Positions 1 through 64,000 of a stretch of 64,000 nucleotides of DNA are shown in pieces. The DNA is from Trichocoleus desertorum NBK24 (GTDB lineage Bacteria > Cyanobacteriota > Cyanobacteriia > FACHB-46). The stretch covers positions 5,223,969-5,287,968 of the forward strand of contig NZ_CP116619.1 of the NCBI RefSeq assembly GCF_030409055.1, given 5' to 3'. How positions within the stretch are numbered: position 1 is the stretch's first letter; each line of letters starts with the position of its first letter. The notes under the pieces are model-generated. The model was not told the DNA's origin, made no database searches, and saw only the letters and a program-made list of their open reading frames with translations. A program made the position numbers and the translations under genes.

Positions 1-1
1 G

Positions 2-259
2 ACCCAAGCGAAGAAAAACATCAATCAGGCGATCAAAAACGTGGCGGCTCATTTAGGCAACCGACCTGCAACTTGCCGCAAGTACTATGTTCACCCTGCT
101 ATTCTCGATGCCTATCTAGACGGTTCTCTAGAGCCAACGTTAGAGAAGGTTATGCGACAACCTGCGACCGAATCTCCTTATGCCTTGAAGCCCGAAGAAA
201 TGGCTATTGTGGCGATTTTGGAGCAGCAGCTCGAAGCCCAGCAACTCGCCGCTAGCTAG
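2..259 (+). CDS. DNA topoisomerase IB, C-terminal fragment
   Basis: Only the last 85 codons are in the window; the frame is open from base 2. The segment LGNRPATCRKYYVHPAIL matches the C-terminal catalytic block of bacterial and poxvirus-type topoisomerase IB, where a Tyr of the K-x-Y-(I/V)-H-P motif attacks the DNA phosphate to relax supercoils. The last 30 or so residues are a variable tail. Gene ends convergently with the Cph2-like gene, 28 bp apart. The upstream catalytic Arg/Lys/His residues lie outside the window, so activity cannot be judged. The family assignment is fairly secure because of the conserved motif and its position near the C terminus. Confidence 0.85.
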   Translation, partial: TQAKKNINQAIKNVAAHLGNRPATCRKYYVHPAILDAYLDGSLEPTLEKVMRQPATESPYALKPEEMAIVAILEQQLEAQQLAAS

Positions 260-287
260 ACAGCCCTGATACTAAATTTAAGGGTGA

Positions 288-3200
288 TTATGGTAGATAG
301 GGGTTCATGCAGATAGCGCGATCGCGTCCGGTAGCTTTGGCTCGATACAGGGCTTCATCAGCGACTGCAATTAATCCTGCATCCGATCGCTCATTGCTAG
401 GAATGAGGCTAGCCACTCCTAAGCTCAGGGTGATGCACTGATAAATCGCATGTGCGTGAGGAATGCCTAACGCTCGAACCTGGAGACGCACTTTTTCCGC
501 CACTTGATAGGCTGATTCCAAAGAAGTTTCTGGCAGAATGATGGCAAACTCTTCTCCCCCGTAACGAGCTACTAAATCCGCCGGACGTTGCACTGAGGCA
601 CGAATGGCCTGGGCTACTTGCTGTAAACAGCGATCGCCTGCTTGATGCCCGTAGGTATCGTTGTAGAGCTTGAATTCATCGATATCGCACAAGATCAAAG
701 CTAGCGGCGTTCGCTGTCGCTTGAGTCTACGCCACTCCTGATTGAGATAGGAGTCAAATCGATAGCGATTGGCTATTTTAGTTAAGCCATCACAGCCAGA
801 AAGCTCTTGCAGCTCTCGATTAGCCGATTCTAGTTGCTGATACAGTTCACCTTGGTTAATCGCGATCGCAGCTTGGGTCGCCAATTGACTCATCAAACTG
901 ATTTCATACTGTCGCCATTGCCGAGTTTCCCGACAGTGATGTGCAATCAACAGACCCCACAATTGGTCTCGATACATCACGGGAACGACTAAGTTCGCTT
1001 TGACTTCGTAGTTGGTCAGCAACGCCTTGTGACAATCACCTAAGCCCGCATTTTGCACATCGGCGATCGCCCGCACACGGCCTTGGCGATAGTACTTGAC
1101 ATAGTTTTCGCGGAAGCAAGGATCATCAATCGCAAATCCCATAATCGATAAGCAATCGGCTGCTACCGACTCTTGCACCACGTCTCCGCTCCAGTCGGGT
1201 CTAAAGCGATAGAGAATGACGCGATCGGTCTGGAAAAACTGCCGAATCTCATTGACTGTAGTGCTCAAAATTTCTTGTAGATCCAGAGACTGCCGAATCC
1301 TCTGCGCAATTTCTGCGACCAAATGCTCATGTTGAGTTTGCTGCTTCAACTCCTGCTTTAGCTGCTCATACTCCAAAATTTTCTTGGTCAGTTCTCGGCG
1401 TTCTTCTACCACTGAGTCTGTGGCGACTGGGGCCGTGGCGACTGAGGCCATGCCGACTACTGGGGCCGTGGCGATCGCTTGGGTGCCAGTCTTTTCCGTA
1501 GCAATCTTTTCCGTAGCAGTCTCTCCCGTGGTAGTTATCTCTGTCCCCGATGGCAGGGCAGCGGCATGGCTAATCGGTTGGTAATGAATCCGATGGCTAG
1601 GGGAGGGTTGTCGATATTTAGGGGATGCGATCGGACGTTCTAGCAACCAGTGCGTCATGGCATCGCTAGGCAAGGGCTGGCTAATCAAATATCCCTGGAT
1701 GCGTTCGCATTGAATTGCTCTCAGAAACTCTAATTGCTCCTTTGTTTCTACTCCTTCTGCAATCACTGGCAAATTCAACCCTTTGCCAAGAGCTGTAATG
1801 GCTTTGACGATCGCTGCTCCGCTGGCATCACTGAGCGCATCCCGGATAAAAGACTTATCAATCTTAAGCGTATGAATCGGTAGCTGTCGGAGCGTATTGA
1901 GAGAAGAGTATCCCATGCCAAAATCATCAATGGCGATGCGAATCCCCGCTTGGCTCAATTGCCGCAACGTAGCCAAAGTTTGGTTATAGTCTTGGATCGC
2001 TGTGTTCTCAGTAATCTCTAGCTCAAGATAACCTGCTTCCATCTCTGCTGCTTGCAAGATTTGGGCGATCGTTGTACTCAAGCCAGGCTGCTGAAATTGC
2101 TGAGCCGAGAGATTTACGGCAATTCGAATCGGCGGAATGCCCGCTAACTGCCAGACATGATGTTGTTGGCAAGCGGTTCGGAGAACCCATTCTCCAATTG
2201 GCCTGATCAATCCTGTCTCCTCGGCGAGAGGAATAAACTGATCTGGTGCAACCAAGCCCAACCGAGGGTGTTGCCACCGGATCAGCGCCTCCAAGCCAAC
2301 GACATAGCCTGTGGCGAGATCCACTTGAGGCTGGTAATAGAGCAGAAACTCATCTCGTTCTAAGGCTCTGTGGAGATCCGCTTCTAAAAATAAACGGGTA
2401 AAGCTCCCTGCACTCATAGACGGTGAGTAGATCTGATATTGGTTTTTGCCGCAGCTTTTAGCTTGGTGCATGGCTACTTCGGCATGTTGGATCAAAATCT
2501 CTACGGATTCACCGTCGTAGGGTGCCAAGGCAATTCCTAAGCTGGCAGACAGATAGACTTCTTGCCCTTGCACATAAAAGGGTGTTTTGAAGGTTTCCAA
2601 AAGCTGATGGCTGGCTTCATTGGCTTCGGCAATGCCATTGGCTTGTGGGAGTAATAAAGCGAATCCATCTCCATGCCAGCGGCTTAAAAAGGAGAGCCTA
2701 GTTTTGGTGCCACCAAAGTGCTTTAACCCCTCTTGCAGTCGTGAGGTGATCTGCTGCAATAAGTAATCCCCTGCGGCATGTCCGAGGGTTTCATTGACGC
2801 TTTTAAAGCGATCGAGATCTAAGATGCCAACAGCCACCACCTCGCCTTGTTGCAAAGTCCGAATTAAGGTGAGGGATAACTGTTTTTTGAACAGCAACCA
2901 ATTGGGCAACTGAGTCAACACATCATGGGAAGCTTGGTGCTCCACCATCTGTTTTACCCATTGCTGCACGATCGCCATATAAAGTTGTAGACCCAACTGC
3001 TGAGCCAGACGAATTTCTTCTGGGTTCCAGGCGGGTACTTCTTGCCGAGTTTCCAACCAAGCTGCAAAAGATTCTCTAGGTCTTTGACGGCGAGGATCAG
3101 GCGGTTGTTGACCAGCCCAAGAGATTTCTATGGTTTGCGCCTGTCGAAAGCAAGTGAGATAACCCACCACCTGGTCTTGCGATTGGAGCGGTACTACCAT

Positions 3201-4211
3201 CATGGATTGAATGGCTGAATCTGCAAATGCCGCTGTCAATGCTGGGAGCCGAAGGTCTGCGATGGCTTGGAGAATAATATGAGGAGCCGCCTGAGACTCC
3301 ATTGCTGGAGTTGCATCACAGTCAGTCTTGTCTTGGAGTACACAAGCTTGCAGTTCTCCTTCAGAAAGCTGGGTTTGAGGAGAAGCTGCTTGAATAAACT
3401 GCTGCCATTCGGGTGCTTCCTCTAAGCGATCGCTCTGGGGTTGGAGACCACAAGTATAAATCTGGGCAGGAGTACCTGTGGCATCAGCCGTGATATACAG
3501 CCTGCCGCCATCAGCCTTGAGAGCGGCAACACTCTCTTGCAAAATCATGGGCCAAAGCTCGGCTGAAGCTTGCACAGCACTAAAGAATTGGCTGATGTGA
3601 TGGACCAGAGCTTCTCGCTGAGCCTGCTGTTGCGCTTTAGCAATTAGGGCTATTTGGCTGAGTGCCACCGATACTTGACTGGCCCACAGTTGCACAGTCT
3701 GGAGTTCATGCTCAGAAAAGTGGCGGGATTCACTGTGATGAATGGCTAAGAGTCCCCAGAACTGCTGCTGGTGAAAAATAGGGACGCTGAGGGAGGACAG
3801 CACACCCATCGACAGCAAGTATTGAATATGGCAAGGGTCAACTGGGGCATAACGGATATCATCCTGACCGCCAATTCCGCTTGAGTTCAATACTTTGCGT
3901 TTGGAAGCAACATCTACAATTACCCGCTGACGGGCGTTGATAAACAGTTCTCTGGCGCGGGGCGGAATATCACTAGCGGGAAAGTGTAGCCCTAAAAGGG
4001 AAGGGAGACGCTCTAACTGCACGGATTCAGCAATGACTGTGCCGCTGCAATCCGCCTCAAAACAATAAAGTTTGACTCGGTCAACCTGTAAAAAGTTGTG
4101 AACTTGCCGCACAATGGTGTTGAATATCTCTTGGAGATCCAGAGAGCCATTCAAAGGATTGGTAATCTGCTGCAACAACAAGCCCTGTTGAATTAACTGT
4201 TGAACTACCAT
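288..4211 (-). CDS. cph2: Cph2-like phytochrome/c-di-GMP protein (GAF-GAF-GGDEF-EAL-GAF-GGDEF)
   Basis: The domain order matches Synechocystis Cph2, a light sensor that makes and breaks cyclic di-GMP. The ATG at 4211 is chosen because GAAGG lies about 11 bases upstream; the frame runs open to 4304. Numbering from this start: GAF1 (about 15-190) has the phytochrome PASDIPPRARELF motif and a Cys-His dyad at 127-128, close to the bilin Cys129 of Cph2. GAF2 spans about 200-410. The first GGDEF domain is degenerate (HGDGF, 513-517). EAL (641-643, with NLSAQQF, LEITEN and DDFG motifs) looks active. GAF3 (about 970-1085) has a DPCF motif (Cys1032) plus Cys-His at 1060-1061, the signature of DXCF-type cyanobacteriochromes. 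The last domain has intact GGEEF (1218-1222) and an RxxD inhibitory site (RPAD) five residues upstream. A Thr/Ala/Val-rich linker (about 890-945) separates EAL from GAF3. Chromophore binding is inferred. Confidence 0.92.
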   Translation of the reverse strand: MVVQQLIQQGLLLQQITNPLNGSLDLQEIFNTIVRQVHNFLQVDRVKLYCFEADCSGTVIAESVQLERLPSLLGLHFPASDIPPRARELFINARQRVIVDVASKRKVLNSSGIGGQDDIRYAPVDPCHIQYLLSMGVLSSLSVPIFHQQQFWGLLAIHHSESRHFSEHELQTVQLWASQVSVALSQIALIAKAQQQAQREALVHHISQFFSAVQASAELWPMILQESVAALKADGGRLYITADATGTPAQIYTCGLQPQSDRLEEAPEWQQFIQAASPQTQLSEGELQACVLQDKTDCDATPAMESQAAPHIILQAIADLRLPALTAAFADSAIQSMMVVPLQSQDQVVGYLTCFRQAQTIEISWAGQQPPDPRRQRPRESFAAWLETRQEVPAWNPEEIRLAQQLGLQLYMAIVQQWVKQMVEHQASHDVLTQLPNWLLFKKQLSLTLIRTLQQGEVVAVGILDLDRFKSVNETLGHAAGDYLLQQITSRLQEGLKHFGGTKTRLSFLSRWHGDGFALLLPQANGIAEANEASHQLLETFKTPFYVQGQEVYLSASLGIALAPYDGESVEILIQHAEVAMHQAKSCGKNQYQIYSPSMSAGSFTRLFLEADLHRALERDEFLLYYQPQVDLATGYVVGLEALIRWQHPRLGLVAPDQFIPLAEETGLIRPIGEWVLRTACQQHHVWQLAGIPPIRIAVNLSAQQFQQPGLSTTIAQILQAAEMEAGYLELEITENTAIQDYNQTLATLRQLSQAGIRIAIDDFGMGYSSLNTLRQLPIHTLKIDKSFIRDALSDASGAAIVKAITALGKGLNLPVIAEGVETKEQLEFLRAIQCERIQGYLISQPLPSDAMTHWLLERPIASPKYRQPSPSHRIHYQPISHAAALPSGTEITTTGETATEKIATEKTGTQAIATAPVVGMASVATAPVATDSVVEERRELTKKILEYEQLKQELKQQTQHEHLVAEIAQRIRQSLDLQEILSTTVNEIRQFFQTDRVILYRFRPDWSGDVVQESVAADCLSIMGFAIDDPCFRENYVKYYRQGRVRAIADVQNAGLGDCHKALLTNYEVKANLVVPVMYRDQLWGLLIAHHCRETRQWRQYEISLMSQLATQAAIAINQGELYQQLESANRELQELSGCDGLTKIANRYRFDSYLNQEWRRLKRQRTPLALILCDIDEFKLYNDTYGHQAGDRCLQQVAQAIRASVQRPADLVARYGGEEFAIILPETSLESAYQVAEKVRLQVRALGIPHAHAIYQCITLSLGVASLIPSNERSDAGLIAVADEALYRAKATGRDRAICMNPYLP

Positions 4212-4338
4212 TGTGCTACTACCTTCGTTGCAGAGTTCCCTGGCGGGAGCGTGTCTGCTCTCAGAGTGGCTTATTAGGTAGCTTAAATAACATTTAGGCA
4301 ACAAAAGTACAGTAAAAGTTTCATGAACTTGAGCCTAG

Positions 4339-6225
4339 TCAGCAAGCTGCTTGCAACCACGTCGCTTCGTCAGGATTAAGGGTAGGTGCTAGTTTCTCCA
4401 TAACTTGGGCGTGATAACGCTCTAGCCACTCTTTTTGTTGCGGACTGAGGCGATCGCGATCGATCAAACGCTTGTCGAACGGGATGTAGGTCAGCGATTC
4501 AAACTCGTACCAGGTGCCTTTGGGGGATACACCATTATTCTCTATTGCGACCTCTTTGACCACATAGAGATTTTCGATCCGGATGCCACCCCAACCCGGT
4601 TCATAGTAGCCAGGTTCCACACTCGTCACCATACCTGGTTCTAGCGGTTCTTGCGATCGCTTGTTGATGCCATTCGGCCCTTCATGCACATTTAGGAAGG
4701 CTCCCACGCCGTGACCTGTGCCATGTCCATAATCGAGTCCTGCTTGCCACATCGCCGATCGCGCAATCCCATCTAATTGGCATCCCGGTGTGCCTTTAGG
4801 GAAGCGCTGCATGGCACAGTTGATGTGAGCTTTCAGGACTTCCGTGTATCGCGCGATTTGCTCTGGGGTGGGTTCTCCAACGATGAAGGTGCGGGTGTCA
4901 TCGGTGGTGCCAGAGAGAAACTGCGCCCCCGAATCAAGGAGCAACAATTGACCCGATTGCAGCTCGACATTGGGGTTGGGAGTGCCGTAGTGAACAATAG
5001 AGCTGTTAGCTCCCACACCGGAGATAGTATTGAAACTCAGCCCTTGGAATCCCGGTTCCGCCTGATAGAAGCGAGCGATCGCCTCTGCCACATCGAATTC
5101 AGTCACGCGATCGCCTGCTGTCCAGCGATCGGAGAACCACTTCCAGGCGCGGGCCTTGGCTCGACTAGCTTTGAGGTTGGCTTGTTGCATCTGCTCAACT
5201 TCAACCGCATTTTTGCGAGCTTTCATCCCCTCTACGGGGTTGGGCGCTTCCACAATCTGGGCTTTGCCAGCCTTGGAGCTTGCCTGAACCAGTTCGTAGG
5301 TGCCCATTGTGGTGTGCTTAGCATCGATCCAAACGCGCAAGGGTCGTGGCTGATTGAGCAAAGACTGCAACGTGTCAGCGTACTGCTCATAAGGCAGCAA
5401 GGTGATATGGGGTTGTAGTGCTTGCTGGATCTCCGTGTCGATGCGCTCCAGATTGGTGAAGAGAAACGCTTGATCACTCGTGACAAGGATGTAGGCAATA
5501 AACACCGGATTGTAGGGAACATCCCAACCCCGGAGATTCAACAACCAAGCAATTTGATCGAGCTTGGTCAGCGGCAGGATATCCGCTTGGGCCTTCTGCA
5601 TCGCTTGCCGTACCCGCTCTAGCTTTTGCGCGACGGTTTCTCCGGTTAAGGCTTCTGGTACTGCAAATAGCCGAGAAGCGGCGTAGCTGGCGGGAGTTTG
5701 ACCATCCGCCCAAGTTGCTGATTCCCGCACGCGATCGACTAAATTTTCGGGAAGGCTCACCAGCACCACACCCGCCGGAGCTAGCCGTTTTTGTAGCTCA
5801 CGGCACTGGTCCACCGCCACCGTGAAGGGATCAACGCCTAAGCGAAAAGTTTGCTGAGTGGCGATCGCGGCTTGCCCTAGAGCTTCCAGCGTTTCAACTA
5901 AGGTTTTGTGGCCTTCCAAGCCCAACTTAGACACTTGAATGGCTGCGGGGTCTACCTGTAAATCGGCTTGTTCGTAGTAGCGAGAGTCCACAAACAGCCA
6001 GCTTTGCTCGGTTCCAACCAGTAAGTCTCCTGCTGACCCTGTAAAATCGCTGATCCAAGTCCGACGCTGTTTGGCTTCTGGCAAGTATTCGTTCAAGTGC
6101 TCATCTGCCGAGGGAATCAGGTAGCCATCCAGTTGGTAGGCTGCCATCCAAGCCTGCAAATCGGCTAATTTGGCTTGAGTCAGAGCTTGCTGAGCTTGTT
6201 GCTGGACGAGGTCTAAGGGTGACAT
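4339..6225 (-). CDS. pepP: Xaa-Pro aminopeptidase (aminopeptidase P, M24B family)
   Basis: A metallopeptidase that removes the N-terminal residue before a proline. The C-terminal pita-bread domain shows the M24B metal ligands: LLLLDSGAQFLSGTTDDTRTF (two Asp, about residues 431-443), then GHGTGHGVGAFLNVHEGP (His) and VEPGYYEPGWGGIRIEN (two Glu). The roughly 300-residue N-terminal half carries two creatinase-type domains, so at 628 aa it belongs with the long eukaryote-like aminopeptidase P enzymes rather than the roughly 440-aa E. coli PepP. A TTG at 6231 also opens the frame, but the ATG at 6225 is preferred; neither has a clear Shine-Dalgarno sequence. No signal peptide, so it is cytoplasmic. 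Confidence 0.93.
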   Translation of the reverse strand: MSPLDLVQQQAQQALTQAKLADLQAWMAAYQLDGYLIPSADEHLNEYLPEAKQRRTWISDFTGSAGDLLVGTEQSWLFVDSRYYEQADLQVDPAAIQVSKLGLEGHKTLVETLEALGQAAIATQQTFRLGVDPFTVAVDQCRELQKRLAPAGVVLVSLPENLVDRVRESATWADGQTPASYAASRLFAVPEALTGETVAQKLERVRQAMQKAQADILPLTKLDQIAWLLNLRGWDVPYNPVFIAYILVTSDQAFLFTNLERIDTEIQQALQPHITLLPYEQYADTLQSLLNQPRPLRVWIDAKHTTMGTYELVQASSKAGKAQIVEAPNPVEGMKARKNAVEVEQMQQANLKASRAKARAWKWFSDRWTAGDRVTEFDVAEAIARFYQAEPGFQGLSFNTISGVGANSSIVHYGTPNPNVELQSGQLLLLDSGAQFLSGTTDDTRTFIVGEPTPEQIARYTEVLKAHINCAMQRFPKGTPGCQLDGIARSAMWQAGLDYGHGTGHGVGAFLNVHEGPNGINKRSQEPLEPGMVTSVEPGYYEPGWGGIRIENLYVVKEVAIENNGVSPKGTWYEFESLTYIPFDKRLIDRDRLSPQQKEWLERYHAQVMEKLAPTLNPDEATWLQAAC

Positions 6226-6513
6226 AGACAAAACTTTGAGACGCTAAGGAACGCGAGCGGAGTGATAACTCTATGGTACAGCCCTCGACTGGTCTCCCCT
6301 AGACATTTTGGGTTTTACCCGCTGCATTATATATCCAGAGCCAAAACTGTGGGCAAGTAGGGCGATCGCTTAGCCTGCACCGCACCACACGCTTGGTCGA
6401 GTAGATTTTGAGGACAAGGCTCCAATGTGACAAAATTAAGCAACTTTGTATAAAAAAGGCAAATAGAGCAAGCATCCTGGCAAGAAGACCTCAGCAGATC
6501 TGCGAAACCTCAC
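6226..6513. other. Intergenic region upstream of the IS element
   Basis: No credible gene is seen between pepP and the repeats before the ISAzo13-type element. A HIP1 octamer lies near 6362. The open frame that starts near 6408 on the plus strand runs into the IS end and has a composition unlike a protein. Confidence 0.5.
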
Positions 6514-6584
6514 GTAGATCCACCCTAATTAAGGGAGATACAAATCAGCTTTGCTGTAGATCCAACCAAGAGGGGAGATCTACA
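6514..6584. repeat. Two related hairpin repeats (GTAGATC...GATCTAC type)
   Basis: Two imperfect copies of a 28-bp unit lie 14 bp apart at 6514-6541 and 6556-6583. Both begin GTAGATCCA, contain a C-rich then a G-rich stretch (ACCC...AGGGGAGAT) and end in GAT(CT)AC. The second can fold through an 8-bp perfect arm, TGTAGATC with GATCTACA (6555-6562 and 6577-6584). This could be a small palindromic intergenic repeat, a relic of a mobile element, or a terminator-like structure; no U-tract follows. Confidence 0.5.
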
Positions 6585-6638
6585 GTAAAACTTTGTACAT
6601 TGAACCTAGCGCTAAGCTTTAAGGAGATTTCCAAGAAT

Positions 6639-7920
6639 GAGTTTACCCACTAGCGGGTCGAATCAGGATATCCCATTTCGGTAAATCAGGATTGCGTTCC
6701 AGTCTATTTTCGATTCTTTGCATCTCCATTTTGCTAAGGGAGATTCCCTTTAAGTAAGACTTTTGGTTCAATTGAATGATGGGATGAATCCCTTTCCAAG
6801 TCATACTTCGCGCCCATTGCAGCATCGTCTCTGCATCCTTCAATTGAGTGCCGTTCCAATGTTGTTCCAAAATTCCCCAACATCGTTCAATTGGATTGTA
6901 TTTGCTGTGATATGGCGGGTAATAAAGCAACTGAATGGGCTTGCCAATTTGGTCTGAAAACTTGACCATCCGCTTGAGGAATTGGGTCCGAATCCCGCTA
7001 CTTTCCGCTCCGTTATCTACTTTCAGTTGCAAGCGTTTAGTCTTTGCTTGCTGAGTGCTAGACAGTCCATTCCACCAATTTTCAAGCGTATCGACAATGA
7101 AATCACTCGTTTTGTAGGAACTACCAAAGAAGATATGCAATTGTCCACTGTCCTCATCCACAATGCCACAGGGAATATATTTTTCCTCACAGCCCATATC
7201 ATGATCACTCGCCTTGATATTGCCCCTGGTTTTTCCACCTCGTGAATATTCCCCAATGGCAACCGTCGCTTTGCAGTCAATGCTTAATCGTTTGACACGA
7301 CCGCTGTTTGAACCGGAATCTTTCGCGCTGATGTTGTCAAAGATGGCGTCTGTTTCGGGAAGTTTTTTGGGGTTTCGCCTTCACCACGGGTTGCAATCGG
7401 TACCCCATCCGATTGAGAATCACGGCCATTGTACTAGGCACTGGCAACTGCTCTGGAGCAAATCCCTGCTGGCGTAGTTGTGCTAATGCTTGCTGAGCCG
7501 TTAATCGGGTGTAAGCGACTGAGCTTTCAAACGTTGGGTCTTGTTGAGCCTGCGCTTCTGCCAGTGCTCGTAACGCTGCTGCCACTTCAGAGTGCTTCTC
7601 CTCCCATCGTTTGCTCCCGCTATAGCCCGCTTGAGCGCCGACACAAATGATGCCACTGCGCTGTTCTGCTAATCCCACTTCGATATTGTTTCGGCCCCAC
7701 CCAAACACACGCTCAGCCATGCGAGCATTCCCGTCACAATACTTCAACGTCATCTGCGCTTGATAGCTCCGACGAGCCGCCCCGCTCATTTTGGAGGCTG
7801 CCAAACATAGATCGTCAATTTGAGAAGCAGTGAGTGAGGTTTCAGAACAATTGAGGCTTTCCAAACGCTTGCTCCTTGTTTTTAGGAGGATGACATCGAT
7901 CTTAAGACTTGGGTAAATTC
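6639..7920 (-). mobile_element. ISAzo13-family insertion sequence
   Basis: A 1.28-kb element bounded by imperfect inverted repeats, GAGTTTACCCA at 6639-6649 and GAATTTACCCA (on the opposite strand) at 7910-7920, 10 of 11 matching. The transposase stop codon lies inside the left repeat, as is common in compact IS elements. No clear target duplication is visible; the flanks are CAAGAAT and TTTGCCA. The element sits 39 bp before the PD-(D/E)XK-like gene at 7960, so insertion probably removed or replaced that gene's promoter. End positions are judged by eye and could be off by a few bases. Confidence 0.75.
6643..7864 (-). CDS. ISAzo13-family transposase, frameshifted at an A6 run
   Basis: DDE transposase of the ISAzo13 type. 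The N-terminal part (7864 to about 7370, TTG start with AAGGAG seven bases upstream) is the helical DNA-binding half. The second frame continues from about 7362 to the TAA at 6643. All three acidic residues are visible in the second part: LSIDCKATVAIGEY (Asp), LKVDNGAESSG (Asp) and KYNPIERCWG (Glu). The two parts meet at CCCCAAAAAACTTCCC on the coding strand (+ strand 7363-7368 is T6). Skipping one base, or adding two, joins them as KPQK-LPETDAIFDN. This may be programmed slippage or a disabling mutation. No other damage was noticed, so the element could be active if slippage occurs. Confidence 0.8.
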
Positions 7921-7959
7921 TTTGCCAGAAACCTCCTTAGTAGTATTAGCAGTAGTTTT

Positions 7960-9384
7960 ATGCCTAAAAGAATAAGCGAGATTTTTGGGGTTGATGAGAA
8001 AGATCTAAAAAAAGAGGGGGTATTTAATGGATTCATAGATCTTGACTCAAAGTTCTATGTTGATCCCCATCTTCTTGGGAGCACAAAAGTTCCAGAGCTT
8101 GAGAACTCATATCTGAGTTTTAAAACTCATTTCACGAAAATTGTCCATCTTTTAGAGGCAGCAAAAGTTTCTGACGATAGGTTCTTTCGTGCAGCCCACA
8201 AAAAATTGATATTTCCAGAATTGCCATTTGTATCTTTAGGCTATTCTACAGAAGGTACATCAGGTAGTGGCATTGGTTCAGGGATCGCTTTGAATCTAAC
8301 CAACACAGCTTGGGAAATCATACAAGCAGGCATAACCGATCCAGTTATCTTTGAGCTAGTTGGACTTATTGAAGAAAATATTGGTGCTGATCGAATCAGT
8401 GATATGGCAATTCATATAATTCTTCTGGACTTACTAACTTACTCAGAACGAGTTGCCAAAAATCTTAGTTTAAATACTTGTCAAGCAAAAGCACGCGGGA
8501 AGGAATTTTTACTGCCAGCCATTTCTGGTAGTAATCGCCCTACAGTATTGATTCCTTACGAGATTCTCAATGACCTTCCTGTAGCAAATGGTTGGGATGA
8601 TATTGATCGTGTTTGTGCTCATAACGAGGACTTGCGTAATCGCGTAAATGAAATCATCGGAGATTCTTGGAAAGATGAATCAGGAAAGAGAAGAAGAATC
8701 ACGAAACGTGAATTGAAATACATTCTCCTTCATCATCCCGAGGTGCTGAAAGATTTAGTAGAGCAATACAAGCGAAACCCTGCGAAAAAATATGATTTTG
8801 ATAAAGATCCATCAGGACAACTCATTTGGCATGATATCGCAAGAGAATACACCAATCTATATCCACTCTTGTTAGGTATAGATAAAGTAACCTCTGAAAA
8901 TATTCTTCAGTTAGTTCTCAAGATATGTAATCATTTTAAGGTTTTGGTTGAGGCTAATGGGTTGTCTGTGCATTTTTGGGATGAGTCAAAGAATCTGCGG
9001 AATGAGCGTTTTGCACAATTGCTTTTCTTTGGTATAGCTGATGCCTACTGCGGTGCTCATAATTTAGATTTAAATAGAGAACCTAATGCAGGACGGGGTC
9101 CTGTTGATTTCAAAATTTCCAGCGGCTACAGTGCGCGAGTGAATGTTGAGATAAAGTACACATCAAATAACATTAGAGCAGGTTATGAGAAACAACTTCC
9201 CATATACGACGCTGCTGAACGGACAAAATACAGTATTTTCCTTATTGTTAGAACTACAGAATCCATTAAAGCTTTAGAGGATCTAATCAAATTCAGGAAG
9301 GAGCAAGTGGCTGCTGGTAAAAGGGCACCAGAGATTTTTGTTGTTGATGGAAGAGTTCTTCCCTCTGCAAGTAAAATTAAGTAG
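7960..9384 (+). CDS. PD-(D/E)XK nuclease-like protein of unknown family
   Basis: I do not recognise the whole protein (474 aa from the ATG at 7960; the frame is open to the IS end at 7909). The C-terminal 120 residues look like a PD-(D/E)XK nuclease core: Glu349, then GRGPVDFK (Asp383), a beta hairpin, VNVEIKY (Glu397-x-Lys399) and a Gln at 412 in a helix. The rest is mostly helical, with a Gly-rich stretch GTSGSGIGSGIA at about 99-110 and a basic GKRRRITKRELK at 242-253. AT content is higher and HIP1 sites fewer than in neighbours, which suggests transfer. It has no clear Shine-Dalgarno sequence and an ISAzo13-type element ends 39 bp upstream. An attC-like palindrome follows the stop codon directly, so gene plus site resembles an integron cassette. 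A role in restriction or phage defence is inference. Confidence 0.6.
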   Translation: MPKRISEIFGVDEKDLKKEGVFNGFIDLDSKFYVDPHLLGSTKVPELENSYLSFKTHFTKIVHLLEAAKVSDDRFFRAAHKKLIFPELPFVSLGYSTEGTSGSGIGSGIALNLTNTAWEIIQAGITDPVIFELVGLIEENIGADRISDMAIHIILLDLLTYSERVAKNLSLNTCQAKARGKEFLLPAISGSNRPTVLIPYEILNDLPVANGWDDIDRVCAHNEDLRNRVNEIIGDSWKDESGKRRRITKRELKYILLHHPEVLKDLVEQYKRNPAKKYDFDKDPSGQLIWHDIAREYTNLYPLLLGIDKVTSENILQLVLKICNHFKVLVEANGLSVHFWDESKNLRNERFAQLLFFGIADAYCGAHNLDLNREPNAGRGPVDFKISSGYSARVNVEIKYTSNNIRAGYEKQLPIYDAAERTKYSIFLIVRTTESIKALEDLIKFRKEQVAAGKRAPEIFVVDGRVLPSASKIK

Positions 9385-9390
9385 CGTCAG

Positions 9391-9479
9391 CAACCTAACA
9401 ACCGTAAGCGCAGCGGACTGTTGCAAACCGCTGATATTGGGGCAAAGTTTTTGGTAACCGCTGACCACGAACGTTAGCT
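9391..9479 (+). other. attC-like integron recombination site candidate
   Basis: An 89-bp imperfect palindrome begins 6 bp after the nuclease-like gene. The left end, AGCAACCTAAC (9389-9399), contains ACCTAAC, a match to the attC R'' consensus RYYYAAC. The right end AACGTTAGCT (9470-9479) resembles R' (GTTRRRY) with one mismatch. Inner arms pair as GCAGCGG (9410-9416) with CCGCTG (9458-9463), and the right arm read in reverse complement (AGCAAGCTAACG...CGT...CAGCGG) tracks the left arm with small bulges, as in folded single-strand attC sites. About 40 bp lies between the arms. No integrase is in the window. The remaining bases to 9647 hold nothing recognisable. A plain hairpin terminator is less likely because no U-run follows. 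Confidence 0.5.
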
Positions 9480-9647
9480 TGCTTCGTTGATCTATATCTA
9501 TACTGTCGAATCACTGAGCAATCAGCAAGAGCATTAGGCATCCGTGGTTTAGGAAACTTATCTAATCCTTAATGATTCGATATCCTTTGTGAAGTTTATG
9601 TTTGAAGGTTGTCGGTTGGTGTTCAACAAACTGGTAAGATTTGGGCC

Positions 9648-10728
<1,081 letters not shown>

Positions 10729-10773
10729 TTAGCTCAGCAAAGATAAGTTGTACAGAATACATTTTTATAAAAA

Positions 10774-10820
10774 ATAAAAATCACCAGCCAGAGTTGTAAA
10801 AACAACATCTTGACTGGTGA
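10774..10820 (-). terminator. Rho-independent terminator of desB
   Basis: On the minus strand TCACCAGTCA pairs with TGGCTGGTGA around an inner GTTGT/ACAAC arm, followed by TTTTTATTTTTT. It sits 38 bp after the desB stop codon and fits a terminator for that gene. Confidence 0.75.
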
Positions 10821-10857
10821 CAGAAATTACAAAAATTTTGCAGTAATAGAGAGCGAT

Positions 10858-11907
10858 TTAGATCTTTTTGGTAGGAGTTTGGTAATAAACTTTACTACCC
10901 TGATCAGGGACGAAGTAACAGGTTTGGTAAGAGCGCCACAAAGATTTCCAGATAGGTTCTTGAGAAGATCGATAATGTTCTCCTAAAACAGGCTTAATGG
11001 CTTCTGTAGCCTCCTTTAAGTGGTAGTGAGGAATTGTGATAAAGACATGATGGGCAACATGAGTGCCAATGTTGTGATGGATAAAATTGAAAATGCCGTA
11101 GTCGCGATCGATGGTAGAGAGAGCACCTTTGAGGAAATACCAATCTTTGCCTCGATACCAGGGAATATCAGCATCGGTGTGATGTAGAAAGGTGACTAAA
11201 TCAAGCCATACAACAAAGACGACATAGGGCATGAGATAGTACTTGAACAGAAACCCAAAGCCATAATGCACACCCAAACCTACCAAAAAGGCGAGCATCA
11301 CTGACAAACAAATGGTGCTGGTGAGGACTGCACGTCTCTCATGAGGCCGAAACAAGGGGCTGTCGGGGAGAAAGTGAGACCCTTGTTTTCCGGGCGATCG
11401 CCGGAACAGATACAATGGGTAGACAAACAAAATCAAGTGAAATCGAGCAAATCTCTCGTACCAAGGCATGTTATCGTAGTAGCCCTCGGTAACGGGATAC
11501 CAGCTCTCATCGGTTTCTATATTACCAGTGTTGGCGTGGTGCGTGCGGTGACTGATGCGCCAACCGTGATAAGGCACCAAAATGGGGGTGTGGCTGAGGT
11601 GCCCAACTAGATTGTTTAGCCAGCGGTAGCGAGAGAAAGATCCATGACCGCAATCGTGTCCAATGACAAATAGCGCCCAAAACATCGTGCCTTGCATTAA
11701 CCAGAAGCAAGGGAAAAACCAGGCGCTATCAATGCGGGCTGCCAGCCAATAGAGGCCCGCCACGATGCCAAGGTCTAGGAAAAAGTAGGAGAGCGATCGC
11801 CAAAGGTTTGATTGAAAACAGTGGCCTGGGATAGCCGATCGGACATCTTGAAGCGTAAAAGGTAGAACTTCACGCGCAGGAGGACGAGTAGTTAAGTTAG
11901 AGGTCAC
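10858..11907 (-). CDS. desB: Omega-3 acyl-lipid desaturase
   Basis: A membrane di-iron enzyme that inserts the omega-3 (delta-15) double bond into membrane lipid acyl chains with reduced ferredoxin, important in cold acclimation. The three His boxes are present: HDCGH (about residues 84-88), HRTHH (about 120) and HVAHH (about 290), with hydrophobic pairs of membrane spans between them. HDCGHGSF, LVPYHGWRISHRTHH and ETDESWYPV favour omega-3 DesB over delta-12 DesA. The frame is open to 12192, but that extension overlaps the divergent ferredoxin gene and looks non-coding. The GTG at 11907 gives 349 aa, close to known DesB lengths, though no strong Shine-Dalgarno sequence precedes it. The divergent ferredoxin 210 bp away is a natural electron-donor partner. 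Confidence 0.9.
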   Translation of the reverse strand: MTSNLTTRPPAREVLPFTLQDVRSAIPGHCFQSNLWRSLSYFFLDLGIVAGLYWLAARIDSAWFFPCFWLMQGTMFWALFVIGHDCGHGSFSRYRWLNNLVGHLSHTPILVPYHGWRISHRTHHANTGNIETDESWYPVTEGYYDNMPWYERFARFHLILFVYPLYLFRRSPGKQGSHFLPDSPLFRPHERRAVLTSTICLSVMLAFLVGLGVHYGFGFLFKYYLMPYVVFVVWLDLVTFLHHTDADIPWYRGKDWYFLKGALSTIDRDYGIFNFIHHNIGTHVAHHVFITIPHYHLKEATEAIKPVLGEHYRSSQEPIWKSLWRSYQTCYFVPDQGSKVYYQTPTKKI

Positions 11908-12117
11908 GTTTTCGCAGTTATTGAATGAGATAGCAAAATATAGGGCAGCTGCACGAATGGTTTGACCTGAGTCGCATCCAGCACCTGCCCATAGCTGCAT
12001 TATTGTAGGGCTTAATGTTATGTAATGAGTAGGGGAAAGCGCTGAAATCCTGTGTTCTTTAAGAGTTAACTTAGGGAGTAGCAAGATACAAGAACTTTTG
12101 GAGCCAGACCAGAGACT

Positions 12118-12459
12118 ATGGCTATTTATCAAGTGCGATTGATTAACCCAGATACCAACCTGGATCGCGCGATCGCTGTACCCAATGATCAATACATCCT
12201 AGACATCGCGGAGGAGGCTGGAATCCGCTTGCCCTCTGGGTGCAAGCAAGGAGAATGCTCTGCTTGTGTTGCCAAGCTGGTGAGTGGCGAAGTTGACCAA
12301 AGTGAGCAAAAATTTTTGCGGCATGAAGAAGTGCAAGCTGGGTATATAGTCACTTGCGTGACTTATCCTTTATCTGACTGCACCTTGCACACTCATCAGG
12401 AAAAAGTACTCTATCAGTCATCGCTCTATCTCAAGCCTGACTCCATCAAACCCGAATAG
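12118..12459 (+). CDS. Plant-type [2Fe-2S] ferredoxin
   Basis: A 113-aa soluble electron carrier. The cluster ligands are the pattern C-x4-C-x2-C in GCKQGECSACVAKL (about residues 41-49) plus a fourth Cys in GYIVTCVTYP (about 79). The protein has a C-terminal extension of about 15 residues after the usual fold (QEKVLYQSSLYLKPDS), and the acidic surface is less marked than in the main photosynthetic PetF, which suggests a minor or specialised isoform. It is divergent from desB, and desaturases need reduced ferredoxin, so a dedicated donor role is a reasonable inference. The ATG at 12118 is the only plausible start. Confidence 0.92.
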   Translation: MAIYQVRLINPDTNLDRAIAVPNDQYILDIAEEAGIRLPSGCKQGECSACVAKLVSGEVDQSEQKFLRHEEVQAGYIVTCVTYPLSDCTLHTHQEKVLYQSSLYLKPDSIKPE

Positions 12460-12489
12460 ATCTGCTGATTTCCTTACCGCAGGCTTTTA

Positions 12490-12515
12490 GCTGAGCTTAG
12501 AGGCTGAGCTTAGAG
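12490..12515. repeat. 13-bp perfect tandem duplication across a stop codon
   Basis: GCTGAGCTTAGAG occurs twice head to tail (12490-12502 and 12503-12515). The right-hand copy contains the stop codon (TAA on the minus strand, 12510-12512) of the adjacent gene. Confidence 0.9.
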
Positions 12516-13016
12516 ATTGACACACAATTCTTGCTCCATTCTTCGCTTTGCTTGTTGAGTCCAAGCTTCAGTGGCAAGAGAACGGCTGGTAATGTTGAAA
12601 GTTACCGGATGAGGTGGCTCCTCGACTCCAGAAATCAAGCCTTTGGCTTTGACTAAGCTGACTATCCAGGGCAAAAACTCTAAAATTTCTTCTGGCAGTA
12701 CAGTCAACTCAAAGTACCATTTCCGATTCAAACCGCGGCAAGACGGCCCTTTTCTGGCGACTGAGATCTCACCTGCTCCCCTGTTGATGGTCAGTCGCAG
12801 AATGAAAGGCCGCTCCGACTGCAAGGCATCTGGTGCTGTGTAAGCGTAGATGTTGACGTAGTTCAAATGTTGGCTATCATCAGTCCAAGAGGCAACTAAA
12901 GAGCTACTGTTGTAAGAACTGCCACTGATCTTCACAGGGACACTCATTTCAGCAACAAATAGAGAGTAAAACTCCTGTCTCAAGTTAGAAATGATCCGGA
13001 TTGTTTCTGGCGTCAC
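12510..13016 (-). CDS. Conserved hypothetical protein, 168 aa
   Basis: I do not recognise the family. The protein is soluble, without signal peptide or membrane span. It starts with GTG (TPETIRIISNLRQEFYSLF), has a central beta-rich part (ILRLTINRGAGEISVARKG, RKWYFELTVLPEEILEFLPWIVSLV) and a basic C-terminal helix (AWTQQAKRRMEQEL). The regular amphipathic strands, codon use and proximity to rpsU suggest a real cyanobacterial gene. It converges with the ferredoxin gene. Confidence 0.6.
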   Translation of the reverse strand: MTPETIRIISNLRQEFYSLFVAEMSVPVKISGSSYNSSSLVASWTDDSQHLNYVNIYAYTAPDALQSERPFILRLTINRGAGEISVARKGPSCRGLNRKWYFELTVLPEEILEFLPWIVSLVKAKGLISGVEEPPHPVTFNITSRSLATEAWTQQAKRRMEQELCVNL

Positions 13017-13076
13017 AGTTGCTGTACCTCTATTATCTCGTTGCTTGTGGCTCTTTAATTCGTCGCCAACAAACAG

Positions 13077-13268
13077 TTATCTGGAATGAGAACGCTGTTT
13101 ACGCTGTCTGTGTTTCGCCAAAGTCTTACGTTTTTCTTTCTCTAGCGGCGTTTCAAAGTGCCGCTTTTTCTTCATATCTTGGAAGATACCTGCTTTAGAA
13201 ACTTGCCGCTTAAATCGGCGTAAAGCAGACTCGATGCCTTCGTTTTCGCCCAAAACCACTTGAGCCAT
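13077..13268 (-). CDS. rpsU: 30S ribosomal protein S21
   Basis: A very basic 63-aa protein of the small ribosomal subunit, involved in initiation. [27 protein letters not shown] is the family N terminus, followed by [16 protein letters not shown] and an Arg/Lys-rich tail. It lies 120 bp downstream of an RNA-binding protein gene in the same direction, an arrangement known in other cyanobacteria (rbpA-rpsU), where cold induces the pair. A terminator sits between the two, so rpsU may be read through or have its own promoter. Confidence 0.95.
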
Positions 13269-13312
13269 CTTTAGTCCTCCCCGTCTGAATCGTCAACGGC
13301 TAAACAGTAAAC

Positions 13313-13361
13313 AAAAAAGTCTCTAGCAGAATAGAGCACTTGCCTTGATCTGCCAGAGACT
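13313..13361 (-). terminator. Hairpin terminator between rbp and rpsU
   Basis: On the minus strand AGTCTCTGGCAGA pairs with TCTGCTAGAGACT (one mismatch), followed directly by TTTTTT. It lies 28 bp after the rbp stop codon and 45 bp before the rpsU start, so it should terminate or attenuate the rbp transcript ahead of rpsU. Confidence 0.85.
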
Positions 13362-13388
13362 CTAAATTTTTAAGTTGAAGCTGATGGT

Positions 13389-13703
13389 TTAATAACGGCG
13401 ATCGCTACGACGGTTATTACCCCAACCACCGCCACCACCACCGCTGGAAGAGCTTCTATCTTCGCGGGGTTTTGCTTTGTTCACTTTGAGGTCACGCCCC
13501 ATCCATTCTGCGCCATCAAGCGCTTCAATAGCAGCAGCTTCTTCTGCTTCTGTGCCCATTTCTACGAATGCAAACCCCCGAACACGACCTGTTTCGCGAT
13601 CAGTGGGCAGCTGAACCCGGTTAACAGTGCCGTATTCTGCAAATGCATGCTTGAGGTCTTCTTGGGTAACCTCGTAAGACAGATTACCAACGTAAATCGA
13701 CAT
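13389..13703 (-). CDS. rbp: Glycine-rich RRM RNA-binding protein
   Basis: A single RNA-recognition motif spans residues 1-80: RNP2 is SIYVGNLSYEV (about 2-12) and RNP1 is RGFAFVEM (about 41-48), with the aromatic RNA-contacting residues in place. A short Gly/Ser/Arg tail (SSSSGGGGGGWGNNRRSDRRY) follows. Such 100-aa proteins are cyanobacterial RNA chaperones, many cold-induced. The roughly 180-bp leader before the next gene could hold a temperature-responsive 5' region, but no specific element is recognised. It is followed by a terminator and then rpsU. Confidence 0.94.
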   Translation of the reverse strand: MSIYVGNLSYEVTQEDLKHAFAEYGTVNRVQLPTDRETGRVRGFAFVEMGTEAEEAAAIEALDGAEWMGRDLKVNKAKPREDRSSSSGGGGGGWGNNRRSDRRY

Positions 13704-13887
13704 GAATTATCTCCAAAATCAAAGAATGTAGAGAAGTTAGATCCGGAGAAACACTTGTCGGTAAAACAAAAGCGGGTTTCAAAGCCGAAAATAATCCTTA
13801 CCCTGTGACTATAGCATAGCGATTCAGAAGGATGGGGTGTAAATCTGGCAAATGGTGGAAATTTAGCTAAAATTTTCTCTGATTGTA

Positions 13888-15534
13888 TCAATTTTGACAA
13901 GTATTTGATGGATGTGGAATGTTCGCTGAAAAGATCCTTAAATAATTCATGGAATAGTCAAGATCTGCTTGTTTTTGAGTTTGGTTCCAATGCAAGGTTT
14001 GCTCCAGCAATTGCAGTACACGGGGTAAAGCAGCTTGAGCAGCATCAGAATTTAGGAAGCTAAGTCGAGTGCGGCGGCATAACATGTCAGAGGCACTCCG
14101 GGCCGATTCATATCTTGCACCATAGATTACTTCAGCTTCCAAGTAAGGATAGTTCTCTGCCAAGCGCTGCCCATATCCCGCCAGCGCTAATTCAGCCACT
14201 AAAACAGCCTGATCACCATAAGCATGATTGAGATGACTCGCGACATCCAGTGCCAAACCATAGGCGCTTTGTAACTGCACGTCTCCTTGAGGGGAGTAAT
14301 TCTCTGCTCCTACTAGCTTGAGGGTTTCGGTTTGAGAGGGGCGATCGCAGTTGAGGTTGCCTAATGTCAGTGCGGCATTGACGGCATCTAAAGCCATCTT
14401 GCGATAGGTTGTCCACTTGCCACCTGTGATAGTAAGCAACCCCGACGCACTAATGTTGATCACATGGTCACGAGATAGTTTGGCAGTATCGGCAGCTTTA
14501 GGATCAGAGACAAGGGGACGCAATCCTGACCAAGCCGCTCGGACATCTGCTTGCGTGACAGGGATGGAGAAGTACTTTTGCAAATGACGCAGAATGTACT
14601 CTATCTCTTCCTGAGTGGCTAGTGGCTGATCTGACAGCGTGGCGGAATTGTCCGTGGTGCCGACCAACGTATGTTCTAGCCAAGGCAAAATGAATAGGAC
14701 TCGACCATCCTCGGTTTTGGGGATCAATATCCCGGTGGTAGGTAGTGAGAATTGCTGAGCGAGCACGAGATGCACGCCAGAACTTAACTGCAACATGGGA
14801 GTAGCCTTCGGTTCATCCAACTGGCGAATCGTATCGGCAAACGGGCCAGTGGCATTGATCACAACTTTGGCCACTATTTCCCAACTGTCTCCGCTGAGGC
14901 GATCGCGCACAGTGGCACCGCAAAGTTTACCGTTGGCTTGATTTAATGCCACTACTTCTATATGATTCGCGACTACTGCCCCTGATTCAGCAGCGGTGAG
15001 TGCTAAAGCCACATTCAGCCGAGCGTCGTTGAATTGCCCATCATAATAGAGAACGCCGCCCCACAATCTTTTAGATCTCAACATGGGCAAGCGATCGCGG
15101 ATCTCCTTGGCACTGAGAAATTGGCTAGGAGCTAGGTTTGCTTTTCCGGCAAGGGCGTCATACAACTTCAGCCCGGCGAAGAAGTACGGGATTTGCAGCG
15201 GGTTGTACAGCGGCATGACAATGGGTAAAGGCTGGCTGAGGTGAGGCGCAATCTTTAATAAGACTGCCCGTTCCTTCAGGGCATCACGGACTAAATTAAA
15301 CTGACTGCGATCGCGCCGCAATACTGCCTGCTCTAGATAACGCACCCCACCATGAATTAACTTAGTGCTACGGCTACTGGTTCCAGCCGCAAAGTCATCT
15401 CGCTCTACGAGCGCTACTTTCAGTTTGCGAGTGGCGGCATCTAGGGCAATTCCAGTTCCGGTTGCACCACCCCCAATGATGAGCAAATCAAAAGCTTCAG
15501 ACTGTAAGCGGGCGACGTGCTCTTCTCGGTTCAT
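13888..15534 (-). CDS. glpD: FAD-dependent glycerol-3-phosphate dehydrogenase
   Basis: Oxidises sn-glycerol-3-phosphate to dihydroxyacetone phosphate and passes electrons to quinone at the membrane. The Rossmann FAD motif is at the start (FDLLIIGGGATGTGIALDAA, about residues 15-35), then the family block GTSSRSTKLIHGGVRYLEQ (about 51-69), a DAO fold with ATGPFADTI and GGKWTTYRKMA, and a C-terminal helical DAO_C domain. At 548 aa it has the usual length. The ATG at 15534 is the only start near the FAD motif. A 15-bp tandem repeat lies directly upstream. Confidence 0.94.
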   Translation of the reverse strand: MNREEHVARLQSEAFDLLIIGGGATGTGIALDAATRKLKVALVERDDFAAGTSSRSTKLIHGGVRYLEQAVLRRDRSQFNLVRDALKERAVLLKIAPHLSQPLPIVMPLYNPLQIPYFFAGLKLYDALAGKANLAPSQFLSAKEIRDRLPMLRSKRLWGGVLYYDGQFNDARLNVALALTAAESGAVVANHIEVVALNQANGKLCGATVRDRLSGDSWEIVAKVVINATGPFADTIRQLDEPKATPMLQLSSGVHLVLAQQFSLPTTGILIPKTEDGRVLFILPWLEHTLVGTTDNSATLSDQPLATQEEIEYILRHLQKYFSIPVTQADVRAAWSGLRPLVSDPKAADTAKLSRDHVINISASGLLTITGGKWTTYRKMALDAVNAALTLGNLNCDRPSQTETLKLVGAENYSPQGDVQLQSAYGLALDVASHLNHAYGDQAVLVAELALAGYGQRLAENYPYLEAEVIYGARYESARSASDMLCRRTRLSFLNSDAAQAALPRVLQLLEQTLHWNQTQKQADLDYSMNYLRIFSANIPHPSNTCQN

Positions 15535-15568
15535 GCGGGGCTTAGAATGTGAGTTTGGTCTGAATGGC

Positions 15569-15612
15569 CTGTGGTTTGAATGAACTGCGGTTTGAATAAA
15601 CTGTGATTGAGT
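15569..15612. repeat. Degenerate 15-bp tandem repeats upstream of glpD
   Basis: CTGTGGTTTGAATGA (15569-15583) and ACTGCGGTTTGAATA (15584-15598) are adjacent near-copies, followed by a shorter partial copy (ACTGTGATTGAG, from 15600). They occupy the glpD to membrane-protein intergenic space. Function unknown; replication slippage is the simplest explanation. Confidence 0.7.
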
Positions 15613-15674
15613 CAGGCTGACTGACTGTTTGTGCTAACTGTTTTGACCGTCGTCAGCCTTAAGGAAACTGCTGC

Positions 15675-16232
15675 ATGTTGTCGATCGCTTGGATGATGTT
15701 TTTGCTTTTCTTTCCTGCCTGCCTAGGATTATTGTGGCAGGTGATTGAGGGAGATGAATTATCGACTCAGTTGTTGGCGCTCGGCATTTTGTTGCTTTGT
15801 GTCGATCAAGCCCGCATGGCAGTTGTAGATCTAGCGCAGGTAGCCAAGGCACAGCAACAAAGTCCAGATGCTCGGCTGAAGCGTTTTTACCAAGCCACGG
15901 TCAGCACCATTGCCCTAGAACTATTGGGCTTTTATGCCGCTACCCTTTGGCTGGGTTGGGGATCGATCGTGATCTTGTTGAGTCAAATCTGGTTCAATCT
16001 ATGGGCAGGGATTCAACTCCACCCGGCTGAAAAAGTAACCATCCAAACATGGGGCATCCCTCAACGGATTCCGGTCTTAGGCGCTGATGCGATCGCTCTA
16101 GTTTTGGTCAGTTTGTGGATGCTAAAAATTGCGCCACTCGCGATCGCCACCGGACTATTGGGGCTGGTAATCCTTTATGGCTGGATGAAGTATGGATTAT
16201 CTACTCAGTCAGTCGGCGAAGTTTCTAGATAA
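15675..16232 (+). CDS. Conserved membrane protein, 185 aa
   Basis: Family not recognised. There are about five hydrophobic segments: residues 3-22, 31-50, 77-108 (possibly a pair), 135-150 and 152-168. A short polar loop (AKAQQQSPDARLKRFYQ) follows the second span. The ATG at 15675 has AAGGAA about 9 bases upstream. It stands alone, divergent from glpD and upstream of infC in the same direction. No catalytic motif is evident; a structural or regulatory membrane role is possible. Confidence 0.65.
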   Translation: MLSIAWMMFLLFFPACLGLLWQVIEGDELSTQLLALGILLLCVDQARMAVVDLAQVAKAQQQSPDARLKRFYQATVSTIALELLGFYAATLWLGWGSIVILLSQIWFNLWAGIQLHPAEKVTIQTWGIPQRIPVLGADAIALVLVSLWMLKIAPLAIATGLLGLVILYGWMKYGLSTQSVGEVSR

Positions 16233-16299
16233 AGCAGCATCAAGCTTAAGAGAATCAGCGATCGCCTGCCACCTGAGGGAGTGATGTGTTAAGTTGAAG

Positions 16300-16324
16300 A
16301 TACTTGTTTAAGTTAAACAAGTAT
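16300..16324 (+). promoter_or_regulatory. 25-bp near-perfect palindrome upstream of infC
   Basis: ATACTTGTTTA (16300-16310) and its reverse complement TAAACAAGTAT (16314-16324) flank a 3-base centre. The palindrome ends 29 bp before the proposed infC start. It could be an operator dimer site or a hairpin in the infC leader. IF3 synthesis is autoregulated in other bacteria, so a leader structure would be plausible. Confidence 0.55.
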
Positions 16325-16352
16325 TGACCTACTTTAGAGTTTAGAGGAACTT

Positions 16353-16844
16353 ATTATCGTAGCCCAGAAACAGCTAATTAACCGTCAAATCACGTCCCCT
16401 CAGGTCTTCCTAATTGACCATGAAAACAACAATCGTGGTTTGATCGATACCAACGAAGCTTTAAGACTGGCTGAGAGTTTAGAGCTTGACCTAGTAGTGG
16501 TCTCGCAGGGTAAGGACGCTCCAGTCGCTAAAATTTTAAATTACGGCAAGCTGCAATATCAACAGAAGAAGCGGCAGAGCCAGGGTTCGCGCCCAACCGT
16601 CAAAGAAGTCAGGCTTCGTCCGAATGTGGGCTTGTCTGATTACAAGCTACGGATTGATAATGCTATAGAGTGGTTGGGTAAAGGCGACTCAGTTAAGTTC
16701 ATGATTCGTCTGCGGGGTCGAGAAAATCAATTTCGCGATCGCGCTGGTGACTTGCTAGATCGTATTGCAGCAGACCTCAGTCAAGTTGGTAAAGTACAGT
16801 CGCTTGATAAACGGTCACTGATTGTTCAGGTCGTTCCTGCCTAG
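16353..16844 (+). CDS. infC: Translation initiation factor IF-3, ATT start
   Basis: Binds the 30S subunit and checks start-codon pairing. The domains are IF3_N (INRQITSPQVFLID, GLIDTNEALRLAESLELDLVVVS), linker (KILNYGKLQYQQKKRQ) and IF3_C (VKEVRLRPNVGLSDYKLRIDNAIEWLGKGDSVKF, RGRENQFRD). The N-terminal family sequence VAQKQLINRQI is in frame upstream of the first TTG at 16440, but no ATG, GTG or TTG opens it. The codon at 16353 is ATT, preceded by AGAGGAAC a few bases upstream; the next codon, ATC, is an alternative. ATT starts are known for infC of E. coli, where IF3 represses its own mRNA through this codon. With this start the protein is 163 aa. Confidence 0.92.
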   Translation: MIVAQKQLINRQITSPQVFLIDHENNNRGLIDTNEALRLAESLELDLVVVSQGKDAPVAKILNYGKLQYQQKKRQSQGSRPTVKEVRLRPNVGLSDYKLRIDNAIEWLGKGDSVKFMIRLRGRENQFRDRAGDLLDRIAADLSQVGKVQSLDKRSLIVQVVPA

Positions 16845-16855
16845 ACCTGTCTAGA
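16836..16855. repeat. 10-bp tandem duplication across the infC stop codon
   Basis: CCTGCCTAGA (16836-16845, containing the TAG stop at 16842-16844) is followed directly by CCTGTCTAGA (16846-16855); 9 of 10 positions match. Confidence 0.8.
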
Positions 16856-16877
16856 GGCTTAGGAATAATTTTTGGTC

Positions 16878-16912
16878 GTAGGGGCACCCGTAAGAGGGAC
16901 CCCTACTGTTTT
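16878..16912 (+). terminator. Rho-independent terminator of infC
   Basis: GTAGGGGCACCC pairs with GGGACCCCTAC (16896-16906) around a short GTAAGA loop and is followed by GTTTTA. It lies 33 bp after the infC stop codon, in the convergent gap to por. Confidence 0.85.
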
Positions 16913-16945
16913 ATGTGTAGATAGGCAATGCCGCACGGTGTTCCG

Positions 16946-17950
<1,005 letters not shown>

Positions 17951-18193
17951 CTAGGATCTCATACCAGTGAACCCGCGATGCTTATTTCTCGATTGGTTGT
18001 TAAGGGGACTGCTCGACAGAAAATTGGCCGATCGCGATCGCTGGAATTAAGTTCTCATGCGGTTTGTAGACAGAAATGAATGATTGAAAAGCTTAGTATT
18101 TAGCTCGTTGCTGAATATAAAGGTTTGTGTGGATCTATTAAGTGCTAGGGCAAACCGTTCCGATGGGTCTTTAAGCCGAACTAGGTAGAAAAA

Positions 18194-18733
18194 TCAGATT
18201 TGCAGGGCGAAGCTATCCCGGCGGTGGAAGTCAGCTTCTGGCCCCGTGTGAGCCAAAGCCCAGTAAGTGACCTCATTCTCTTTGGTTTTAACCACTGCGG
18301 TAATCGCTACTTCCAAAGGTTGCTCGTCAGGTACGATCGCCGCCAAATTTAACTCAAGCGAGAGGGATAATGTTGCTGGTTGCGCCTCTATTGCAAAGGG
18401 CCGCACTGTAAAAGCTGTCTCCTCTTGCATCCCTCGGCGATAGCCCTCGAAGCGATACATATTCCAGTCACCAGACGGGGAAAGATTAAACTCCCAGTAA
18501 CGATCGCTATCCTGTTGTCCTAGAAAGAACTCGAAACAGGTCTCCTGCCACAGCTCATGTTTACGAGTGGGTTGGCTTGAGGGAGGGGCGATCGCAATTT
18601 TAGACAGATCGCCAGAGAGTGCATAACGGATATAGAGTCTCTGTGCTTGACGAGTAAGAGTACCTGTAATCTGGAGATTTGGAGGTGAATTGGTATCAGG
18701 AAAGGGTTGTAGAGAGAAAGCTTGGCTATTCAT
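18194..18733 (-). CDS. DOMON-like domain protein
   Basis: A 179-aa beta-rich protein of the cyanobacterial DOMON-like group. Typical segments are LWQETCFEFFLGQQDSDRYWEFNLSPSGDWNMYRFEGYRRGM and EVTYWALAHTGPEADFHRRDSF. No signal peptide, so probably cytoplasmic. DOMON folds bind heme or sugars, but no ligand residue can be assigned. The start overlaps the stop of the upstream kinase gene by 4 bp (ATGA), so the two are translationally coupled and may act on related carbohydrate substrates (inference). Confidence 0.8.
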   Translation of the reverse strand: MNSQAFSLQPFPDTNSPPNLQITGTLTRQAQRLYIRYALSGDLSKIAIAPPSSQPTRKHELWQETCFEFFLGQQDSDRYWEFNLSPSGDWNMYRFEGYRRGMQEETAFTVRPFAIEAQPATLSLSLELNLAAIVPDEQPLEVAITAVVKTKENEVTYWALAHTGPEADFHRRDSFALQI

Positions 18734-19869
18734 CGCAAATCGGAGATCAGATTTTGAAGAGTTGTGGCTTGAGATTCGATACTTTCTGTTAGCTTGAACT
18801 GCACCAAAGCTCTGGCTAGGTTATGTTCTGGGTATTTAACCTTGAAATAAACATTCCCTGCTAGGTGATCCGTCAAGAACCGTAGCCCTAACTCAAAAGC
18901 GATCAGACGGATGGAGTCGTACAGGTAGTCATAGTCTGATTCAGTCAGGAAGTCTTGGGCGATCGCTAAATATCCCTTGAGGATGCCTTGGCATAGATCC
19001 ATATCAAACTGCACTGTTTCCCATTGTTGAGTTTCCTCTCCCGCTGGATTGCAACCCGATCGCAAACAATCTCCAATGTCGTAATGGACTAAACCGGGCT
19101 TAACGGTATCGAGATCAACGACGCTAACCGCTTTTTCGGTCGTGATATCGAACATCACATTATTGATTTTGGGATCTCCGTGCATGAGGCGGAGTGGCAA
19201 TTTACTCTGGGCTTTGGCATCTTCTAGAACATGCGTTAAAGCTTGGCGATCGCGAACAAACTTTAAGTAGTAAGAGACTTCGGGTGTAAGGCTAACCTTG
19301 GTTTGAGTCAGAACTTGCTCGTAGTGCTGCCAGTAACGGGGAGTAATGTGGAAACCTTCTAAGGTGTCGGCTAGCTGGGTAGGAGGGAGATCGCTAATCA
19401 AGCTGTGAAACATGCCCAAGGCATGACCTACTTCTTGAGCTTGGTTTACGTCTCGCATCGTGTCGAAAGAAGTAGAGCCTTCAATGAAGCTAATCGCACG
19501 CCAGAAAGAGCCGTACTCATCAATCCAATGGTCTTGTACGTCTTGGGTGAGGAGGACACGCGGGATTTCCCAGCGACGGTTGGGGGGGGTGTGTTGTAGG
19601 CGATCGCACACATGCTCGGTGAGGATGCGCATGTTTTGCATCACCAAGTCTGGACGACGAAAAACCTGAGTGTTGATGCGTTGTAAGACAAAGCGGGTTT
19701 GGTCAAGATCATCCAAGGCAACGAGAAAGGTGTCGTTGATATTGCCGTTGCCAAAAGCTTGGACGCTGGTAATTTTGCCTTGGTGGGCAAATTGGTCGGC
19801 GATCGCCACATGGGGATCTAAGGTGCTGCTGGGGGTGCGATCGCTGGTCATATCTGCCCTGGTTGACAT
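18730..19869 (-). CDS. APH-family kinase, N-acetylhexosamine kinase-like
   Basis: A 379-aa phosphotransferase. It shows the aminoglycoside-phosphotransferase fold signatures: LMHGDPKINNVMFD (catalytic loop, His-Gly-Asp) and AVSVVDLDTVKPGLVHYDIGDCLRSG (metal-binding Asp). The N-terminal FGNGNINDTFLV nucleotide loop and FVLQRINTQVFRRPD are typical of the subgroup that phosphorylates N-acetylhexosamines or related sugars rather than drugs. The substrate is not proven. It is the first gene of a two-gene unit with the DOMON-like protein (4-bp overlap). An alternative ATG lies six codons downstream, at 19851. Confidence 0.82.
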   Translation of the reverse strand: MSTRADMTSDRTPSSTLDPHVAIADQFAHQGKITSVQAFGNGNINDTFLVALDDLDQTRFVLQRINTQVFRRPDLVMQNMRILTEHVCDRLQHTPPNRRWEIPRVLLTQDVQDHWIDEYGSFWRAISFIEGSTSFDTMRDVNQAQEVGHALGMFHSLISDLPPTQLADTLEGFHITPRYWQHYEQVLTQTKVSLTPEVSYYLKFVRDRQALTHVLEDAKAQSKLPLRLMHGDPKINNVMFDITTEKAVSVVDLDTVKPGLVHYDIGDCLRSGCNPAGEETQQWETVQFDMDLCQGILKGYLAIAQDFLTESDYDYLYDSIRLIAFELGLRFLTDHLAGNVYFKVKYPEHNLARALVQFKLTESIESQATTLQNLISDLR

Positions 19870-20008
19870 GGGAAACTCCGCTCACTACTCGCCATGACAC
19901 AGTGTACGGCGTTGCTGCTCCCTAATCCATATAACTAGGTTTGCTATAGCGGTTGCCCTGTAATATACCGACCCTAGTTAACCAGGTCAGGGAAACCAAG
20001 GTAATAAC

Positions 20009-20203
20009 TCAAAGATCCTGTTTTCTAGAATCCTCTAGCCCTGCAATGGCAAGCAAGAGGGATGAGCTTTGCTTTTTTTCTTGCGATTGAGCTGATTTAT
20101 AACGGAGATAGTCAACGAAGATGGCAAGTTCAACCAATGCTTCATCTGGAAGGGTACTGACAGCTTCAATTAGTTTTTGACGCTCTGATAGCGGTGCATC
20201 CAT
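20009..20203 (-). CDS. Small antitoxin-like protein, 64 aa
   Basis: The sequence MDAPLSERQKLIEAVSTLPDEALVELAIFVDYLRYKSAQ resembles short cyanobacterial proteins with the pattern REKLLEAVxxLPExxLxELxxFVDYLxxK. These often precede a toxin gene as the antitoxin. Two helices and a polar C-terminal tail (AIAGLEDSRKQDL) are visible. No toxin follows: the next gene downstream is the APH-like kinase. It may be an orphan antitoxin or a regulator unrelated to toxins. It lies next to the interrupted PIN-like gene, but the usual order (antitoxin, then toxin) does not hold. Confidence 0.5.
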   Translation of the reverse strand: MDAPLSERQKLIEAVSTLPDEALVELAIFVDYLRYKSAQSQEKKQSSSLLLAIAGLEDSRKQDL

Positions 20204-20460
20204 GATTTAAAGAGTGAAAAGTATTCTCAATGATTTATGCTTTCAATTCAAAAGCAAGGCTGTATAGAAGAGCTAAAAAGTACCTAAAAGTAGATAAAAA
20301 GTTACTCTTTTGCTGAACTACCTTAATCAGTGGTTTCATCCTTGTCTGCATCTTTTACTGTATTTGAGGGATTAATTTTTATTCTAGATTTATCACTATG
20401 CTGTTTACGCCGCTTTCTGATTGAAGAAGCCATTCCACCTAAACTTGCCAATCCTCTAAG

Positions 20461-20550
20461 AAGCTCAGGATTAATTCCATTTATCCTAAAAAGCTCAGGG
20501 TTGATCCCACTTACTCTAAGAAGCTCAGGATTAATTCCATTTATTCCAGC
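20461..20550 (-). repeat. 30-bp tandem repeat, three copies, within the PIN-like gene
   Basis: Three 30-bp units (20461-20490, 20491-20520, 20521-20550) begin AAGCTCAGG on the plus strand. On the minus strand they encode GINPELLRVS, GINPELFRIN and GINPELLRGL-like repeats near the C terminus. The copies keep the reading frame, so this is an in-frame tandem expansion. Confidence 0.85.
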
Positions 20551-21241
20551 CGTCACCTCAATATGATCAATCTCTGAATTGATCATATCTTCAGCTTCTT
20601 CTTGCTGTCTAACGTCTTTTGCTTCTTCAACGATTTTTGGTTCATCTTCAAGCTTCAGAAAGCTTGCTGCATATTCTAAAAACCTCTCACCTGTATATAG
20701 ATAACAAGCCACTCCTGCTTTTGCGAGCATTTCCTGAATGAGTTCCGGGCGAGGGCCAATAGTTTTACCTTTATGATCTAGCCACCAATCTTCTTTCTCA
20801 TCATCAGTAACAAAGATAATTGGCCTTTTCTCGGACTTAGCGTAATCTATTAATTGAAACCAAATGATTACATCACCAAATTTTTCTGGTTCATTCTTTT
20901 TGGTATCTTTGTATCCAGGAGGCTGTTTCTTTTCAATACGTTTCCCAGCCTCTTTGCAGTGTTTAGAGAAATCCTCTTCCGGGTAAGGTTGACCAACTTT
21001 TCCGTCAAAAATCTGGGAAATTCTTTCCAGGAAAGTATCATTTTCTAGTAAATCAGGGTAGTTGGCACTTGATTCATCCAAAATTTTTCTGATTTTATTA
21101 TGCGCCCCATCTAAAGTTTGTGTAAGTTGCTCTGTGTTGGCAAATGCGCTAAAAGAATGTCGTTTACTATAGCTTTCTACTTTTTTGTTAAAGTTCTCAA
21201 AGGATTCATTTAATATTTTTTGCAGCTCAATGTATGGGCTA

Positions 21242-22371
21242 ATACCAATTCAATTTAACGGTGCATAGAATTAAGAAGAAGAATTAACTGACTCTGAGCA
21301 ATCATGGCCCGCCCCTTTCACGTTGAAATTCAAGAGAGTGTGGAGTATCTCGAAAAGAGCTTGCACCAAGCCCGAAGAGTGAGCCAAAAAGAGAAACTAC
21401 AAATGCTGTGGTGGCTCAAGAGTGCTCAAGTGCAGCAACATCAAGAACTTGCTCAACGCTTGGGCCGCAATCCTTCAACCATTACTCGCTGGCTGCAACA
21501 GTATCGCCAAGGAGGTATCAGTGAGTTGCTGCGCCTCAAGAAGTCACCGGGTCGTCCACCAGAAATGGATGATGAGATGCTGCGGCAACTGCAAGAGCGT
21601 TTGGCACAACCGGAGGGATTCAAAAGTTATGGGGAGGTCGAACAGTGGGTGCGAAGCGAATTGGGCAAAGCCGTGAAATACAAAACGGTGCATAAAACCG
21701 TGCGTTATCGGCTGAAAGCAAAATTGAAGGTGCCTCGTCCTCAAAGCATTCAGCAAGATCCGCAAGCAGTCACCTTGTTTAAAAAAACATCCCCCTTGCC
21801 CTTCTAACTTTGCAGAACCTGTTTGGTCAAGGCAAACGGTTGCGGTATTTGTGCCAAGATGAGATGCGCTTGGGACTGAAAACGGAGACAGGGCGAGTCA
21901 TCACTGCTTGTGGAGTGAAGCCGATGGCGAAAGTAGCGTGGAAGCGAGATAACTTCTGGGTCTATGGAGTCGTTGAACCGCTGAGTGGATGGCACTTTGA
22001 GCAGGAGTATACTCAGCTCAACTCTGAGCAGTTTCAATCCTTCCTAGATGCACTTTCAACGGAACTTGGCGAGGATCGGGCACTGATTCAATTAGACCGA
22101 GCGCAAGCGCATCAAGCTCAGAGTTTGCGTTGGGCAGAGAATCTGATTCCGGTACTGCAACCTGCTCACTCACCAGAGTTGAATCCAGCAGAACGATTGT
22201 GGCAGTATCTCAAATCTCAGCTAGAGGGCGAGCACTTCACAACGATCGCACAGATGCAGAAGCGATTGAGCCAGATTTTAGGCGAACTCCTTCCCGAACA
22301 AGTCGCTTCATTGACCAGTTATGATTTCATTTTAGAAGCCCTATTCTATGCAGCCTTAAATTGAATTGGTA
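21242..22371 (+). mobile_element. IS630-family insertion sequence
   Basis: A 1.13-kb element with inverted repeats TACCAATTCAATTTAA at both ends (21243-21258 and, in reverse complement, 22356-22371). It is flanked by TA at 21240-21241 and 22372-22373, the target dinucleotide typical of IS630/Tc1 elements. TA copies two or three bases further in are also possible, but only the stated pair restores the interrupted PIN-like gene in frame. It lies on the strand opposite to the gene it splits. Confidence 0.9.
21304..22364 (+). CDS. IS630-family transposase, two frames joined at an A7 run
   Basis: The first frame (21304-21807) holds a helix-turn-helix region (ELAQRLGRNPSTITRWLQQYRQGG) and a second winged-helix part ending after a TTTAAAAAAAC run at about 21779-21789. 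The second frame (to 22364) holds the DDE core: RYLCQDEMRLGLK (Asp), ALIQLDRAQAHQ (Asp) and HSPELNPAERLWQYLK (Glu). A minus-1 shift on the A7 run gives FKKN-IPLALLTLQNLFGQ without a stop, so a fused product by programmed ribosomal or transcriptional slippage is likely, as in many IS630 elements. All three acidic residues are present. Intact ends and ORFs suggest a recent insertion. Confidence 0.88.
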
Positions 22372-22609
22372 TAAGCTGATGGGATATAACATGTAAGCGT
22401 TCTTGATGATATTCATATGCAACCTGATGAGGTAGCCATATTCGATCACTCAGCTTTTGCCAAATCTCAAAAAGCCTCTCTGCCGATCTCGGTGTATACC
22501 GATAGACATTTAGTAAAATATTAGTATCAAAGGAAAAAGTGCAAGACTGCCAAATCTGCTCAAATTCATTTTCTGTAGGTTTGTAGTGTCCAGGAAATAG
22601 GTTACGCAT

Positions 22610-23071
22610 ACAATTAACTTAAAATATTAGAAATCTAAAGCTCTAAAATCAGCTTGTACTTTCAAGTTTTGATAAATTTTAGAATAGCCTTTTACTTCTC
22701 TACTGTACACCAATGGGAATTTAGTTAAGGTTTTAACTACTATCTTATTTCTCTTCTGCTTGCCCTAACTAATCTCTTGCGATCGCCTTTTCTCTAAAAA
22801 TGATAGGCACAGCCGCTATCATAGACTTACTCCTAGCTCTCTTCTGGCAATATCTTGCTAACCGCGATCGCAGATAACTCCTGCCCTGCCTCAAACCCTC
22901 ACTGTCAAATTTCCCAAGTTGCCGAACTTGAGGAATCTCCAGCTTGGGAACATGTAGAGGGATAGGCGACCTACGCCTTAAATGCCTCACAAGTTTTTGC
23001 TTTTTGCAGCTAGGCAAACGATAAAACTTCTTCAGGAACTGGCGATCGCGCCCCTACTCTAAGCAATCTGA
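22610..23071. other. Intergenic region, no gene recognised
   Basis: About 460 bp between the PIN-like gene start and the amidase stop. The left part is AT-rich and probably contains the PIN-like gene's promoter; the right part holds several HIP1-type octamers and a possible CCCAAG/CTTGGG hairpin near 22915-22950. An 82-codon minus-strand frame here is Arg-rich and shows no family features, so it was not called. Confidence 0.5.
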
Positions 23072-24445
23072 TCAGAGTCGGGTTCTAACCGCTTGACGAA
23101 TTTCATTCATGCGCTGGTAGAGAGTACCGGGACACCCTGTCGCCACGCGATCGCGATGTCCAATAATTCGAGGGAGTTGTCGAACCACCATCCCTTCTAC
23201 CAGAGTGCCGACTGGTGTCGTGGGGTCAATAATTCGCATACGTTTGCAGAGAATGGTACAGATAGCAACAACCGAATCAAACTGCTGCGAGGTAATGCGT
23301 CTCAGGTTTTGGAAGTCACCATCAACTGCTACTCCAAACCCATCGTTGATTACATCATGTGCCCCTTTCTTCAAGCTCGATCGGCCCTCATAGACCCTAC
23401 CACTCGGCATCACAATATAGTGGTAGCCAATATCAGAATAGCCGCTACTTTTGAGATGGATATCCAAGATAAAGCGTATTCGTTGGATCTCTTGAGCCTG
23501 AGTTGCATTCGCAGGTAAAGCAGCGATGACCGTATGATGCAGCGTAATCCGCTGCGGATTGATTAGGTCTGGAATGACATCGGGCGTTGAAGTTGAAGTC
23601 CAAAGCGTATAAGGAAAGATTTGTAGAGTGGGCTGTGGGTTATCTACTGTGAGTTCAATTTCTGCCTTTTCCTGGTCAGATGCAATCAACTCAACTAGAC
23701 GCTTGCCGCCTTGATTGAAGAAAAGCGTTGCTTGCCAGCGTTGATCTTGAACAATTGGACGTGAAATCACATATTGTTTGTCTACCCGAATCACTAACTG
23801 CTGACCATTCTCGAACCCTTTCGCCTCCCCTTGGAGCACAAATCCTTCTCCCACCTGAATTGGTGAACTAGGTGGAGTGATGCTCAAACGTAGTGCAGCA
23901 GAAGCAACAGTGATTGTCACAGTTTCGCTGAGGACAGGATTACCCGTGGCATCGTCTATAGAAGCCGTCATCCGGCGTGTACCAGACTGTAAAAACTGAA
24001 ACTGCGTTCGCCACGAGCCATCCGTCGCGACAATGCCACCGTTAATTTTGAATTGATTGTCAATCGTTAAGACGACAGGCTTCCCCTCAGATCCCAGTGC
24101 TGTCCCACTCAGGGCAAACATCTCTCTCGCTACTACTTCTTTGGGAGCAGATGTGATCTCAATAGTTTTAGGAAGAGCATCAATCACATTAATTGCGATC
24201 GCTTGGCTCCGGATTGTATTTCCCTGTGCATCCTTAATCGCAAATACCAGACGACGAGTTCCGAGTTGGGTAAAGCGGAAACGCAGGCTCCAGGTACCGT
24301 TTGCTGCCACGGCACCCGCCCCATTCTCAAAGCGATCGTCAAAGATCACGGTTAGGGGTCTGCCTTCATAGCCCACAGCAGTACCACTGATGACTAAGAA
24401 CTCTTCGTTTCTAACCTGGCTTGGAAAGGATGTAATTTGAATCAT
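23072..24445 (-). CDS. N-acetylmuramoyl-L-alanine amidase (PGRP fold) with three Ig-like repeats
   Basis: The C-terminal domain (about residues 290-457) is an Amidase_2/PGRP zinc enzyme that cuts the sugar-peptide bond of peptidoglycan. It has zinc ligands in ITLHHTV, IIGHRD and TGCPG, and GYHYIVMPSGRVYEGR around the catalytic Tyr. The N-terminal 280 residues form three beta-sandwich repeats of about 90 aa, each starting ITSxPxxVxxxExFxxSGTAxGxEG-like and ending in xITV, probably spacer or binding modules. No signal peptide is seen, so export may be non-classical. ATG 24445 is preferred over the TTG at 24457; neither has a strong Shine-Dalgarno sequence. It could act in cell-wall remodelling, or against other bacteria. 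Confidence 0.87.
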   Translation of the reverse strand: MIQITSFPSQVRNEEFLVISGTAVGYEGRPLTVIFDDRFENGAGAVAANGTWSLRFRFTQLGTRRLVFAIKDAQGNTIRSQAIAINVIDALPKTIEITSAPKEVVAREMFALSGTALGSEGKPVVLTIDNQFKINGGIVATDGSWRTQFQFLQSGTRRMTASIDDATGNPVLSETVTITVASAALRLSITPPSSPIQVGEGFVLQGEAKGFENGQQLVIRVDKQYVISRPIVQDQRWQATLFFNQGGKRLVELIASDQEKAEIELTVDNPQPTLQIFPYTLWTSTSTPDVIPDLINPQRITLHHTVIAALPANATQAQEIQRIRFILDIHLKSSGYSDIGYHYIVMPSGRVYEGRSSLKKGAHDVINDGFGVAVDGDFQNLRRITSQQFDSVVAICTILCKRMRIIDPTTPVGTLVEGMVVRQLPRIIGHRDRVATGCPGTLYQRMNEIRQAVRTRL

Positions 24446-24558
24446 AATCTCTGCCAACTATAGGGTACAGCACAGGTTTTGCGGCCCGGAGTAATGCTAA
24501 AAGGATGATCAGTGCCCTTTGTATGCTGATACTATCCGATCAGCCTGTCAAGTTAAGG

Positions 24559-25740
24559 TTAAATGGAGTTGGCACTTAGCTGCTCAAACTCCCGATGGCA
24601 CAGGTATAGCGCCCGTGGAACGTGGAAGCAGCCTTTCCATTTGCCGCCTTTAAGATTCAATAAGACTTCTCCGCGACGGTTCAGATAGCCGAACCACTCG
24701 CCGTAGTCTGGATCGGCAAAATGAGACCAAGTGTAATCATGCAACTTTTGGTACCATTGCCAGCACTCGTCGCGTCCTGTCAAGCGATAGCCCATTGCTA
24801 AGGCCACCAATGATTCTAGATGCACCCACCATAGTTTTTGATCCCACTCTAGCTGTTGGGGAGGATGCCCCTCTGCGTCCATGAAGTAGTACAAGCCGCC
24901 ATGCTCCGTATCCCACGCAAAGTCGAGGATATTCAGCACTACATCCACGGCTTGGTGAATTGTGGCGGTATCCTGGCGGCGATCGCTAATATCCATAATG
25001 AACCACATCGCCTCAATGCCATGCCCTGGATTGATCAGCCGTCCCTCAAAAGAATCCACATAGGAGCCATCTGGCGCGACGTTTTCGTACATCAACCCGC
25101 GATCGCGATCCAGGAAATCGGTCATCACTTCCTGGACTGTGGCTTCCAAGACTTGATCCAGTTTCTCCTTAGGCAACAGCCATTCCATCTCCAAAGATAG
25201 ATTAGCTAAGATCATCGGCACCGCTAATGATTTCAACGGACGAGTACCGGGATAGGTTTTGTTATACTTGCCCTTGGGGTTTTCCTTGCGGCGCAACACA
25301 TTGTTGTAAGCCTGTAGTGCGATCTCCTTAGCGCTCTCTGTGCCAGAAGCTAACGCATATTTGCTAAAGGCCATCGCCGCGAAGCAGTCAGAAAAGATGT
25401 TGTAGGGCTGTACCAAAGAATTGCCAAGGCGATCGATCGCGAAATACCAATTTCCCTCGGCATCCCGACCGTGCTGAGCCAGAAAATTCGCTCCATGTGC
25501 TGCAATCTTGAGCCAATCAGAACGCTGTTCCAATTGGTTATACAACATCGAGAAAACCCAGAGTTGGCGATTTTGCAGCCAGATAAACTTATCGGTGTCA
25601 TACACTTGACCCTCGCGATCGAGGCAGGTAAAGTAGCCCCCTTGCTGCCAGTCGATCGAGTGCTGTTCCCAAAAAGGAATGACATTGTTGAGGAGCGCGT
25701 TTTTATAGAGTGCTGCCAGTTGCTTAAAATCGTGCTCCAT
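24559..25740 (-). CDS. AGE-family N-acylglucosamine 2-epimerase
   Basis: Interconverts N-acetylglucosamine and N-acetylmannosamine, or related sugars, through an (alpha/alpha)6 barrel. Family motifs are [17 protein letters not shown] (about residues 50-66), [17 protein letters not shown] (His in the active site), [13 protein letters not shown] and [14 protein letters not shown]. At 393 aa it is the typical length. A TTG at 25746 also opens the frame; the ATG at 25740 is used. It lies next to prmA in the same direction. The exact substrate cannot be read from sequence, since cellobiose epimerases share the fold. Confidence 0.88.
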
Positions 25741-25806
25741 CTTCAATTCCCTTATCTTTTTAACTTAATTATTTTAGAGTGAGTGACTCAAGGAGAAGCG
25801 ATCGCG

Positions 25807-25841
25807 CTTGGTTAAAGCCTTGTTAAAGTCTTGGTTAAAGC
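25807..25841. repeat. 11-12-bp tandem repeat, three copies, across the prmA stop codon
   Basis: CTTGGTTAAAGC (25807-25818), CTTGTTAAAGT (25819-25829) and CTTGGTTAAAGC (25830-25841) lie head to tail. The last copy contains the prmA stop codon (TAA on the minus strand, 25835-25837). The first and third copies are identical. Confidence 0.9.
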
Positions 25842-26818
25842 TGATAAGCCAAGGCCACCCACTCGTCAAAGCGTTCTGAGTCAATGACGGTAAAACCTGC
25901 TGCTGTCAGGGCTGCTGTTACTTCTGCCTCATGATCTGTGGTAAAACCAGCCGTAATCAGTCGTCCTCCTTGGGGATGAGTCTGTCGCAGAGCTTGTCGG
26001 TAGTCCTCTGCTAAAACGACATGCACCCGCGCCAAGATATTTGCCATGATCAGGTCGAATTCTGCGGCCCCCTGCACCGTAGGGATATGGGCGCTAATGT
26101 CTTCGCCCATCCAATGCCCTAGCTGACTGCCACCCCCTAAGCTGCCTTCCATCACTCTGACTCGCTGCTGCACTCCATTGCGCTCCACTGCATCCTGAGT
26201 AGACTCTACAGCCACCCGATCGTTATCTAAGGCCAAGACCTGTGCGCCTAGCTTCGCGATCGCCACACTCAAAATGCCTGAGCCTGATCCTAAATCGAGC
26301 GCCTGCATTTCAGGGAAAACATGCCGCTCTAGCAACTGGAGACTGAGCCTGGTAGCTGGATGGAGACCGCTACCAAAAGACAGACTGGTCTTTATCCTTA
26401 AAGTGATTTCATCTGCTGTTTTAGGTTGGTAAGGTATATCTCCCGGCAAGACAACAAAGCGATCGCCGATGCGGTGGACTAGGGAACTCAGCGCCTCTGA
26501 GAGAACATCTGAGAAAACAGGTTTCTCCTCCACGATCGCGGTCTGTAGCTCTGTGGTCAGCCCAGTGCGGTAGAGAGGCGAGAGCACAGACTCAATTTCG
26601 GCAATCCGAGTTCTCACTCGGATATCGTAAGGGAGATATAAACAGATCGTGAATGCCCACTCAGGGGCTAGAGTTTCTGGCTCTTGGGGACAGCGAGACT
26701 CCAACTGGTTATAAGCCGTGACTTGGACATCCCCTTGATAGTCTGTACCTGCCAGCAGTGTCTGAACCCAATCCACTGCCTCTGGTGCGGCACCAAGGCT
26801 CAATTCAATCCACGACAT
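25835..26818 (-). CDS. prmA: Ribosomal protein L11 methyltransferase
   Basis: SAM-dependent enzyme that trimethylates ribosomal protein L11. The N-terminal substrate-recognition domain (MSWIELSLGAAPEAVDWVQTLL) is followed by a Rossmann methyltransferase core with LDLGSGSGILSVAIAKLGA (SAM motif I, about residue 175), ALDNDRVAVESTQDAVERNG and DLIMANILARVHV (motif IV, about 240). At 327 aa it is slightly longer than the usual 290-310. The first ATG is at 26818. It lies downstream of the ABC transporter-like gene in the same direction, separated by 76 bp rich in 14-bp tandem repeats. Confidence 0.95.
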   Translation of the reverse strand: MSWIELSLGAAPEAVDWVQTLLAGTDYQGDVQVTAYNQLESRCPQEPETLAPEWAFTICLYLPYDIRVRTRIAEIESVLSPLYRTGLTTELQTAIVEEKPVFSDVLSEALSSLVHRIGDRFVVLPGDIPYQPKTADEITLRIKTSLSFGSGLHPATRLSLQLLERHVFPEMQALDLGSGSGILSVAIAKLGAQVLALDNDRVAVESTQDAVERNGVQQRVRVMEGSLGGGSQLGHWMGEDISAHIPTVQGAAEFDLIMANILARVHVVLAEDYRQALRQTHPQGGRLITAGFTTDHEAEVTAALTAAGFTVIDSERFDEWVALAYQL

Positions 26819-26846
26819 ACTTACTTCCCTAAAGCGCTCATTCTAT

Positions 26847-26902
26847 CTTGGCCTATGGACCTTGGCCTACGTACATTGGCTTATGGACTTTGACTTACGG
26901 CA
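26847..26902. repeat. 14-bp tandem repeat, four copies, at the ABC transporter stop codon
   Basis: Four head-to-tail 14-bp units: CTTGGCCTATGGAC (26847-26860), CTTGGCCTACGTAC (26861-26874), ATTGGCTTATGGAC (26875-26888) and TTTGACTTACGGCA (26889-26902). The last contains the stop codon (26895-26897) and the last two codons of the ABC gene. Divergence increases toward the gene. Confidence 0.88.
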
Positions 26903-28646
26903 ACTCGATCAACTCCAGTTGTTCTTGACGGAAAACCAAAGGTTGCCGGATCTGCCAGGTTTTGTCTTGGGAGAGTTGCAATACTTGCTGATGATAATTC
27001 GCTAAATTTGGGCGATGTCCTACACTCAGAAAGGTTGTGCCCATTGCTTGAAGCGCTTGGTAGAGGCGTTCCTCATTGTCGAGATCCAAGGCGCTGGTGG
27101 CTTCATCTAAAATGGCGTATTTGGGTTGATTCACGAGTAGGCGAGCAAAGGTGAGACGCTGTTGTTCTCCCAGAGATAAGACCTCTGCCCAATCTCGCTG
27201 GGCCTCAAAACCACCAAAGCGTTCATCTAAATCCGCTAAGTTGACCTGTTGCAGCACCTGTTTTAAGTGTTGGTCATCAACCTCAATGTGAGTATTGGGG
27301 TAAAGCAGTTGGTCCCGCAGCGTTCCCATCACCATATACGGACGTTGGGGCAGAAACAGAATTTGGCCTGCTTCTGGACGCAAAATGCTGCCATGACCCG
27401 CGTTCCATAATCCTGCGATCGCGCGTAGCAACGAACTTTTGCCGCAACCACTCGGCCCCATCACCAAGAGTCCTTGCCCGGTCGATAAATCTACCGAGAG
27501 ATCTTCGATCAAGGTGCGTTGATGGTTAGGAGTTTCTAAAGTGAGATGTTCTACCGCAAGGCGATCAGCGGCGATGGTCTGAATGGTTGGTTGGGGAGAT
27601 GCGCCAAGAGCAGCAGTATCAGCAGTTTGGCTGGTTTCTGCCTGTTCTAGAAACTCAGCAAAGGTATACAACCGATTAATGCCCGCGCCAAAAGTCGTGA
27701 GCGCTTGGAAGCGAGCCACTACCACATTCAGCGAGAAGAAAACCCGGACAAAAGCTCCCTGCGCCTCACTAACTTTACCTACCTCCATCTCTCCTGCAAA
27801 GATTGCTGGCGCTACAACCAGAGCTGGCAGTACGAAAGGGATAAATTCATAGGCATTCGTCAACACATTCAGATTTAATTCCCAAATTAGCAGCCGCTTC
27901 ACATTGTCGAACACTTCCAAAAAGCGGTGTTGAATCTGTTGCGACTCCTGCTCCTCTCCTCGATAGAAGGCGATCGCTTCGGCGTTTTCTCGAATTCGCA
28001 CCAAACTAAAGCGAAAGTCGGCTTCTTTTTTGAGTTGTTCAAAGTTGAGCCGTACCAGTGGTTTGCCAAATACAACGGTGGTCACTACGGTACCGACCAA
28101 AGCGTAAAGCACCAGGAAAAGCACTAGAGGGCGAGAAATTCCCCAAAGGACGCCACTAAACGCAATCACCGAGAGCACAGACTCCACTAGCACTAACAAA
28201 AAGGTCAGAGATTCTTGGGTGAAACTTCTGACATCTTCCGCAATCCGTTGGTCTGGGTTGTCGATGTCTGTGTTGGAAGTGTTGAGGTGATAGTAGGCGC
28301 GATCGCTAAAGTAGTTCTCTAAAAAGCGATTGGTCAGCCAACGCCGCCATTGCAAGCTCAGGCGATCGCGCAAATACCGATAACCTGCGAGTAGAGGAGC
28401 GTAGATGACGAGAACGGCAATAAAGATAGTGACGGTTTGCCAGAATCGGGGTTCATCTTGAGCTGAAAGGGCTGAGATTAGCACCCCTCGCTTGTTGTTG
28501 AGCACCACGCTCAGCCCTGTATACGCCAGCAAAAATAGCACCACTCCCAGCAATAAGCCTCTGGCTCGCCATTTCTCATCTCCGAACCAGTAGGATTTGG
28601 CGATCGCCCAAAATTGCTGCAACACTTTGAAGTTCAATCGATCCAT
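26895..28646 (-). CDS. ABC transporter, fused permease and ATPase (YddA/SbmA-like)
   Basis: The N-terminal ABC_membrane_2 region (residues about 30-330) has roughly six membrane spans and the motif QRIAEDVRSFTQESL, a hallmark of the YddA/BacA/peroxisomal ABCD group. The C-terminal ATPase has Walker A GPSGCGKSSLLRAIAGLW (about 392-409), a signature variant SLGEQQRLTFARLL (about 500) and Walker B YAILDEATSALD. It probably forms a homodimer in the inner or thylakoid membrane. The substrate is unknown; relatives move peptides, cobalamin or fatty acyl compounds. It starts with ATG 28646 preceded by GGAAAA. The last codons are part of a 14-bp tandem repeat. Confidence 0.9.
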   Translation of the reverse strand: MDRLNFKVLQQFWAIAKSYWFGDEKWRARGLLLGVVLFLLAYTGLSVVLNNKRGVLISALSAQDEPRFWQTVTIFIAVLVIYAPLLAGYRYLRDRLSLQWRRWLTNRFLENYFSDRAYYHLNTSNTDIDNPDQRIAEDVRSFTQESLTFLLVLVESVLSVIAFSGVLWGISRPLVLFLVLYALVGTVVTTVVFGKPLVRLNFEQLKKEADFRFSLVRIRENAEAIAFYRGEEQESQQIQHRFLEVFDNVKRLLIWELNLNVLTNAYEFIPFVLPALVVAPAIFAGEMEVGKVSEAQGAFVRVFFSLNVVVARFQALTTFGAGINRLYTFAEFLEQAETSQTADTAALGASPQPTIQTIAADRLAVEHLTLETPNHQRTLIEDLSVDLSTGQGLLVMGPSGCGKSSLLRAIAGLWNAGHGSILRPEAGQILFLPQRPYMVMGTLRDQLLYPNTHIEVDDQHLKQVLQQVNLADLDERFGGFEAQRDWAEVLSLGEQQRLTFARLLVNQPKYAILDEATSALDLDNEERLYQALQAMGTTFLSVGHRPNLANYHQQVLQLSQDKTWQIRQPLVFRQEQLELIELP

Positions 28647-28737
28647 CTGTTTGTTTTCCTTGGAATTGCTCTGCTAGCGGTGCCAACCACGACTCAAAGG
28701 CTAAACCGACTCAAGCCAGTTAAAAATCTGCCCCATA

Positions 28738-28755
28738 GCCGATTCTGCCGATTCT
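28738..28755. repeat. 9-bp perfect tandem duplication across the GNAT stop codon
   Basis: GCCGATTCT occurs twice (28738-28746, 28747-28755). The right copy covers two bases of the stop codon (TAG on the minus strand, 28754-28756) of the acetyltransferase gene. Confidence 0.8.
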
Positions 28756-29326
28756 ACAGTGCAAAGTGCCGATGTGAGACTGAGACACGCTCCCAAGCTT
28801 CTTGTGTCAGCCGCCATTCAATTTGCTGCCAACCACGTGCTTTCATCCAATCGGGGCTAGGACGTTTGCCCACTTCAATAAACCCATATCGTTCTGCCAA
28901 ACGGGTGACCCGCAAATTTGCACTAACAGAAACGCCCAGGATTTCTTTTAGTTTCAGCTCCCCGAAGCCGAACTCGATCAAAGCGTGGGCAATTTCAATA
29001 GCATAGGCATAACGACCCCAAAACTGAGGAGCCACCTCGATGCCTAGTTCCGCTTGATCAGCCCCATAACCTTCGCGGCGTAATCCACTGCAACCAATCA
29101 ACTCTAAGGATTTCCGGCGATCGAGAGTGGCAAACTGATAGTTGCGACGGGGAGATTCAGTTGCCCACTGATGGAATAGGCGGAGTAATTCATGGGTCTG
29201 GCTAGGGGTTACTTCTTCCGGCGCACAGAATTCGGCATACCGTGGGTCGGCATGATAAGCCAAAAACGCAGGCTCGTCTTCCTGAATAAAGTCTCGCAGC
29301 AGGAATCGCTTGGTGATGATCTCCAT
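28754..29326 (-). CDS. GNAT N-acetyltransferase (RimJ/RimL-like)
   Basis: A 190-aa acetyl-CoA-dependent acyltransferase. The start MEIITKRFLLRDFIQEDEPAFLAYHADPRYAEF is the RimJ/RimL/YdaF-type N terminus, the core LIGCSGLRREGYGADQAELGIEVAPQFWGRYAYA contains the beta4 strand and acetyl-CoA pyrophosphate loop, and SVSANLRVTRLAERYGFIEVGK is the C-terminal motif. The target (protein N terminus or small molecule) is unknown. The ATG at 29326 has GAGGGA about 6 bases upstream. Confidence 0.9.
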   Translation of the reverse strand: MEIITKRFLLRDFIQEDEPAFLAYHADPRYAEFCAPEEVTPSQTHELLRLFHQWATESPRRNYQFATLDRRKSLELIGCSGLRREGYGADQAELGIEVAPQFWGRYAYAIEIAHALIEFGFGELKLKEILGVSVSANLRVTRLAERYGFIEVGKRPSPDWMKARGWQQIEWRLTQEAWERVSVSHRHFAL

Positions 29327-29852
29327 CGTTTTCCCTCTACATTAGCCCGAAGGCGATCGCCCTTCACTTTTTCCGAGTGCGAGTATTTGGAATTCGCAAT
29401 TTGGGGTTTCAGAAGTTTCATCTGTAGTTGAAATCATTCATTTCCTAGGGTTGGCACAAATATAACTTGAAGGTGACAACACTAGAAACTTAAAAGTACT
29501 GCATTTGATAGATGCTCAATAAGAAATTAATAAATTTAATTTAACTGTTTGTGATGATCAATACACACCTAGTTTGAGTTATCAAAAAATCAGTCATCTA
29601 CAGTCCAAAATAATTTATTTTCAAGCTAACTATAGTTAGCGGTTACTAATAGAATTCGGTAGAATAAACGTGTCATTTTTTGGTCCCATTTGTTATTTGA
29701 TCCTGAAGTAAAGGCATCGTAAGGCTGTAAAGTAGGTTCAATCTGCCTATTATGCCTCCCGTAAACAGTTTCTAACTAGTACCTTGCTGAAATTTTCAAA
29801 TAATTCTCCTGCATTAATTTGATTACATAATGCCAATTGAGAAATATGCTAA
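29327..29852. other. Long AT-rich intergenic region before the di-heme cytochrome gene
   Basis: No intact gene was found. It contains a HIP1 site near 29353, a perfect 16-bp palindrome GCTAACTATAGTTAGC at 29625-29640 that could be an operator, and near 29830-29862 two direct copies of a GCxAATTGAGAAAT unit. Its length and AT-richness suggest regulatory sequence for the downstream gene together with gene decay. Confidence 0.5.
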
Positions 29853-29954
29853 TTGAGAAATGCTGATCGAGACCAACAGACATTCATTGAAACCTTTGGT
29901 AAAGAGGTTTTGCCTATCATGGCAAAGATCCAAACTTATTTTTTGCAAGCTTGA
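29853..29954 (+). pseudogene. Possible coding relic (C-terminal fragment)
   Basis: A 33-codon frame reads RDQQTFIETFGKEVLPIMAK and ends at TGA 29952-29954. The pattern FxxTFGxEVLPxM resembles the C terminus of LLM-class flavin-dependent monooxygenases. No start, no upstream domain and an adjacent in-frame stop upstream suggest a degraded remnant. The match is short and could be chance. Confidence 0.25.
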
Positions 29955-29971
29955 TTTTTTAGGGAGAATTC

Positions 29972-31999
29972 ATGCGACTCCGTACCGGAATTATTTTAAT
30001 TGCCCTTATTAGTCTGGTTGGTTTCTTGGGCTACTCGATCGAACTAACTCTACCAACCCGTCCCCCTAATGCGGAGGCAACCTTGACCCCCATAACCCAA
30101 TCGGCTCCCTCGGAGGTTGGCTCTTATGATGTGCTGGGCAAGGTAATTAGTCGGACAGAGGCGGAGATCCTACGGCAAACGGAGGAGGGTAAGGTGCAAT
30201 TAGCCTCAGAAATTGGGGCGGTTGAGGTGACTGATGATTTAATTCAGCTTGGTAAGGATGCCTTCTACCGAGAGACGTTTGGCAACGAGTATTTCTTTAC
30301 CGATGTGGTTGGGGCGATCAATGGTCCGATTAACTTGATCAGCATGAGCAAAGCGATTCTGGCTTTGAAAGGAGAGCCAACCACAAATCTGCAAATCAAG
30401 CTGGATCAAGATGTGACGGTGGGAGGGAAAGACTTCCCGGCTGGAACTATCCTGAATACCGGATTAGATGTGCCGAAGGGTTCCCTGTTGCCGTTGGGGA
30501 TGGTGACTCGTAAGAAAGGCGCTAAGTTGCGAGTGGGCCTCACCTGTGCTGCTTGTCATGCCACGGTAGACAAAGAAACGGGACTGATCCTAGAAGGCGC
30601 ACCCAATGTTGATGTGGATACTGGGCTACTGCAAGCCTTTGCCACCAACTCTGCTGCAATGTTCCGACAAACGGGTATCAACCCAAAAAACTTTTCACCT
30701 GGCGATCGCACCTACATCAATGTTGCTGGACAAACGGCGACCCTCCCCGATGCGAAAGCTCTAGAGGATGCAGTCGATGCGCAACTACTCGCTTGGTCGC
30801 CCGGTAACTTCGACTCCAGTCCTGATAACGTTAATAATCCTGCTCAGATTCCACCCTCTTATACTCATGAGACATTCCCCTATGGTTGGAGCGGCTTTGC
30901 GTCGGTGGGTTGGTTTCATGGGCTGACTACCCTCAACAACAATGTTCATGCCGTTAATTCTGATCCCACAAGCGATTCCTATTCCAGTAAGTATCTCCTG
31001 GGATTGGATCAAGAGACGACGCTGGGAGTGATGTTGCAAAAGGCGGCAGATCCAAGATTTCGTTTACCGGAAGGTGTGAAGCCAACTAAATTTTTTGAAA
31101 AAGGTGATCCGACTCCGGGTGAACCAGGCATAAACGAAGTGATTAAGATGCCAGGATATCCCAGAGGCTCAGTCTTTATATTGAATGGGCTGATGGCAAA
31201 CTCACCGGGAATGCCGCTGGGGGCACAGCTGAATGGGATGTCTGTCTTCCAGAATACCTTAGCTCCTCCTCCCTACAAACTCGCTGCTGAGCAAAACATA
31301 CTCAAGCGGGGTGCAGCCATTTTTGATAAAGCCAATTGTGCCCAGTGCCATAGCGGGCGCTACTTTACCAACCATGATGTAATTCCTGTAGAGGAAATCA
31401 AGACTCAATCTTCGCGTGCGTCTGCCTTAGCAAAGATACCCCAAATGCAAATTTCTCCAGAAACTTATCCGCCCAATATTTCCGTTCCGTTACCCACTGA
31501 TCCAGCCGTTTTACCCGTGCCCACCGACATGACTCCAGATCGGGTGAAACAGTTAGCCTATGCGATCAACAATAACGGTGGGTTTAAGGTGCAGCATTTG
31601 ATTGGGTTGTATACTAGTGCGCCTTACTTACATGATGGAGGAGTCGCGGCAACGGCAGCGGCTTTACAGCAGGAGAAAGATGGTAGCTACAGTGTGGCTA
31701 ATCCTGATCAGATGGGTATGGCAGGCACATGGATGCAAAACCGGGAACCTGATCCAGAAGCCAGTTTGCGCGTGTTGGTCGATCGCCAGTTGCGGCAAGT
31801 GGCAGTGGCAGAAAACCGAGACAATCTTGACTTGCAAGCAACGCACGTAGACGGTAGCGGTCATGAATATTGGGTGGATCAACAAGCTGGATTTAGCCCC
31901 GTTGACCAGACCGCACTGATCGAATTTCTGTTGGCGATCGACGACGACCCAGAGGTTTTACCTGCCTCTGCATCAGCTCAGCTTGTTAGTCTAAATTGA
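29972..31999 (+). CDS. Di-heme c-type cytochrome of the MauG/CCP/RoxA-like superfamily
   Basis: 675 aa with an N-terminal hydrophobic segment (residues 5-27), probably an export signal or anchor to the periplasm or lumen. Two c-type heme sites: CAACH at 192-196 and CAQCH at 456-460. The C-terminal half has GLYTSAPYLHDGG, typical of di-heme peroxidase-like proteins. The length and first heme position recall rubber oxygenases (RoxA/RoxB, about 680 aa, first motif near residue 191), but the two sites are farther apart here (about 264 residues versus about 200), so substrate and reaction remain open. The ATG at 29972 has AGGGAG seven bases upstream. The gene follows a long intergenic region and appears monocistronic. 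Confidence 0.8.
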   Translation: MRLRTGIILIALISLVGFLGYSIELTLPTRPPNAEATLTPITQSAPSEVGSYDVLGKVISRTEAEILRQTEEGKVQLASEIGAVEVTDDLIQLGKDAFYRETFGNEYFFTDVVGAINGPINLISMSKAILALKGEPTTNLQIKLDQDVTVGGKDFPAGTILNTGLDVPKGSLLPLGMVTRKKGAKLRVGLTCAACHATVDKETGLILEGAPNVDVDTGLLQAFATNSAAMFRQTGINPKNFSPGDRTYINVAGQTATLPDAKALEDAVDAQLLAWSPGNFDSSPDNVNNPAQIPPSYTHETFPYGWSGFASVGWFHGLTTLNNNVHAVNSDPTSDSYSSKYLLGLDQETTLGVMLQKAADPRFRLPEGVKPTKFFEKGDPTPGEPGINEVIKMPGYPRGSVFILNGLMANSPGMPLGAQLNGMSVFQNTLAPPPYKLAAEQNILKRGAAIFDKANCAQCHSGRYFTNHDVIPVEEIKTQSSRASALAKIPQMQISPETYPPNISVPLPTDPAVLPVPTDMTPDRVKQLAYAINNNGGFKVQHLIGLYTSAPYLHDGGVAATAAALQQEKDGSYSVANPDQMGMAGTWMQNREPDPEASLRVLVDRQLRQVAVAENRDNLDLQATHVDGSGHEYWVDQQAGFSPVDQTALIEFLLAIDDDPEVLPASASAQLVSLN

Positions 32000-32016
32000 T
32001 CTTCTAAATTGATCTA
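31991..32016. repeat. 13-bp tandem duplication across the cytochrome gene's stop codon
   Basis: CTAAATTGATCTT (31991-32003, containing the TGA stop at 31997-31999) is followed directly by CTAAATTGATCTA (32004-32016); 12 of 13 match. Confidence 0.9.
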
Positions 32017-32092
32017 AAGCTGCGACAGTCAGATTAGAAGCATATCTTCCGATGTTGTCTTCACCCTGCTGTCCAGCTTTGGATAGTTTTTT
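32016..32092 (+). terminator. Possible terminator of the di-heme cytochrome gene
   Basis: AAAGCTGCGACAG (32016-32028) can pair with CTGTCCAGCTTT (32069-32080) across a long loop of about 40 bases, and TTTTTT follows at 32087. The long loop makes it a weak candidate. Confidence 0.35.
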
Positions 32093-32109
32093 AGGACGAC
32101 TAGCTTGCC

Positions 32110-33297
32110 TCACCTGACTCGCCCGACGACAAACTTGAGATAGCGCCCTTCTGGGAAATGAGCCGGAACAGGATGATCGAGAGGTTGACCTGCTTCATGG
32201 ATGATTTGCACTCGTCGTCCTGCCGAAGCTCCTGCTGCCGCGATCGCTTCCTTAAACGCTTCGGGGCTGACCTGACTCGTACAACTACCGCTGACCAGTA
32301 ATCCACCGGGAGCAACACAACGCAGAGCTAGTGCATTCAGTTTGACATAAGCTCGTTGTGCAGCATGACGATTTTGCTTGCTCTTGGCGAAACTGGGTGG
32401 GTCAAGAATGACTAGATCAAAAAAGCGCTTTTGCTCCACGTAGCTATTGAGCAGATTGAAACAGTCTTGGGTCACAAAGGTATGTCGCTCAGGTTCCAGA
32501 CCATTGAGAGCGATATTGGTGTTTGCTGCTTCTGCCAGTCCCTTGCCAATATCAACGCTGGTGACGTGCTGTGCCTGACCCCGCAACGCATATAGCGAGA
32601 AGGCTCCTGTATAAGCAAAGCAATTGAGAACATCACGCCCCTGGCTGAGGTCTTGGACAAAACGACGATTTTCGCGATGGTCTAGAAATAGCCCTGTTTT
32701 TTGCCCAGAATACAAATTGACCTGAAACGCCAGTCCGTGCTCCTTCACTACCAAATCATCGGGTGTAGGCTGGCCCCACAAGCGTTCGATCTTGCTATCG
32801 CGTTTGCCCTCAGTGGGTTCATCCGAGGCTCTATGCTGAGTGCGTAGGAAAATGCCCTGTAGGGATTTGGCGGCTTTGAGTGCATCCACTAACCAATCGA
32901 GGAGCACAGTGGCTCCTTCCATGTAGGTTTGCACCACAGCAAAGTCGTTGTAGAGATCCACTGTTATCCCTGGTAGGCCATCTCCTTCGCCAAACAACCA
33001 ACGGTAGGCGGTACAACCTTTGTCTCTGAGCGGGGAGCGTAAGTCCCAAGCTGCCTGGACTTGTTCCCGGAGCCACCGTGCATCCGGAACCTGCTCCTCT
33101 GAAAAAATCCGAATCGCGATCGGGCCGTTGGTATCCCAGAGACCATATCCTGTCCAATTGCCACAGCGCGCTCGCACCCAGGTTCCGGATGAGAAATGCA
33201 GATTAGACGGGACATGGTTACGGTAGACCCAAGGATGCCCTTGGAGAAGTCGCTCTTTGAGAGCTGTTGGAAGTTGAATATGGGGCAGCTTTGCCAT
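32110..33297 (-). CDS. rlmI: 23S rRNA (cytosine-C5) methyltransferase, RlmI-like
   Basis: A 395-aa SAM-dependent enzyme that methylates a 23S rRNA cytosine (C1962 in E. coli). The N-terminal PUA-like domain (residues 1-75, LKERLLQGHPWVYRNHV) is followed by RWLFGEGDGLPGITVDLYND and a Rossmann core: NCFAYTGAFSLYALRGQA (SAM motif I), DLVILDPPSFAKSK (motif IV) and LLVSGSCTSQVSP, where the Cys in SCT is the likely catalytic residue. It converges with the cytochrome gene. Confidence 0.9.
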   Translation of the reverse strand: MAKLPHIQLPTALKERLLQGHPWVYRNHVPSNLHFSSGTWVRARCGNWTGYGLWDTNGPIAIRIFSEEQVPDARWLREQVQAAWDLRSPLRDKGCTAYRWLFGEGDGLPGITVDLYNDFAVVQTYMEGATVLLDWLVDALKAAKSLQGIFLRTQHRASDEPTEGKRDSKIERLWGQPTPDDLVVKEHGLAFQVNLYSGQKTGLFLDHRENRRFVQDLSQGRDVLNCFAYTGAFSLYALRGQAQHVTSVDIGKGLAEAANTNIALNGLEPERHTFVTQDCFNLLNSYVEQKRFFDLVILDPPSFAKSKQNRHAAQRAYVKLNALALRCVAPGGLLVSGSCTSQVSPEAFKEAIAAAGASAGRRVQIIHEAGQPLDHPVPAHFPEGRYLKFVVGRVR

Positions 33298-33414
33298 GAT
33301 TTCAGTTAAACAGCCGTTCCTTGTTCGCTGCGCCTAAAAATAGTTCTTTTCAACTATACAGGCGCGATCGCTCAAATACTGATCCTAACTGCTGGCGCGA
33401 TCGTGCTTCATACA

Positions 33415-33849
33415 TCAAAAGTTCTCAGGAGGATGCCAACCGCTAATGGCCCAACGATAGCGAGCAGAAACGATTACAGGATTATTCATTCGTAGGGTAG
33501 TTACCGTTGCTCGACCGATTGCCGTCAACCCTTCTACTTTTGTTGCATCCAAGCTCCAGTTGAAATGCTCTCGCCATTGCTGAGTACGTGGATGAAATAG
33601 AGGCACGATCTCGCCTGTCAGTGGATCTTTGGCTTCTGTTGAGTCAGATTTGTACTCATTGCAAGTGCGACAAGCAAGACAGAGATTTTCAAATGAAGTA
33701 GCTCCACCTTTGGATCTCGGCTGGATGTGATCGAAGGTCATTGGGATACCGCTGTTTGCTTCGCTCGTTAGGCAATAGCAACAACGCTGGCAATCTACCT
33801 GTTCAATTCGGGCTTTTAAACTGTCAGAAATGTAAGCGGACACAAGCAA
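33415..33849 (-). CDS. HNH endonuclease
   Basis: A 144-aa HNH-family nuclease-like protein. CQRCCYC and ACRTCN form the zinc knuckles, and between them MTFDHIQPRSKGGATSFENLCLACRTCNEYKS is the HNH core (Asp-His, then Asn-Leu, then Asn). The start is TTG 33849 or GTG 33843. It begins one base after the stop of the upstream gene, so the two are translationally coupled. Pairs of an HNH gene with a small helical partner are frequent in cyanobacteria; the biological role is unknown. Confidence 0.85.
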   Translation of the reverse strand: MLVSAYISDSLKARIEQVDCQRCCYCLTSEANSGIPMTFDHIQPRSKGGATSFENLCLACRTCNEYKSDSTEAKDPLTGEIVPLFHPRTQQWREHFNWSLDATKVEGLTAIGRATVTTLRMNNPVIVSARYRWAISGWHPPENF

Positions 33850-34254
33850 TCAGGAGTTGGGTACGTGGTGTCCTCGCCAGTGGAGGAGGGCAGCAGCTTG
33901 CGCCTTGCGGAGCATGAAGCGGTCTGACTGCGATCGCAGTTCTATCAACTCTAGTTGTTCTGCTTGAGATAAGGTTCCGTTCTGGTTGCGATCGAGTAGC
34001 TCGTCATATCGTGCCATCTCTTCGGCAGTTTTTTTGGCTGAGGCAATCTTCCATAAAGCCTCGTCTTCAAGGCGATCGAGTGCGGCCAGATCAGTCTTAA
34101 ATTCGTCTGGTACATTATCCCAATCTGGCGGACTGCCAACTTTGAGGGCATGAAGCATCACTTCTTCAAGCGATCGCCCGGTTGCGTTAGCAGTATTGAC
34201 CAATCGCTGATAGATCAGGTCTGGAATTTGTAAAGTGACAGTGGCAGCCATCAA
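33850..34254 (-). CDS. Antitoxin-like small protein coupled to an HNH nuclease
   Basis: 134 aa. The N terminus, VTLQIPDLIYQRLVNTANATGRSLEEVMLHAL, looks like a ribbon-helix-helix or VapB-type DNA-binding element. The remainder is helical and charged (WKIASAKKTAEEMARYDELLDRNQNGTLSQAEQLELIELRSQSDRFMLRKAQAAALLHWRGH). It lies directly upstream of the HNH gene with no gap, consistent with a regulator or cognate partner. I cannot name the family with certainty. Together they may form a two-gene accessory module. Confidence 0.6.
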   Translation of the reverse strand: MMAATVTLQIPDLIYQRLVNTANATGRSLEEVMLHALKVGSPPDWDNVPDEFKTDLAALDRLEDEALWKIASAKKTAEEMARYDELLDRNQNGTLSQAEQLELIELRSQSDRFMLRKAQAAALLHWRGHHVPNS

Positions 34255-34329
34255 ATTTTTAACCTCATACTATTTCGCTTCTCCTGTAGGAATAACTGGA
34301 GATTAATAAAATTCAATGCAATGAATTTC

Positions 34330-34358
34330 GGAAGATACTAATATTTTTAGTATCTTCC
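34330..34358. terminator. Perfect 12-bp hairpin after the STAND-like gene
   Basis: GGAAGATACTAA (34330-34341) and TTAGTATCTTCC (34347-34358) flank a 5-base AT loop. It lies 34 bp after the stop codon of the large gene. No strong U-run follows on either strand, so it may be a terminator or an mRNA 3'-end stabilising hairpin. Confidence 0.6.
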
Positions 34359-34392
34359 TTACCTCGGAGGGCAGAAATTATCCATAAACTTT

Positions 34393-37300
34393 TCATTCTC
34401 GGCTGCGTTCTCTAGCTATTCGTCTTTCTAGCGAACGGTGCATATCTCTTGCCCAAAAGGACATTTCACGTACTGGATGCTCAAACCAATTCTCTAAGAG
34501 GGTTAAGTACATTTCAAGATGTGGAACTATAGAACCTGACCATGACCTTGGATAGAGACGGCGTGCTAGGGCTAGACGAAATTCTTCAAAAGCTCCAAAT
34601 TCATAAGTGAGACTTTCCAAAGCTAGATGCCACTTATTGTTGCCTATTTTATCTACTTCGATCATGGGATAAAAAATGCACAAAAACGGTGAGCGTATTT
34701 CCGGATTAACTTTAGCCCAATCTACGAATTCAACTTCGGAAACGCCAAACAGTATTCCTTCTTTATTATGAGATTCATCATCAGAGGAATACTGCGGTGG
34801 TCCAACAAGAGCCTTTAAGTAATGACTCTCTGATGGAGTGGCAATCTCAAAGAAACGTGATAAGGATATCCACAATAAACTTGGTTTCTCTTGCACCAAC
34901 AACCTAATGATATTTCGGCAATGACTATCTAATGCAGAGAATATTTTGTAATCTTCAACCTGGCATAGCCTTACAATCTGATTGCAAACTTTAAGGGCAA
35001 ATTCATCATCAATACCATAATGTTTTTGAATTAGTAGAATGGTCTGTTCAAATAGATATCCATCTCTTGTAGCTGTCTTTGACTTTTCAAAAAGATCTTG
35101 TGAGGTAATTAGCTCTTGTGTTCGATTAGCAAGTTGCTTGTCAAGAGCTTCCTGGTCATGTTGGTACATAGAGATAATTTCGAGAGATGCCCATATACCC
35201 TCTGAACCATAATTATTAGCCAACTCATTAATTAAAGGAAGAATATCCCCGGCTTCAAGATGATTTAATCCTCTTCCGTATGAGAAATATACACATGCTG
35301 ACACAGGAATTTTTTCTTTTTTTACATTCTGGACAATTTCATCCAGCCTTTCAACAGAAATTTTGACAGCAGTATATATATTGACCATCTGATCTTTAAG
35401 TAAGGCAGATTTCAAAGCAATCTGAATACATTGAGTTGCAGCTTCAGTGTCTCGTTTATCAATCCCAGCAAGCAATCCACGCAGGAATTGTAATTCCCCT
35501 TTCTTGTCAGATATCTCAAGCTCTTTGACTGCAATTTGAAAGGCTTCAACTGGAGCTTCCAATTTCATTGCTAATTCTTCAGTAAATGGAAAGACATTAT
35601 TTAGCTCTTCCCCAACCATTCTTTGAATAGCACGATGTGAAAGATGCTTGTCTAATCCAATTTCCGCAGCGACTTCCTTAGCTTTCCTAGATGAATACTC
35701 AAAATCTTGATTGGTACTACTTTCTCTGTTGTAAACCAGATCAGGATCATGAATATCTGCTGTCCAAAATTTAGTATAAAGAAGTGCTCGTTCGATTGGA
35801 TCAGTTGGTATAAGATCGTCATAAAACTGCCTTACTTTTTGTGAAAATTTTTCGGGCGCTTTTGCTCTGTCAAAATAAAGCCAATCACCAATTCCCTCAA
35901 TCGCCTCAAGCCAAATTCCCTTCTCTTTTGTAATTTTCTTTACAGCACTTTCAATATCGCCAAGTAGATTTTCGCAAAGTAAAGAGCGGATATGAGATGC
36001 AATAATCTTTTCACATTCATCTGCAAAATCCCTATACTTATCGCGAATATTTATGAGCCTTTTAAGACCATTTCTGTAAAAGTCAAAAATCTCATCCCAC
36101 GTCTCTGGATACCAAGCTTTGATAGGAGGTCGGTTCCCTATCACTTCAGAATCTCCATGCCAAACGACGTGATCTTGCCTTAAAGTTTTTTCTAATGATC
36201 CAATACAAACTGAAATAATTCTAATATCGCCAGAAGATAGGCCCTGATCAAGAATCACAAACCTTTCAGAAGGTTCAACTTCAGTTCCGCTCAACTGTAA
36301 TTGGAAAAGCTGTTTGAACCGATTTGCTGCATTACTCGCATAGATTCCACTGTCAACTGCCGCTAACCGCATAAGTAATTGCGCAGCGATGTAAAACGAT
36401 CGTTTTAGAAAGACAAGCTTCCCTAAAACGTTTACAAGCTCTTTTTTTCTCACTACTACTTCATTCAAATCATTTAAAGACAAGTCACCATATACATGCT
36501 GAATAACATCAGCAACACCATCAGGATCAATGTGTACAAAAGCGTTAAGGCACTGTGAACCAAGTTCTGTATCTAATCCCTCTACTGAACAAAATCGTTC
36601 ATCTTGTGATAAGAGCCGTTGAGTAACTCTAACTGCTGCTTGTGAACCATCAAGGTAACGCCACTGACTTAGAAAGGATGAACGTAACACTGGAGATGCA
36701 GTTTCTATAAAGTTAAGAATAGTTTTGACACGCAGTAAATCTAATCTTCTCGCTCCAAGAAAAGCTGCTATGTGGAGAGGTGGCGGCACAAAATAATAAC
36801 CCCGATAATCGACAAGATTTTGTTTTGCCGCGTAAGCTAAATGTTCATACATTTCATCACCAGTTTGTCTGGCTAAGTTTTCAGCAACAAAGTCAATCTC
36901 ATTGCTGAGGCTTTCATCCGCACCTAGCTGCTTGAATAAAGAAAGACACTCGACCGCTCGAACCTGTTCAACATGATTTATGCCACAACCTATGAGAATA
37001 CGCTCTACAACGTCTTCAACGGACTTTAAAATTGGCGCTCCCTCTGAATAATTATCTGTTGCTAGTACTGCGATACGGGGATAACCACCACTCAGAGCCG
37101 TAATAAAGTTAATGTCTGAGTAGTCAGCTCTTGGGTATCGTTGCTGGATGATGCCTTCAATAAGAGTATTATCAGCAGGAGCGACAGTAATATTGAGACA
37201 GCCATCCTTTTCAATAGGTTGGTTGTCATTGCCAATAGTTAAAACTCTGAGGTTGCTACCTTCAGTCGTCACAATTTCACAAAGTTTAACGGCAGTCTCG

Positions 37301-38274
37301 CGTGGGCATTCATCTACAACCATGAGAGCAGGGTTTCCAGCTTCCGAAAGACTTTGAGCTATTTGAAAAATTTGACTACCAATATCCCTCAAATCACAAT
37401 AAATAGCAGACGTTGCTAGTGCAATCTTCGTCGTAGTAGTTTCATCTCTAAATACTTCATACACGCATCTAGTTTTTCTGACCCCTGACGAACCAAGAAT
37501 CCTGATAGCTTTTTTAGAATCAGCAAGATAATCTGCAATTCTTTCCTTCACTTTCTCAAAAGTAAGCGAGTTTTCACTAGAAGGCTCATGATTCAGCTGA
37601 TTACTAACATTTTTACTTCCAATTAAAAAGCGGCTCTTCTTGTCTTCGATTTGTAAAATTGACGCAATATCAGGTTTTCTACCCAATCTCTCAATTGTTT
37701 GAAAACCTCTTAAAGTAAGTTCAGACCGCTTTTCATTAAGCCATACTGCGATTGCAGGATGCTTGGATACCCAATCAGAAATTTTATTTGCATCATAAAT
37801 ATCAATGGCTTTTAATTGATCAGGATTAGCCCCAGCCTCTCGAATACCTTGTTTGATACCTTCAATTCGTTTGTCATATTTGGAGCCGATCAACACAGCA
37901 GAGGTGAAACCAATATAAGACCCGCTTTCGGCAATGGCCTTCTCTACTGCTTCATTCAGCGTCCGTGTATTTCCCTTTTTTTGACTATTTTTTGTCCAAA
38001 CTTCTCTCTTCCAACCTGCTGGTTCTGGATCGGTAGCCTTCGACTGAAATATGCAGAACCTGGAAGGTAGATAATTTGTCTTTTCAAGTCCCCCTACCCA
38101 TGAAATTCGCGCATCTTCTCCTCCATCAGGAACAGTAATCTGAAGAGGGACTGAAACTCCACATAGACTGATACCAGAGTACTGGGCTTCAGCATGTAGC
38201 AATTTTTTCAGCAGTTCAACAAGCTGTTTGCTGTCTAAGTGTTCGATCTGAGATGAAGAGGCATCAAAAATCAT
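34393..38274 (-). CDS. Candidate nuclease-STAND ATPase (Avs-like) defence protein, 1293 aa
   Basis: I infer three regions. (1) Residues 1-190: restriction-endonuclease-like fold, with Glu20 in a helix, VPDGGEDARISW (Asp50/Glu53/Asp54) and FCIFQSKA (Gln77-x-Lys79), a PD-(D/E)XK pattern. (2) Residues about 225-480: P-loop NTPase with IRILGSSGVRKTRCVYE (Walker A-like, 258-274; Arg266 replaces the usual Gly), ALMVVDECP (Walker B, Asp321-Glu322) and SGGYPRIAVL (a GxP motif as in STAND and AAA-like ATPases). (3) Residues about 500-1293: long helical, repeat-like region, possibly a sensor. This layout is that of antiviral STAND (Avs) proteins, in which target recognition activates an N-terminal nuclease. 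AT-rich codon use and absence of HIP1 sites in 3.9 kb contrast with neighbours and suggest transfer. The start ATG has no evident Shine-Dalgarno sequence. Confidence 0.6.
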   Translation of the reverse strand: MIFDASSSQIEHLDSKQLVELLKKLLHAEAQYSGISLCGVSVPLQITVPDGGEDARISWVGGLEKTNYLPSRFCIFQSKATDPEPAGWKREVWTKNSQKKGNTRTLNEAVEKAIAESGSYIGFTSAVLIGSKYDKRIEGIKQGIREAGANPDQLKAIDIYDANKISDWVSKHPAIAVWLNEKRSELTLRGFQTIERLGRKPDIASILQIEDKKSRFLIGSKNVSNQLNHEPSSENSLTFEKVKERIADYLADSKKAIRILGSSGVRKTRCVYEVFRDETTTTKIALATSAIYCDLRDIGSQIFQIAQSLSEAGNPALMVVDECPRETAVKLCEIVTTEGSNLRVLTIGNDNQPIEKDGCLNITVAPADNTLIEGIIQQRYPRADYSDINFITALSGGYPRIAVLATDNYSEGAPILKSVEDVVERILIGCGINHVEQVRAVECLSLFKQLGADESLSNEIDFVAENLARQTGDEMYEHLAYAAKQNLVDYRGYYFVPPPLHIAAFLGARRLDLLRVKTILNFIETASPVLRSSFLSQWRYLDGSQAAVRVTQRLLSQDERFCSVEGLDTELGSQCLNAFVHIDPDGVADVIQHVYGDLSLNDLNEVVVRKKELVNVLGKLVFLKRSFYIAAQLLMRLAAVDSGIYASNAANRFKQLFQLQLSGTEVEPSERFVILDQGLSSGDIRIISVCIGSLEKTLRQDHVVWHGDSEVIGNRPPIKAWYPETWDEIFDFYRNGLKRLINIRDKYRDFADECEKIIASHIRSLLCENLLGDIESAVKKITKEKGIWLEAIEGIGDWLYFDRAKAPEKFSQKVRQFYDDLIPTDPIERALLYTKFWTADIHDPDLVYNRESSTNQDFEYSSRKAKEVAAEIGLDKHLSHRAIQRMVGEELNNVFPFTEELAMKLEAPVEAFQIAVKELEISDKKGELQFLRGLLAGIDKRDTEAATQCIQIALKSALLKDQMVNIYTAVKISVERLDEIVQNVKKEKIPVSACVYFSYGRGLNHLEAGDILPLINELANNYGSEGIWASLEIISMYQHDQEALDKQLANRTQELITSQDLFEKSKTATRDGYLFEQTILLIQKHYGIDDEFALKVCNQIVRLCQVEDYKIFSALDSHCRNIIRLLVQEKPSLLWISLSRFFEIATPSESHYLKALVGPPQYSSDDESHNKEGILFGVSEVEFVDWAKVNPEIRSPFLCIFYPMIEVDKIGNNKWHLALESLTYEFGAFEEFRLALARRLYPRSWSGSIVPHLEMYLTLLENWFEHPVREMSFWARDMHRSLERRIARERSRE

Positions 38275-38453
38275 GCAGTTAACAGAGGATAAAAACTATT
38301 TTGACTTACGCTTTGACTTAAGTGGAGTTCGGTGTTCTCTAAAGTATTTCTTACTACAATAGTGCGTCCATAACCGTAACTCTTCTGAATTTGATCTTTT
38401 TGTTCTTTAGCCAGGATGCTGTAAAGGAATAGGGCATGTGAGTTTCCGCGCAA
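38271..38453 (-). CDS. Possible small ORF overlapping the STAND-like gene start
   Basis: A 60-codon frame from a TTG (38453) ends at TGA 38271-38273, overlapping the large gene's ATG as ATGA. Such overlaps usually mean translational coupling. The sequence (KEQKDQIQKSYGYGRTIVVR in part) is not recognised. It could be a real small partner protein, a relic of a mobile element, or chance. No Shine-Dalgarno sequence supports the start. Confidence 0.25.
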   Translation of the reverse strand: MRGNSHALFLYSILAKEQKDQIQKSYGYGRTIVVRNTLENTELHLSQSVSQNSFYPLLTA

Positions 38454-38488
38454 AGCTCAAAGTATTCTCGGTGATTGCTGATCATTCA

Positions 38489-38656
38489 AGGTTGAATCTT
38501 TTTTATTCAACGCTTAATTGTTTTGATTCAGTCCTACCTTTCTTTCAGTTAGCTCTAAATGAGCAAGATTTAACAGTGAACCTACATTCCTTAGCTGCTA
38601 ATCTACAACATTCAGCGTTAAACAGTTTTAGTTCAGGCTTGAACCCCACAGATTTA
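38489..38656 (+). repeat. Degenerate 21-bp tandem repeats, eight units
   Basis: The 420-bp gap between the STAND-like gene and the next gene contains eight consecutive 21-bp units. The plus-strand reading shows them as heptapeptides of pattern x-L-N-x-x-x-(S/L): RLNLFYS, TLNCFDS, VLPFFQL, ALNEQDL, TVNLHSL, AANLQHS, ALNSFSS and GLNPTDL. They lie inside a 77-codon plus-strand frame (GTG 38438 to TGA 38671). Whether the frame is translated is unknown; the repeat periodicity itself is clear. No other feature is seen in the gap. Confidence 0.6.
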
Positions 38657-38691
38657 CCCGCCATACTTTGAGCTTTGGCAACGATTGTTCG

Positions 38692-39183
38692 CTAACTAGC
38701 TGCGATCGTTTCTGCGGCTGTTGGTTTTGCTGGCTTACTCTTAATGGCTCGAAACAGCGTCCCTAATTGTTCGGCAATTCCCTTCAAACCAGGTGTTTTC
38801 TTCGCTGCCGTCTTCACATAATCATACACAGTGAGGCTGCTTGACATCGCTTCACTGCCCACCGCCAGCAACGTATCATCCACCTGCTCCGACATCTGGT
38901 TCAGCAACATCTCAATTTCCATCAGCGACGTTGCCAAGCGGAAATCATTCGAGAAACCATCCAGATCAAAACTCGCAGGCAAAATATTACGGTTGCCCTG
39001 ATCTGCATTTAGACTGGTCTGCACAAACGCCAGTCGCTTATCCCCCATCTTAAACAACCGCTTCCGCTCTGTCGTATTCAGCGTGATCAAAAATGGCAGC
39101 TTTTGCTGAATGGTAGCGATCGCTTGACGAATTTCTTTGAGGTCTGCGTCCGATAAGGTTACGTTGATGTCCTGGTAAGGCAT
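38692..39183 (-). CDS. Conserved hypothetical helical protein, 163 aa
   Basis: From ATG 39183 the protein reads MPYQDINVTLSDADLKEIRQAIATIQQKLPFLITLNTTERK..., then a helical segment LATSLMEIEMLLNQMSEQVDDTLLAVGSEAM and a Lys/Pro-rich C-terminal tail. An upstream extension to 39228 exists but looks poorly coded. Family not recognised, though similar small proteins with LITLTxxERKxLxKMGDK occur in diverse bacteria. No signal or membrane segment. It lies alone beside the oxidoreductase gene. Confidence 0.6.
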   Translation of the reverse strand: MPYQDINVTLSDADLKEIRQAIATIQQKLPFLITLNTTERKRLFKMGDKRLAFVQTSLNADQGNRNILPASFDLDGFSNDFRLATSLMEIEMLLNQMSEQVDDTLLAVGSEAMSSSLTVYDYVKTAAKKTPGLKGIAEQLGTLFRAIKSKPAKPTAAETIAAS

Positions 39184-39271
39184 AGAAGACTCTTGAGAAT
39201 AAACAGTAGCGAAATAGCCATAGGCCAAACTCGTGGCTGTATTATTCCCGGAGTGCTAGAAGCGCTAACGA

Positions 39272-40207
39272 TCAAGCTGTGGATACCTGCAACACAATTT
39301 TGCCGCGTGTATGCCCACTTTGGCTTAGCTTATGCGCTTCAGCCGCTTGGCTCAGAGGTAGCACTGTCTCAATAATTGGCTTTACCTGCCCTGAATCAAT
39401 CAGTTGGGCTATTTCGGTCAGCCAATCAGCTCTAGGCTGAATGAAAACATAAGCACTCCGACACTGGTGAGCCGCAGCTTTTTCTTCAGGTGGGGGAGAA
39501 ATGACCGAAACTAGAATGCCGCCTGGTTTGATTACCTGCCAAGAACGCTCTTGCACCTCTCCTCCAACCGTGTCGAACACGACATCCACAGGCTGTACAA
39601 CGTCCTCAAACTGGGTGGTTTGGTAATCAACGATTTCATCGGCTCCCAACTGGGACAAAAAGTCCTGATTCCGAGCCGAGGCAGTACCAATCACATACGC
39701 TCCTTTCCATCGCGCAAGCTGAACTGCGTAGCTGCCCACTCCACCTGCTGCTGCATGAATTAAAACTCGCTGTCCAGGAGTTAACCCAGCCGCTTCAAAC
39801 AGACAGTGCCAAGCCGTAATCCCAGCGAGAGGCACAGCCGCTGCGTGAATGTGATCAACGGTTTTGGGTTTGAACGCAACCTCCGAGGCTTTGACAGCAA
39901 TGTACTCTGCGTAAGCGCCATCTCGCTTGATATCGGGGCGAGAATAGACTTCATCGCCTGGTTTGAAGGTGGTCACGTTCTCGCCAACTGCTTCCACGAC
40001 CCCAGAGACATCCCAACCCAGCGTTAAAGGCAGATCATAATCGATAAAGCCTTGTAGATACCCTTCCCGAACTTTCCAATCTACCGGATTGATAGCGGCA
40101 GCATGAACCCGAATCAGGACATCATCCTCGGCGATCGCAGGTATCGAGACATCCTCATAGGTCAAAACCTCTGGACCACCATAAGCGTGAATTCGGACTG
40201 CTTTCAT
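39272..40207 (-). CDS. Zinc-independent NADPH:quinone reductase-like oxidoreductase (MDR family)
   Basis: A medium-chain dehydrogenase/reductase of the quinone oxidoreductase type. The N-terminal GroES-like domain (MKAVRIHAYGGPEVLTYEDV, AINPVDWKVREG, LGWDVSGVVEAVGENV) lacks the zinc ligands of alcohol dehydrogenases. The Rossmann domain has VLIHAAAGGVGSYAVQLARWKGA (NADPH motif) and VVFDTVGG. Its likely role is reduction of quinones or alpha,beta-unsaturated carbonyls. ATG 40207 gives the canonical start; ATG 40216 and GTG 40219 are alternatives. About 311 aa, the family length. Confidence 0.88.
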   Translation of the reverse strand: MKAVRIHAYGGPEVLTYEDVSIPAIAEDDVLIRVHAAAINPVDWKVREGYLQGFIDYDLPLTLGWDVSGVVEAVGENVTTFKPGDEVYSRPDIKRDGAYAEYIAVKASEVAFKPKTVDHIHAAAVPLAGITAWHCLFEAAGLTPGQRVLIHAAAGGVGSYAVQLARWKGAYVIGTASARNQDFLSQLGADEIVDYQTTQFEDVVQPVDVVFDTVGGEVQERSWQVIKPGGILVSVISPPPEEKAAAHQCRSAYVFIQPRADWLTEIAQLIDSGQVKPIIETVLPLSQAAEAHKLSQSGHTRGKIVLQVSTA

Positions 40208-40276
40208 GCTCGTCATCACCTTTTCCCGCAGATATTTTTTTGAGTGTCAGAGAGCCTGGTGTTGTGGTGCGATCGC

Positions 40277-41926
40277 CTACCGCAATCTGCCCGATCTCAG
40301 GATACTAACGACGAGCCAGAGTCCTAGAAAACTGGCAACGACGAATAAGCCAATGCTGAGTTGAGAGAGCCTGCCTGTGGGGGCATTGGAGGAGATGATG
40401 GCTGCCCCGATCGTCAAGCAACCGACAAGGATACTAAAAGAGAGACGGTTGGCCGAGTCGTCCATGCTGCGACGGAGGGGATCGAGATCACGGATGGTGA
40501 TATTCCACTTCAGGGTTTCGGAAGTGACGCGATCGAGCAACAGTTCAATTTGGCGGGGAGATTGTAGAGAGAGACTTTTGATATCTAGAGCCGTGCGCAG
40601 TAAAGCTTGCAGCGGTTGATCGCCAATGAGCTGTCGTCGGAAGAGATCGGTGATCAAGGGTTTGATCTGCTCTAACAAATTGATTTCTGGATCAAATTGT
40701 CTAGCCACACCTTCCAAGTTAGCTAGAGCTTTGGCATACAGTCCTAGGTTGCTAGGGAAACGAATTTTGTTGTTCCGAGCCGTTTGCAAAATCTCATAGA
40801 ACACTTGACTAAAGTTGAGTTCCGAGAGATTGACATTGGCATACTTCCGCAACATGCGATCGTAGTCGGTTTCTAGGCGGGCTAAGTTCACCACGCTTTG
40901 GCTGGAAGTTCCGAGCTGTAGCGTCAGTTGCACACAACGCTGAGCATCCATATCCGAGATCGCCAAGATCATCTCGGTCAAAATTTGCTGAGTACGCGGA
41001 TCTAAGCGCCCCATCATGCCGCAGTCTAAAATTGCGACTCGACCATCTTTGAGGTAGAACAAGTTTCCAGGATGGGGATCAGCGTGGAAGAAGCCATCAA
41101 TGTAGAGCTGCTGGAAGAACACCCGAAACAGCAAAACCGTAATTTGCCGCCGTTCTTCTTCGGGAATGATGGTATCCGCGCTAGGGCGAATCTCCGCAGA
41201 TAGCAAAGGCACGCCATCCAGCCACTGCATTACGAGCAGTTTTTCGGTGGTTAAATCCCAGTTGATCTCTGGAACGACTAAGCGGGCGGGGTCAAACCAG
41301 CGACTACTAGAGAGATTACGGCGCAGTTGGTCAGTGTAGCTGGCTTCTTGGCAAAAATCCAATTCTGCTTGGAGCGCATTGGTAAATTCCTCCGCGATCG
41401 CCACAATGTCGTAGTCTTTGCCTAACTCGGTACGGGCGGCTAAATCTGCCACTCCCCGAATTAAAGCAATATCTTGCTTAATGACCGCTTCCAAACCCGG
41501 ACGCTGGACTTTAAGCGCTACTTCCTGACCATTTACCAAGGTTGCGTGATGGGTTTGGGCGATCGAACCTGCGGCCACGGGGACTGGATCAATGGTGGCA
41601 AATACCTCATCCAGTGGTCTGCGGAGGGCTTGCCGAATCACCATTTCAATCGCGGGCCAAGCGACCGGAGGTACTTCGTCTTGGAGGGTAGAGAGTTCCT
41701 CAATATACTCAGCGGGCAGCAGGTCGGGGCGAGTGCTGAGTAACTGGCCGAGCTTGATGTAGACAGGGCCTAGATCTACCAAAATATTGCGGAGGACAGC
41801 GGGAGGTGGCAATTTAGGCTCATCCGCCTTGCCTCCGGTGAGCAAGCGACGCATGAAGTCCCAACCGTTGCGGAGGACTACTTCAATAATTTCTCGCTGA
41901 CGGGAGCTGGTTTGCGCTAAAAACAC
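40277..41926 (-). CDS. ABC1/UbiB-family atypical kinase
   Basis: 549 aa with GTG start 41926 and AGGAAG about 8 bases upstream. The family-defining KxGQ motif is PVYIKLGQLLSTRPDLLPAEY (about residues 52-72), followed by the ATP-site Lys in VALKVQRPGL, the catalytic loop DGFFHADPHPGNLF and metal site LDCGMMG (DFG-like). Two hydrophobic helices at the C terminus (LSFSILVGCLTIGAAIISS and SIGLFVVASFLGLWLVV) anchor it in the membrane. Relatives support plastoquinone/ubiquinone or tocopherol metabolism and thylakoid maintenance. Confidence 0.93.
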   Translation of the reverse strand: MFLAQTSSRQREIIEVVLRNGWDFMRRLLTGGKADEPKLPPPAVLRNILVDLGPVYIKLGQLLSTRPDLLPAEYIEELSTLQDEVPPVAWPAIEMVIRQALRRPLDEVFATIDPVPVAAGSIAQTHHATLVNGQEVALKVQRPGLEAVIKQDIALIRGVADLAARTELGKDYDIVAIAEEFTNALQAELDFCQEASYTDQLRRNLSSSRWFDPARLVVPEINWDLTTEKLLVMQWLDGVPLLSAEIRPSADTIIPEEERRQITVLLFRVFFQQLYIDGFFHADPHPGNLFYLKDGRVAILDCGMMGRLDPRTQQILTEMILAISDMDAQRCVQLTLQLGTSSQSVVNLARLETDYDRMLRKYANVNLSELNFSQVFYEILQTARNNKIRFPSNLGLYAKALANLEGVARQFDPEINLLEQIKPLITDLFRRQLIGDQPLQALLRTALDIKSLSLQSPRQIELLLDRVTSETLKWNITIRDLDPLRRSMDDSANRLSFSILVGCLTIGAAIISSNAPTGRLSQLSIGLFVVASFLGLWLVVSILRSGRLR

Positions 41927-42098
41927 GGGACTTCCTAGGAGTTGAGATCAGGGGGCATGAGTCAGTGAGGCGCGCGTATAACCAGAGCTAGAGGCCGTTG
42001 GCATCGCTATCTACTGGCACTGCTGCGGTCACTGACTCTCTTCTAACGTCTAATGCTTCAGTTCGCCAAGTCCCGCAAGAGAGATTCCCAGGGTTAAC

Positions 42099-43160
42099 CT
42101 AAAGTAAATGCTCCAGGTCAGGGCGATCGCGCAGTTTGGCGAGGGCTTGCTTAATTTCCTGGGTGCGGTCTTTTTTGACGACTAAAGTGACATTGCCATC
42201 TCGCACCACCACCACATCTTCTAGGCCAATGGTGACGATCACATCTTCGGGATTGGTGGCATAGAGAATCGCTCCTTCGGTATCAATGCCGACATGGGTT
42301 GCCAACTCAACATTGGCATTCTCTCCTTTAAGCAAGCGCTCGATCGCCGTCCAATCTCCCAAATCATCCCACCCAAAGCCGACGGGCAACACATAAGCCT
42401 TTTGGGTTTTCTCCATCAGCGCATAGTCAATGCTCTTTTTCGGCAAATTGGGATAGGAACTAGGGCCTTGCTGTTCCAGGAGGTGCATCAGCTCTGGGGC
42501 ATGAACTCGCAGCTCATTGAGGGTAACTCCCGCCCGAAAAACAAACATACCGCTGTTCCAGCTAAAGCGACCACTGGCGAGGAATGTTTCTGCGGTTTCG
42601 CGATCGGGCTTTTCGGTAAAGCGATCGACTTGGTAAGCGGGGAATCCTGCATAGCTGCCAGCGGGTTCTCCTTGGGCGATGTAGCCGTAACCTGTGGAAG
42701 GAGCGTTGGGTTTAATGCCCAAAGTTACGATCGCCTCTTGTTGCGTCGCCAACTCAGCCGCTGCCGTTAGGGTTTGCTCAAAAGTAGCTTGATCATCAAT
42801 CCAGTGGTCGGCAGGAAAAAAGCCAACAACTGCGTCTTCTCCATAACGCCGAGCGATTTCTAACGTGCTCCAAGCGACCGCAGGGGCAGTATCACGGCCT
42901 TCCGACTCTACCAACAAATTCTCTGGAGGGAGATCGGGGAGTTGTTCCTTCACCCCATCAGCTAAGTGGGCAGCAGTGACCACCCAGAGATTTTCCCAAC
43001 CTCCTGCCAAGGGCAACAAGCGATCGGCGGTGGCTTGCAATAGGCTTTTACCACTGCCATCTAAACTTAGAAATTGCTTGGGTCGTAGCTTGCGGCTCAG
43101 GGGCCAGAAGCGTTCGCCTTTGCCACCAGCCAGGATCACGGGGATGAGGGAATTGCTCAT
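42099..43160 (-). CDS. manC: Mannose-1-phosphate guanylyltransferase
   Basis: Makes GDP-mannose from GTP and mannose-1-phosphate for polysaccharides and glycans. The nucleotidyltransferase signature is IPVILAGGKGERFWPLSRKLRPKQFLSL (about residues 5-32), with VGFFPADHWI (metal Asp), STGYGYIAQG, FTEKPDRETAETFL and WNSGMFVFRA. At 353 aa it has only the transferase domain, not the fused isomerase of long AlgA/ManC proteins. The C-terminal beta-helix part (NPEDVIVTIGLEDVVVVRDG) is present. It lies 181 bp from the end of the signalling operon but in the same direction. Confidence 0.94.
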   Translation of the reverse strand: MSNSLIPVILAGGKGERFWPLSRKLRPKQFLSLDGSGKSLLQATADRLLPLAGGWENLWVVTAAHLADGVKEQLPDLPPENLLVESEGRDTAPAVAWSTLEIARRYGEDAVVGFFPADHWIDDQATFEQTLTAAAELATQQEAIVTLGIKPNAPSTGYGYIAQGEPAGSYAGFPAYQVDRFTEKPDRETAETFLASGRFSWNSGMFVFRAGVTLNELRVHAPELMHLLEQQGPSSYPNLPKKSIDYALMEKTQKAYVLPVGFGWDDLGDWTAIERLLKGENANVELATHVGIDTEGAILYATNPEDVIVTIGLEDVVVVRDGNVTLVVKKDRTQEIKQALAKLRDRPDLEHLL

Positions 43161-43310
43161 TGCTCAGATTGTGCTTAGATTGTCTCTGGATTAACAGTCT
43201 ATGTTTCACCACACTGACAACGGCCCAGGGATGGGAGTTCCGTTGCCAGAAACGGTCTATTGACACCATAGTCTAAGTTGTAGAGCAGAACTAGGGCTTA
43301 ACTCAATTGG

Positions 43311-43350
43311 TCACAAAATTGTTCGCTCCCTCACAAAATCATCACAAATG
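43311..43350. repeat. Repeated TCACAAAAT units across a kinase stop codon
   Basis: TCACAAAAT (43311-43319), TCACAAAATC (43331-43340) and TCACAAATG (43342-43350) are close copies. The last contains the stop codon (TGA on the minus strand, 43342-43344) of the hybrid kinase gene. The spacing is uneven, so it is less clean than the others. Confidence 0.55.
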
Positions 43351-44844
43351 GCTCTGGAGTGGCAGGGTGACCGTAAAAGTTGTCCCCACTCCTAATTTGC
43401 TAGTGGCTGTAATGGTGCCGCCTTGCAACTCAGCAAATTTTTTGGCGATCGCTAAACCTAATCCGGTGCCTGGAATCTGCTCTACATTACTACCGCGATG
43501 AAACGTTTCAAATAAGTGGGGCAAATCTTCCGGAGGGATACCAATTCCTTGATCTTGAACCTGTAGAATGGCAACGTCATGCTGTTGCTGTAACTCAAAC
43601 CAAATCTTGGTGTTTTTAGGTGAGTATTTGATGGCATTGGTCAATAAGTTGCTCATGACATGGCGCAACAGATCCTCATCCATCTCTACTTCTAAGTCGT
43701 CTTTCTCACATTCAAAAACGATTTGATGTTGCTTACCACTGGTCAGTTGAAACTCAGTGATCAACTCCTGACAAAAGGCGATCAAATCCAGAGGAGCAGG
43801 CACAAATTTAAACTTACCGGATTCCGCCTTACCTATGACTAATACATCATCGACCAAATGCACTAAGCGTTTCGTTGCATTCAGAATGCGCTGAAAACAT
43901 TCCTGCCGCTTGGTGAGATCAAACGCTTCAGAATGATCTCGCATCAGTTGAGCGGTCATCTGAATGGCTGTAAGGGGGCTACGAAACTCATGGGACATCA
44001 TGGAATAGAACCGAGACCGTAGCTCACTTAGCTCTTTTTCGGTTTCGAGGGCTTTTCGCATCTCCTCAGCTTGCTTGCGTTCGGTGCTATCGCGGGCATT
44101 CACAATAATCCGGGTCATACCGCCGGGTTCCACAAAATGTTTGCCGCTAGCCTCTAGGACTCGCCAACTTCCATCTTGATGTTGGCACCGAAATTCAGTC
44201 GTCGCCGTCACTCCGGGCTGAGCAATGACATCTTGCAAAAGGTGCTGTACGTTAGAAACATCCTCAGGATGCATGTACTGAAAAATATTGGCGGCTGCGA
44301 TCGCCTCCGAGTCATATCCTAAAAGAGATTTGCTGGAAGGACTGCTGTAGTGAATGGTGCCATCGATCGCCAAAACTACAATCAGATCAAGGGCGTTCTC
44401 AATCAGCGATCGAAAGCGTTCTTCATTTTCTCGCAGGGCTTTCTGGGCTTGCCGCAGGGCTTCACGTTCTTGGGCTTCTCGCAATTCTCGCTCGATCGCG
44501 GGCACTAATCGCGTCAGATTCCCTTTGATCAAGTAATCATGTGCCCCTGCTTTCATTGCGGCCACGGCAATATCTTCGCCAATTGTGCCAGAGACAATAA
44601 TGAAGGGAATATCTAGATCTCTGGCTTGCAATAACGCCAAAGCTGCTGGAGCACTGAATTGGGGCATGGAGTAGTCACAAATGATCACATCCCAACGGGT
44701 CTGTTTTAAGGCTGCCTGCATCGCCTGGGTGGTGTCCACACGCTCGTAAATTGGGGCATAACCCTGTTGCTCTAGTTCTATTACTAATAACTCTGTGTCA
44801 TCCTCAGAGTCTTCCACAATCAAAGCTCGCAAGAGCCGACCCAT
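43342..44844 (-). CDS. Receiver-PAS-histidine kinase
   Basis: 500 aa: an N-terminal receiver domain (residues 6-125, phospho-acceptor Asp57 in DVIICDYSMPQF, GTIGEDIAVAAMKAGAHDYLIKGNL), a PAS domain with PAC (about 140-270), HisKA (SRFYSMMSHEFRSPLTAIQMTAQLMRD, His about residue 288) and HATPase_c (NLLTNAIKYSP, VQDQGIGIPPEDLPHLFE, GTGLGLAIAKKFAELQGG). No membrane segment, so cytosolic. It is the third gene of a unit with the ethylene-receptor-like kinase and a Rcp1-like regulator; the receiver may be phosphorylated by the first kinase (inference). The start has AGGAG seven bases upstream. Confidence 0.93.
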   Translation of the reverse strand: MGRLLRALIVEDSEDDTELLVIELEQQGYAPIYERVDTTQAMQAALKQTRWDVIICDYSMPQFSAPAALALLQARDLDIPFIIVSGTIGEDIAVAAMKAGAHDYLIKGNLTRLVPAIERELREAQEREALRQAQKALRENEERFRSLIENALDLIVVLAIDGTIHYSSPSSKSLLGYDSEAIAAANIFQYMHPEDVSNVQHLLQDVIAQPGVTATTEFRCQHQDGSWRVLEASGKHFVEPGGMTRIIVNARDSTERKQAEEMRKALETEKELSELRSRFYSMMSHEFRSPLTAIQMTAQLMRDHSEAFDLTKRQECFQRILNATKRLVHLVDDVLVIGKAESGKFKFVPAPLDLIAFCQELITEFQLTSGKQHQIVFECEKDDLEVEMDEDLLRHVMSNLLTNAIKYSPKNTKIWFELQQQHDVAILQVQDQGIGIPPEDLPHLFETFHRGSNVEQIPGTGLGLAIAKKFAELQGGTITATSKLGVGTTFTVTLPLQSHL

Positions 44845-44870
44845 GACATGCTCCTGTCAAACTAAAGTTT

Positions 44871-45308
44871 TTATGGCGAGGGCGTTTCGTTCAGAAGCAA
44901 CCAATAGACCCCTAGTTGGCGAATTGCTTCCATGAATTGATCAAAATCTACAGGTTTGCGAATGTAGCTATTGCATCCCAAGCTGTAACTGCTAATCAAG
45001 TCTTGCTCCTCCTTGGAGGTGGTTAAGATAATGATGGGTAAAACTTTGGTGCGATCGCTACTGCGGAGACGGCGCAAGACTTCTAAGCCATCAATTTTAG
45101 GGAGCTTTAAATCCAGTAAAACTAAAGATGGCATGGGGTAAAGCTCGCGATCGCGATAGATTCCCTGACCCAATAGGTAGTCTAGCGCTTCGGCTCCATC
45201 CCGCTTAACGATGACCTCATTGGCAATCTGGCAGTCTTCAAATGCCAATAAAGTCAACTCTTCATCATCGGGATTATCTTCTACGAGCAAGATTCTTTTT
45301 TTGAGCAT
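44871..45308 (-). CDS. Rcp1-like single-domain response regulator
   Basis: 145-aa CheY-like receiver domain without an output domain. The acidic pocket is VEDNPDDEELTLLAF, the phospho-acceptor Asp66 is in SLVLLDLKLPKIDGLEVL, and IIILTTSKEEQDL and SYIRKPVDFDQF give the conserved Thr and Lys. The long loop before the active site (LGQGIYRDRELYPMP) is typical of the cyanobacterial phytochrome-partner regulators such as Rcp1. It lies 10 bp downstream of the ethylene-receptor-like kinase and 26 bp upstream of the receiver-PAS-kinase gene, hence one operon. Confidence 0.94.
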   Translation of the reverse strand: MLKKRILLVEDNPDDEELTLLAFEDCQIANEVIVKRDGAEALDYLLGQGIYRDRELYPMPSLVLLDLKLPKIDGLEVLRRLRSSDRTKVLPIIILTTSKEEQDLISSYSLGCNSYIRKPVDFDQFMEAIRQLGVYWLLLNETPSP

Positions 45309-45318
45309 GGCAGTGGTT

Positions 45319-47424
45319 TTAGACAGTTCCGTAATTCTCGGAAGAGAGGTTGCGCTCGGCTTTAGGGGATAGCGTAAAGTAAAAGCAAGCTCCCTGTTCT
45401 ACAGCTCCTTCGGCCCACACCTTACCACCATGTCGATGAATGATACGCTGTACAGTGGCTAAGCCAATGCCAGTACCAGGAAATTCGGTCATGGCATGTA
45501 GTCGCTGAAAAGCTCCGAATAATTTGTGAGCATACTCCATATCAAAGCCAGTGCCATTGTCACGGACAAAGTAAATGGGTGTGTCTGCTGATGGTAAGGC
45601 TCCAAACTCAATACAGGCTTGAGCATGTTTGGATGTAAACTTCCAGGCGTTGTTGAGTAAGTTGTCGAGCACAATGGTTAGCAGTTGAGTGTCACCATAG
45701 GCTATTAGGTCAGAGGCGATCGCAAACTCGACTTGGCGCTCTGGCTGGCTCTGCTGTAGCTCGGTCACTATAGACTGGGCGATCGCACTCAAGTCTACTA
45801 GTTGCCAGCTCATTTCGCTGCGAGTCACCCGCGACAAATTGAGCAAATCATCGATCAGTTGGCCCATTCGCTGCGTCCCTGCCCGGACTCGTTGCAAGTA
45901 GTGTTGGCCCTTGGCATCTAGTTGCTCGGCATGGCGCTCTAGTAGCGTTTGACTGAAGCCATCAATACTCCGCAAAGGAGCCCGCAAGTCGTGAGACACC
46001 GAATAAGCAAAGGCTTCAAGTTCTTGGTTGATGGCGGCTAATTGGGTGGTGCGCTCTGTTACCCGTTGTTCCAATTCTTGGTTGAGCGCTTTAATTTCTT
46101 GCTCTGCTCGCTTGCGATCGGTGATGTCGTGCGTCACCTTCGAGAAACCCCGCAGTTGTCCAGTTCCGTCATTCAAGGCAGTCAGGATGACATGCGCCCA
46201 AAACTGCGACCCATCTTGCCGCATGCGCCAGCCTTCTTCTTCAAAGCGGCCTGTTGTGGTAGCGATCTGTATTTCTTGCTGAGCTTTAGCCTGTGAGTTG
46301 CTGACATCGGGGTAAAAATGAGAAACTGATTGGCCAATAATCTCTGGTGCTTGATAGCCCATAATTCGCTCTGCACCGCTGTTCCAACTGGCGACCTGGC
46401 CCTCAGCACTCAGCATAATAATGGCGTAGTCTTGCACCCCCTCTACGAGCAAGCGAAAGCGTTCTTTACTTTCCCATAAGGCAACTTCCGCTTGTTTACG
46501 CTCGGTGATGTCGAAGCGGATGGCTAGGTATTGGAAGGGGTAGCCCGCCTGATCCAGAAACGGCACGATAGTCGTATCGACCCAATAATAGCTGCCGTCT
46601 TTCGCTCGGTTTTGAATTTCTCCATGCCAAACTTTGCCGCTGCTAATGGTGGCCCACAGAACTTGAAAAAACAGAGCCGAATGATGGCCCGAATTAATAA
46701 TGCGGTGGTTTTGGCCTAGCAACTCGGCTGTGGAGTATTTCGACAGCTCACAGAACTTGTCATTGACGTAGTTGATGGTGCCATGTTGGTCAGTTGTGGC
46801 TACGATCGCGGCTTTATCGAGAGCAAATTTAATATCAGACAGCTCTTTGAGCGATCGTCGCAGTTCTGTTTCGACTCGGCTGCGCTCAGCAATTTCCTTT
46901 TTGAGCTGTTCGTTCGATTGCACTAAAGCAGCGGCTCGTTCCTCTACTCGTTGCTCTAGCTCAATATTTAAAGTTTGTACATGAGCTTCTGCTTGCTTAC
47001 GCTCCACCACTTCATTGGATAAAGCTAGGTTGACGGCTGCAAGTTGTGCGGGGCTGGGTAAAGCCAAGGCTTGAGGCAGTAAGTAAAATAACGAAGCGGC
47101 GGTTCCTACGGAGGCTAAAGCGGTAATTGCTTTAACAAGGCCAGCCAGCCAATACACGGGATGCCATAGCGTCCAAATATCAATGACATGCGTCGTGCCG
47201 CAAGCCACAATAAACAGCCCAAACATCCAAAAAATCCAGCCAAAAGGAATATCTCGGCGCTTATGCACGAAATACACCAGCATGAGCGGAATGGAGTAAT
47301 AAGAGAGCGCTATAAGGGCATCCGAGACAAGATGCAGCCCTACTAAACCTGGCTTCCAGAGGTAGCAATGGCCGTGGGGCATGAATCCGCTGGAAACCAG
47401 CAACGTTTTGAGAAACTCCGACAT
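45319..47424 (-). CDS. etr1: Ethylene receptor-like histidine kinase (ETR1-type sensor domain)
   Basis: 701 aa. The N terminus has three membrane spans forming an ETR1-type ethylene-binding domain: Asp35 in [16 protein letters not shown] and Cys75/His79 in [15 protein letters not shown]. These correspond to the copper-coordinating Cys65/His69 and to Asp25 of plant ETR1, with a constant offset of ten. A coiled coil follows (about 135-190), then two PAS domains (about 195-320 and 325-445), a second coiled coil and HisKA/HATPase ([53 protein letters not shown]). A Synechocystis homologue binds ethylene and controls phototaxis. It is the first gene of a three-gene two-component operon. Confidence 0.94.
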
Positions 47425-47526
47425 ACCATGTTTTCTAGGGGCCTGTCTCTATTCTTAACGCTTCTCTTCTAGTTGGCCGCGAAGGGATGCGAATTTCACC
47501 CAAAATCAGTAGGAAGCCTCAGCACT

Positions 47527-48198
47527 ATGCCGATCCCATTCTGTTTAAGAGAGCCAAATTTCCTGAGGGATGATTGGTGGGTAAGGTTATTGATTTTAGG
47601 TTTCGCGATCGCCTTAGTGAGTTGCACCCCTGCACCTGTCCCTGTGATATCCGGGACATCTGGGTCACCTAGAGCATCTGCGACACCTGGAGCAGAACCT
47701 CAAATCGCCCCATCTAGCTCTACCCCAACCAAACTCCCTGATGCTTTACCCAGCGAAATCGCCACCAACTCATCTGTTTCGTTTCAAATTTTGCCCATTG
47801 AACGCAATCCTTTATCAACCCGCTCTATCTCTGAGTCGCAACTTTTAGTATTTCGAAATCAGCAAGAATGGGCTAATTTTTGGAATTCAGATGCTTCGCC
47901 CGATGCAAATCCGAAAAAGACTGTTGTGCCTGTCGTTGATTTTTCCCATCAGCAGGCGATCGCAGTGACCTTGGGTTCGCGACCTACAGGTGGTTTTAGT
48001 ATACAAATTGACCAGATAGAAAAGTTGGAGGCACCCCAGAGTCAGGAGTGGGTGGTTCGTTATACAGAGAAGGTTCCAGGTGCAGATTGTTTTGTGACTC
48101 AACAGACAACAACCCCAACAGTTTTTCTTTTGACAGCCGCTTCTGATGTGCCTATTCGTATGCAAGGAAAGACACTCACAGACTCTTGTAATCGTTAG
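47527..48198 (+). CDS. PrcB-C domain lipoprotein
   Basis: From ATG 47527 (AGGAAG about 10 bases upstream) a hydrophobic stretch ends in ALVSC, a lipobox, so it is probably a lipoprotein anchored on the periplasmic side. A Ser/Pro/Thr linker (GTSGSPRASATPGAEPQIAP) follows. The C-terminal 110 residues match PrcB_C: LVFRNQQEWANFW, VPVVDFSHQQAIAVTLGSRPTGGFSIQI, and PGADCFVTQQTTTPTVF. Treponema PrcB helps assemble a protease complex; here the partner is unknown. It is divergent from the ethylene-receptor-like gene, about 100 bp apart. Confidence 0.82.
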   Translation: MPIPFCLREPNFLRDDWWVRLLILGFAIALVSCTPAPVPVISGTSGSPRASATPGAEPQIAPSSSTPTKLPDALPSEIATNSSVSFQILPIERNPLSTRSISESQLLVFRNQQEWANFWNSDASPDANPKKTVVPVVDFSHQQAIAVTLGSRPTGGFSIQIDQIEKLEAPQSQEWVVRYTEKVPGADCFVTQQTTTPTVFLLTAASDVPIRMQGKTLTDSCNR

Positions 48199-48421
48199 CA
48201 GGTTTCTGGGGAAATTCGAGAAACATTCCCTCTCAAGATGGAGTCTGACAGACAGTGGTAATGAATTTAACTTGCTTTTTATTCACTGCCTCTATCGCAA
48301 GTTTGAAGAAATTAGCTTATATTAACTAGGGTTTGCATCGAATTACTCAGGCTGATCGCTTTGGTCATTATTCTAGTTACATTCATCTAGCCACACTGTT
48401 TGGAGTGAGGAGATTTACGCA

Positions 48422-49627
48422 ATGACATCTGGACATACCCCTGCCTTCCTAATGCAAGGACTTCGGTATTTGGTTCGATTAGGAGGGCGGCACTGGTGGG
48501 TATCTGCCCTGATTTGGCTAGCCATGATCGCGCCTGCACGAGCCGCCCTAGACTTACGAGTTGCCATTGAAGAAGGAGTCCAGCAAGTAGGTGTAGCTAG
48601 CTCTACCAAAGCCCTAATTAAGGATGGGGCGGGACGTACTTTAGGAGAACTCTCTCCCGGTCAAGCTTTGAGTGCTGCCTTGAGCGCAGGTGGTGTGTCT
48701 TTACAGGGACAGTGGAAAGCAGGTCAGATTTGGGTAGAACCAACGGAAGGGGGATATGTCTGGATTGGCGATCGCCCAGAGCGCGGTAACTGGTATCGCG
48801 GACGAGCGTTCCTAGTTCCTACAGCTAAGGGTCTTACCGCTGTTAATTACGTAGATTTAGAGCAATATCTCTACAGTGTGGTGGCTTCTGAGATGATTCC
48901 CAGTTGGCCTCAAGAAGCTCTAAAGGCGCAAGCGATCGCCGCCCGCTCTTATGCTCTCTATCAGCGACAAACCTCAGCCAACAGCGTTTACGATGTCGGT
49001 GATACGCAAGCGTGGCAAGTTTATGAAGGGGTTGGCAAAGAAACCTCCACAACTCAAGCCGCAGTCAGCGCCACGGCTGGGCAAGTTTTGACTTATGGTG
49101 GTCGCATCATTGAAGCGGTATTCCATTCTTCTTCTGGTGGGCACACCGAGAACGTAGAAGATGTATGGAAACAACCGCTTCCCTATCTACGTGGTGTGCA
49201 AGACTACGACCAAGGCACACCCGTTTATCAGTGGGTCAAAATGTTCTCCAATTCTGAGCTGAGCAACCGCATTTCTGGTGTCGGAAATGTGATTTCTATG
49301 CAACCAGCCCGAACAACACCTCGCGGCCGCGTTGTCACGATGAAGGTAGTGGGTGATGCTGGCAGTCGCACCCTCAGTGGAGATGCTCTCCGCAGCGCTT
49401 TAGGGTTGAGAAGTACCCTGTTTACTGCGACTCCTGTAGCGGGTGGAGCAGCTAACAAAAGCAGCGGTTCCTTGCCAGCCTTCCAAATTTCAGGTCGTGG
49501 TTTTGGTCACGGTTTGGGCATGAGCCAATGGGGAGCTCACAACCTAGCTCAGCGTGGTCACAACTACCAGCAGATTGTTTTGCACTACTACAAAGGCACA
49601 GCGCTTGCCAAAATCCAAGTGCAATAG
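48422..49627 (+). CDS. SpoIID/LytB domain protein
   Basis: 401 aa, signal peptide or anchor at 24-41 (WWVSALIWLAMIAPARAA). The SpoIID domain covers about residues 100-395: VNYVDLEQYLYSVVASEMIPSWPQEALKAQAIAARSYAL with the conserved Glu, YEGVGKETSTTQAAVSATAGQVLTYGGRIIEAVFHSSSGGHTEN, and the C-terminal GFGHGLGMSQWGAHNLAQRGHNYQQIVLHYY. Sporulation relatives are lytic transglycosylases for denuded glycan; in cyanobacteria it is probably a peptidoglycan-remodelling enzyme. The start has GAGGAG in the leader. A terminator follows. Confidence 0.93.
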   Translation: MTSGHTPAFLMQGLRYLVRLGGRHWWVSALIWLAMIAPARAALDLRVAIEEGVQQVGVASSTKALIKDGAGRTLGELSPGQALSAALSAGGVSLQGQWKAGQIWVEPTEGGYVWIGDRPERGNWYRGRAFLVPTAKGLTAVNYVDLEQYLYSVVASEMIPSWPQEALKAQAIAARSYALYQRQTSANSVYDVGDTQAWQVYEGVGKETSTTQAAVSATAGQVLTYGGRIIEAVFHSSSGGHTENVEDVWKQPLPYLRGVQDYDQGTPVYQWVKMFSNSELSNRISGVGNVISMQPARTTPRGRVVTMKVVGDAGSRTLSGDALRSALGLRSTLFTATPVAGGAANKSSGSLPAFQISGRGFGHGLGMSQWGAHNLAQRGHNYQQIVLHYYKGTALAKIQVQ

Positions 49628-49642
49628 AGGCGCAATAAAGGT
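49621..49642. repeat. 11-bp tandem duplication across the SpoIID stop codon
   Basis: GCAATAGAGGC (49621-49631, with the TAG stop at 49625-49627) is followed directly by GCAATAAAGGT (49632-49642); 9 of 11 match. Confidence 0.8.
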
Positions 49643-49705
49643 GTAGTCAAGTGCTTTTGCTTGCCTACAACGTAACTCTGTAGAGCAGTTCAGGAAGGAG
49701 TTAGG

Positions 49706-49756
49706 AGCCAGAATTTAGAAGCTGAGAGAAATTCTAGATTCTGGCTTTTAGCTCTT
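49706..49756 (+). terminator. Rho-independent terminator of the SpoIID gene
   Basis: AGCCAGAATTTAGAA (49706-49720) pairs with TTCTAGATTCTGGCT (49732-49746), a 15-bp arm with one wobble, followed by TTTAGCTCTTTTTT. It lies about 80 bp after the stop codon. Confidence 0.85.
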
Positions 49757-49872
49757 TTTTAAGTTCAATCCTGTAACTCTTGAGCCGAGGCTAAAGCGGC
49801 ATAGCTGGCTAGCTCATGTAATTGAGAGTTATCAAGCTTGATCCAGTTCGCGTAAATAGACGGTGGACATAA

Positions 49873-51183
49873 CTAGCGAGACTCGTTGAGGCGACGTTGC
49901 CACTCGGCGTCAATATCGTCCGATCGCTCAACTTCTTGTTCTAAGAGATCGGTTTCAGTGGTGTAAACCAAATCCTCTTGAGTCACCACCGTTTCTGCTG
50001 CAAACTGCTTAGCATAATCCAGCTTGCGCTGTAGATCTGGGTCAGCTTGATTGAGCTTCAAGGCTCGTTGCCGACGATTTTGATTGCGAACCGCTAGTTT
50101 GCTGTTGCGCCACTGAACCCAGAAATAGCGCACTAGGGGAATGGCTAGAAAGGCCGTACCGTATCCTAGTAATAACCAGTAGATTGATTGGACAAAAGCA
50201 ACTAAACCTCCTAACTCTGCGGCTACCGTACCATCGGCCAGCAAGCTACCGAGTACCAAGGCACCCACTAGATTGAGTCCACCGAGACCTGTTGCCAGAA
50301 TAATTTGCCCCGCACCAGCAGCACTAAAGCGCCAGGGAGTTTCTTCTAGATAGGCCGAAACAGAGCGAGGCCGATGCTGCGCTACAGTGGTTTGCAGCTC
50401 TGGGAAGTGGTAGACAATGCCACCTTCAGGGCTGACTTCGGGGCGGCCATTGAAGCGAGAGAGGACAGGTATCATGTAGTCTTCGTACTCGTAGCCGTAG
50501 CCTTTCCCTACATTGTCTAAGTAGGGGGCAATCTGTTCAGCTACGACTGCCCCTCGATGATTGCGAATTACAGTGCCGATCGCCTGCCAGCGTCGTTCTT
50601 CTAAATCAGCGTTGGGGTTGCCATCGCCAAATAAGAACGAAAAGATGGCTTCTAAAAAATTGAGCTGGTTGGGTTCGCTATTACGAGAACGGCGACGGCG
50701 GCGTTCGTAGGGGCGATCGTAATAATTGGGGTAAAAGATCCAGAAGATATCGGGGGTAAACCAGAAATTGGGTAGAAAGACGCCCCCCCCGCCTCCGGAG
50801 TCGTTGTCATTGTCGCGGCTGGAATTCATCGTTGCTACGATCAAGGCGATCGCCACAATAATCAAAGCGATCGAAACCAGCAGCAGAATGCCAAAGGAAA
50901 TACGGATGAGGTAGAACAGTATCCGCCAAACCCGGTTCCACCATTCCTGCAAGCGCAGTCGCAAGAATTTGTTGCGTAAGACATTGCGAAAGTTTTTAGG
51001 AAAGAGATAAACAACCTCGCCGGATTCAGCGACTTGCAAATGCCCACCAGCATCGGATGCTAGGACCAAAAGCCCCTGTTGGGCGAGGTTAATATCTAGC
51101 CCTGCTTGAGCCGCAACATCCCCAACAGTAACGCGGTAATCTAGTTTTTCTACCGCTTGCATAAGCGTGGGATTTGGCACCAT
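49873..51183 (-). CDS. Conserved cyanobacterial membrane protein, 436 aa
   Basis: The gene name is not recognised. The N-terminal 60 residues look like a winged-helix or helical domain (VTVGDVAAQAGLDINLAQQGLLVLASDAGGHLQVAESGEVVYLFP). A membrane span follows (LIRISFGILLLVSIALIIVAIALIV, about 90-117), then a Gly-rich and Arg-rich loop (RRRRRSRN), a soluble part with DNVGKGYGYEYEDYMIPVLSRF and two further spans (about 290-320 and 330-350). The C terminus is charged. It resembles conserved hypothetical proteins shared by cyanobacteria and plastids. The ATG has GGAAGGAAGCGG upstream. A single transcription unit. Confidence 0.75.
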   Translation of the reverse strand: MVPNPTLMQAVEKLDYRVTVGDVAAQAGLDINLAQQGLLVLASDAGGHLQVAESGEVVYLFPKNFRNVLRNKFLRLRLQEWWNRVWRILFYLIRISFGILLLVSIALIIVAIALIVATMNSSRDNDNDSGGGGGVFLPNFWFTPDIFWIFYPNYYDRPYERRRRRSRNSEPNQLNFLEAIFSFLFGDGNPNADLEERRWQAIGTVIRNHRGAVVAEQIAPYLDNVGKGYGYEYEDYMIPVLSRFNGRPEVSPEGGIVYHFPELQTTVAQHRPRSVSAYLEETPWRFSAAGAGQIILATGLGGLNLVGALVLGSLLADGTVAAELGGLVAFVQSIYWLLLGYGTAFLAIPLVRYFWVQWRNSKLAVRNQNRRQRALKLNQADPDLQRKLDYAKQFAAETVVTQEDLVYTTETDLLEQEVERSDDIDAEWQRRLNESR

Positions 51184-51399
51184 CCGCTTCCTTCCCCTGC
51201 AAAACCATAATCGTGACTACCTCCAGTATAGGCATCAGGAGTTGTAGTGCTTGACATAGGCCGTTGCGGTTGCCATCCTCATTCCCCTTCCTCGCGCTAG
51301 TACAGTAGGAGAAAGGGAATGAGACTCCTGCTCTCCTCTCGCAGTTTTAGCAGACGGACTGGTAGGGAGGGCCAAGAGCCAGAACTTAAAGCCCGAAAC

Positions 51400-52266
51400 C
51401 TATTGGCAGCGCTCGGCAATGGATTTTAGCGCTGAGCCTAGATTAGATGCAAACGTGATTGTCTGGACAAACGGAGAGGAGCCAGAGCAAGTCATGCGCG
51501 TTTTATTGGTACGGCGTGGAGAAAACCAGGAGTTCGCTTTGACGACAAGGCTGCTACCTGTCCAGGATAGGCCTGTGACAGTCACAGAATTGCTCGCCCC
51601 ACTGGTTAGTTGAGCTGAGAGAAAAGTAGCATTGGCGATCGTTCCTGTAGAAGGGTTGATACGGGCCAATACGGCTATTTTGGGGCCACCTCCTTGACCA
51701 TAAGTGGGCAACCAACCACTGGTAGCAAAACGTCGGAAGTCTTGACTGGCTAAACCTTGAGTCCCTGTGGAACTAAAGACTCCATACAGAACACTGCCAC
51801 CATCCCAAATCAGCCCATACCCAGTACCATCATCATTGGTGACTTCATAATCTGTTTTGCACCAAGTGCGCTGACCATTATCAAAACGGACTAAGCGCGG
51901 ATTTTTGTTCAGAGATGAAACTTGTTGATAACCGATATAGATGCTAGTGGTGCCGAAGGTGACAGAGGGGCCACCCTTCGCTTTGATTGTGGCCTGACTG
52001 TCACTACAGGTAAAAGCGACTGCTTTGCCAACCGCAGCGATTGGGGCGGCTTGTGCAGGTTTTGCGGTCAATTCTGCCCAACTGAGGCTGCCACCCACTC
52101 CTAAAAGCGTGGTGAGACCTAAGGCGGTGAGCTTGGTTGTAATGGAACTGGTTTGCTGTGATGGTGCCGAAGCGTTGCGATCGCTACTGCGTAACTGATG
52201 AGGTTGCTTTGCAGACAGGTTGATTTGTCGTTGCTCAAGCAACGCAGACAGAAAACGCTGATTCAT
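51400..52266 (-). CDS. Secreted protein of unknown function
   Basis: 288 aa from ATG 52266 (GGAG about 11 bases upstream; the frame is open to 52284). The hydrophobic signal LTALGLTTLLGVGG (about residues 47-60) comes after an unusually long N-terminal region, with a likely cleavage near AKPAQA/APIAA. The mature part has three Cys (FTCSDSQ, TWCKTDY, and AERC at the end) plus MTCSGSSP, and beta-rich repeats such as GTTSIYIGYQQVSSLNKNPRLVRF and GTGYGLIWDGGSVLYGVFSSTGTQG. Small disulfide-bonded exoprotein is a reasonable guess. No homologous family is named. Confidence 0.7.
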   Translation of the reverse strand: MNQRFLSALLEQRQINLSAKQPHQLRSSDRNASAPSQQTSSITTKLTALGLTTLLGVGGSLSWAELTAKPAQAAPIAAVGKAVAFTCSDSQATIKAKGGPSVTFGTTSIYIGYQQVSSLNKNPRLVRFDNGQRTWCKTDYEVTNDDGTGYGLIWDGGSVLYGVFSSTGTQGLASQDFRRFATSGWLPTYGQGGGPKIAVLARINPSTGTIANATFLSAQLTSGASNSVTVTGLSWTGSSLVVKANSWFSPRRTNKTRMTCSGSSPFVQTITFASNLGSALKSIAERCQ

Positions 52267-52388
52267 AGGATATTTCTCCAGCAAAAACTTTGTCAGAAAT
52301 TTCGTTTCACCGCTTCTACAGGGGTTCTGGCTACCGATAAGCCAACCTGGAAATTCAAACTATGTAGAAACGAGGCAGAGCGCACCAA

Positions 52389-52427
52389 TGAACCTTGGAT
52401 GTGAATCTTGGACGTGAACCTTGGACG
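52389..52427. repeat. 13-bp tandem repeat, three copies, in an intergenic region
   Basis: TGAACCTTGGATG (52389-52401), TGAATCTTGGACG (52402-52414) and TGAACCTTGGACG (52415-52427) sit head to tail in the 346-bp gap between two genes for secreted proteins (52267-52612). Nothing else recognisable lies in that gap. Confidence 0.85.
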
Positions 52428-52612
52428 AGTGCAATCTAACTCAGAGGTAGGAGCAGGGAGGACAGAAAATTTACTGAATCTTCAAAATCTTTTACACAAG
52501 CTTTAATTTATTTGGAGAATTTTACTGGTACCGCTTAACTTTGTTTGGAAAGTACCCTGTTGACTTCTAACCAACCTGAAAAGTAGAAAAGAGAAAGTTG
52601 ACTCAGAGTTAT

Positions 52613-53083
52613 ATGCAGAAATTTTCGTCGATAGCGATCGCGGCTGGGCTGATATTAATTCCCCTCAAAGCTCCAGCATCTCTGACATCGGCTAGCGCCC
52701 AGTCAACTTCCTCCTGGAATGGAGATACGCCCCTCTGCTACATGCAGACTACGAGCCGAGGTTTGGTGGATTTGAGCTATTTATGTCAGCAACAACTCAC
52801 GCCCCCGCCTCCTAGCAACCCCCAAGTTGTGGTGCTGGATGTTCAGCGCAGTGGCGATCGCGTGGTCGGCCAAGTCCGTAATGACACGGGTAAGCCAGTC
52901 AGATTTGCTATTGTCAACTATGCGGTTGCCTCCAGTGCCACACCAGCCACGGAAGCCAGTTTTACTTACGTGACACCAGAATCTCTGCAACCTGGACAAA
53001 TAGGCAGTTTCACAGGCACCGTTTCCCAACCAGGCACAGTGACAGTTACTTCTGTGGATTGGGAAGCGGAACCTAACAGCTAA
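52613..53083 (+). CDS. Secreted protein with a FxLYD-like C-terminal region
   Basis: 156 aa from ATG 52613 (TTG 52598 also opens the frame). A signal peptide covers about residues 1-30 (FSSIAIAAGLILIPLKAPASLTSASAQ). The mature chain has two Cys (LCYMQTTSRG, YLCQQQ), a Pro-rich stretch (TPPPPSNPQ) and an 80-residue beta domain VVVLDVQRSGDRVVGQVRNDTGKPVRFAIVNYAV...LQPGQIGSFTGTVSQPGTVTVTSVDW. That pattern resembles the FxLYD fold used for extracellular interactions. It converges with the NDUFAF7-like gene, 8 bp apart. Confidence 0.7.
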   Translation: MQKFSSIAIAAGLILIPLKAPASLTSASAQSTSSWNGDTPLCYMQTTSRGLVDLSYLCQQQLTPPPPSNPQVVVLDVQRSGDRVVGQVRNDTGKPVRFAIVNYAVASSATPATEASFTYVTPESLQPGQIGSFTGTVSQPGTVTVTSVDWEAEPNS

Positions 53084-53091
53084 ATAGGTCG

Positions 53092-54324
53092 TTACAAACT
53101 CAAGCCTTTTAAGGGTTTTTGCTCTGTTCCTGCTTCCAGTCCCTTACTTTGAATCAGGACGTTAAAGTTGCCCAGTCCCATCGGGCTTGCTAGGGCATGT
53201 AATGCTTCTCGCCGACTCAGCAAAGTTTGTAAAGACTGTCCCGGTTGGCTGAGATCTGTCTGAGACAGGGCGGCAATGCGATCGCCTAGACCGAGTGCCA
53301 TCAAAAATAAGCCTTGCTGGATCAGCCCCACTAGTTGCAAGCCACAGCGATCACCTTGGCGTTCTAGAGCGGTAAAGTCTACGTGGGCCGTAATATCTTG
53401 ATACCCCACATATAGATAAGGATTGTTGTGATAGCGATGTTGGTAGTAGCACTGCAACGTGCCCTCCGATCGCACTGGGCTATAGTAGCGCGTGGCTGGA
53501 TAACCATAGTCGATGGTGAGGAGATATCCACGCTGCAAGCGATCGGCGACTGTTTTTAACCAATCCAAAGCTGCTAGATTGACCTCAGTTCTATATCCTT
53601 CAGGATAATTGCCGGATAACAAAGGGATACCCACCCACTCAAAATATTCTTTGAGTTCAGGGGTTGAGAGTTCTCCCAATTGTTCAGTAAACTGCATCGT
53701 CTCCGGAGCAGATGGGCTAGAACCTAGGGAAACATATACTTCTCGCAGTTCTCCCTCAGTTAGCACTACTTGATGGATCGGAAAAGCATCGACTAACTCA
53801 TTGGAAAAGCAGCAACCCACAATAGAATCAACCGGAATCTCCTCCCAAGTACACCAACGAATGGGGCTAGAGTCTACTAGGGGCTTGTGTGATCGCAGCC
53901 GTTGTTGTTGTTGCAGCCGCAGTGTCGGAGATCGTTCTACAATCACATAGTCTATAACTTGAAAGAAATCAGGATATTGCTGTTGGAGATATTGCAAAAT
54001 ATCTGTGGCTAAAATCCCCTGACCTGCCCCCATCTCTAGCAACGTAAAAGGAGAAGGTTGCCCTAGCGATCGCCACATATCCACAAATTGCTCCGCCAGC
54101 AGTTCACCAAAGTCGGAACCTAAATGCGGTGAGGTGAAAAAATCTCCTTGGGCACCAATGGTGACAGCCCTAGTGGAATAGTAACCTTGTTGCGGATGGT
54201 AGAGAGCCAAATCCATGTAGTCCGCGAAAGTAATCCGCTGATCGGGACTATTGGTAATTTTCTGGGCAATTACATTGCAGAGTGCCGAGTTACTACCCTC
54301 CGGGTAGCGTTGCTGAGCTGTCAT
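53092..54324 (-). CDS. NDUFAF7/MidA-like SAM-dependent methyltransferase
   Basis: 410 aa of the DUF185 (PF02636) family, whose mitochondrial member NDUFAF7 methylates an Arg of complex I. Family motifs are ITFADYMDLALYHPQQGYYSTR (about residues 31-52), IGAQGDFFTSPHLGSDFGELLAEQFVDMW, LLEMGAGQGILATDIL (SAM binding), YVIVERSPTLR, CCFSNELVDAFPIHQVV and LTIDYGYPATRYY. In cyanobacteria a role in NDH-1 assembly is plausible, but inferred. The start overlaps the DedA gene stop by 4 bp (ATGA), a coupled pair. Confidence 0.9.
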   Translation of the reverse strand: MTAQQRYPEGSNSALCNVIAQKITNSPDQRITFADYMDLALYHPQQGYYSTRAVTIGAQGDFFTSPHLGSDFGELLAEQFVDMWRSLGQPSPFTLLEMGAGQGILATDILQYLQQQYPDFFQVIDYVIVERSPTLRLQQQQRLRSHKPLVDSSPIRWCTWEEIPVDSIVGCCFSNELVDAFPIHQVVLTEGELREVYVSLGSSPSAPETMQFTEQLGELSTPELKEYFEWVGIPLLSGNYPEGYRTEVNLAALDWLKTVADRLQRGYLLTIDYGYPATRYYSPVRSEGTLQCYYQHRYHNNPYLYVGYQDITAHVDFTALERQGDRCGLQLVGLIQQGLFLMALGLGDRIAALSQTDLSQPGQSLQTLLSRREALHALASPMGLGNFNVLIQSKGLEAGTEQKPLKGLSL

Positions 54325-54947
54325 AGTTTCGATTGTAATTTTTTTGCTCTTAATTCTTTTGCTCTTAAGCTTGACTGTGGTTTAGCGCGCCGAATTTTAT
54401 ACCTAAATAGCAAAACTACCATTGTTACCAACAGGATTGCCATAATGACATTGGAAGCAGGGCCAAGATACTGTCTGACTAAGTAGTAGCGATCGCCTAA
54501 GACATATCCTGCACTAGCTAGCAAAGATGACCAAACCAGGGTGCCGCAGCTCACATAACCCAGAAACAACAGCACAGGCATACCGCTGATGCCAGCAGGC
54601 ACAGAAATAACTGTCCGGACTCCTGGCACGACCCGACTCATGACCAGCGCTCTGCCTCCATACTGCTTAAACCAAGCCTTAGACTTCTCAATATCTTCTG
54701 CTGATACTTTAATCCAACCCCCCGATTGATGGGCCAATTTCTGTAGTCCTGGTTCCCCCAAATACTTACCTGCAAAGTACCAAGGTAATACACCTATTAA
54801 AGTCCCGAAGACCCCTGCCGACACGGCATACACCAAATTCAATTGACCTTGGGCTGCCATAAAACCTGCTAACGGCATGATGACTTCCGAGGGGAGAGGC
54901 GCGATCAATGTCAGCAGTATGATTCCGAGGTAGCTCAATGATTCCAT
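54321..54947 (-). CDS. DedA/VTT-family membrane protein
   Basis: 208 aa with hydrophobic segments at about 7-28, 35-60, 130-160 and 165-190. The VTT motif regions EVIMPLAGFMAAQGQLN, GTLIGVLPWYFAGKYLGEPGLQKL (including the G-x-x-x-P-Y-like turn) and RVVPGVRTVISVPAGISGM match DedA flippase/transporter-type proteins, which maintain undecaprenyl phosphate or lipid distribution. The C-terminal tail contains a five-residue tandem repeat (LRAKE, LRAKK, LQSKL) encoded by 15-bp duplicates. The stop overlaps the downstream start by 4 bp. Substrate not deducible. Confidence 0.88.
   Translation of the reverse strand: MESLSYLGIILLTLIAPLPSEVIMPLAGFMAAQGQLNLVYAVSAGVFGTLIGVLPWYFAGKYLGEPGLQKLAHQSGGWIKVSAEDIEKSKAWFKQYGGRALVMSRVVPGVRTVISVPAGISGMPVLLFLGYVSCGTLVWSSLLASAGYVLGDRYYLVRQYLGPASNVIMAILLVTMVVLLFRYKIRRAKPQSSLRAKELRAKKLQSKL
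54339..54368 (-). repeat. 15-bp in-frame tandem repeat in the DedA C terminus
   Basis: TTTTTTTGCTCTTAA (54339-54353) and TTCTTTTGCTCTTAA (54354-54368) are 15-bp neighbours coding LRAKK and LRAKE on the minus strand, near the gene's end. The repeat keeps the frame. Confidence 0.8.
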
Positions 54948-55064
54948 ATCGGGGTTGCCTTGCTAGCCTGCCATTCATTCTCTACGATCGCGCCGCAATT
55001 AGCCTTTGTCAAATTAGCAACAGTATAGTGAGTTAACCAGACATATTTTGGTAGGGCATTTCTA

Positions 55065-55505
55065 ATGAAAGACTACGGACCACCGCTACTTCCGCCTTTT
55101 CAATGTTTTATGGGTCAATGGGAAGGGCTGTGTAAAACCTTTGACCTAGAAGGAAATTTCCTGGAAGCGTCAGCAGTTCATGCTGATATTCATTGGATTG
55201 AACCAAAGGTCTGGCAATTCAATGAACACTTTGATAACTTGTACGGCTACGGTGCAATCACGTTTAATTGCCCAATCAGGGTTACCGGAAAAACTTGCTA
55301 TGGTGAGGACGCGCAACTCAAAATCCGGGGTACAGAACTAACACCCTATAACTATATCTTTCAAGTTCAAAGCACCATATCTCAGACCACTATATTCAAC
55401 AACCATTATTTTCAAGATCCTAATCAGCGCCGTATCATCACCCACAAGCTCCAAAATGGAGAAAGCCACATTTTTCAGATTCAAGATTTTGTCAGAGTTA
55501 GATAG
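55065..55505 (+). CDS. Conserved hypothetical protein, DUF3598-like
   Basis: 146 aa. The start MKDYGPPLLPPFQCFMGQWEGLCKTFDLEGNFLEASAV and the alternating beta pattern (FNEHFDNLYGYGAITFNCPIRVTGKTCYG) suggest a lipocalin-like barrel of the DUF3598 type known from cyanobacteria and plants. No signal peptide. The function of such proteins is not established; some lipocalin relatives bind tetrapyrrole pigments. The name is tentative. It is divergent from the DedA pair. Confidence 0.55.
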   Translation: MKDYGPPLLPPFQCFMGQWEGLCKTFDLEGNFLEASAVHADIHWIEPKVWQFNEHFDNLYGYGAITFNCPIRVTGKTCYGEDAQLKIRGTELTPYNYIFQVQSTISQTTIFNNHYFQDPNQRRIITHKLQNGESHIFQIQDFVRVR

Positions 55506-55625
55506 TGGGCGATCGCGAGAAGTGTTAAGCCGAAATTGTGTTGAGTTATACCTCCAGACAGACTGGGAAGGGATGGCAGGGCTGTTACGCTAAGCCTGTC
55601 ACTAAGTGCTTATGGTCGTTTCTAC

Positions 55626-56699
55626 ATGACGGGACTCTGGCTTGGCTTTCTGGGGCTAGCAATTATTAGCGTGACTGTTTTTGATGTGCTTTCCACCACA
55701 TTGAGCATTAGTGGAGGTGGTGGCCCGATAACCGCTAGAGTCGCTACTGGGTTGTGGAATTTGGTCTTAAAGCAACACCATAGCTGTAGGCGCGATCGCC
55801 AAGCTTCCCATCGACGACTGACCAAACTGGGATACGGCATTGCCTTAAGTCCAATTGTGATCTGGCTCGGCTTAATCTGGATGGGGTGGACGCTCATTTT
55901 TAGTGCTACGCCTGAGGCGGTTGCTAATGCCGAAACAGAAGTTCCCGCAGATATTTGGACCCGGATTTATTTCACAGGCTACACCTTATTTACCCTAGGA
56001 CTCGGTGACTACAAGCCCTTGGGGCCATTTTGGCAAATCGTCACTGCGATCGCTGCTCTCAATGGCTTCTTTTTCGTCACCTTTTCTATTTCTTATCTAA
56101 TTCCGGTCGTCTCAGCCGCCACAGCCCAACAACAGTTATCCTCTTATATCTCTACGCTCGGCAAGAGTGCGGATGAAATTGTGGTTAAAGCTTGGAATGG
56201 CAAAGACTTTGGTGCTTTAACTCAGCACTTCATAGCCTTAACCCCGATGCTGACACTGCATGCGCAACTTTATCCCGCTTATCCTGTGGTGCGATTCTTT
56301 CATAGCGATCGCCGCTCTTATGCCGCCGCCCCTAGTATTGCCGCTCTAGATGAAGCGCTCACGCTGCTGGAGTTTGGCGTCAAACCAGAATGCCGTCCGG
56401 ATGCGGTAGCACTCTACCCACTGCGGCAAGCGATCTCAGAACTGATTGAAACGCTGCGCTTTACCTTTATTGAACCGGGAAAACAACTCCCCCCCTCTCC
56501 TTCGCTGCACCAATTACGGAAGTATGGTATCCCTACGATCAGCGATCAGGTCTTTAATCTTGCAGTCCAAGATTTGGCAAAACGACGCCAGTTACTCCTC
56601 ACCTTGGTTTGCCATGATGGTTGGTGTTGGGATGATGTGACTGCTTCGGAGGCGATTCCTTATGTGCGCAACCCTAAAGTTTCCCCGCAAGGATGGTAG
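55626..56699 (+). CDS. Ion-channel family membrane protein (two-pore-helix K+ channel type)
   Basis: 357 aa. Membrane helices at about 3-25 and 77-98, then a pore loop DIWTRIYFTGYTLFTLGLGDYKPLGPFW (about 115-140) and a following helix (about 145-170). The selectivity-filter-like sequence is TLGLGD where K+ channels have TVGYGD. The cytosolic C-terminal 190 residues are helical, with RRQASHRRL on the first loop and no ligand-binding domain recognised. Ion selectivity is uncertain because of the altered filter. It has no obvious operon partners; DUF1206 follows after about 130 bp. Confidence 0.82.
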   Translation: MTGLWLGFLGLAIISVTVFDVLSTTLSISGGGGPITARVATGLWNLVLKQHHSCRRDRQASHRRLTKLGYGIALSPIVIWLGLIWMGWTLIFSATPEAVANAETEVPADIWTRIYFTGYTLFTLGLGDYKPLGPFWQIVTAIAALNGFFFVTFSISYLIPVVSAATAQQQLSSYISTLGKSADEIVVKAWNGKDFGALTQHFIALTPMLTLHAQLYPAYPVVRFFHSDRRSYAAAPSIAALDEALTLLEFGVKPECRPDAVALYPLRQAISELIETLRFTFIEPGKQLPPSPSLHQLRKYGIPTISDQVFNLAVQDLAKRRQLLLTLVCHDGWCWDDVTASEAIPYVRNPKVSPQGW

Positions 56700-56832
56700 T
56701 GGCAGTGGGCTTAATCGATACCGCAAGTTGCCGAAAATCTCCCTATAAACCTCACCTTCCGGAAGACAGAGGATAAGGGCGATCGCTGCTAGCTTAGAAC
56801 CAATCCAACAAGGGCAAGTGAGAGGCAGAGCA

Positions 56833-57690
56833 ATGAGAGGGCGCAATTCAGTAGAACGAGCGGGTGATCAAGCAGGACGAACCGCAAGGCAGGTTGCGAC
56901 TCAGCCGTGGGTGGAACCTCTAGCCCGATTTGGGTATACCGCTAAGGGGATTGTCTACGGCTTAGTGGGTCTCCTGGCCGCTCAAGCTGCTTTTGGCGCA
57001 GGTGGCAAAACCACAGATTCGCAAGGAGCGCTGCAAACGATACTAGAGCAGCCTTTTGGGCAGTTCTTGCTAGGTTTGATAGCGATCGGTTTGTTGGGTT
57101 ATGTGCTCTGGAGCTTGGTTCAAGCGGCGATGGATACTGAAAATAAGGGAACAGACGCCAAAGGAATTGCCCAGCGACTCGGTTATGTGGGGACGGCGAT
57201 CGTCTACTCAGGGTTGGCGCTGACGGCGGCTAAGTTGGCATTGGGTTCTGGGGGCGGTGGGGGCGGTAATGCTTCCCAAGATTGGACGGCTCGCCTTTTG
57301 GCTCAACCCTTTGGTCAATGGCTGGTAGGCACCATTGGAGCCTTGACTATTGGCTTTGGTTTCTATCACTTCTATGAAGCCTATACTGCCAAGTTCCGTC
57401 GTAAATTGAAGCTCAACGAAATGAGTGCGCCTGAGAAAACCTGGGCGACGCGGATGGGTCGGTTTGGTCTAGCCGCCAGAGGTGTTGTATTTACCGTCAT
57501 TGGCTTTTTCCTAATTCAGGCGGCTCGGTCTTCTAATGCCAGTGAGGTGCGCGGGCTAGGAGGCGCTTTGGCGGCTTTAGCGAGTCAACCTTATGGCCCT
57601 TGGTTGTTGGGTTTAGTAGCACTGGGGTTGGTAGCCTATGGCATTTACAATTTTGTCCAAGCTCGCTATCGCCAGATGGTCATCCAATAG
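56833..57690 (+). CDS. DUF1206 membrane protein
   Basis: 285 aa from ATG 56833 (GAGG upstream; a GTG lies at 56818). Three related units, each of two membrane spans, begin LARFGYTAKGIVYGLVGLLA, AQRLGYVGTAIVYSGLALTA and GRFGLAARGVVFTVIGFFL; each unit has a QPFGQxLLGLIAIG- or QPYGPWLLGLVALG-type second helix. This is the DUF1206 architecture. Function unknown. Confidence 0.9.
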   Translation: MRGRNSVERAGDQAGRTARQVATQPWVEPLARFGYTAKGIVYGLVGLLAAQAAFGAGGKTTDSQGALQTILEQPFGQFLLGLIAIGLLGYVLWSLVQAAMDTENKGTDAKGIAQRLGYVGTAIVYSGLALTAAKLALGSGGGGGGNASQDWTARLLAQPFGQWLVGTIGALTIGFGFYHFYEAYTAKFRRKLKLNEMSAPEKTWATRMGRFGLAARGVVFTVIGFFLIQAARSSNASEVRGLGGALAALASQPYGPWLLGLVALGLVAYGIYNFVQARYRQMVIQ

Positions 57691-57736
57691 GTTCTCCCTT
57701 TAAGATCAGAATTGCTCTCTCAATTTCATCTGACGC

Positions 57737-58516
57737 ATGCTGCCACGCGAAGACCTATTAAAAGGCATTGAAAATCGAGACGCGATCGCCCGTGTCATTG
57801 ACCAAGCAGACCAAGCGATCAAAACTTGGGAAGTCGTCTGTAGCGATTTTCTCGCCCCTCCAGAACTCGCTGACATGCAGCAAGCGTTGGGTCGGCTGAC
57901 CGAAGTACAGGTGTTAGCGTGGGGCGGCTACCCACAAGCCGAACGACAACGAGTGGCGATCGCCCGAGCCGAATTGCCGCTAGAAGCGAGTCAGGTAGAA
58001 ATAGCAGCCCTTGATATTGCAGGCAACTTCTTGTTTGACCCTGCTACCCACCGTGACTTCCTCGGAGCGCTTTTAGGGACAGGCATTGTCCGAGAAAAAG
58101 TAGGTGACATTATTGTGTTGGGTGAGCGCGGAGCGCAGGCGATTGTCGTGCCTGACCTAGTAGAGTTTCTAGAACTCCACCTCAATCAAGTGCGATCGGT
58201 GCCCGTAAAAACGCGGCGAATTGAACTGAGCGAACTCAAAATCCGAGAACCCAAGAAAAAAGAACTGACGACGGTAGAAGCTTCACTGCGTTTAGATGCG
58301 ATCGCCTCAGCAGGTTTTGGCATGTCTCGCAGCAAAATGGTGGACTTGATTGATGGGGGAGATGTCCGAGTGAACTGGAAGGAGATCACCTCTTCGAGTC
58401 ATCAACTCAAACCAGGAGACTTAGTGGCAATCCGAGGCAAAGGTCGCTTAGAAGTGGGTGAAGTCGCTGTGACCAAAAAAGATCGCTATCGCATTCAACT
58501 GACTCGATTTGTGTAA
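57737..58516 (+). CDS. Photosystem II S4 domain protein
   Basis: 259 aa. The N-terminal 175 residues (MLPREDLLKGIENRD, ERQRVAIAR, LDIAGNFLFDPATHRDFLGALLGTGIVREKVGDI, GAQAIVV) and the C-terminal S4 RNA-binding domain (LRLDAIASAGFGMSRSKMVDLIDGGDVRVNWK, GDLVAIRGKGRLEVGEV) match the cyanobacterial and plastid family (related to YlmH) associated with photosystem II. It probably binds RNA through the S4 domain, with a role in PSII biogenesis or translation. The 3' end, including the stop, is tandemly duplicated. Confidence 0.92.
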   Translation: MLPREDLLKGIENRDAIARVIDQADQAIKTWEVVCSDFLAPPELADMQQALGRLTEVQVLAWGGYPQAERQRVAIARAELPLEASQVEIAALDIAGNFLFDPATHRDFLGALLGTGIVREKVGDIIVLGERGAQAIVVPDLVEFLELHLNQVRSVPVKTRRIELSELKIREPKKKELTTVEASLRLDAIASAGFGMSRSKMVDLIDGGDVRVNWKEITSSSHQLKPGDLVAIRGKGRLEVGEVAVTKKDRYRIQLTRFV

Positions 58517-58543
58517 GCATAAACTCGATTTATGTGAGCATGG
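58502..58543. repeat. 21-bp tandem duplication across the PSII S4 gene stop codon
   Basis: ACTCGATTTGTGTAAGCATA plus A (58502-58522, containing the TAA stop at 58514-58516) is followed directly by a near-copy starting ACTCGATTTATGTGAGCAT (58523-58543), about 17 of 21 matching. Confidence 0.85.
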
Positions 58544-58553
58544 AGGCGATCGC

Positions 58554-59024
58554 TCAGCTCAATTTAGCGCTACATTCCAAAATCAACCGTTGGTTTTCTA
58601 CAGAATAAGGTTGAATTTCTAAAGCGCGCCGAAAAGCGGGAATCGCTTCTCGGTATTCGCCCAACGCCACATGACATAGCCCAATCCCATGTAGTGCGCC
58701 AAAGTGAATGGGGTTGAGCTGCACCACTTGTTGGCAGTCAGCCAGAGACTTACGATACTTAGCTTGGATGTAATACAGCACTGCTCGTCGGTTCCATGCT
58801 TCGGCAAAGTCAGGTAGATCCTGAACTAGCTGGGTGAGCACCGCTTCTGCCTGGAGTTTTTCTCCGTTTTCTAACAACATCTGTGCTTGTCGAATGCGTT
58901 CTAGGCCCAAAACACCTTTCTGCTCAAACCAGCGTCGCCACAATTCTTGAGTAGCATGATTACGCACCTCTGGGTCTGCGTGTTTGAGGTCTGTCAGTAG
59001 TCGCTCAATTGATTGATTATCCAT
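58554..59024 (-). CDS. TPR-repeat protein
   Basis: 156 aa. An N-terminal ARM/HEAT-like helix pair (QSIERLLTDLKHADPEVRNHATQELWRRWFEQKG) is followed by three tetratricopeptide repeats (about residues 55-150): FAEAWNRRAVLYYIQAKYRKSLADCQQVVQLNPIHFGALHGIGLCHVALGEYREAIPAFRRALEIQP. A soluble protein-interaction module of unknown partner. It is divergent from the PspA-like cluster. Confidence 0.9.
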   Translation of the reverse strand: MDNQSIERLLTDLKHADPEVRNHATQELWRRWFEQKGVLGLERIRQAQMLLENGEKLQAEAVLTQLVQDLPDFAEAWNRRAVLYYIQAKYRKSLADCQQVVQLNPIHFGALHGIGLCHVALGEYREAIPAFRRALEIQPYSVENQRLILECSAKLS

Positions 59025-59173
59025 GCACTATGACTCTACCGTGAGAATCAGCGAGGTTTCTCCTCTCCTATTGTGGCCTCAATTAAAGGCTAATTGTAAA
59101 GTTTTGCAAAATTCTAAATAAGTTCTTGGCTAGAGCCTGAGAAGCACATAGGCGATCGCTTCTCGAAATATCG

Positions 59174-59938
59174 ATGTCGTTACAACGGCTGGATCTTGGC
59201 TCTATGGCTCAAAAACATTTCAAACAATTTATCTATTGGTTCTTGGGAGAGCGGGCTGGACGTGTACTCACAGCCACTTGGTCTTGGCTTTGGGGCTTGC
59301 CTGTAGAGTCAGGCGGCAAGATTGCGGTGGAGGTGGCTCAGGAATCTTTGCAAGCTATGCAAAAGTCGGTCGCTCAACTCACCCAATCAGTTGCAACTCT
59401 AATGGCTGCTTACCAGCAGGCTAAGAGTATGTACGAAAGTAGACAGAAAGAATTTCAACAAGCTGAACAACAAGCCGTTTTGGCGCAGCAACAAGGCAAT
59501 GCGGAAGCCGCTCGAATGGCAATAACAAAGGCCATTTTGCTCGATCGATCGCTGCCTTCCTTAGCAGAACAATTTGCTAAAGCGGAGACAGTGGTGCGGA
59601 GTGCAAAGGACAGACTCGACCGAGAACGCCAGAAGCTGGAAACTTACAAACTGGAGATGCAAAATCTCAAAGATTTGGCCGAGTTGAATGAGGCGCTGGC
59701 TGTGATCGATCAGGCTAATACTGAACTTGAAATTGGCTCTGCGCGATCGCAGTTTGCTACGGCTCAAACTTCTGTAGAGCGGCGACATCTCCAGATGACT
59801 GCACAGGCCGAACTCTCAGATAACCCAGCGGAGAAACTAACCGCAGATTTAGCTCAAATGACCCTCGACGATGAGATTGCTCAACGACTGCGACGACTAA
59901 CGAATTCATCTCGATCTGTTACTCCCTCGGATGCCTAA
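59174..59938 (+). CDS. PspA/IM30-like coiled-coil protein
   Basis: 254 aa from ATG 59174 (ATG 59204, MAQKHFKQFIYWFLGE, is a second option). The N-terminal helix YWFLGERAGRVLTATWSWLWGLPV resembles an amphipathic membrane-binding helix. The rest is a long coiled coil with heptads (SLQAMQKSVAQLTQSVATLMAAYQQAKSMYESRQKEFQQAEQQAVLAQQQGN and later RQKLETYKLEMQNLKDLAELNEALAVIDQ). PspA/IM30 family membership is likely but the sequence is divergent. It is the first gene of a six-gene one-strand cluster ending in a CHAT protease; the next gene starts within 15 bp. Confidence 0.7.
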   Translation: MSLQRLDLGSMAQKHFKQFIYWFLGERAGRVLTATWSWLWGLPVESGGKIAVEVAQESLQAMQKSVAQLTQSVATLMAAYQQAKSMYESRQKEFQQAEQQAVLAQQQGNAEAARMAITKAILLDRSLPSLAEQFAKAETVVRSAKDRLDRERQKLETYKLEMQNLKDLAELNEALAVIDQANTELEIGSARSQFATAQTSVERRHLQMTAQAELSDNPAEKLTADLAQMTLDDEIAQRLRRLTNSSRSVTPSDA

Positions 59939-59951
59939 AGGAACTCCTACC

Positions 59952-61358
59952 ATGACTTCAGCTCAAAAAAGAACTTCTACTTCTGTGCGTCCCAAAGCCA
60001 GCATTCCGCCCATTGTGCTGTTGCTAATGGGTTTAGGGCTGGTGACAGGCATCTCTTGGCTCAAGGGGAATATCTTTTCTCAATCATCTAAGTCGCTAAA
60101 TACTGGTTCCCTCAAAGACCGTATCAGTCTGGGTAACAAGCTTTTGATTGAGGCGGATGCTACACCAGAGAAACGTGCAGGCATCGCTGCTTTTGCTAAA
60201 GGAGATTTTGAAGGTGCGATCGCTCAATTTGAGGCTTCTTTGCAAAAGCGCCAAAATGACCCGGAGACACTGATCTATTGGAATAATGCCCGCATTAGTA
60301 AATCGGCACTGCGAATGCGAATTGCCGTGAGTGTTCCCATTGGCAGCAATCTGAATGTGGCGCAGGAGATGTTGCGCGGGGTCGCTCAAGCTCAGGATGA
60401 AGTGAATCAAAATGGTGGCATCAATGGTGTGCCACTACAGGTAAAAATCGTCAACGATGAGAATGATCCAGAGATTGTGAAGCAGGTGGCGACAGAGTTG
60501 GTCAAAGACCCAAGCATCCTTGCGGTGGTAGGACATAACGCCAGCAATGCTTCTTTGGTTGCGGCTCCCGTCTACCAACAGGGACAATTGGTGATGGTGA
60601 CTCCGACTAGCTTTGCTAATAATCTCTCTGGGTTTGGCAGTTATATCTTTCGTGCTGTTCCCACGATTCGACTCATGGCGGAACCCTTAGCTCAACAGGT
60701 AGTTGATACCGCTCGCAAGACCAACATTGCTGTGTGCTACGACTCTCAAGCTCCAGACAATGTCTCATTTAAAGATGAGTTTGTGGCAGCGCTGGTGGCT
60801 AAGGGTGGCAAGCTAGTACCGACGGTCTGTGATTTCTCTAATCCTACTTTTAACCCCGCCACTGCGATCGCCCAAGCGGTGAGTAGTGGAGCAGATGGGC
60901 TATTAATTTCTCCTCATATTGATCGACTCGATCGCGCCATTGATCTCGCTAGGGCCAATCAGGGCAAGCTGGCTTTATTCGGTAGCCCCACTCTCTATAC
61001 CATCAAAACATTGCAATCTGGACAGAACGATGTCAATGGCTTAGTCCTGCCTGTTCCTTGGCATCCGACTGTTTTTGCCGACCAGCCATTTGGAATCAAT
61101 GCGAAATATCGCTGGGGAGGAGCGGTCAACTGGCGTACAGCAATGACCTATGATGCTAGTCGCGCCATCATCAAGGGTTTAGAACAGGATGAAACTCGGA
61201 GTGGCTTGCAGAATGTTTTGCGGAGTCCAAGTTTCTCAGCCTCTGGATCGGGAAATCCGGTGAAGTTTTTGCCATCGGGCGATCGCTTAGGCCAAGCAGT
61301 TTTGGTGCAAGTCCAACCTAGCGGCTCTGGCTATGATTTTGTACCCATTCGTCCGTAA
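59952..61358 (+). CDS. ABC-type substrate-binding protein with N-terminal membrane anchor
   Basis: 468 aa from ATG 59952 (AAGGA about 9 bases upstream). A single N-terminal membrane helix (PPIVLLLMGLGLVTGISWL) anchors it. A short TPR-like segment (AGIAAFAKGDFEGAIAQFEASLQKRQNDPETLIYWNNARI) precedes a periplasmic-binding-protein-type-I domain (RIAVSVPIGSNLNVAQEMLRGVAQAQDEVNQNGGINGVPL, AVVGHNASNASLVAAPVYQQGQL, VMVTPTSFANNLSGFGSYIFRAVPT). The fold resembles branched-chain amino-acid receptors, but no transporter genes are next to it. In this cluster it could act as a ligand sensor rather than an importer (inference). Confidence 0.85.
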   Translation: MTSAQKRTSTSVRPKASIPPIVLLLMGLGLVTGISWLKGNIFSQSSKSLNTGSLKDRISLGNKLLIEADATPEKRAGIAAFAKGDFEGAIAQFEASLQKRQNDPETLIYWNNARISKSALRMRIAVSVPIGSNLNVAQEMLRGVAQAQDEVNQNGGINGVPLQVKIVNDENDPEIVKQVATELVKDPSILAVVGHNASNASLVAAPVYQQGQLVMVTPTSFANNLSGFGSYIFRAVPTIRLMAEPLAQQVVDTARKTNIAVCYDSQAPDNVSFKDEFVAALVAKGGKLVPTVCDFSNPTFNPATAIAQAVSSGADGLLISPHIDRLDRAIDLARANQGKLALFGSPTLYTIKTLQSGQNDVNGLVLPVPWHPTVFADQPFGINAKYRWGGAVNWRTAMTYDASRAIIKGLEQDETRSGLQNVLRSPSFSASGSGNPVKFLPSGDRLGQAVLVQVQPSGSGYDFVPIRP

Positions 61359-61394
61359 ATGTTGTGGTTAGTGAAGTGGTAGGAGATTGAAATT

Positions 61395-61901
61395 TTGCCC
61401 TTTGATTACTCAAGTAGGTTGTGGGGTTGTGAAGATGAAGGCTTCTTCAGAGACCGAGAGCTAAAACCGCTTCGTCAACAGGGTCCACACTGCGTTGCGA
61501 CATCGTTAGCAATTGTGACTGGCTCTACTCCGGAGAACTTCCAAGGGAGCATCAACACTCAAGATCCGGTTTCTTGGTCTAAGGCGTTACGCTCTTGGAA
61601 CATGAAGCTAGCCTACTGCCCCACTGATGTCAGGCGGGTGGCCTTCTACCTGCCAGAGTTAATAAAGCTGGATGATCTGTTCACCATCAGTTACTACCTG
61701 GCAAGAGATAGCGGCAACATTTTGGCAGATCCTAATGAGCAGGGATGGGTTTGTAGTTCTCATGTGGTGGTGCTACATCGGGGTCACGTCTTCGACCCCG
61801 CATCCGGAACGAGGACAGATGCCTTGGCACATCATCTGAATAATTGCCATACGAAGCGGATCTTTAGAGTTGTTCCTGTCAATCATCCGCGTGGACTATA
61901 G
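61395..61901 (+). CDS. C39-like cysteine protease-fold protein
   Basis: 168 aa with TTG start 61395 and AGGAG nine bases upstream; no nearby ATG is in frame. The pattern LRQQGPHCVATSLAIVTG (Gln, then Cys at about 33) and SSHVVVLHRGHVFDPASG (His, then Asp) fits the Gln-Cys-His-Asp set of papain-like and C39-like peptidases or transglutaminases. The chain is short for a full protease and shows no signal peptide. I do not recognise the exact family. It lies between the substrate-binding protein and the sigma-like factor in the same direction. Confidence 0.6.
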   Translation: MPFDYSSRLWGCEDEGFFRDRELKPLRQQGPHCVATSLAIVTGSTPENFQGSINTQDPVSWSKALRSWNMKLAYCPTDVRRVAFYLPELIKLDDLFTISYYLARDSGNILADPNEQGWVCSSHVVVLHRGHVFDPASGTRTDALAHHLNNCHTKRIFRVVPVNHPRGL

Positions 61902-61949
61902 CTTCATGCCCAAACGAGTGCTCTAACATCTTTACCCACATCAGCTTGC

Positions 61950-62630
61950 ATGATTCATCCCATTCTCGACTCCACTAACCGCATGGATGAAATCGATCAA
62001 CAACTGCGCCAATTAGTGATAGCCGCTTGTGGGCAGCCGCGAGGTAGCCTGGAGCGTCAACGAGCCTTGAACCAACTGATTTGGCAAATTCAGCGCTCTG
62101 GCAAATTACTACGAGGCGTGGGTGTTCCTGACTATGAAGATGCGCTTCAGCAAACCTGGCTCTACTGCTGCCGCAATCTCTGTGAAGCGCTGACTGGCAA
62201 TGCTTACGATCCGGAGCTAGCCAGTGTGATTACTTGGCTAAATGCCTATCTCAAGCGACGGTTGAGCGATCGCCAGCGGGAAGTGTTTCAACAACAGGCA
62301 GAACGGGCGTTTGGTCAAGTTGCGGAGACGGGAGAACTGCTCAATCCTATCGACAACCTCCCTGCTCCTGCCAGTCCCCCTCCGATTTTAGAAGAGATTC
62401 GGGAATGGGTAGAGCGAGAAGGTAGACAACTCCGGCGAATTCATGTGCGCGATCGCCCCGATATTAACTGCGAAGTGTTGATTCTGCGCCGCTTACCACC
62501 AGAGACTTCTTGGGAAGCGCTATCTCAGGAGTTTGGTGTGGCGATCGCCACTTTGAGCAACTTTTACCAACGAGAATGTTTTCCTCGCCTGCTCAAGTTT
62601 GGGCAAGCCCAAGGCTATTTAGATTCATAG
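61950..62630 (+). CDS. Sigma-70-like factor of the CHAT-associated type
   Basis: 226 aa. An N-terminal helical region (DEIDQQLRQLVIAACGQPRGSLERQRALNQLIWQIQRSGKLLR, YEDALQQTWLYCCRNLCEAL) resembles sigma region 2. The C-terminal part SWEALSQEFGVAIATLSNFYQRECFPRLLKFGQAQGYL resembles a helix-turn-helix region 4. Cyanobacteria often place such a protein directly upstream of DUF1822 and CHAT genes. It may recruit RNA polymerase or act as a DNA-binding adaptor. The start at 61950 lacks a good Shine-Dalgarno sequence; 61983 is possible. Confidence 0.7.
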   Translation: MIHPILDSTNRMDEIDQQLRQLVIAACGQPRGSLERQRALNQLIWQIQRSGKLLRGVGVPDYEDALQQTWLYCCRNLCEALTGNAYDPELASVITWLNAYLKRRLSDRQREVFQQQAERAFGQVAETGELLNPIDNLPAPASPPPILEEIREWVEREGRQLRRIHVRDRPDINCEVLILRRLPPETSWEALSQEFGVAIATLSNFYQRECFPRLLKFGQAQGYLDS

Positions 62631-62643
62631 ATGATTCATAGAT
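62622..62643. repeat. 11-bp perfect tandem duplication across a stop codon
   Basis: GATTCATAGAT occurs twice (62622-62632 and 62633-62643). The first copy contains the last codons and the TAG stop (62628-62630) of the sigma-like gene. Confidence 0.9.
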
Positions 62644-62686
62644 TGGCTCAGCATCGTTTCGATTGCCGCATTCAACTCTCTTACCC

Positions 62687-63814
62687 ATGATTGACTTCAC
62701 CCAAGACTTAACCATTACACTGCCAATTCCTGCCTCTGCTCGTCAGGTGGCGCAACAGTTTGCTCAAGTCCAACCGACTCTCGAGAAAGCGGCGCAGGTT
62801 TATCGCAACACACTGGCTGTACTGGTGATGCGAGATTATTTACAAATGCTCGATATGCCTACCCATCTGGAGGCAAGCTATAGCTGGAATCCGATCGCTC
62901 GTCTCTGTGCGGATGTAGCTGACCTGGAAATAGTGGGAGTGGGGCGTTTGGAATGCCGTTCTATTCAAGTGGGCGATCGCACTTGCTCAGTTCCGCCGGA
63001 GGTATGGCAAGACCGTATTGGTTATGTAGTGGTGCAGTTGGATGAAACTTGTCGCACTGGCACCTTATTGGGATTTACCCCCACTGTCACGACTGCCATG
63101 CTGCCACTGACACAACTGCAATCCTTAGACGCTTTACTGTTGTGCTTGCATCAGCCTGCTCCAGCTGTCGTGCAATTGGGCCAGTGGTTTTATCAAATTT
63201 TTGAACCGGAATGGCAAGCGATCGCAGCTTGGCTAGAGAACCGAGACACCAGTTATGCAATGGCTTTTCGAGCTAAACAGGTAAAAGGCATGACCATCGA
63301 TACGCCGGAAGCAGTGAAACACTTAGTTGAGCAGTTATACGCTAATCAGGCTGAGCAGGAAACAGAACATTCCACCCAAGGTGCCGCTAGTCTGGGTGTT
63401 ATTCCTGCTTTGACCCAACTGCTGCAAACCACGCAAGACGAAGAAATTCGGTGGACTGCGGCTGAGCTGTTGTGGACGCTGGAGCCTGACCATCCTGCCG
63501 CTGGGGTTAGACGCATTACAGACTTGGGGATTCAATTAGCGGGCCATACGATCGCCTTAATGGTAGCAATCTTGCCCAAACTAGAACAAAAAGTGGCAGT
63601 ACTCTTGCGGGTTTACCCAATGGTAGGTCAAGCTTATTTACCACCCGAATTGCAATTGGTCGGCTTAGATGCTGAAGGACAAGCGTTTTTGACCACCCAA
63701 GCTAGACGCAAAGATGATTACATTCAGTTGAAATTTACCGCTGACCTAGGAGAACGATTTAGTGTGAGAATTGCTCTAGAGTCAGCTAGCATCGTGGAAA
63801 ATTTTGTGGTTTAG
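62687..63814 (+). CDS. DUF1822 family protein
   Basis: 375 aa from ATG 62687 (TTG at 62663 also opens the frame). The start MIDFTQDLTITLPIPASARQVAQQFAQVQPTLEKAAQVYRNTLAVLVMRDYLQMLDMPT is the DUF1822 signature. The protein then has a repeat-rich beta/alpha middle and a C-terminal beta domain (KVAVLLRVYPMVGQAYLPPELQLVGLDAEG, RKDDYIQLKFTADLGERFSVRIAL). Found mostly in cyanobacteria between a sigma-like gene and a CHAT gene. Function unknown; it may be a sensor or a substrate of the CHAT protease (inference). Confidence 0.88.
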   Translation: MIDFTQDLTITLPIPASARQVAQQFAQVQPTLEKAAQVYRNTLAVLVMRDYLQMLDMPTHLEASYSWNPIARLCADVADLEIVGVGRLECRSIQVGDRTCSVPPEVWQDRIGYVVVQLDETCRTGTLLGFTPTVTTAMLPLTQLQSLDALLLCLHQPAPAVVQLGQWFYQIFEPEWQAIAAWLENRDTSYAMAFRAKQVKGMTIDTPEAVKHLVEQLYANQAEQETEHSTQGAASLGVIPALTQLLQTTQDEEIRWTAAELLWTLEPDHPAAGVRRITDLGIQLAGHTIALMVAILPKLEQKVAVLLRVYPMVGQAYLPPELQLVGLDAEGQAFLTTQARRKDDYIQLKFTADLGERFSVRIALESASIVENFVV

Positions 63815-63825
63815 CCTTGTTTAGC
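63806..63825. repeat. 10-bp tandem duplication across the DUF1822 stop codon
   Basis: GTGGTTTAGC (63806-63815, containing the TAG stop at 63812-63814) is followed directly by CTTGTTTAGC (63816-63825); 8 of 10 match. Confidence 0.65.
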
Positions 63826-63852
63826 GGGCGATCGTAAGACGGAAAAAAGATT

Positions 63853-64000
63853 GTGAGTAAGTTGGTCGTCTTCAAGTTTGGTGAGGGCAGTTTTGCACAG
63901 GGTTTTCCTGTGACGCTGCAAATTGGAGAAGAGGGCCAGCCGTCTGCGATCGAGGTCAGAGGAAGGTTTCCATCTGCTCCAGATATCCCTCAGTTATATC
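63853..64000 (+). CDS. CHAT domain protein, N-terminal fragment
   Basis: Starts with GTG 63853 and runs off the window after 49 codons. The segment SKLVVFKFGEGSFAQGFPVTLQIGEEG and the following AIEVRGRFPSAPDIPQLY match the N terminus of cyanobacterial CHAT proteins (caspase-like protease domain in the unseen C-terminal part). The His/Cys catalytic dyad cannot be seen here. It is the last visible gene of the sigma/DUF1822/CHAT set. Confidence 0.75.
   Translation, partial: MSKLVVFKFGEGSFAQGFPVTLQIGEEGQPSAIEVRGRFPSAPDIPQLY

Follow-up and report, generated by a model that had tools for sequence, protein, structure and literature searches.

A PD-λ-4_A-family nuclease-STAND protein of Trichocoleus desertorum NBK24 with an arginine in its Walker A loop, encoded at a locus that varies within the genus

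The 64,000-nucleotide stretch of Trichocoleus desertorum NBK24 DNA analysed here ("the window") contains a gene for a 1293 amino acid PD-λ-4_A-family protein, which we read as a stand-alone NLR-like (STAND) immune protein that has probably been recently inactivated by a single Walker A substitution, G266R, leaving a defence-null allele. The protein is of an ordinary kind, the allele is unusual, and the locus is of interest in its own right, since two other genomes of the genus have other NLR-like genes between these flanks (Table 1).

Table 1. Positions of the gene, its domains and its surroundings in the window
Feature	Position	Strand	Basis
PD-Lambda-4_A-family gene, 1293 aa	34393..38274	-	ATG at 38274, stop at 34393; PADLOC PDLC03991 full length
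PD-(D/E)XK-like nuclease domain, N-terminal, residues ~1-185	37720..38274	-	conserved columns; alpha-beta order in AF2 model
STAND/NB-ARC-like NTPase and winged-helix region, residues ~236-513	36736..37569	-	AF2 model, Foldseek matches
Walker A GSSGVRKT, residues 261-268	37471..37494	-	read from sequence
Codon 266, AGA (Arg)	37477..37479	-	codon and alignment comparison; Gly in all aligned relatives with a residue there
Walker B LMVVDE, residues 317-322	37309..37326	-	alignment; D321, C323 nearly invariant in family
HEAT/ARM-like alpha-solenoid, presumed sensor, residues ~514-1293	34396..36735	-	AF2, Foldseek
Perfect hairpin (GGAAGATACTAA...TTAGTATCTTCC) shortly 3' of stop codon	34330..34358		read from sequence
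Replaceable segment	34252..38441		other NLR-like genes between matching flanks in G001, G002
Right-hand border element, 15-bp perfect inverted repeat (38451-38465 / 38663-38677)	38451..38677		sequence

The open reading frame lies where an earlier note on this DNA had placed it, on the minus strand, which that note omitted. It is a real gene, since twenty relatives, full-length or partial and ~19-74% identical, align with its product, and dN/dS relative to the closest of them, from Kovacikia, is 0.14; by this comparison the gene is under purifying selection apart from residue 266. Its GC content is 0.393 (GC3 0.29) against 0.480 for the window, and HIP1 sites, of which the window has 95, are missing from positions 34170-39116, where 7.3 are expected (Poisson P about 6e-4). 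The foreign-like composition and lack of HIP1 sites noticed earlier are thus real, and the reading of a horizontally acquired gene is supported. Its relatives are found in 43 plasmid records and at 15 viral-contig loci, none was found in the phage collection searched, and among cyanobacteria they are sporadic; their occurrence in only 7 of 386 genomes rules out a housekeeping orthologue.

Searches of Pfam, NCBIfam and PDB sequences gave no significant match to the protein, but the PADLOC model PD-Lambda-4_A matches it at residues 2-1292 (E 3.9e-69), so the gene that the earlier note put forward as a candidate belongs to a family already catalogued. PD-λ-4 was recovered in E. coli by selecting functionally for anti-phage activity (Vassallo 2022, PMC9519451), and a later review places it under P-loop NTPases only (PMC10952713). 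The gene for the E. coli A protein, WP_000963924.1 (2532 bits against the model), sits in an ssrA island and is followed by the PD-Lambda-4_B gene. The window protein is homologous to this protein from end to end and shares with it the nuclease, P-loop and helical order of its parts and the catalytic residues; it differs in being only 21% identical (BLASTP, E 8e-35, 1078 columns), in the arginine of its Walker A, and in its Walker B, which has DE where the E. coli branch has DN. Component B (PDLC03992) matches nothing anywhere in the NBK24 genome and is present in only one of the 24 records that carry an A homologue. Most members of the A family therefore look stand-alone, and for the same reasons the window protein is classified, from its sequence, as an A-family protein without its partner and not as part of a complete PD-λ-4 system.

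The cyanobacterial homologues on Kovacikia plasmid pA and Nostoc plasmid pC052_A are 68-74% identical to the window protein over the full length. Stand-alone A homologues of cyanobacterial and rhizobial plasmids have a canonical GxSGxGKT P-loop and are plasmid-borne, whereas the window gene is chromosomal. Near the homologues lie, among others, phosphorothioation genes, an Abi gene and the gene of an AbiP2 reverse transcriptase, and these support a defence role, which for the cyanobacterial branch, at its distance from the E. coli protein, is a predicted one. We note that in E. coli STEC434 (L070:7001-12613) an AbiP2-type reverse transcriptase takes the place of PD-Lambda-4_B behind the A homologue, and that the homologue on Rhizobium leguminosarum plasmid pPR4 has a neighbour of 1373 aa (L019:1816-5934) whose annotation is helix-turn-helix regulator and which gives a weak match to the family profile.

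Alignment and AlphaFold2 (AF2) models bear out the earlier proposal of a nuclease head, a STAND-like NTPase and a helical sensor on one chain. The PD-(D/E)XK pattern of the N-terminus (E29, D50-GGxD54 and Q77-x-K79) is conserved, D54, Q77 and K79 being near-invariant among 37 aligned sequences and E29 being present in most, and the modelled elements follow the order H-E-E-H-E-H-E; a motif placed in this way on an alpha-beta core makes the domain a predicted nuclease. The motifs GSSGVRKT, VVDE (residues 319-322) and GYP (the GxP motif, 397-399) are as first read, and the near-invariant residues of the NTPase in the same alignment are R258, G261, S263, G264, K267, R269, D321 and C323. The model of residues 1-560 (pLDDT 82.9) shows a P-loop NTPase and winged helix of NLR-like fold, for which Foldseek matches NRC3, the STAND structure 6mfv, CED-4, Avs3 (its terminase-bound structure, E 1.6e-7), NOD2 and Apaf-1. 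Global TM-scores against known STAND structures are low, 0.24-0.35, in part from aligning several domains at once, and because of these modest values the fold was assigned from the E-values and motifs. The helical region, the C-terminal ~780 residues, is an all-helical solenoid in the model of residues 440-1293 (pLDDT 87.9), with CAND1, UNC-45 and importins among its Foldseek matches.

By this anatomy we infer that the C-terminal solenoid would sense a phage product, that the central NTPase would bind ATP and so drive assembly, and that the N-terminal domain would then cut DNA. The G266R change lies directly before the catalytic lysine of Walker A and would most likely block nucleotide binding. 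Position 266 is glycine in 35 of the 35 other aligned sequences that have a residue there; its codon is GGA, GGC or GGG in the closest relatives, and a single G-to-A change (AGA for GGA) gives the arginine found here. The Walker A consensus GxxxxGK[ST] is accordingly not matched by this allele, but every close relative whose P-loop can be read matches it. The arginine does not mark a separate branch, as the earlier note had supposed: it is a lone substitution, and in the tree the protein, nested among relatives with the canonical glycine, is sister to the Kovacikia plasmid protein (74% identical, support 0.998) among Nostoc proteins.

In PaAvs5-1 of Pseudomonas, changing the equivalent glycine, Gly362 of GPAGSGKT (before Lys363), to alanine abolishes immunity (PMC12931631). 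By analogy with this Gly-to-Ala mutant of a different STAND protein, the Arg266 allele is most likely defence-null, within a protein that is otherwise intact and conserved. General decay of the gene is ruled out by its dN/dS and by the count of private changes at clade-invariant positions, which is 10 in the window protein and 7 in its sister. The loss, if any, was recent, since dN/dS relative to Kovacikia is 0.14 overall and lowest, 0.05, in the segment that holds the NTPase.

The purifying selection elsewhere and the similar numbers of private changes mean that the change is either recent or an error. An error of sequencing or assembly at R266, with an intact, active PD-λ-4_A-type protein encoded by the true gene, seems to us unlikely. 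In its favour, only one transition separates the codon from that of a site invariant elsewhere, the reading frame is intact and under purifying selection, and no other family-wide conserved residue is altered; against it, the genome is in a single contig and 99.99% complete. It is much less probable that the arginine is a functional change, making the protein a nucleotide-independent or dominant-negative regulator or giving it a different activation trigger; the rest of the protein is indeed not decaying, as the private changes indicate, but recent loss would give the same picture, no relative has the arginine, the sister included, and the corresponding glycine is essential in Avs5. We therefore retain recent inactivation as the probable reading.

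The resemblance to Avs proteins that was first proposed holds for the three-part plan of effector, STAND NTPase and helical-repeat sensor on one chain, which Avs3 and Avs5 share, and does not extend to membership by sequence. That the window protein represents a new type within the Avs (AVAST) family proper is very unlikely, in spite of this common plan and the Avs3 structural match, as PADLOC, scanned to a limit of E=1, gave PD-Lambda-4_A only and none of the Avs1-5 models, a search with the family profile to the same limit did not find the Avs3 chain, and the sensor is modelled as HEAT/ARM-like rather than TPR-like.

Downstream of the gene and on the same strand, an HNH open reading frame (33415-33849), which scores with the PtuB models of Septu in PADLOC, abuts an RHH antitoxin-like one (33850-34254). 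The adjacency of this pair had been correctly reported, but the suggested link to the 1293-aa gene fails: at 10 of 10 loci checked in other genera RHH and HNH occur together without it. Sequence comparison thus identifies the two as an independent, widespread cyanobacterial pair, and its occurrence alone in many cyanobacteria rules out an operon with the 1293-aa gene. The HNH gene is absent from both same-genus genomes, G001 and G002.

In these two genomes the flanks of the 1293-aa gene are conserved, mostly at 84-93% DNA identity, and homology restarts at most 3 bp from the same two points. Between them G001 (L040:2618-6868) has a caspase-nSTAND5-TPR gene of 1283 aa and an EACC1 gene, and G002 (L041:3513-7022) has a 1169-aa LRR-Roc-COR gene; the literature describes EACC1/caspase proteins and Roc-COR proteins as conflict systems that multicellular bacteria possess (PMC7159879). 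The receptor genes have one direction in all three genomes. The border element of ~230 bp (38438-38677), in which a 77-aa open reading frame reads as heptad repeats of LN, edges the replaced segment in all three, with both repeat arms in G001 but just the left one in G002. The swap site is marked by neither a tRNA nor an Rfam element. A hotspot conserved across genera is unsupported, as the flanking rlmI-like and UbiB genes do not lie side by side in the further genera that were searched.

The comparison, of three genomes only, is suggestive of a position in the chromosome that is occupied now by one NLR-like immune gene, now by another. It is conceivable, though we hold it with some doubt, that the interval from the RHH start codon (34251) to the inverted-repeat element (38442) serves the genus specifically for exchanging whole receptors that belong to unrelated families (in the window PD-λ-4_A nuclease-STAND, in G001 caspase-STAND-TPR with EACC1, in G002 LRR-Roc-COR), the Walker A mutation being a silencing that precedes replacement.

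A known defence family, so far listed mainly as "P-loop NTPase", gains from this analysis a mechanism-level reading as a nuclease-STAND receptor, one that is usually found without its annotated partner B. The NBK24 allele is a naturally occurring variant of Walker A for which loss of immunity is predicted, and three unrelated NLR-like genes that appear to interchange at one locus in one genus would make receptor turnover in cyanobacteria testable.
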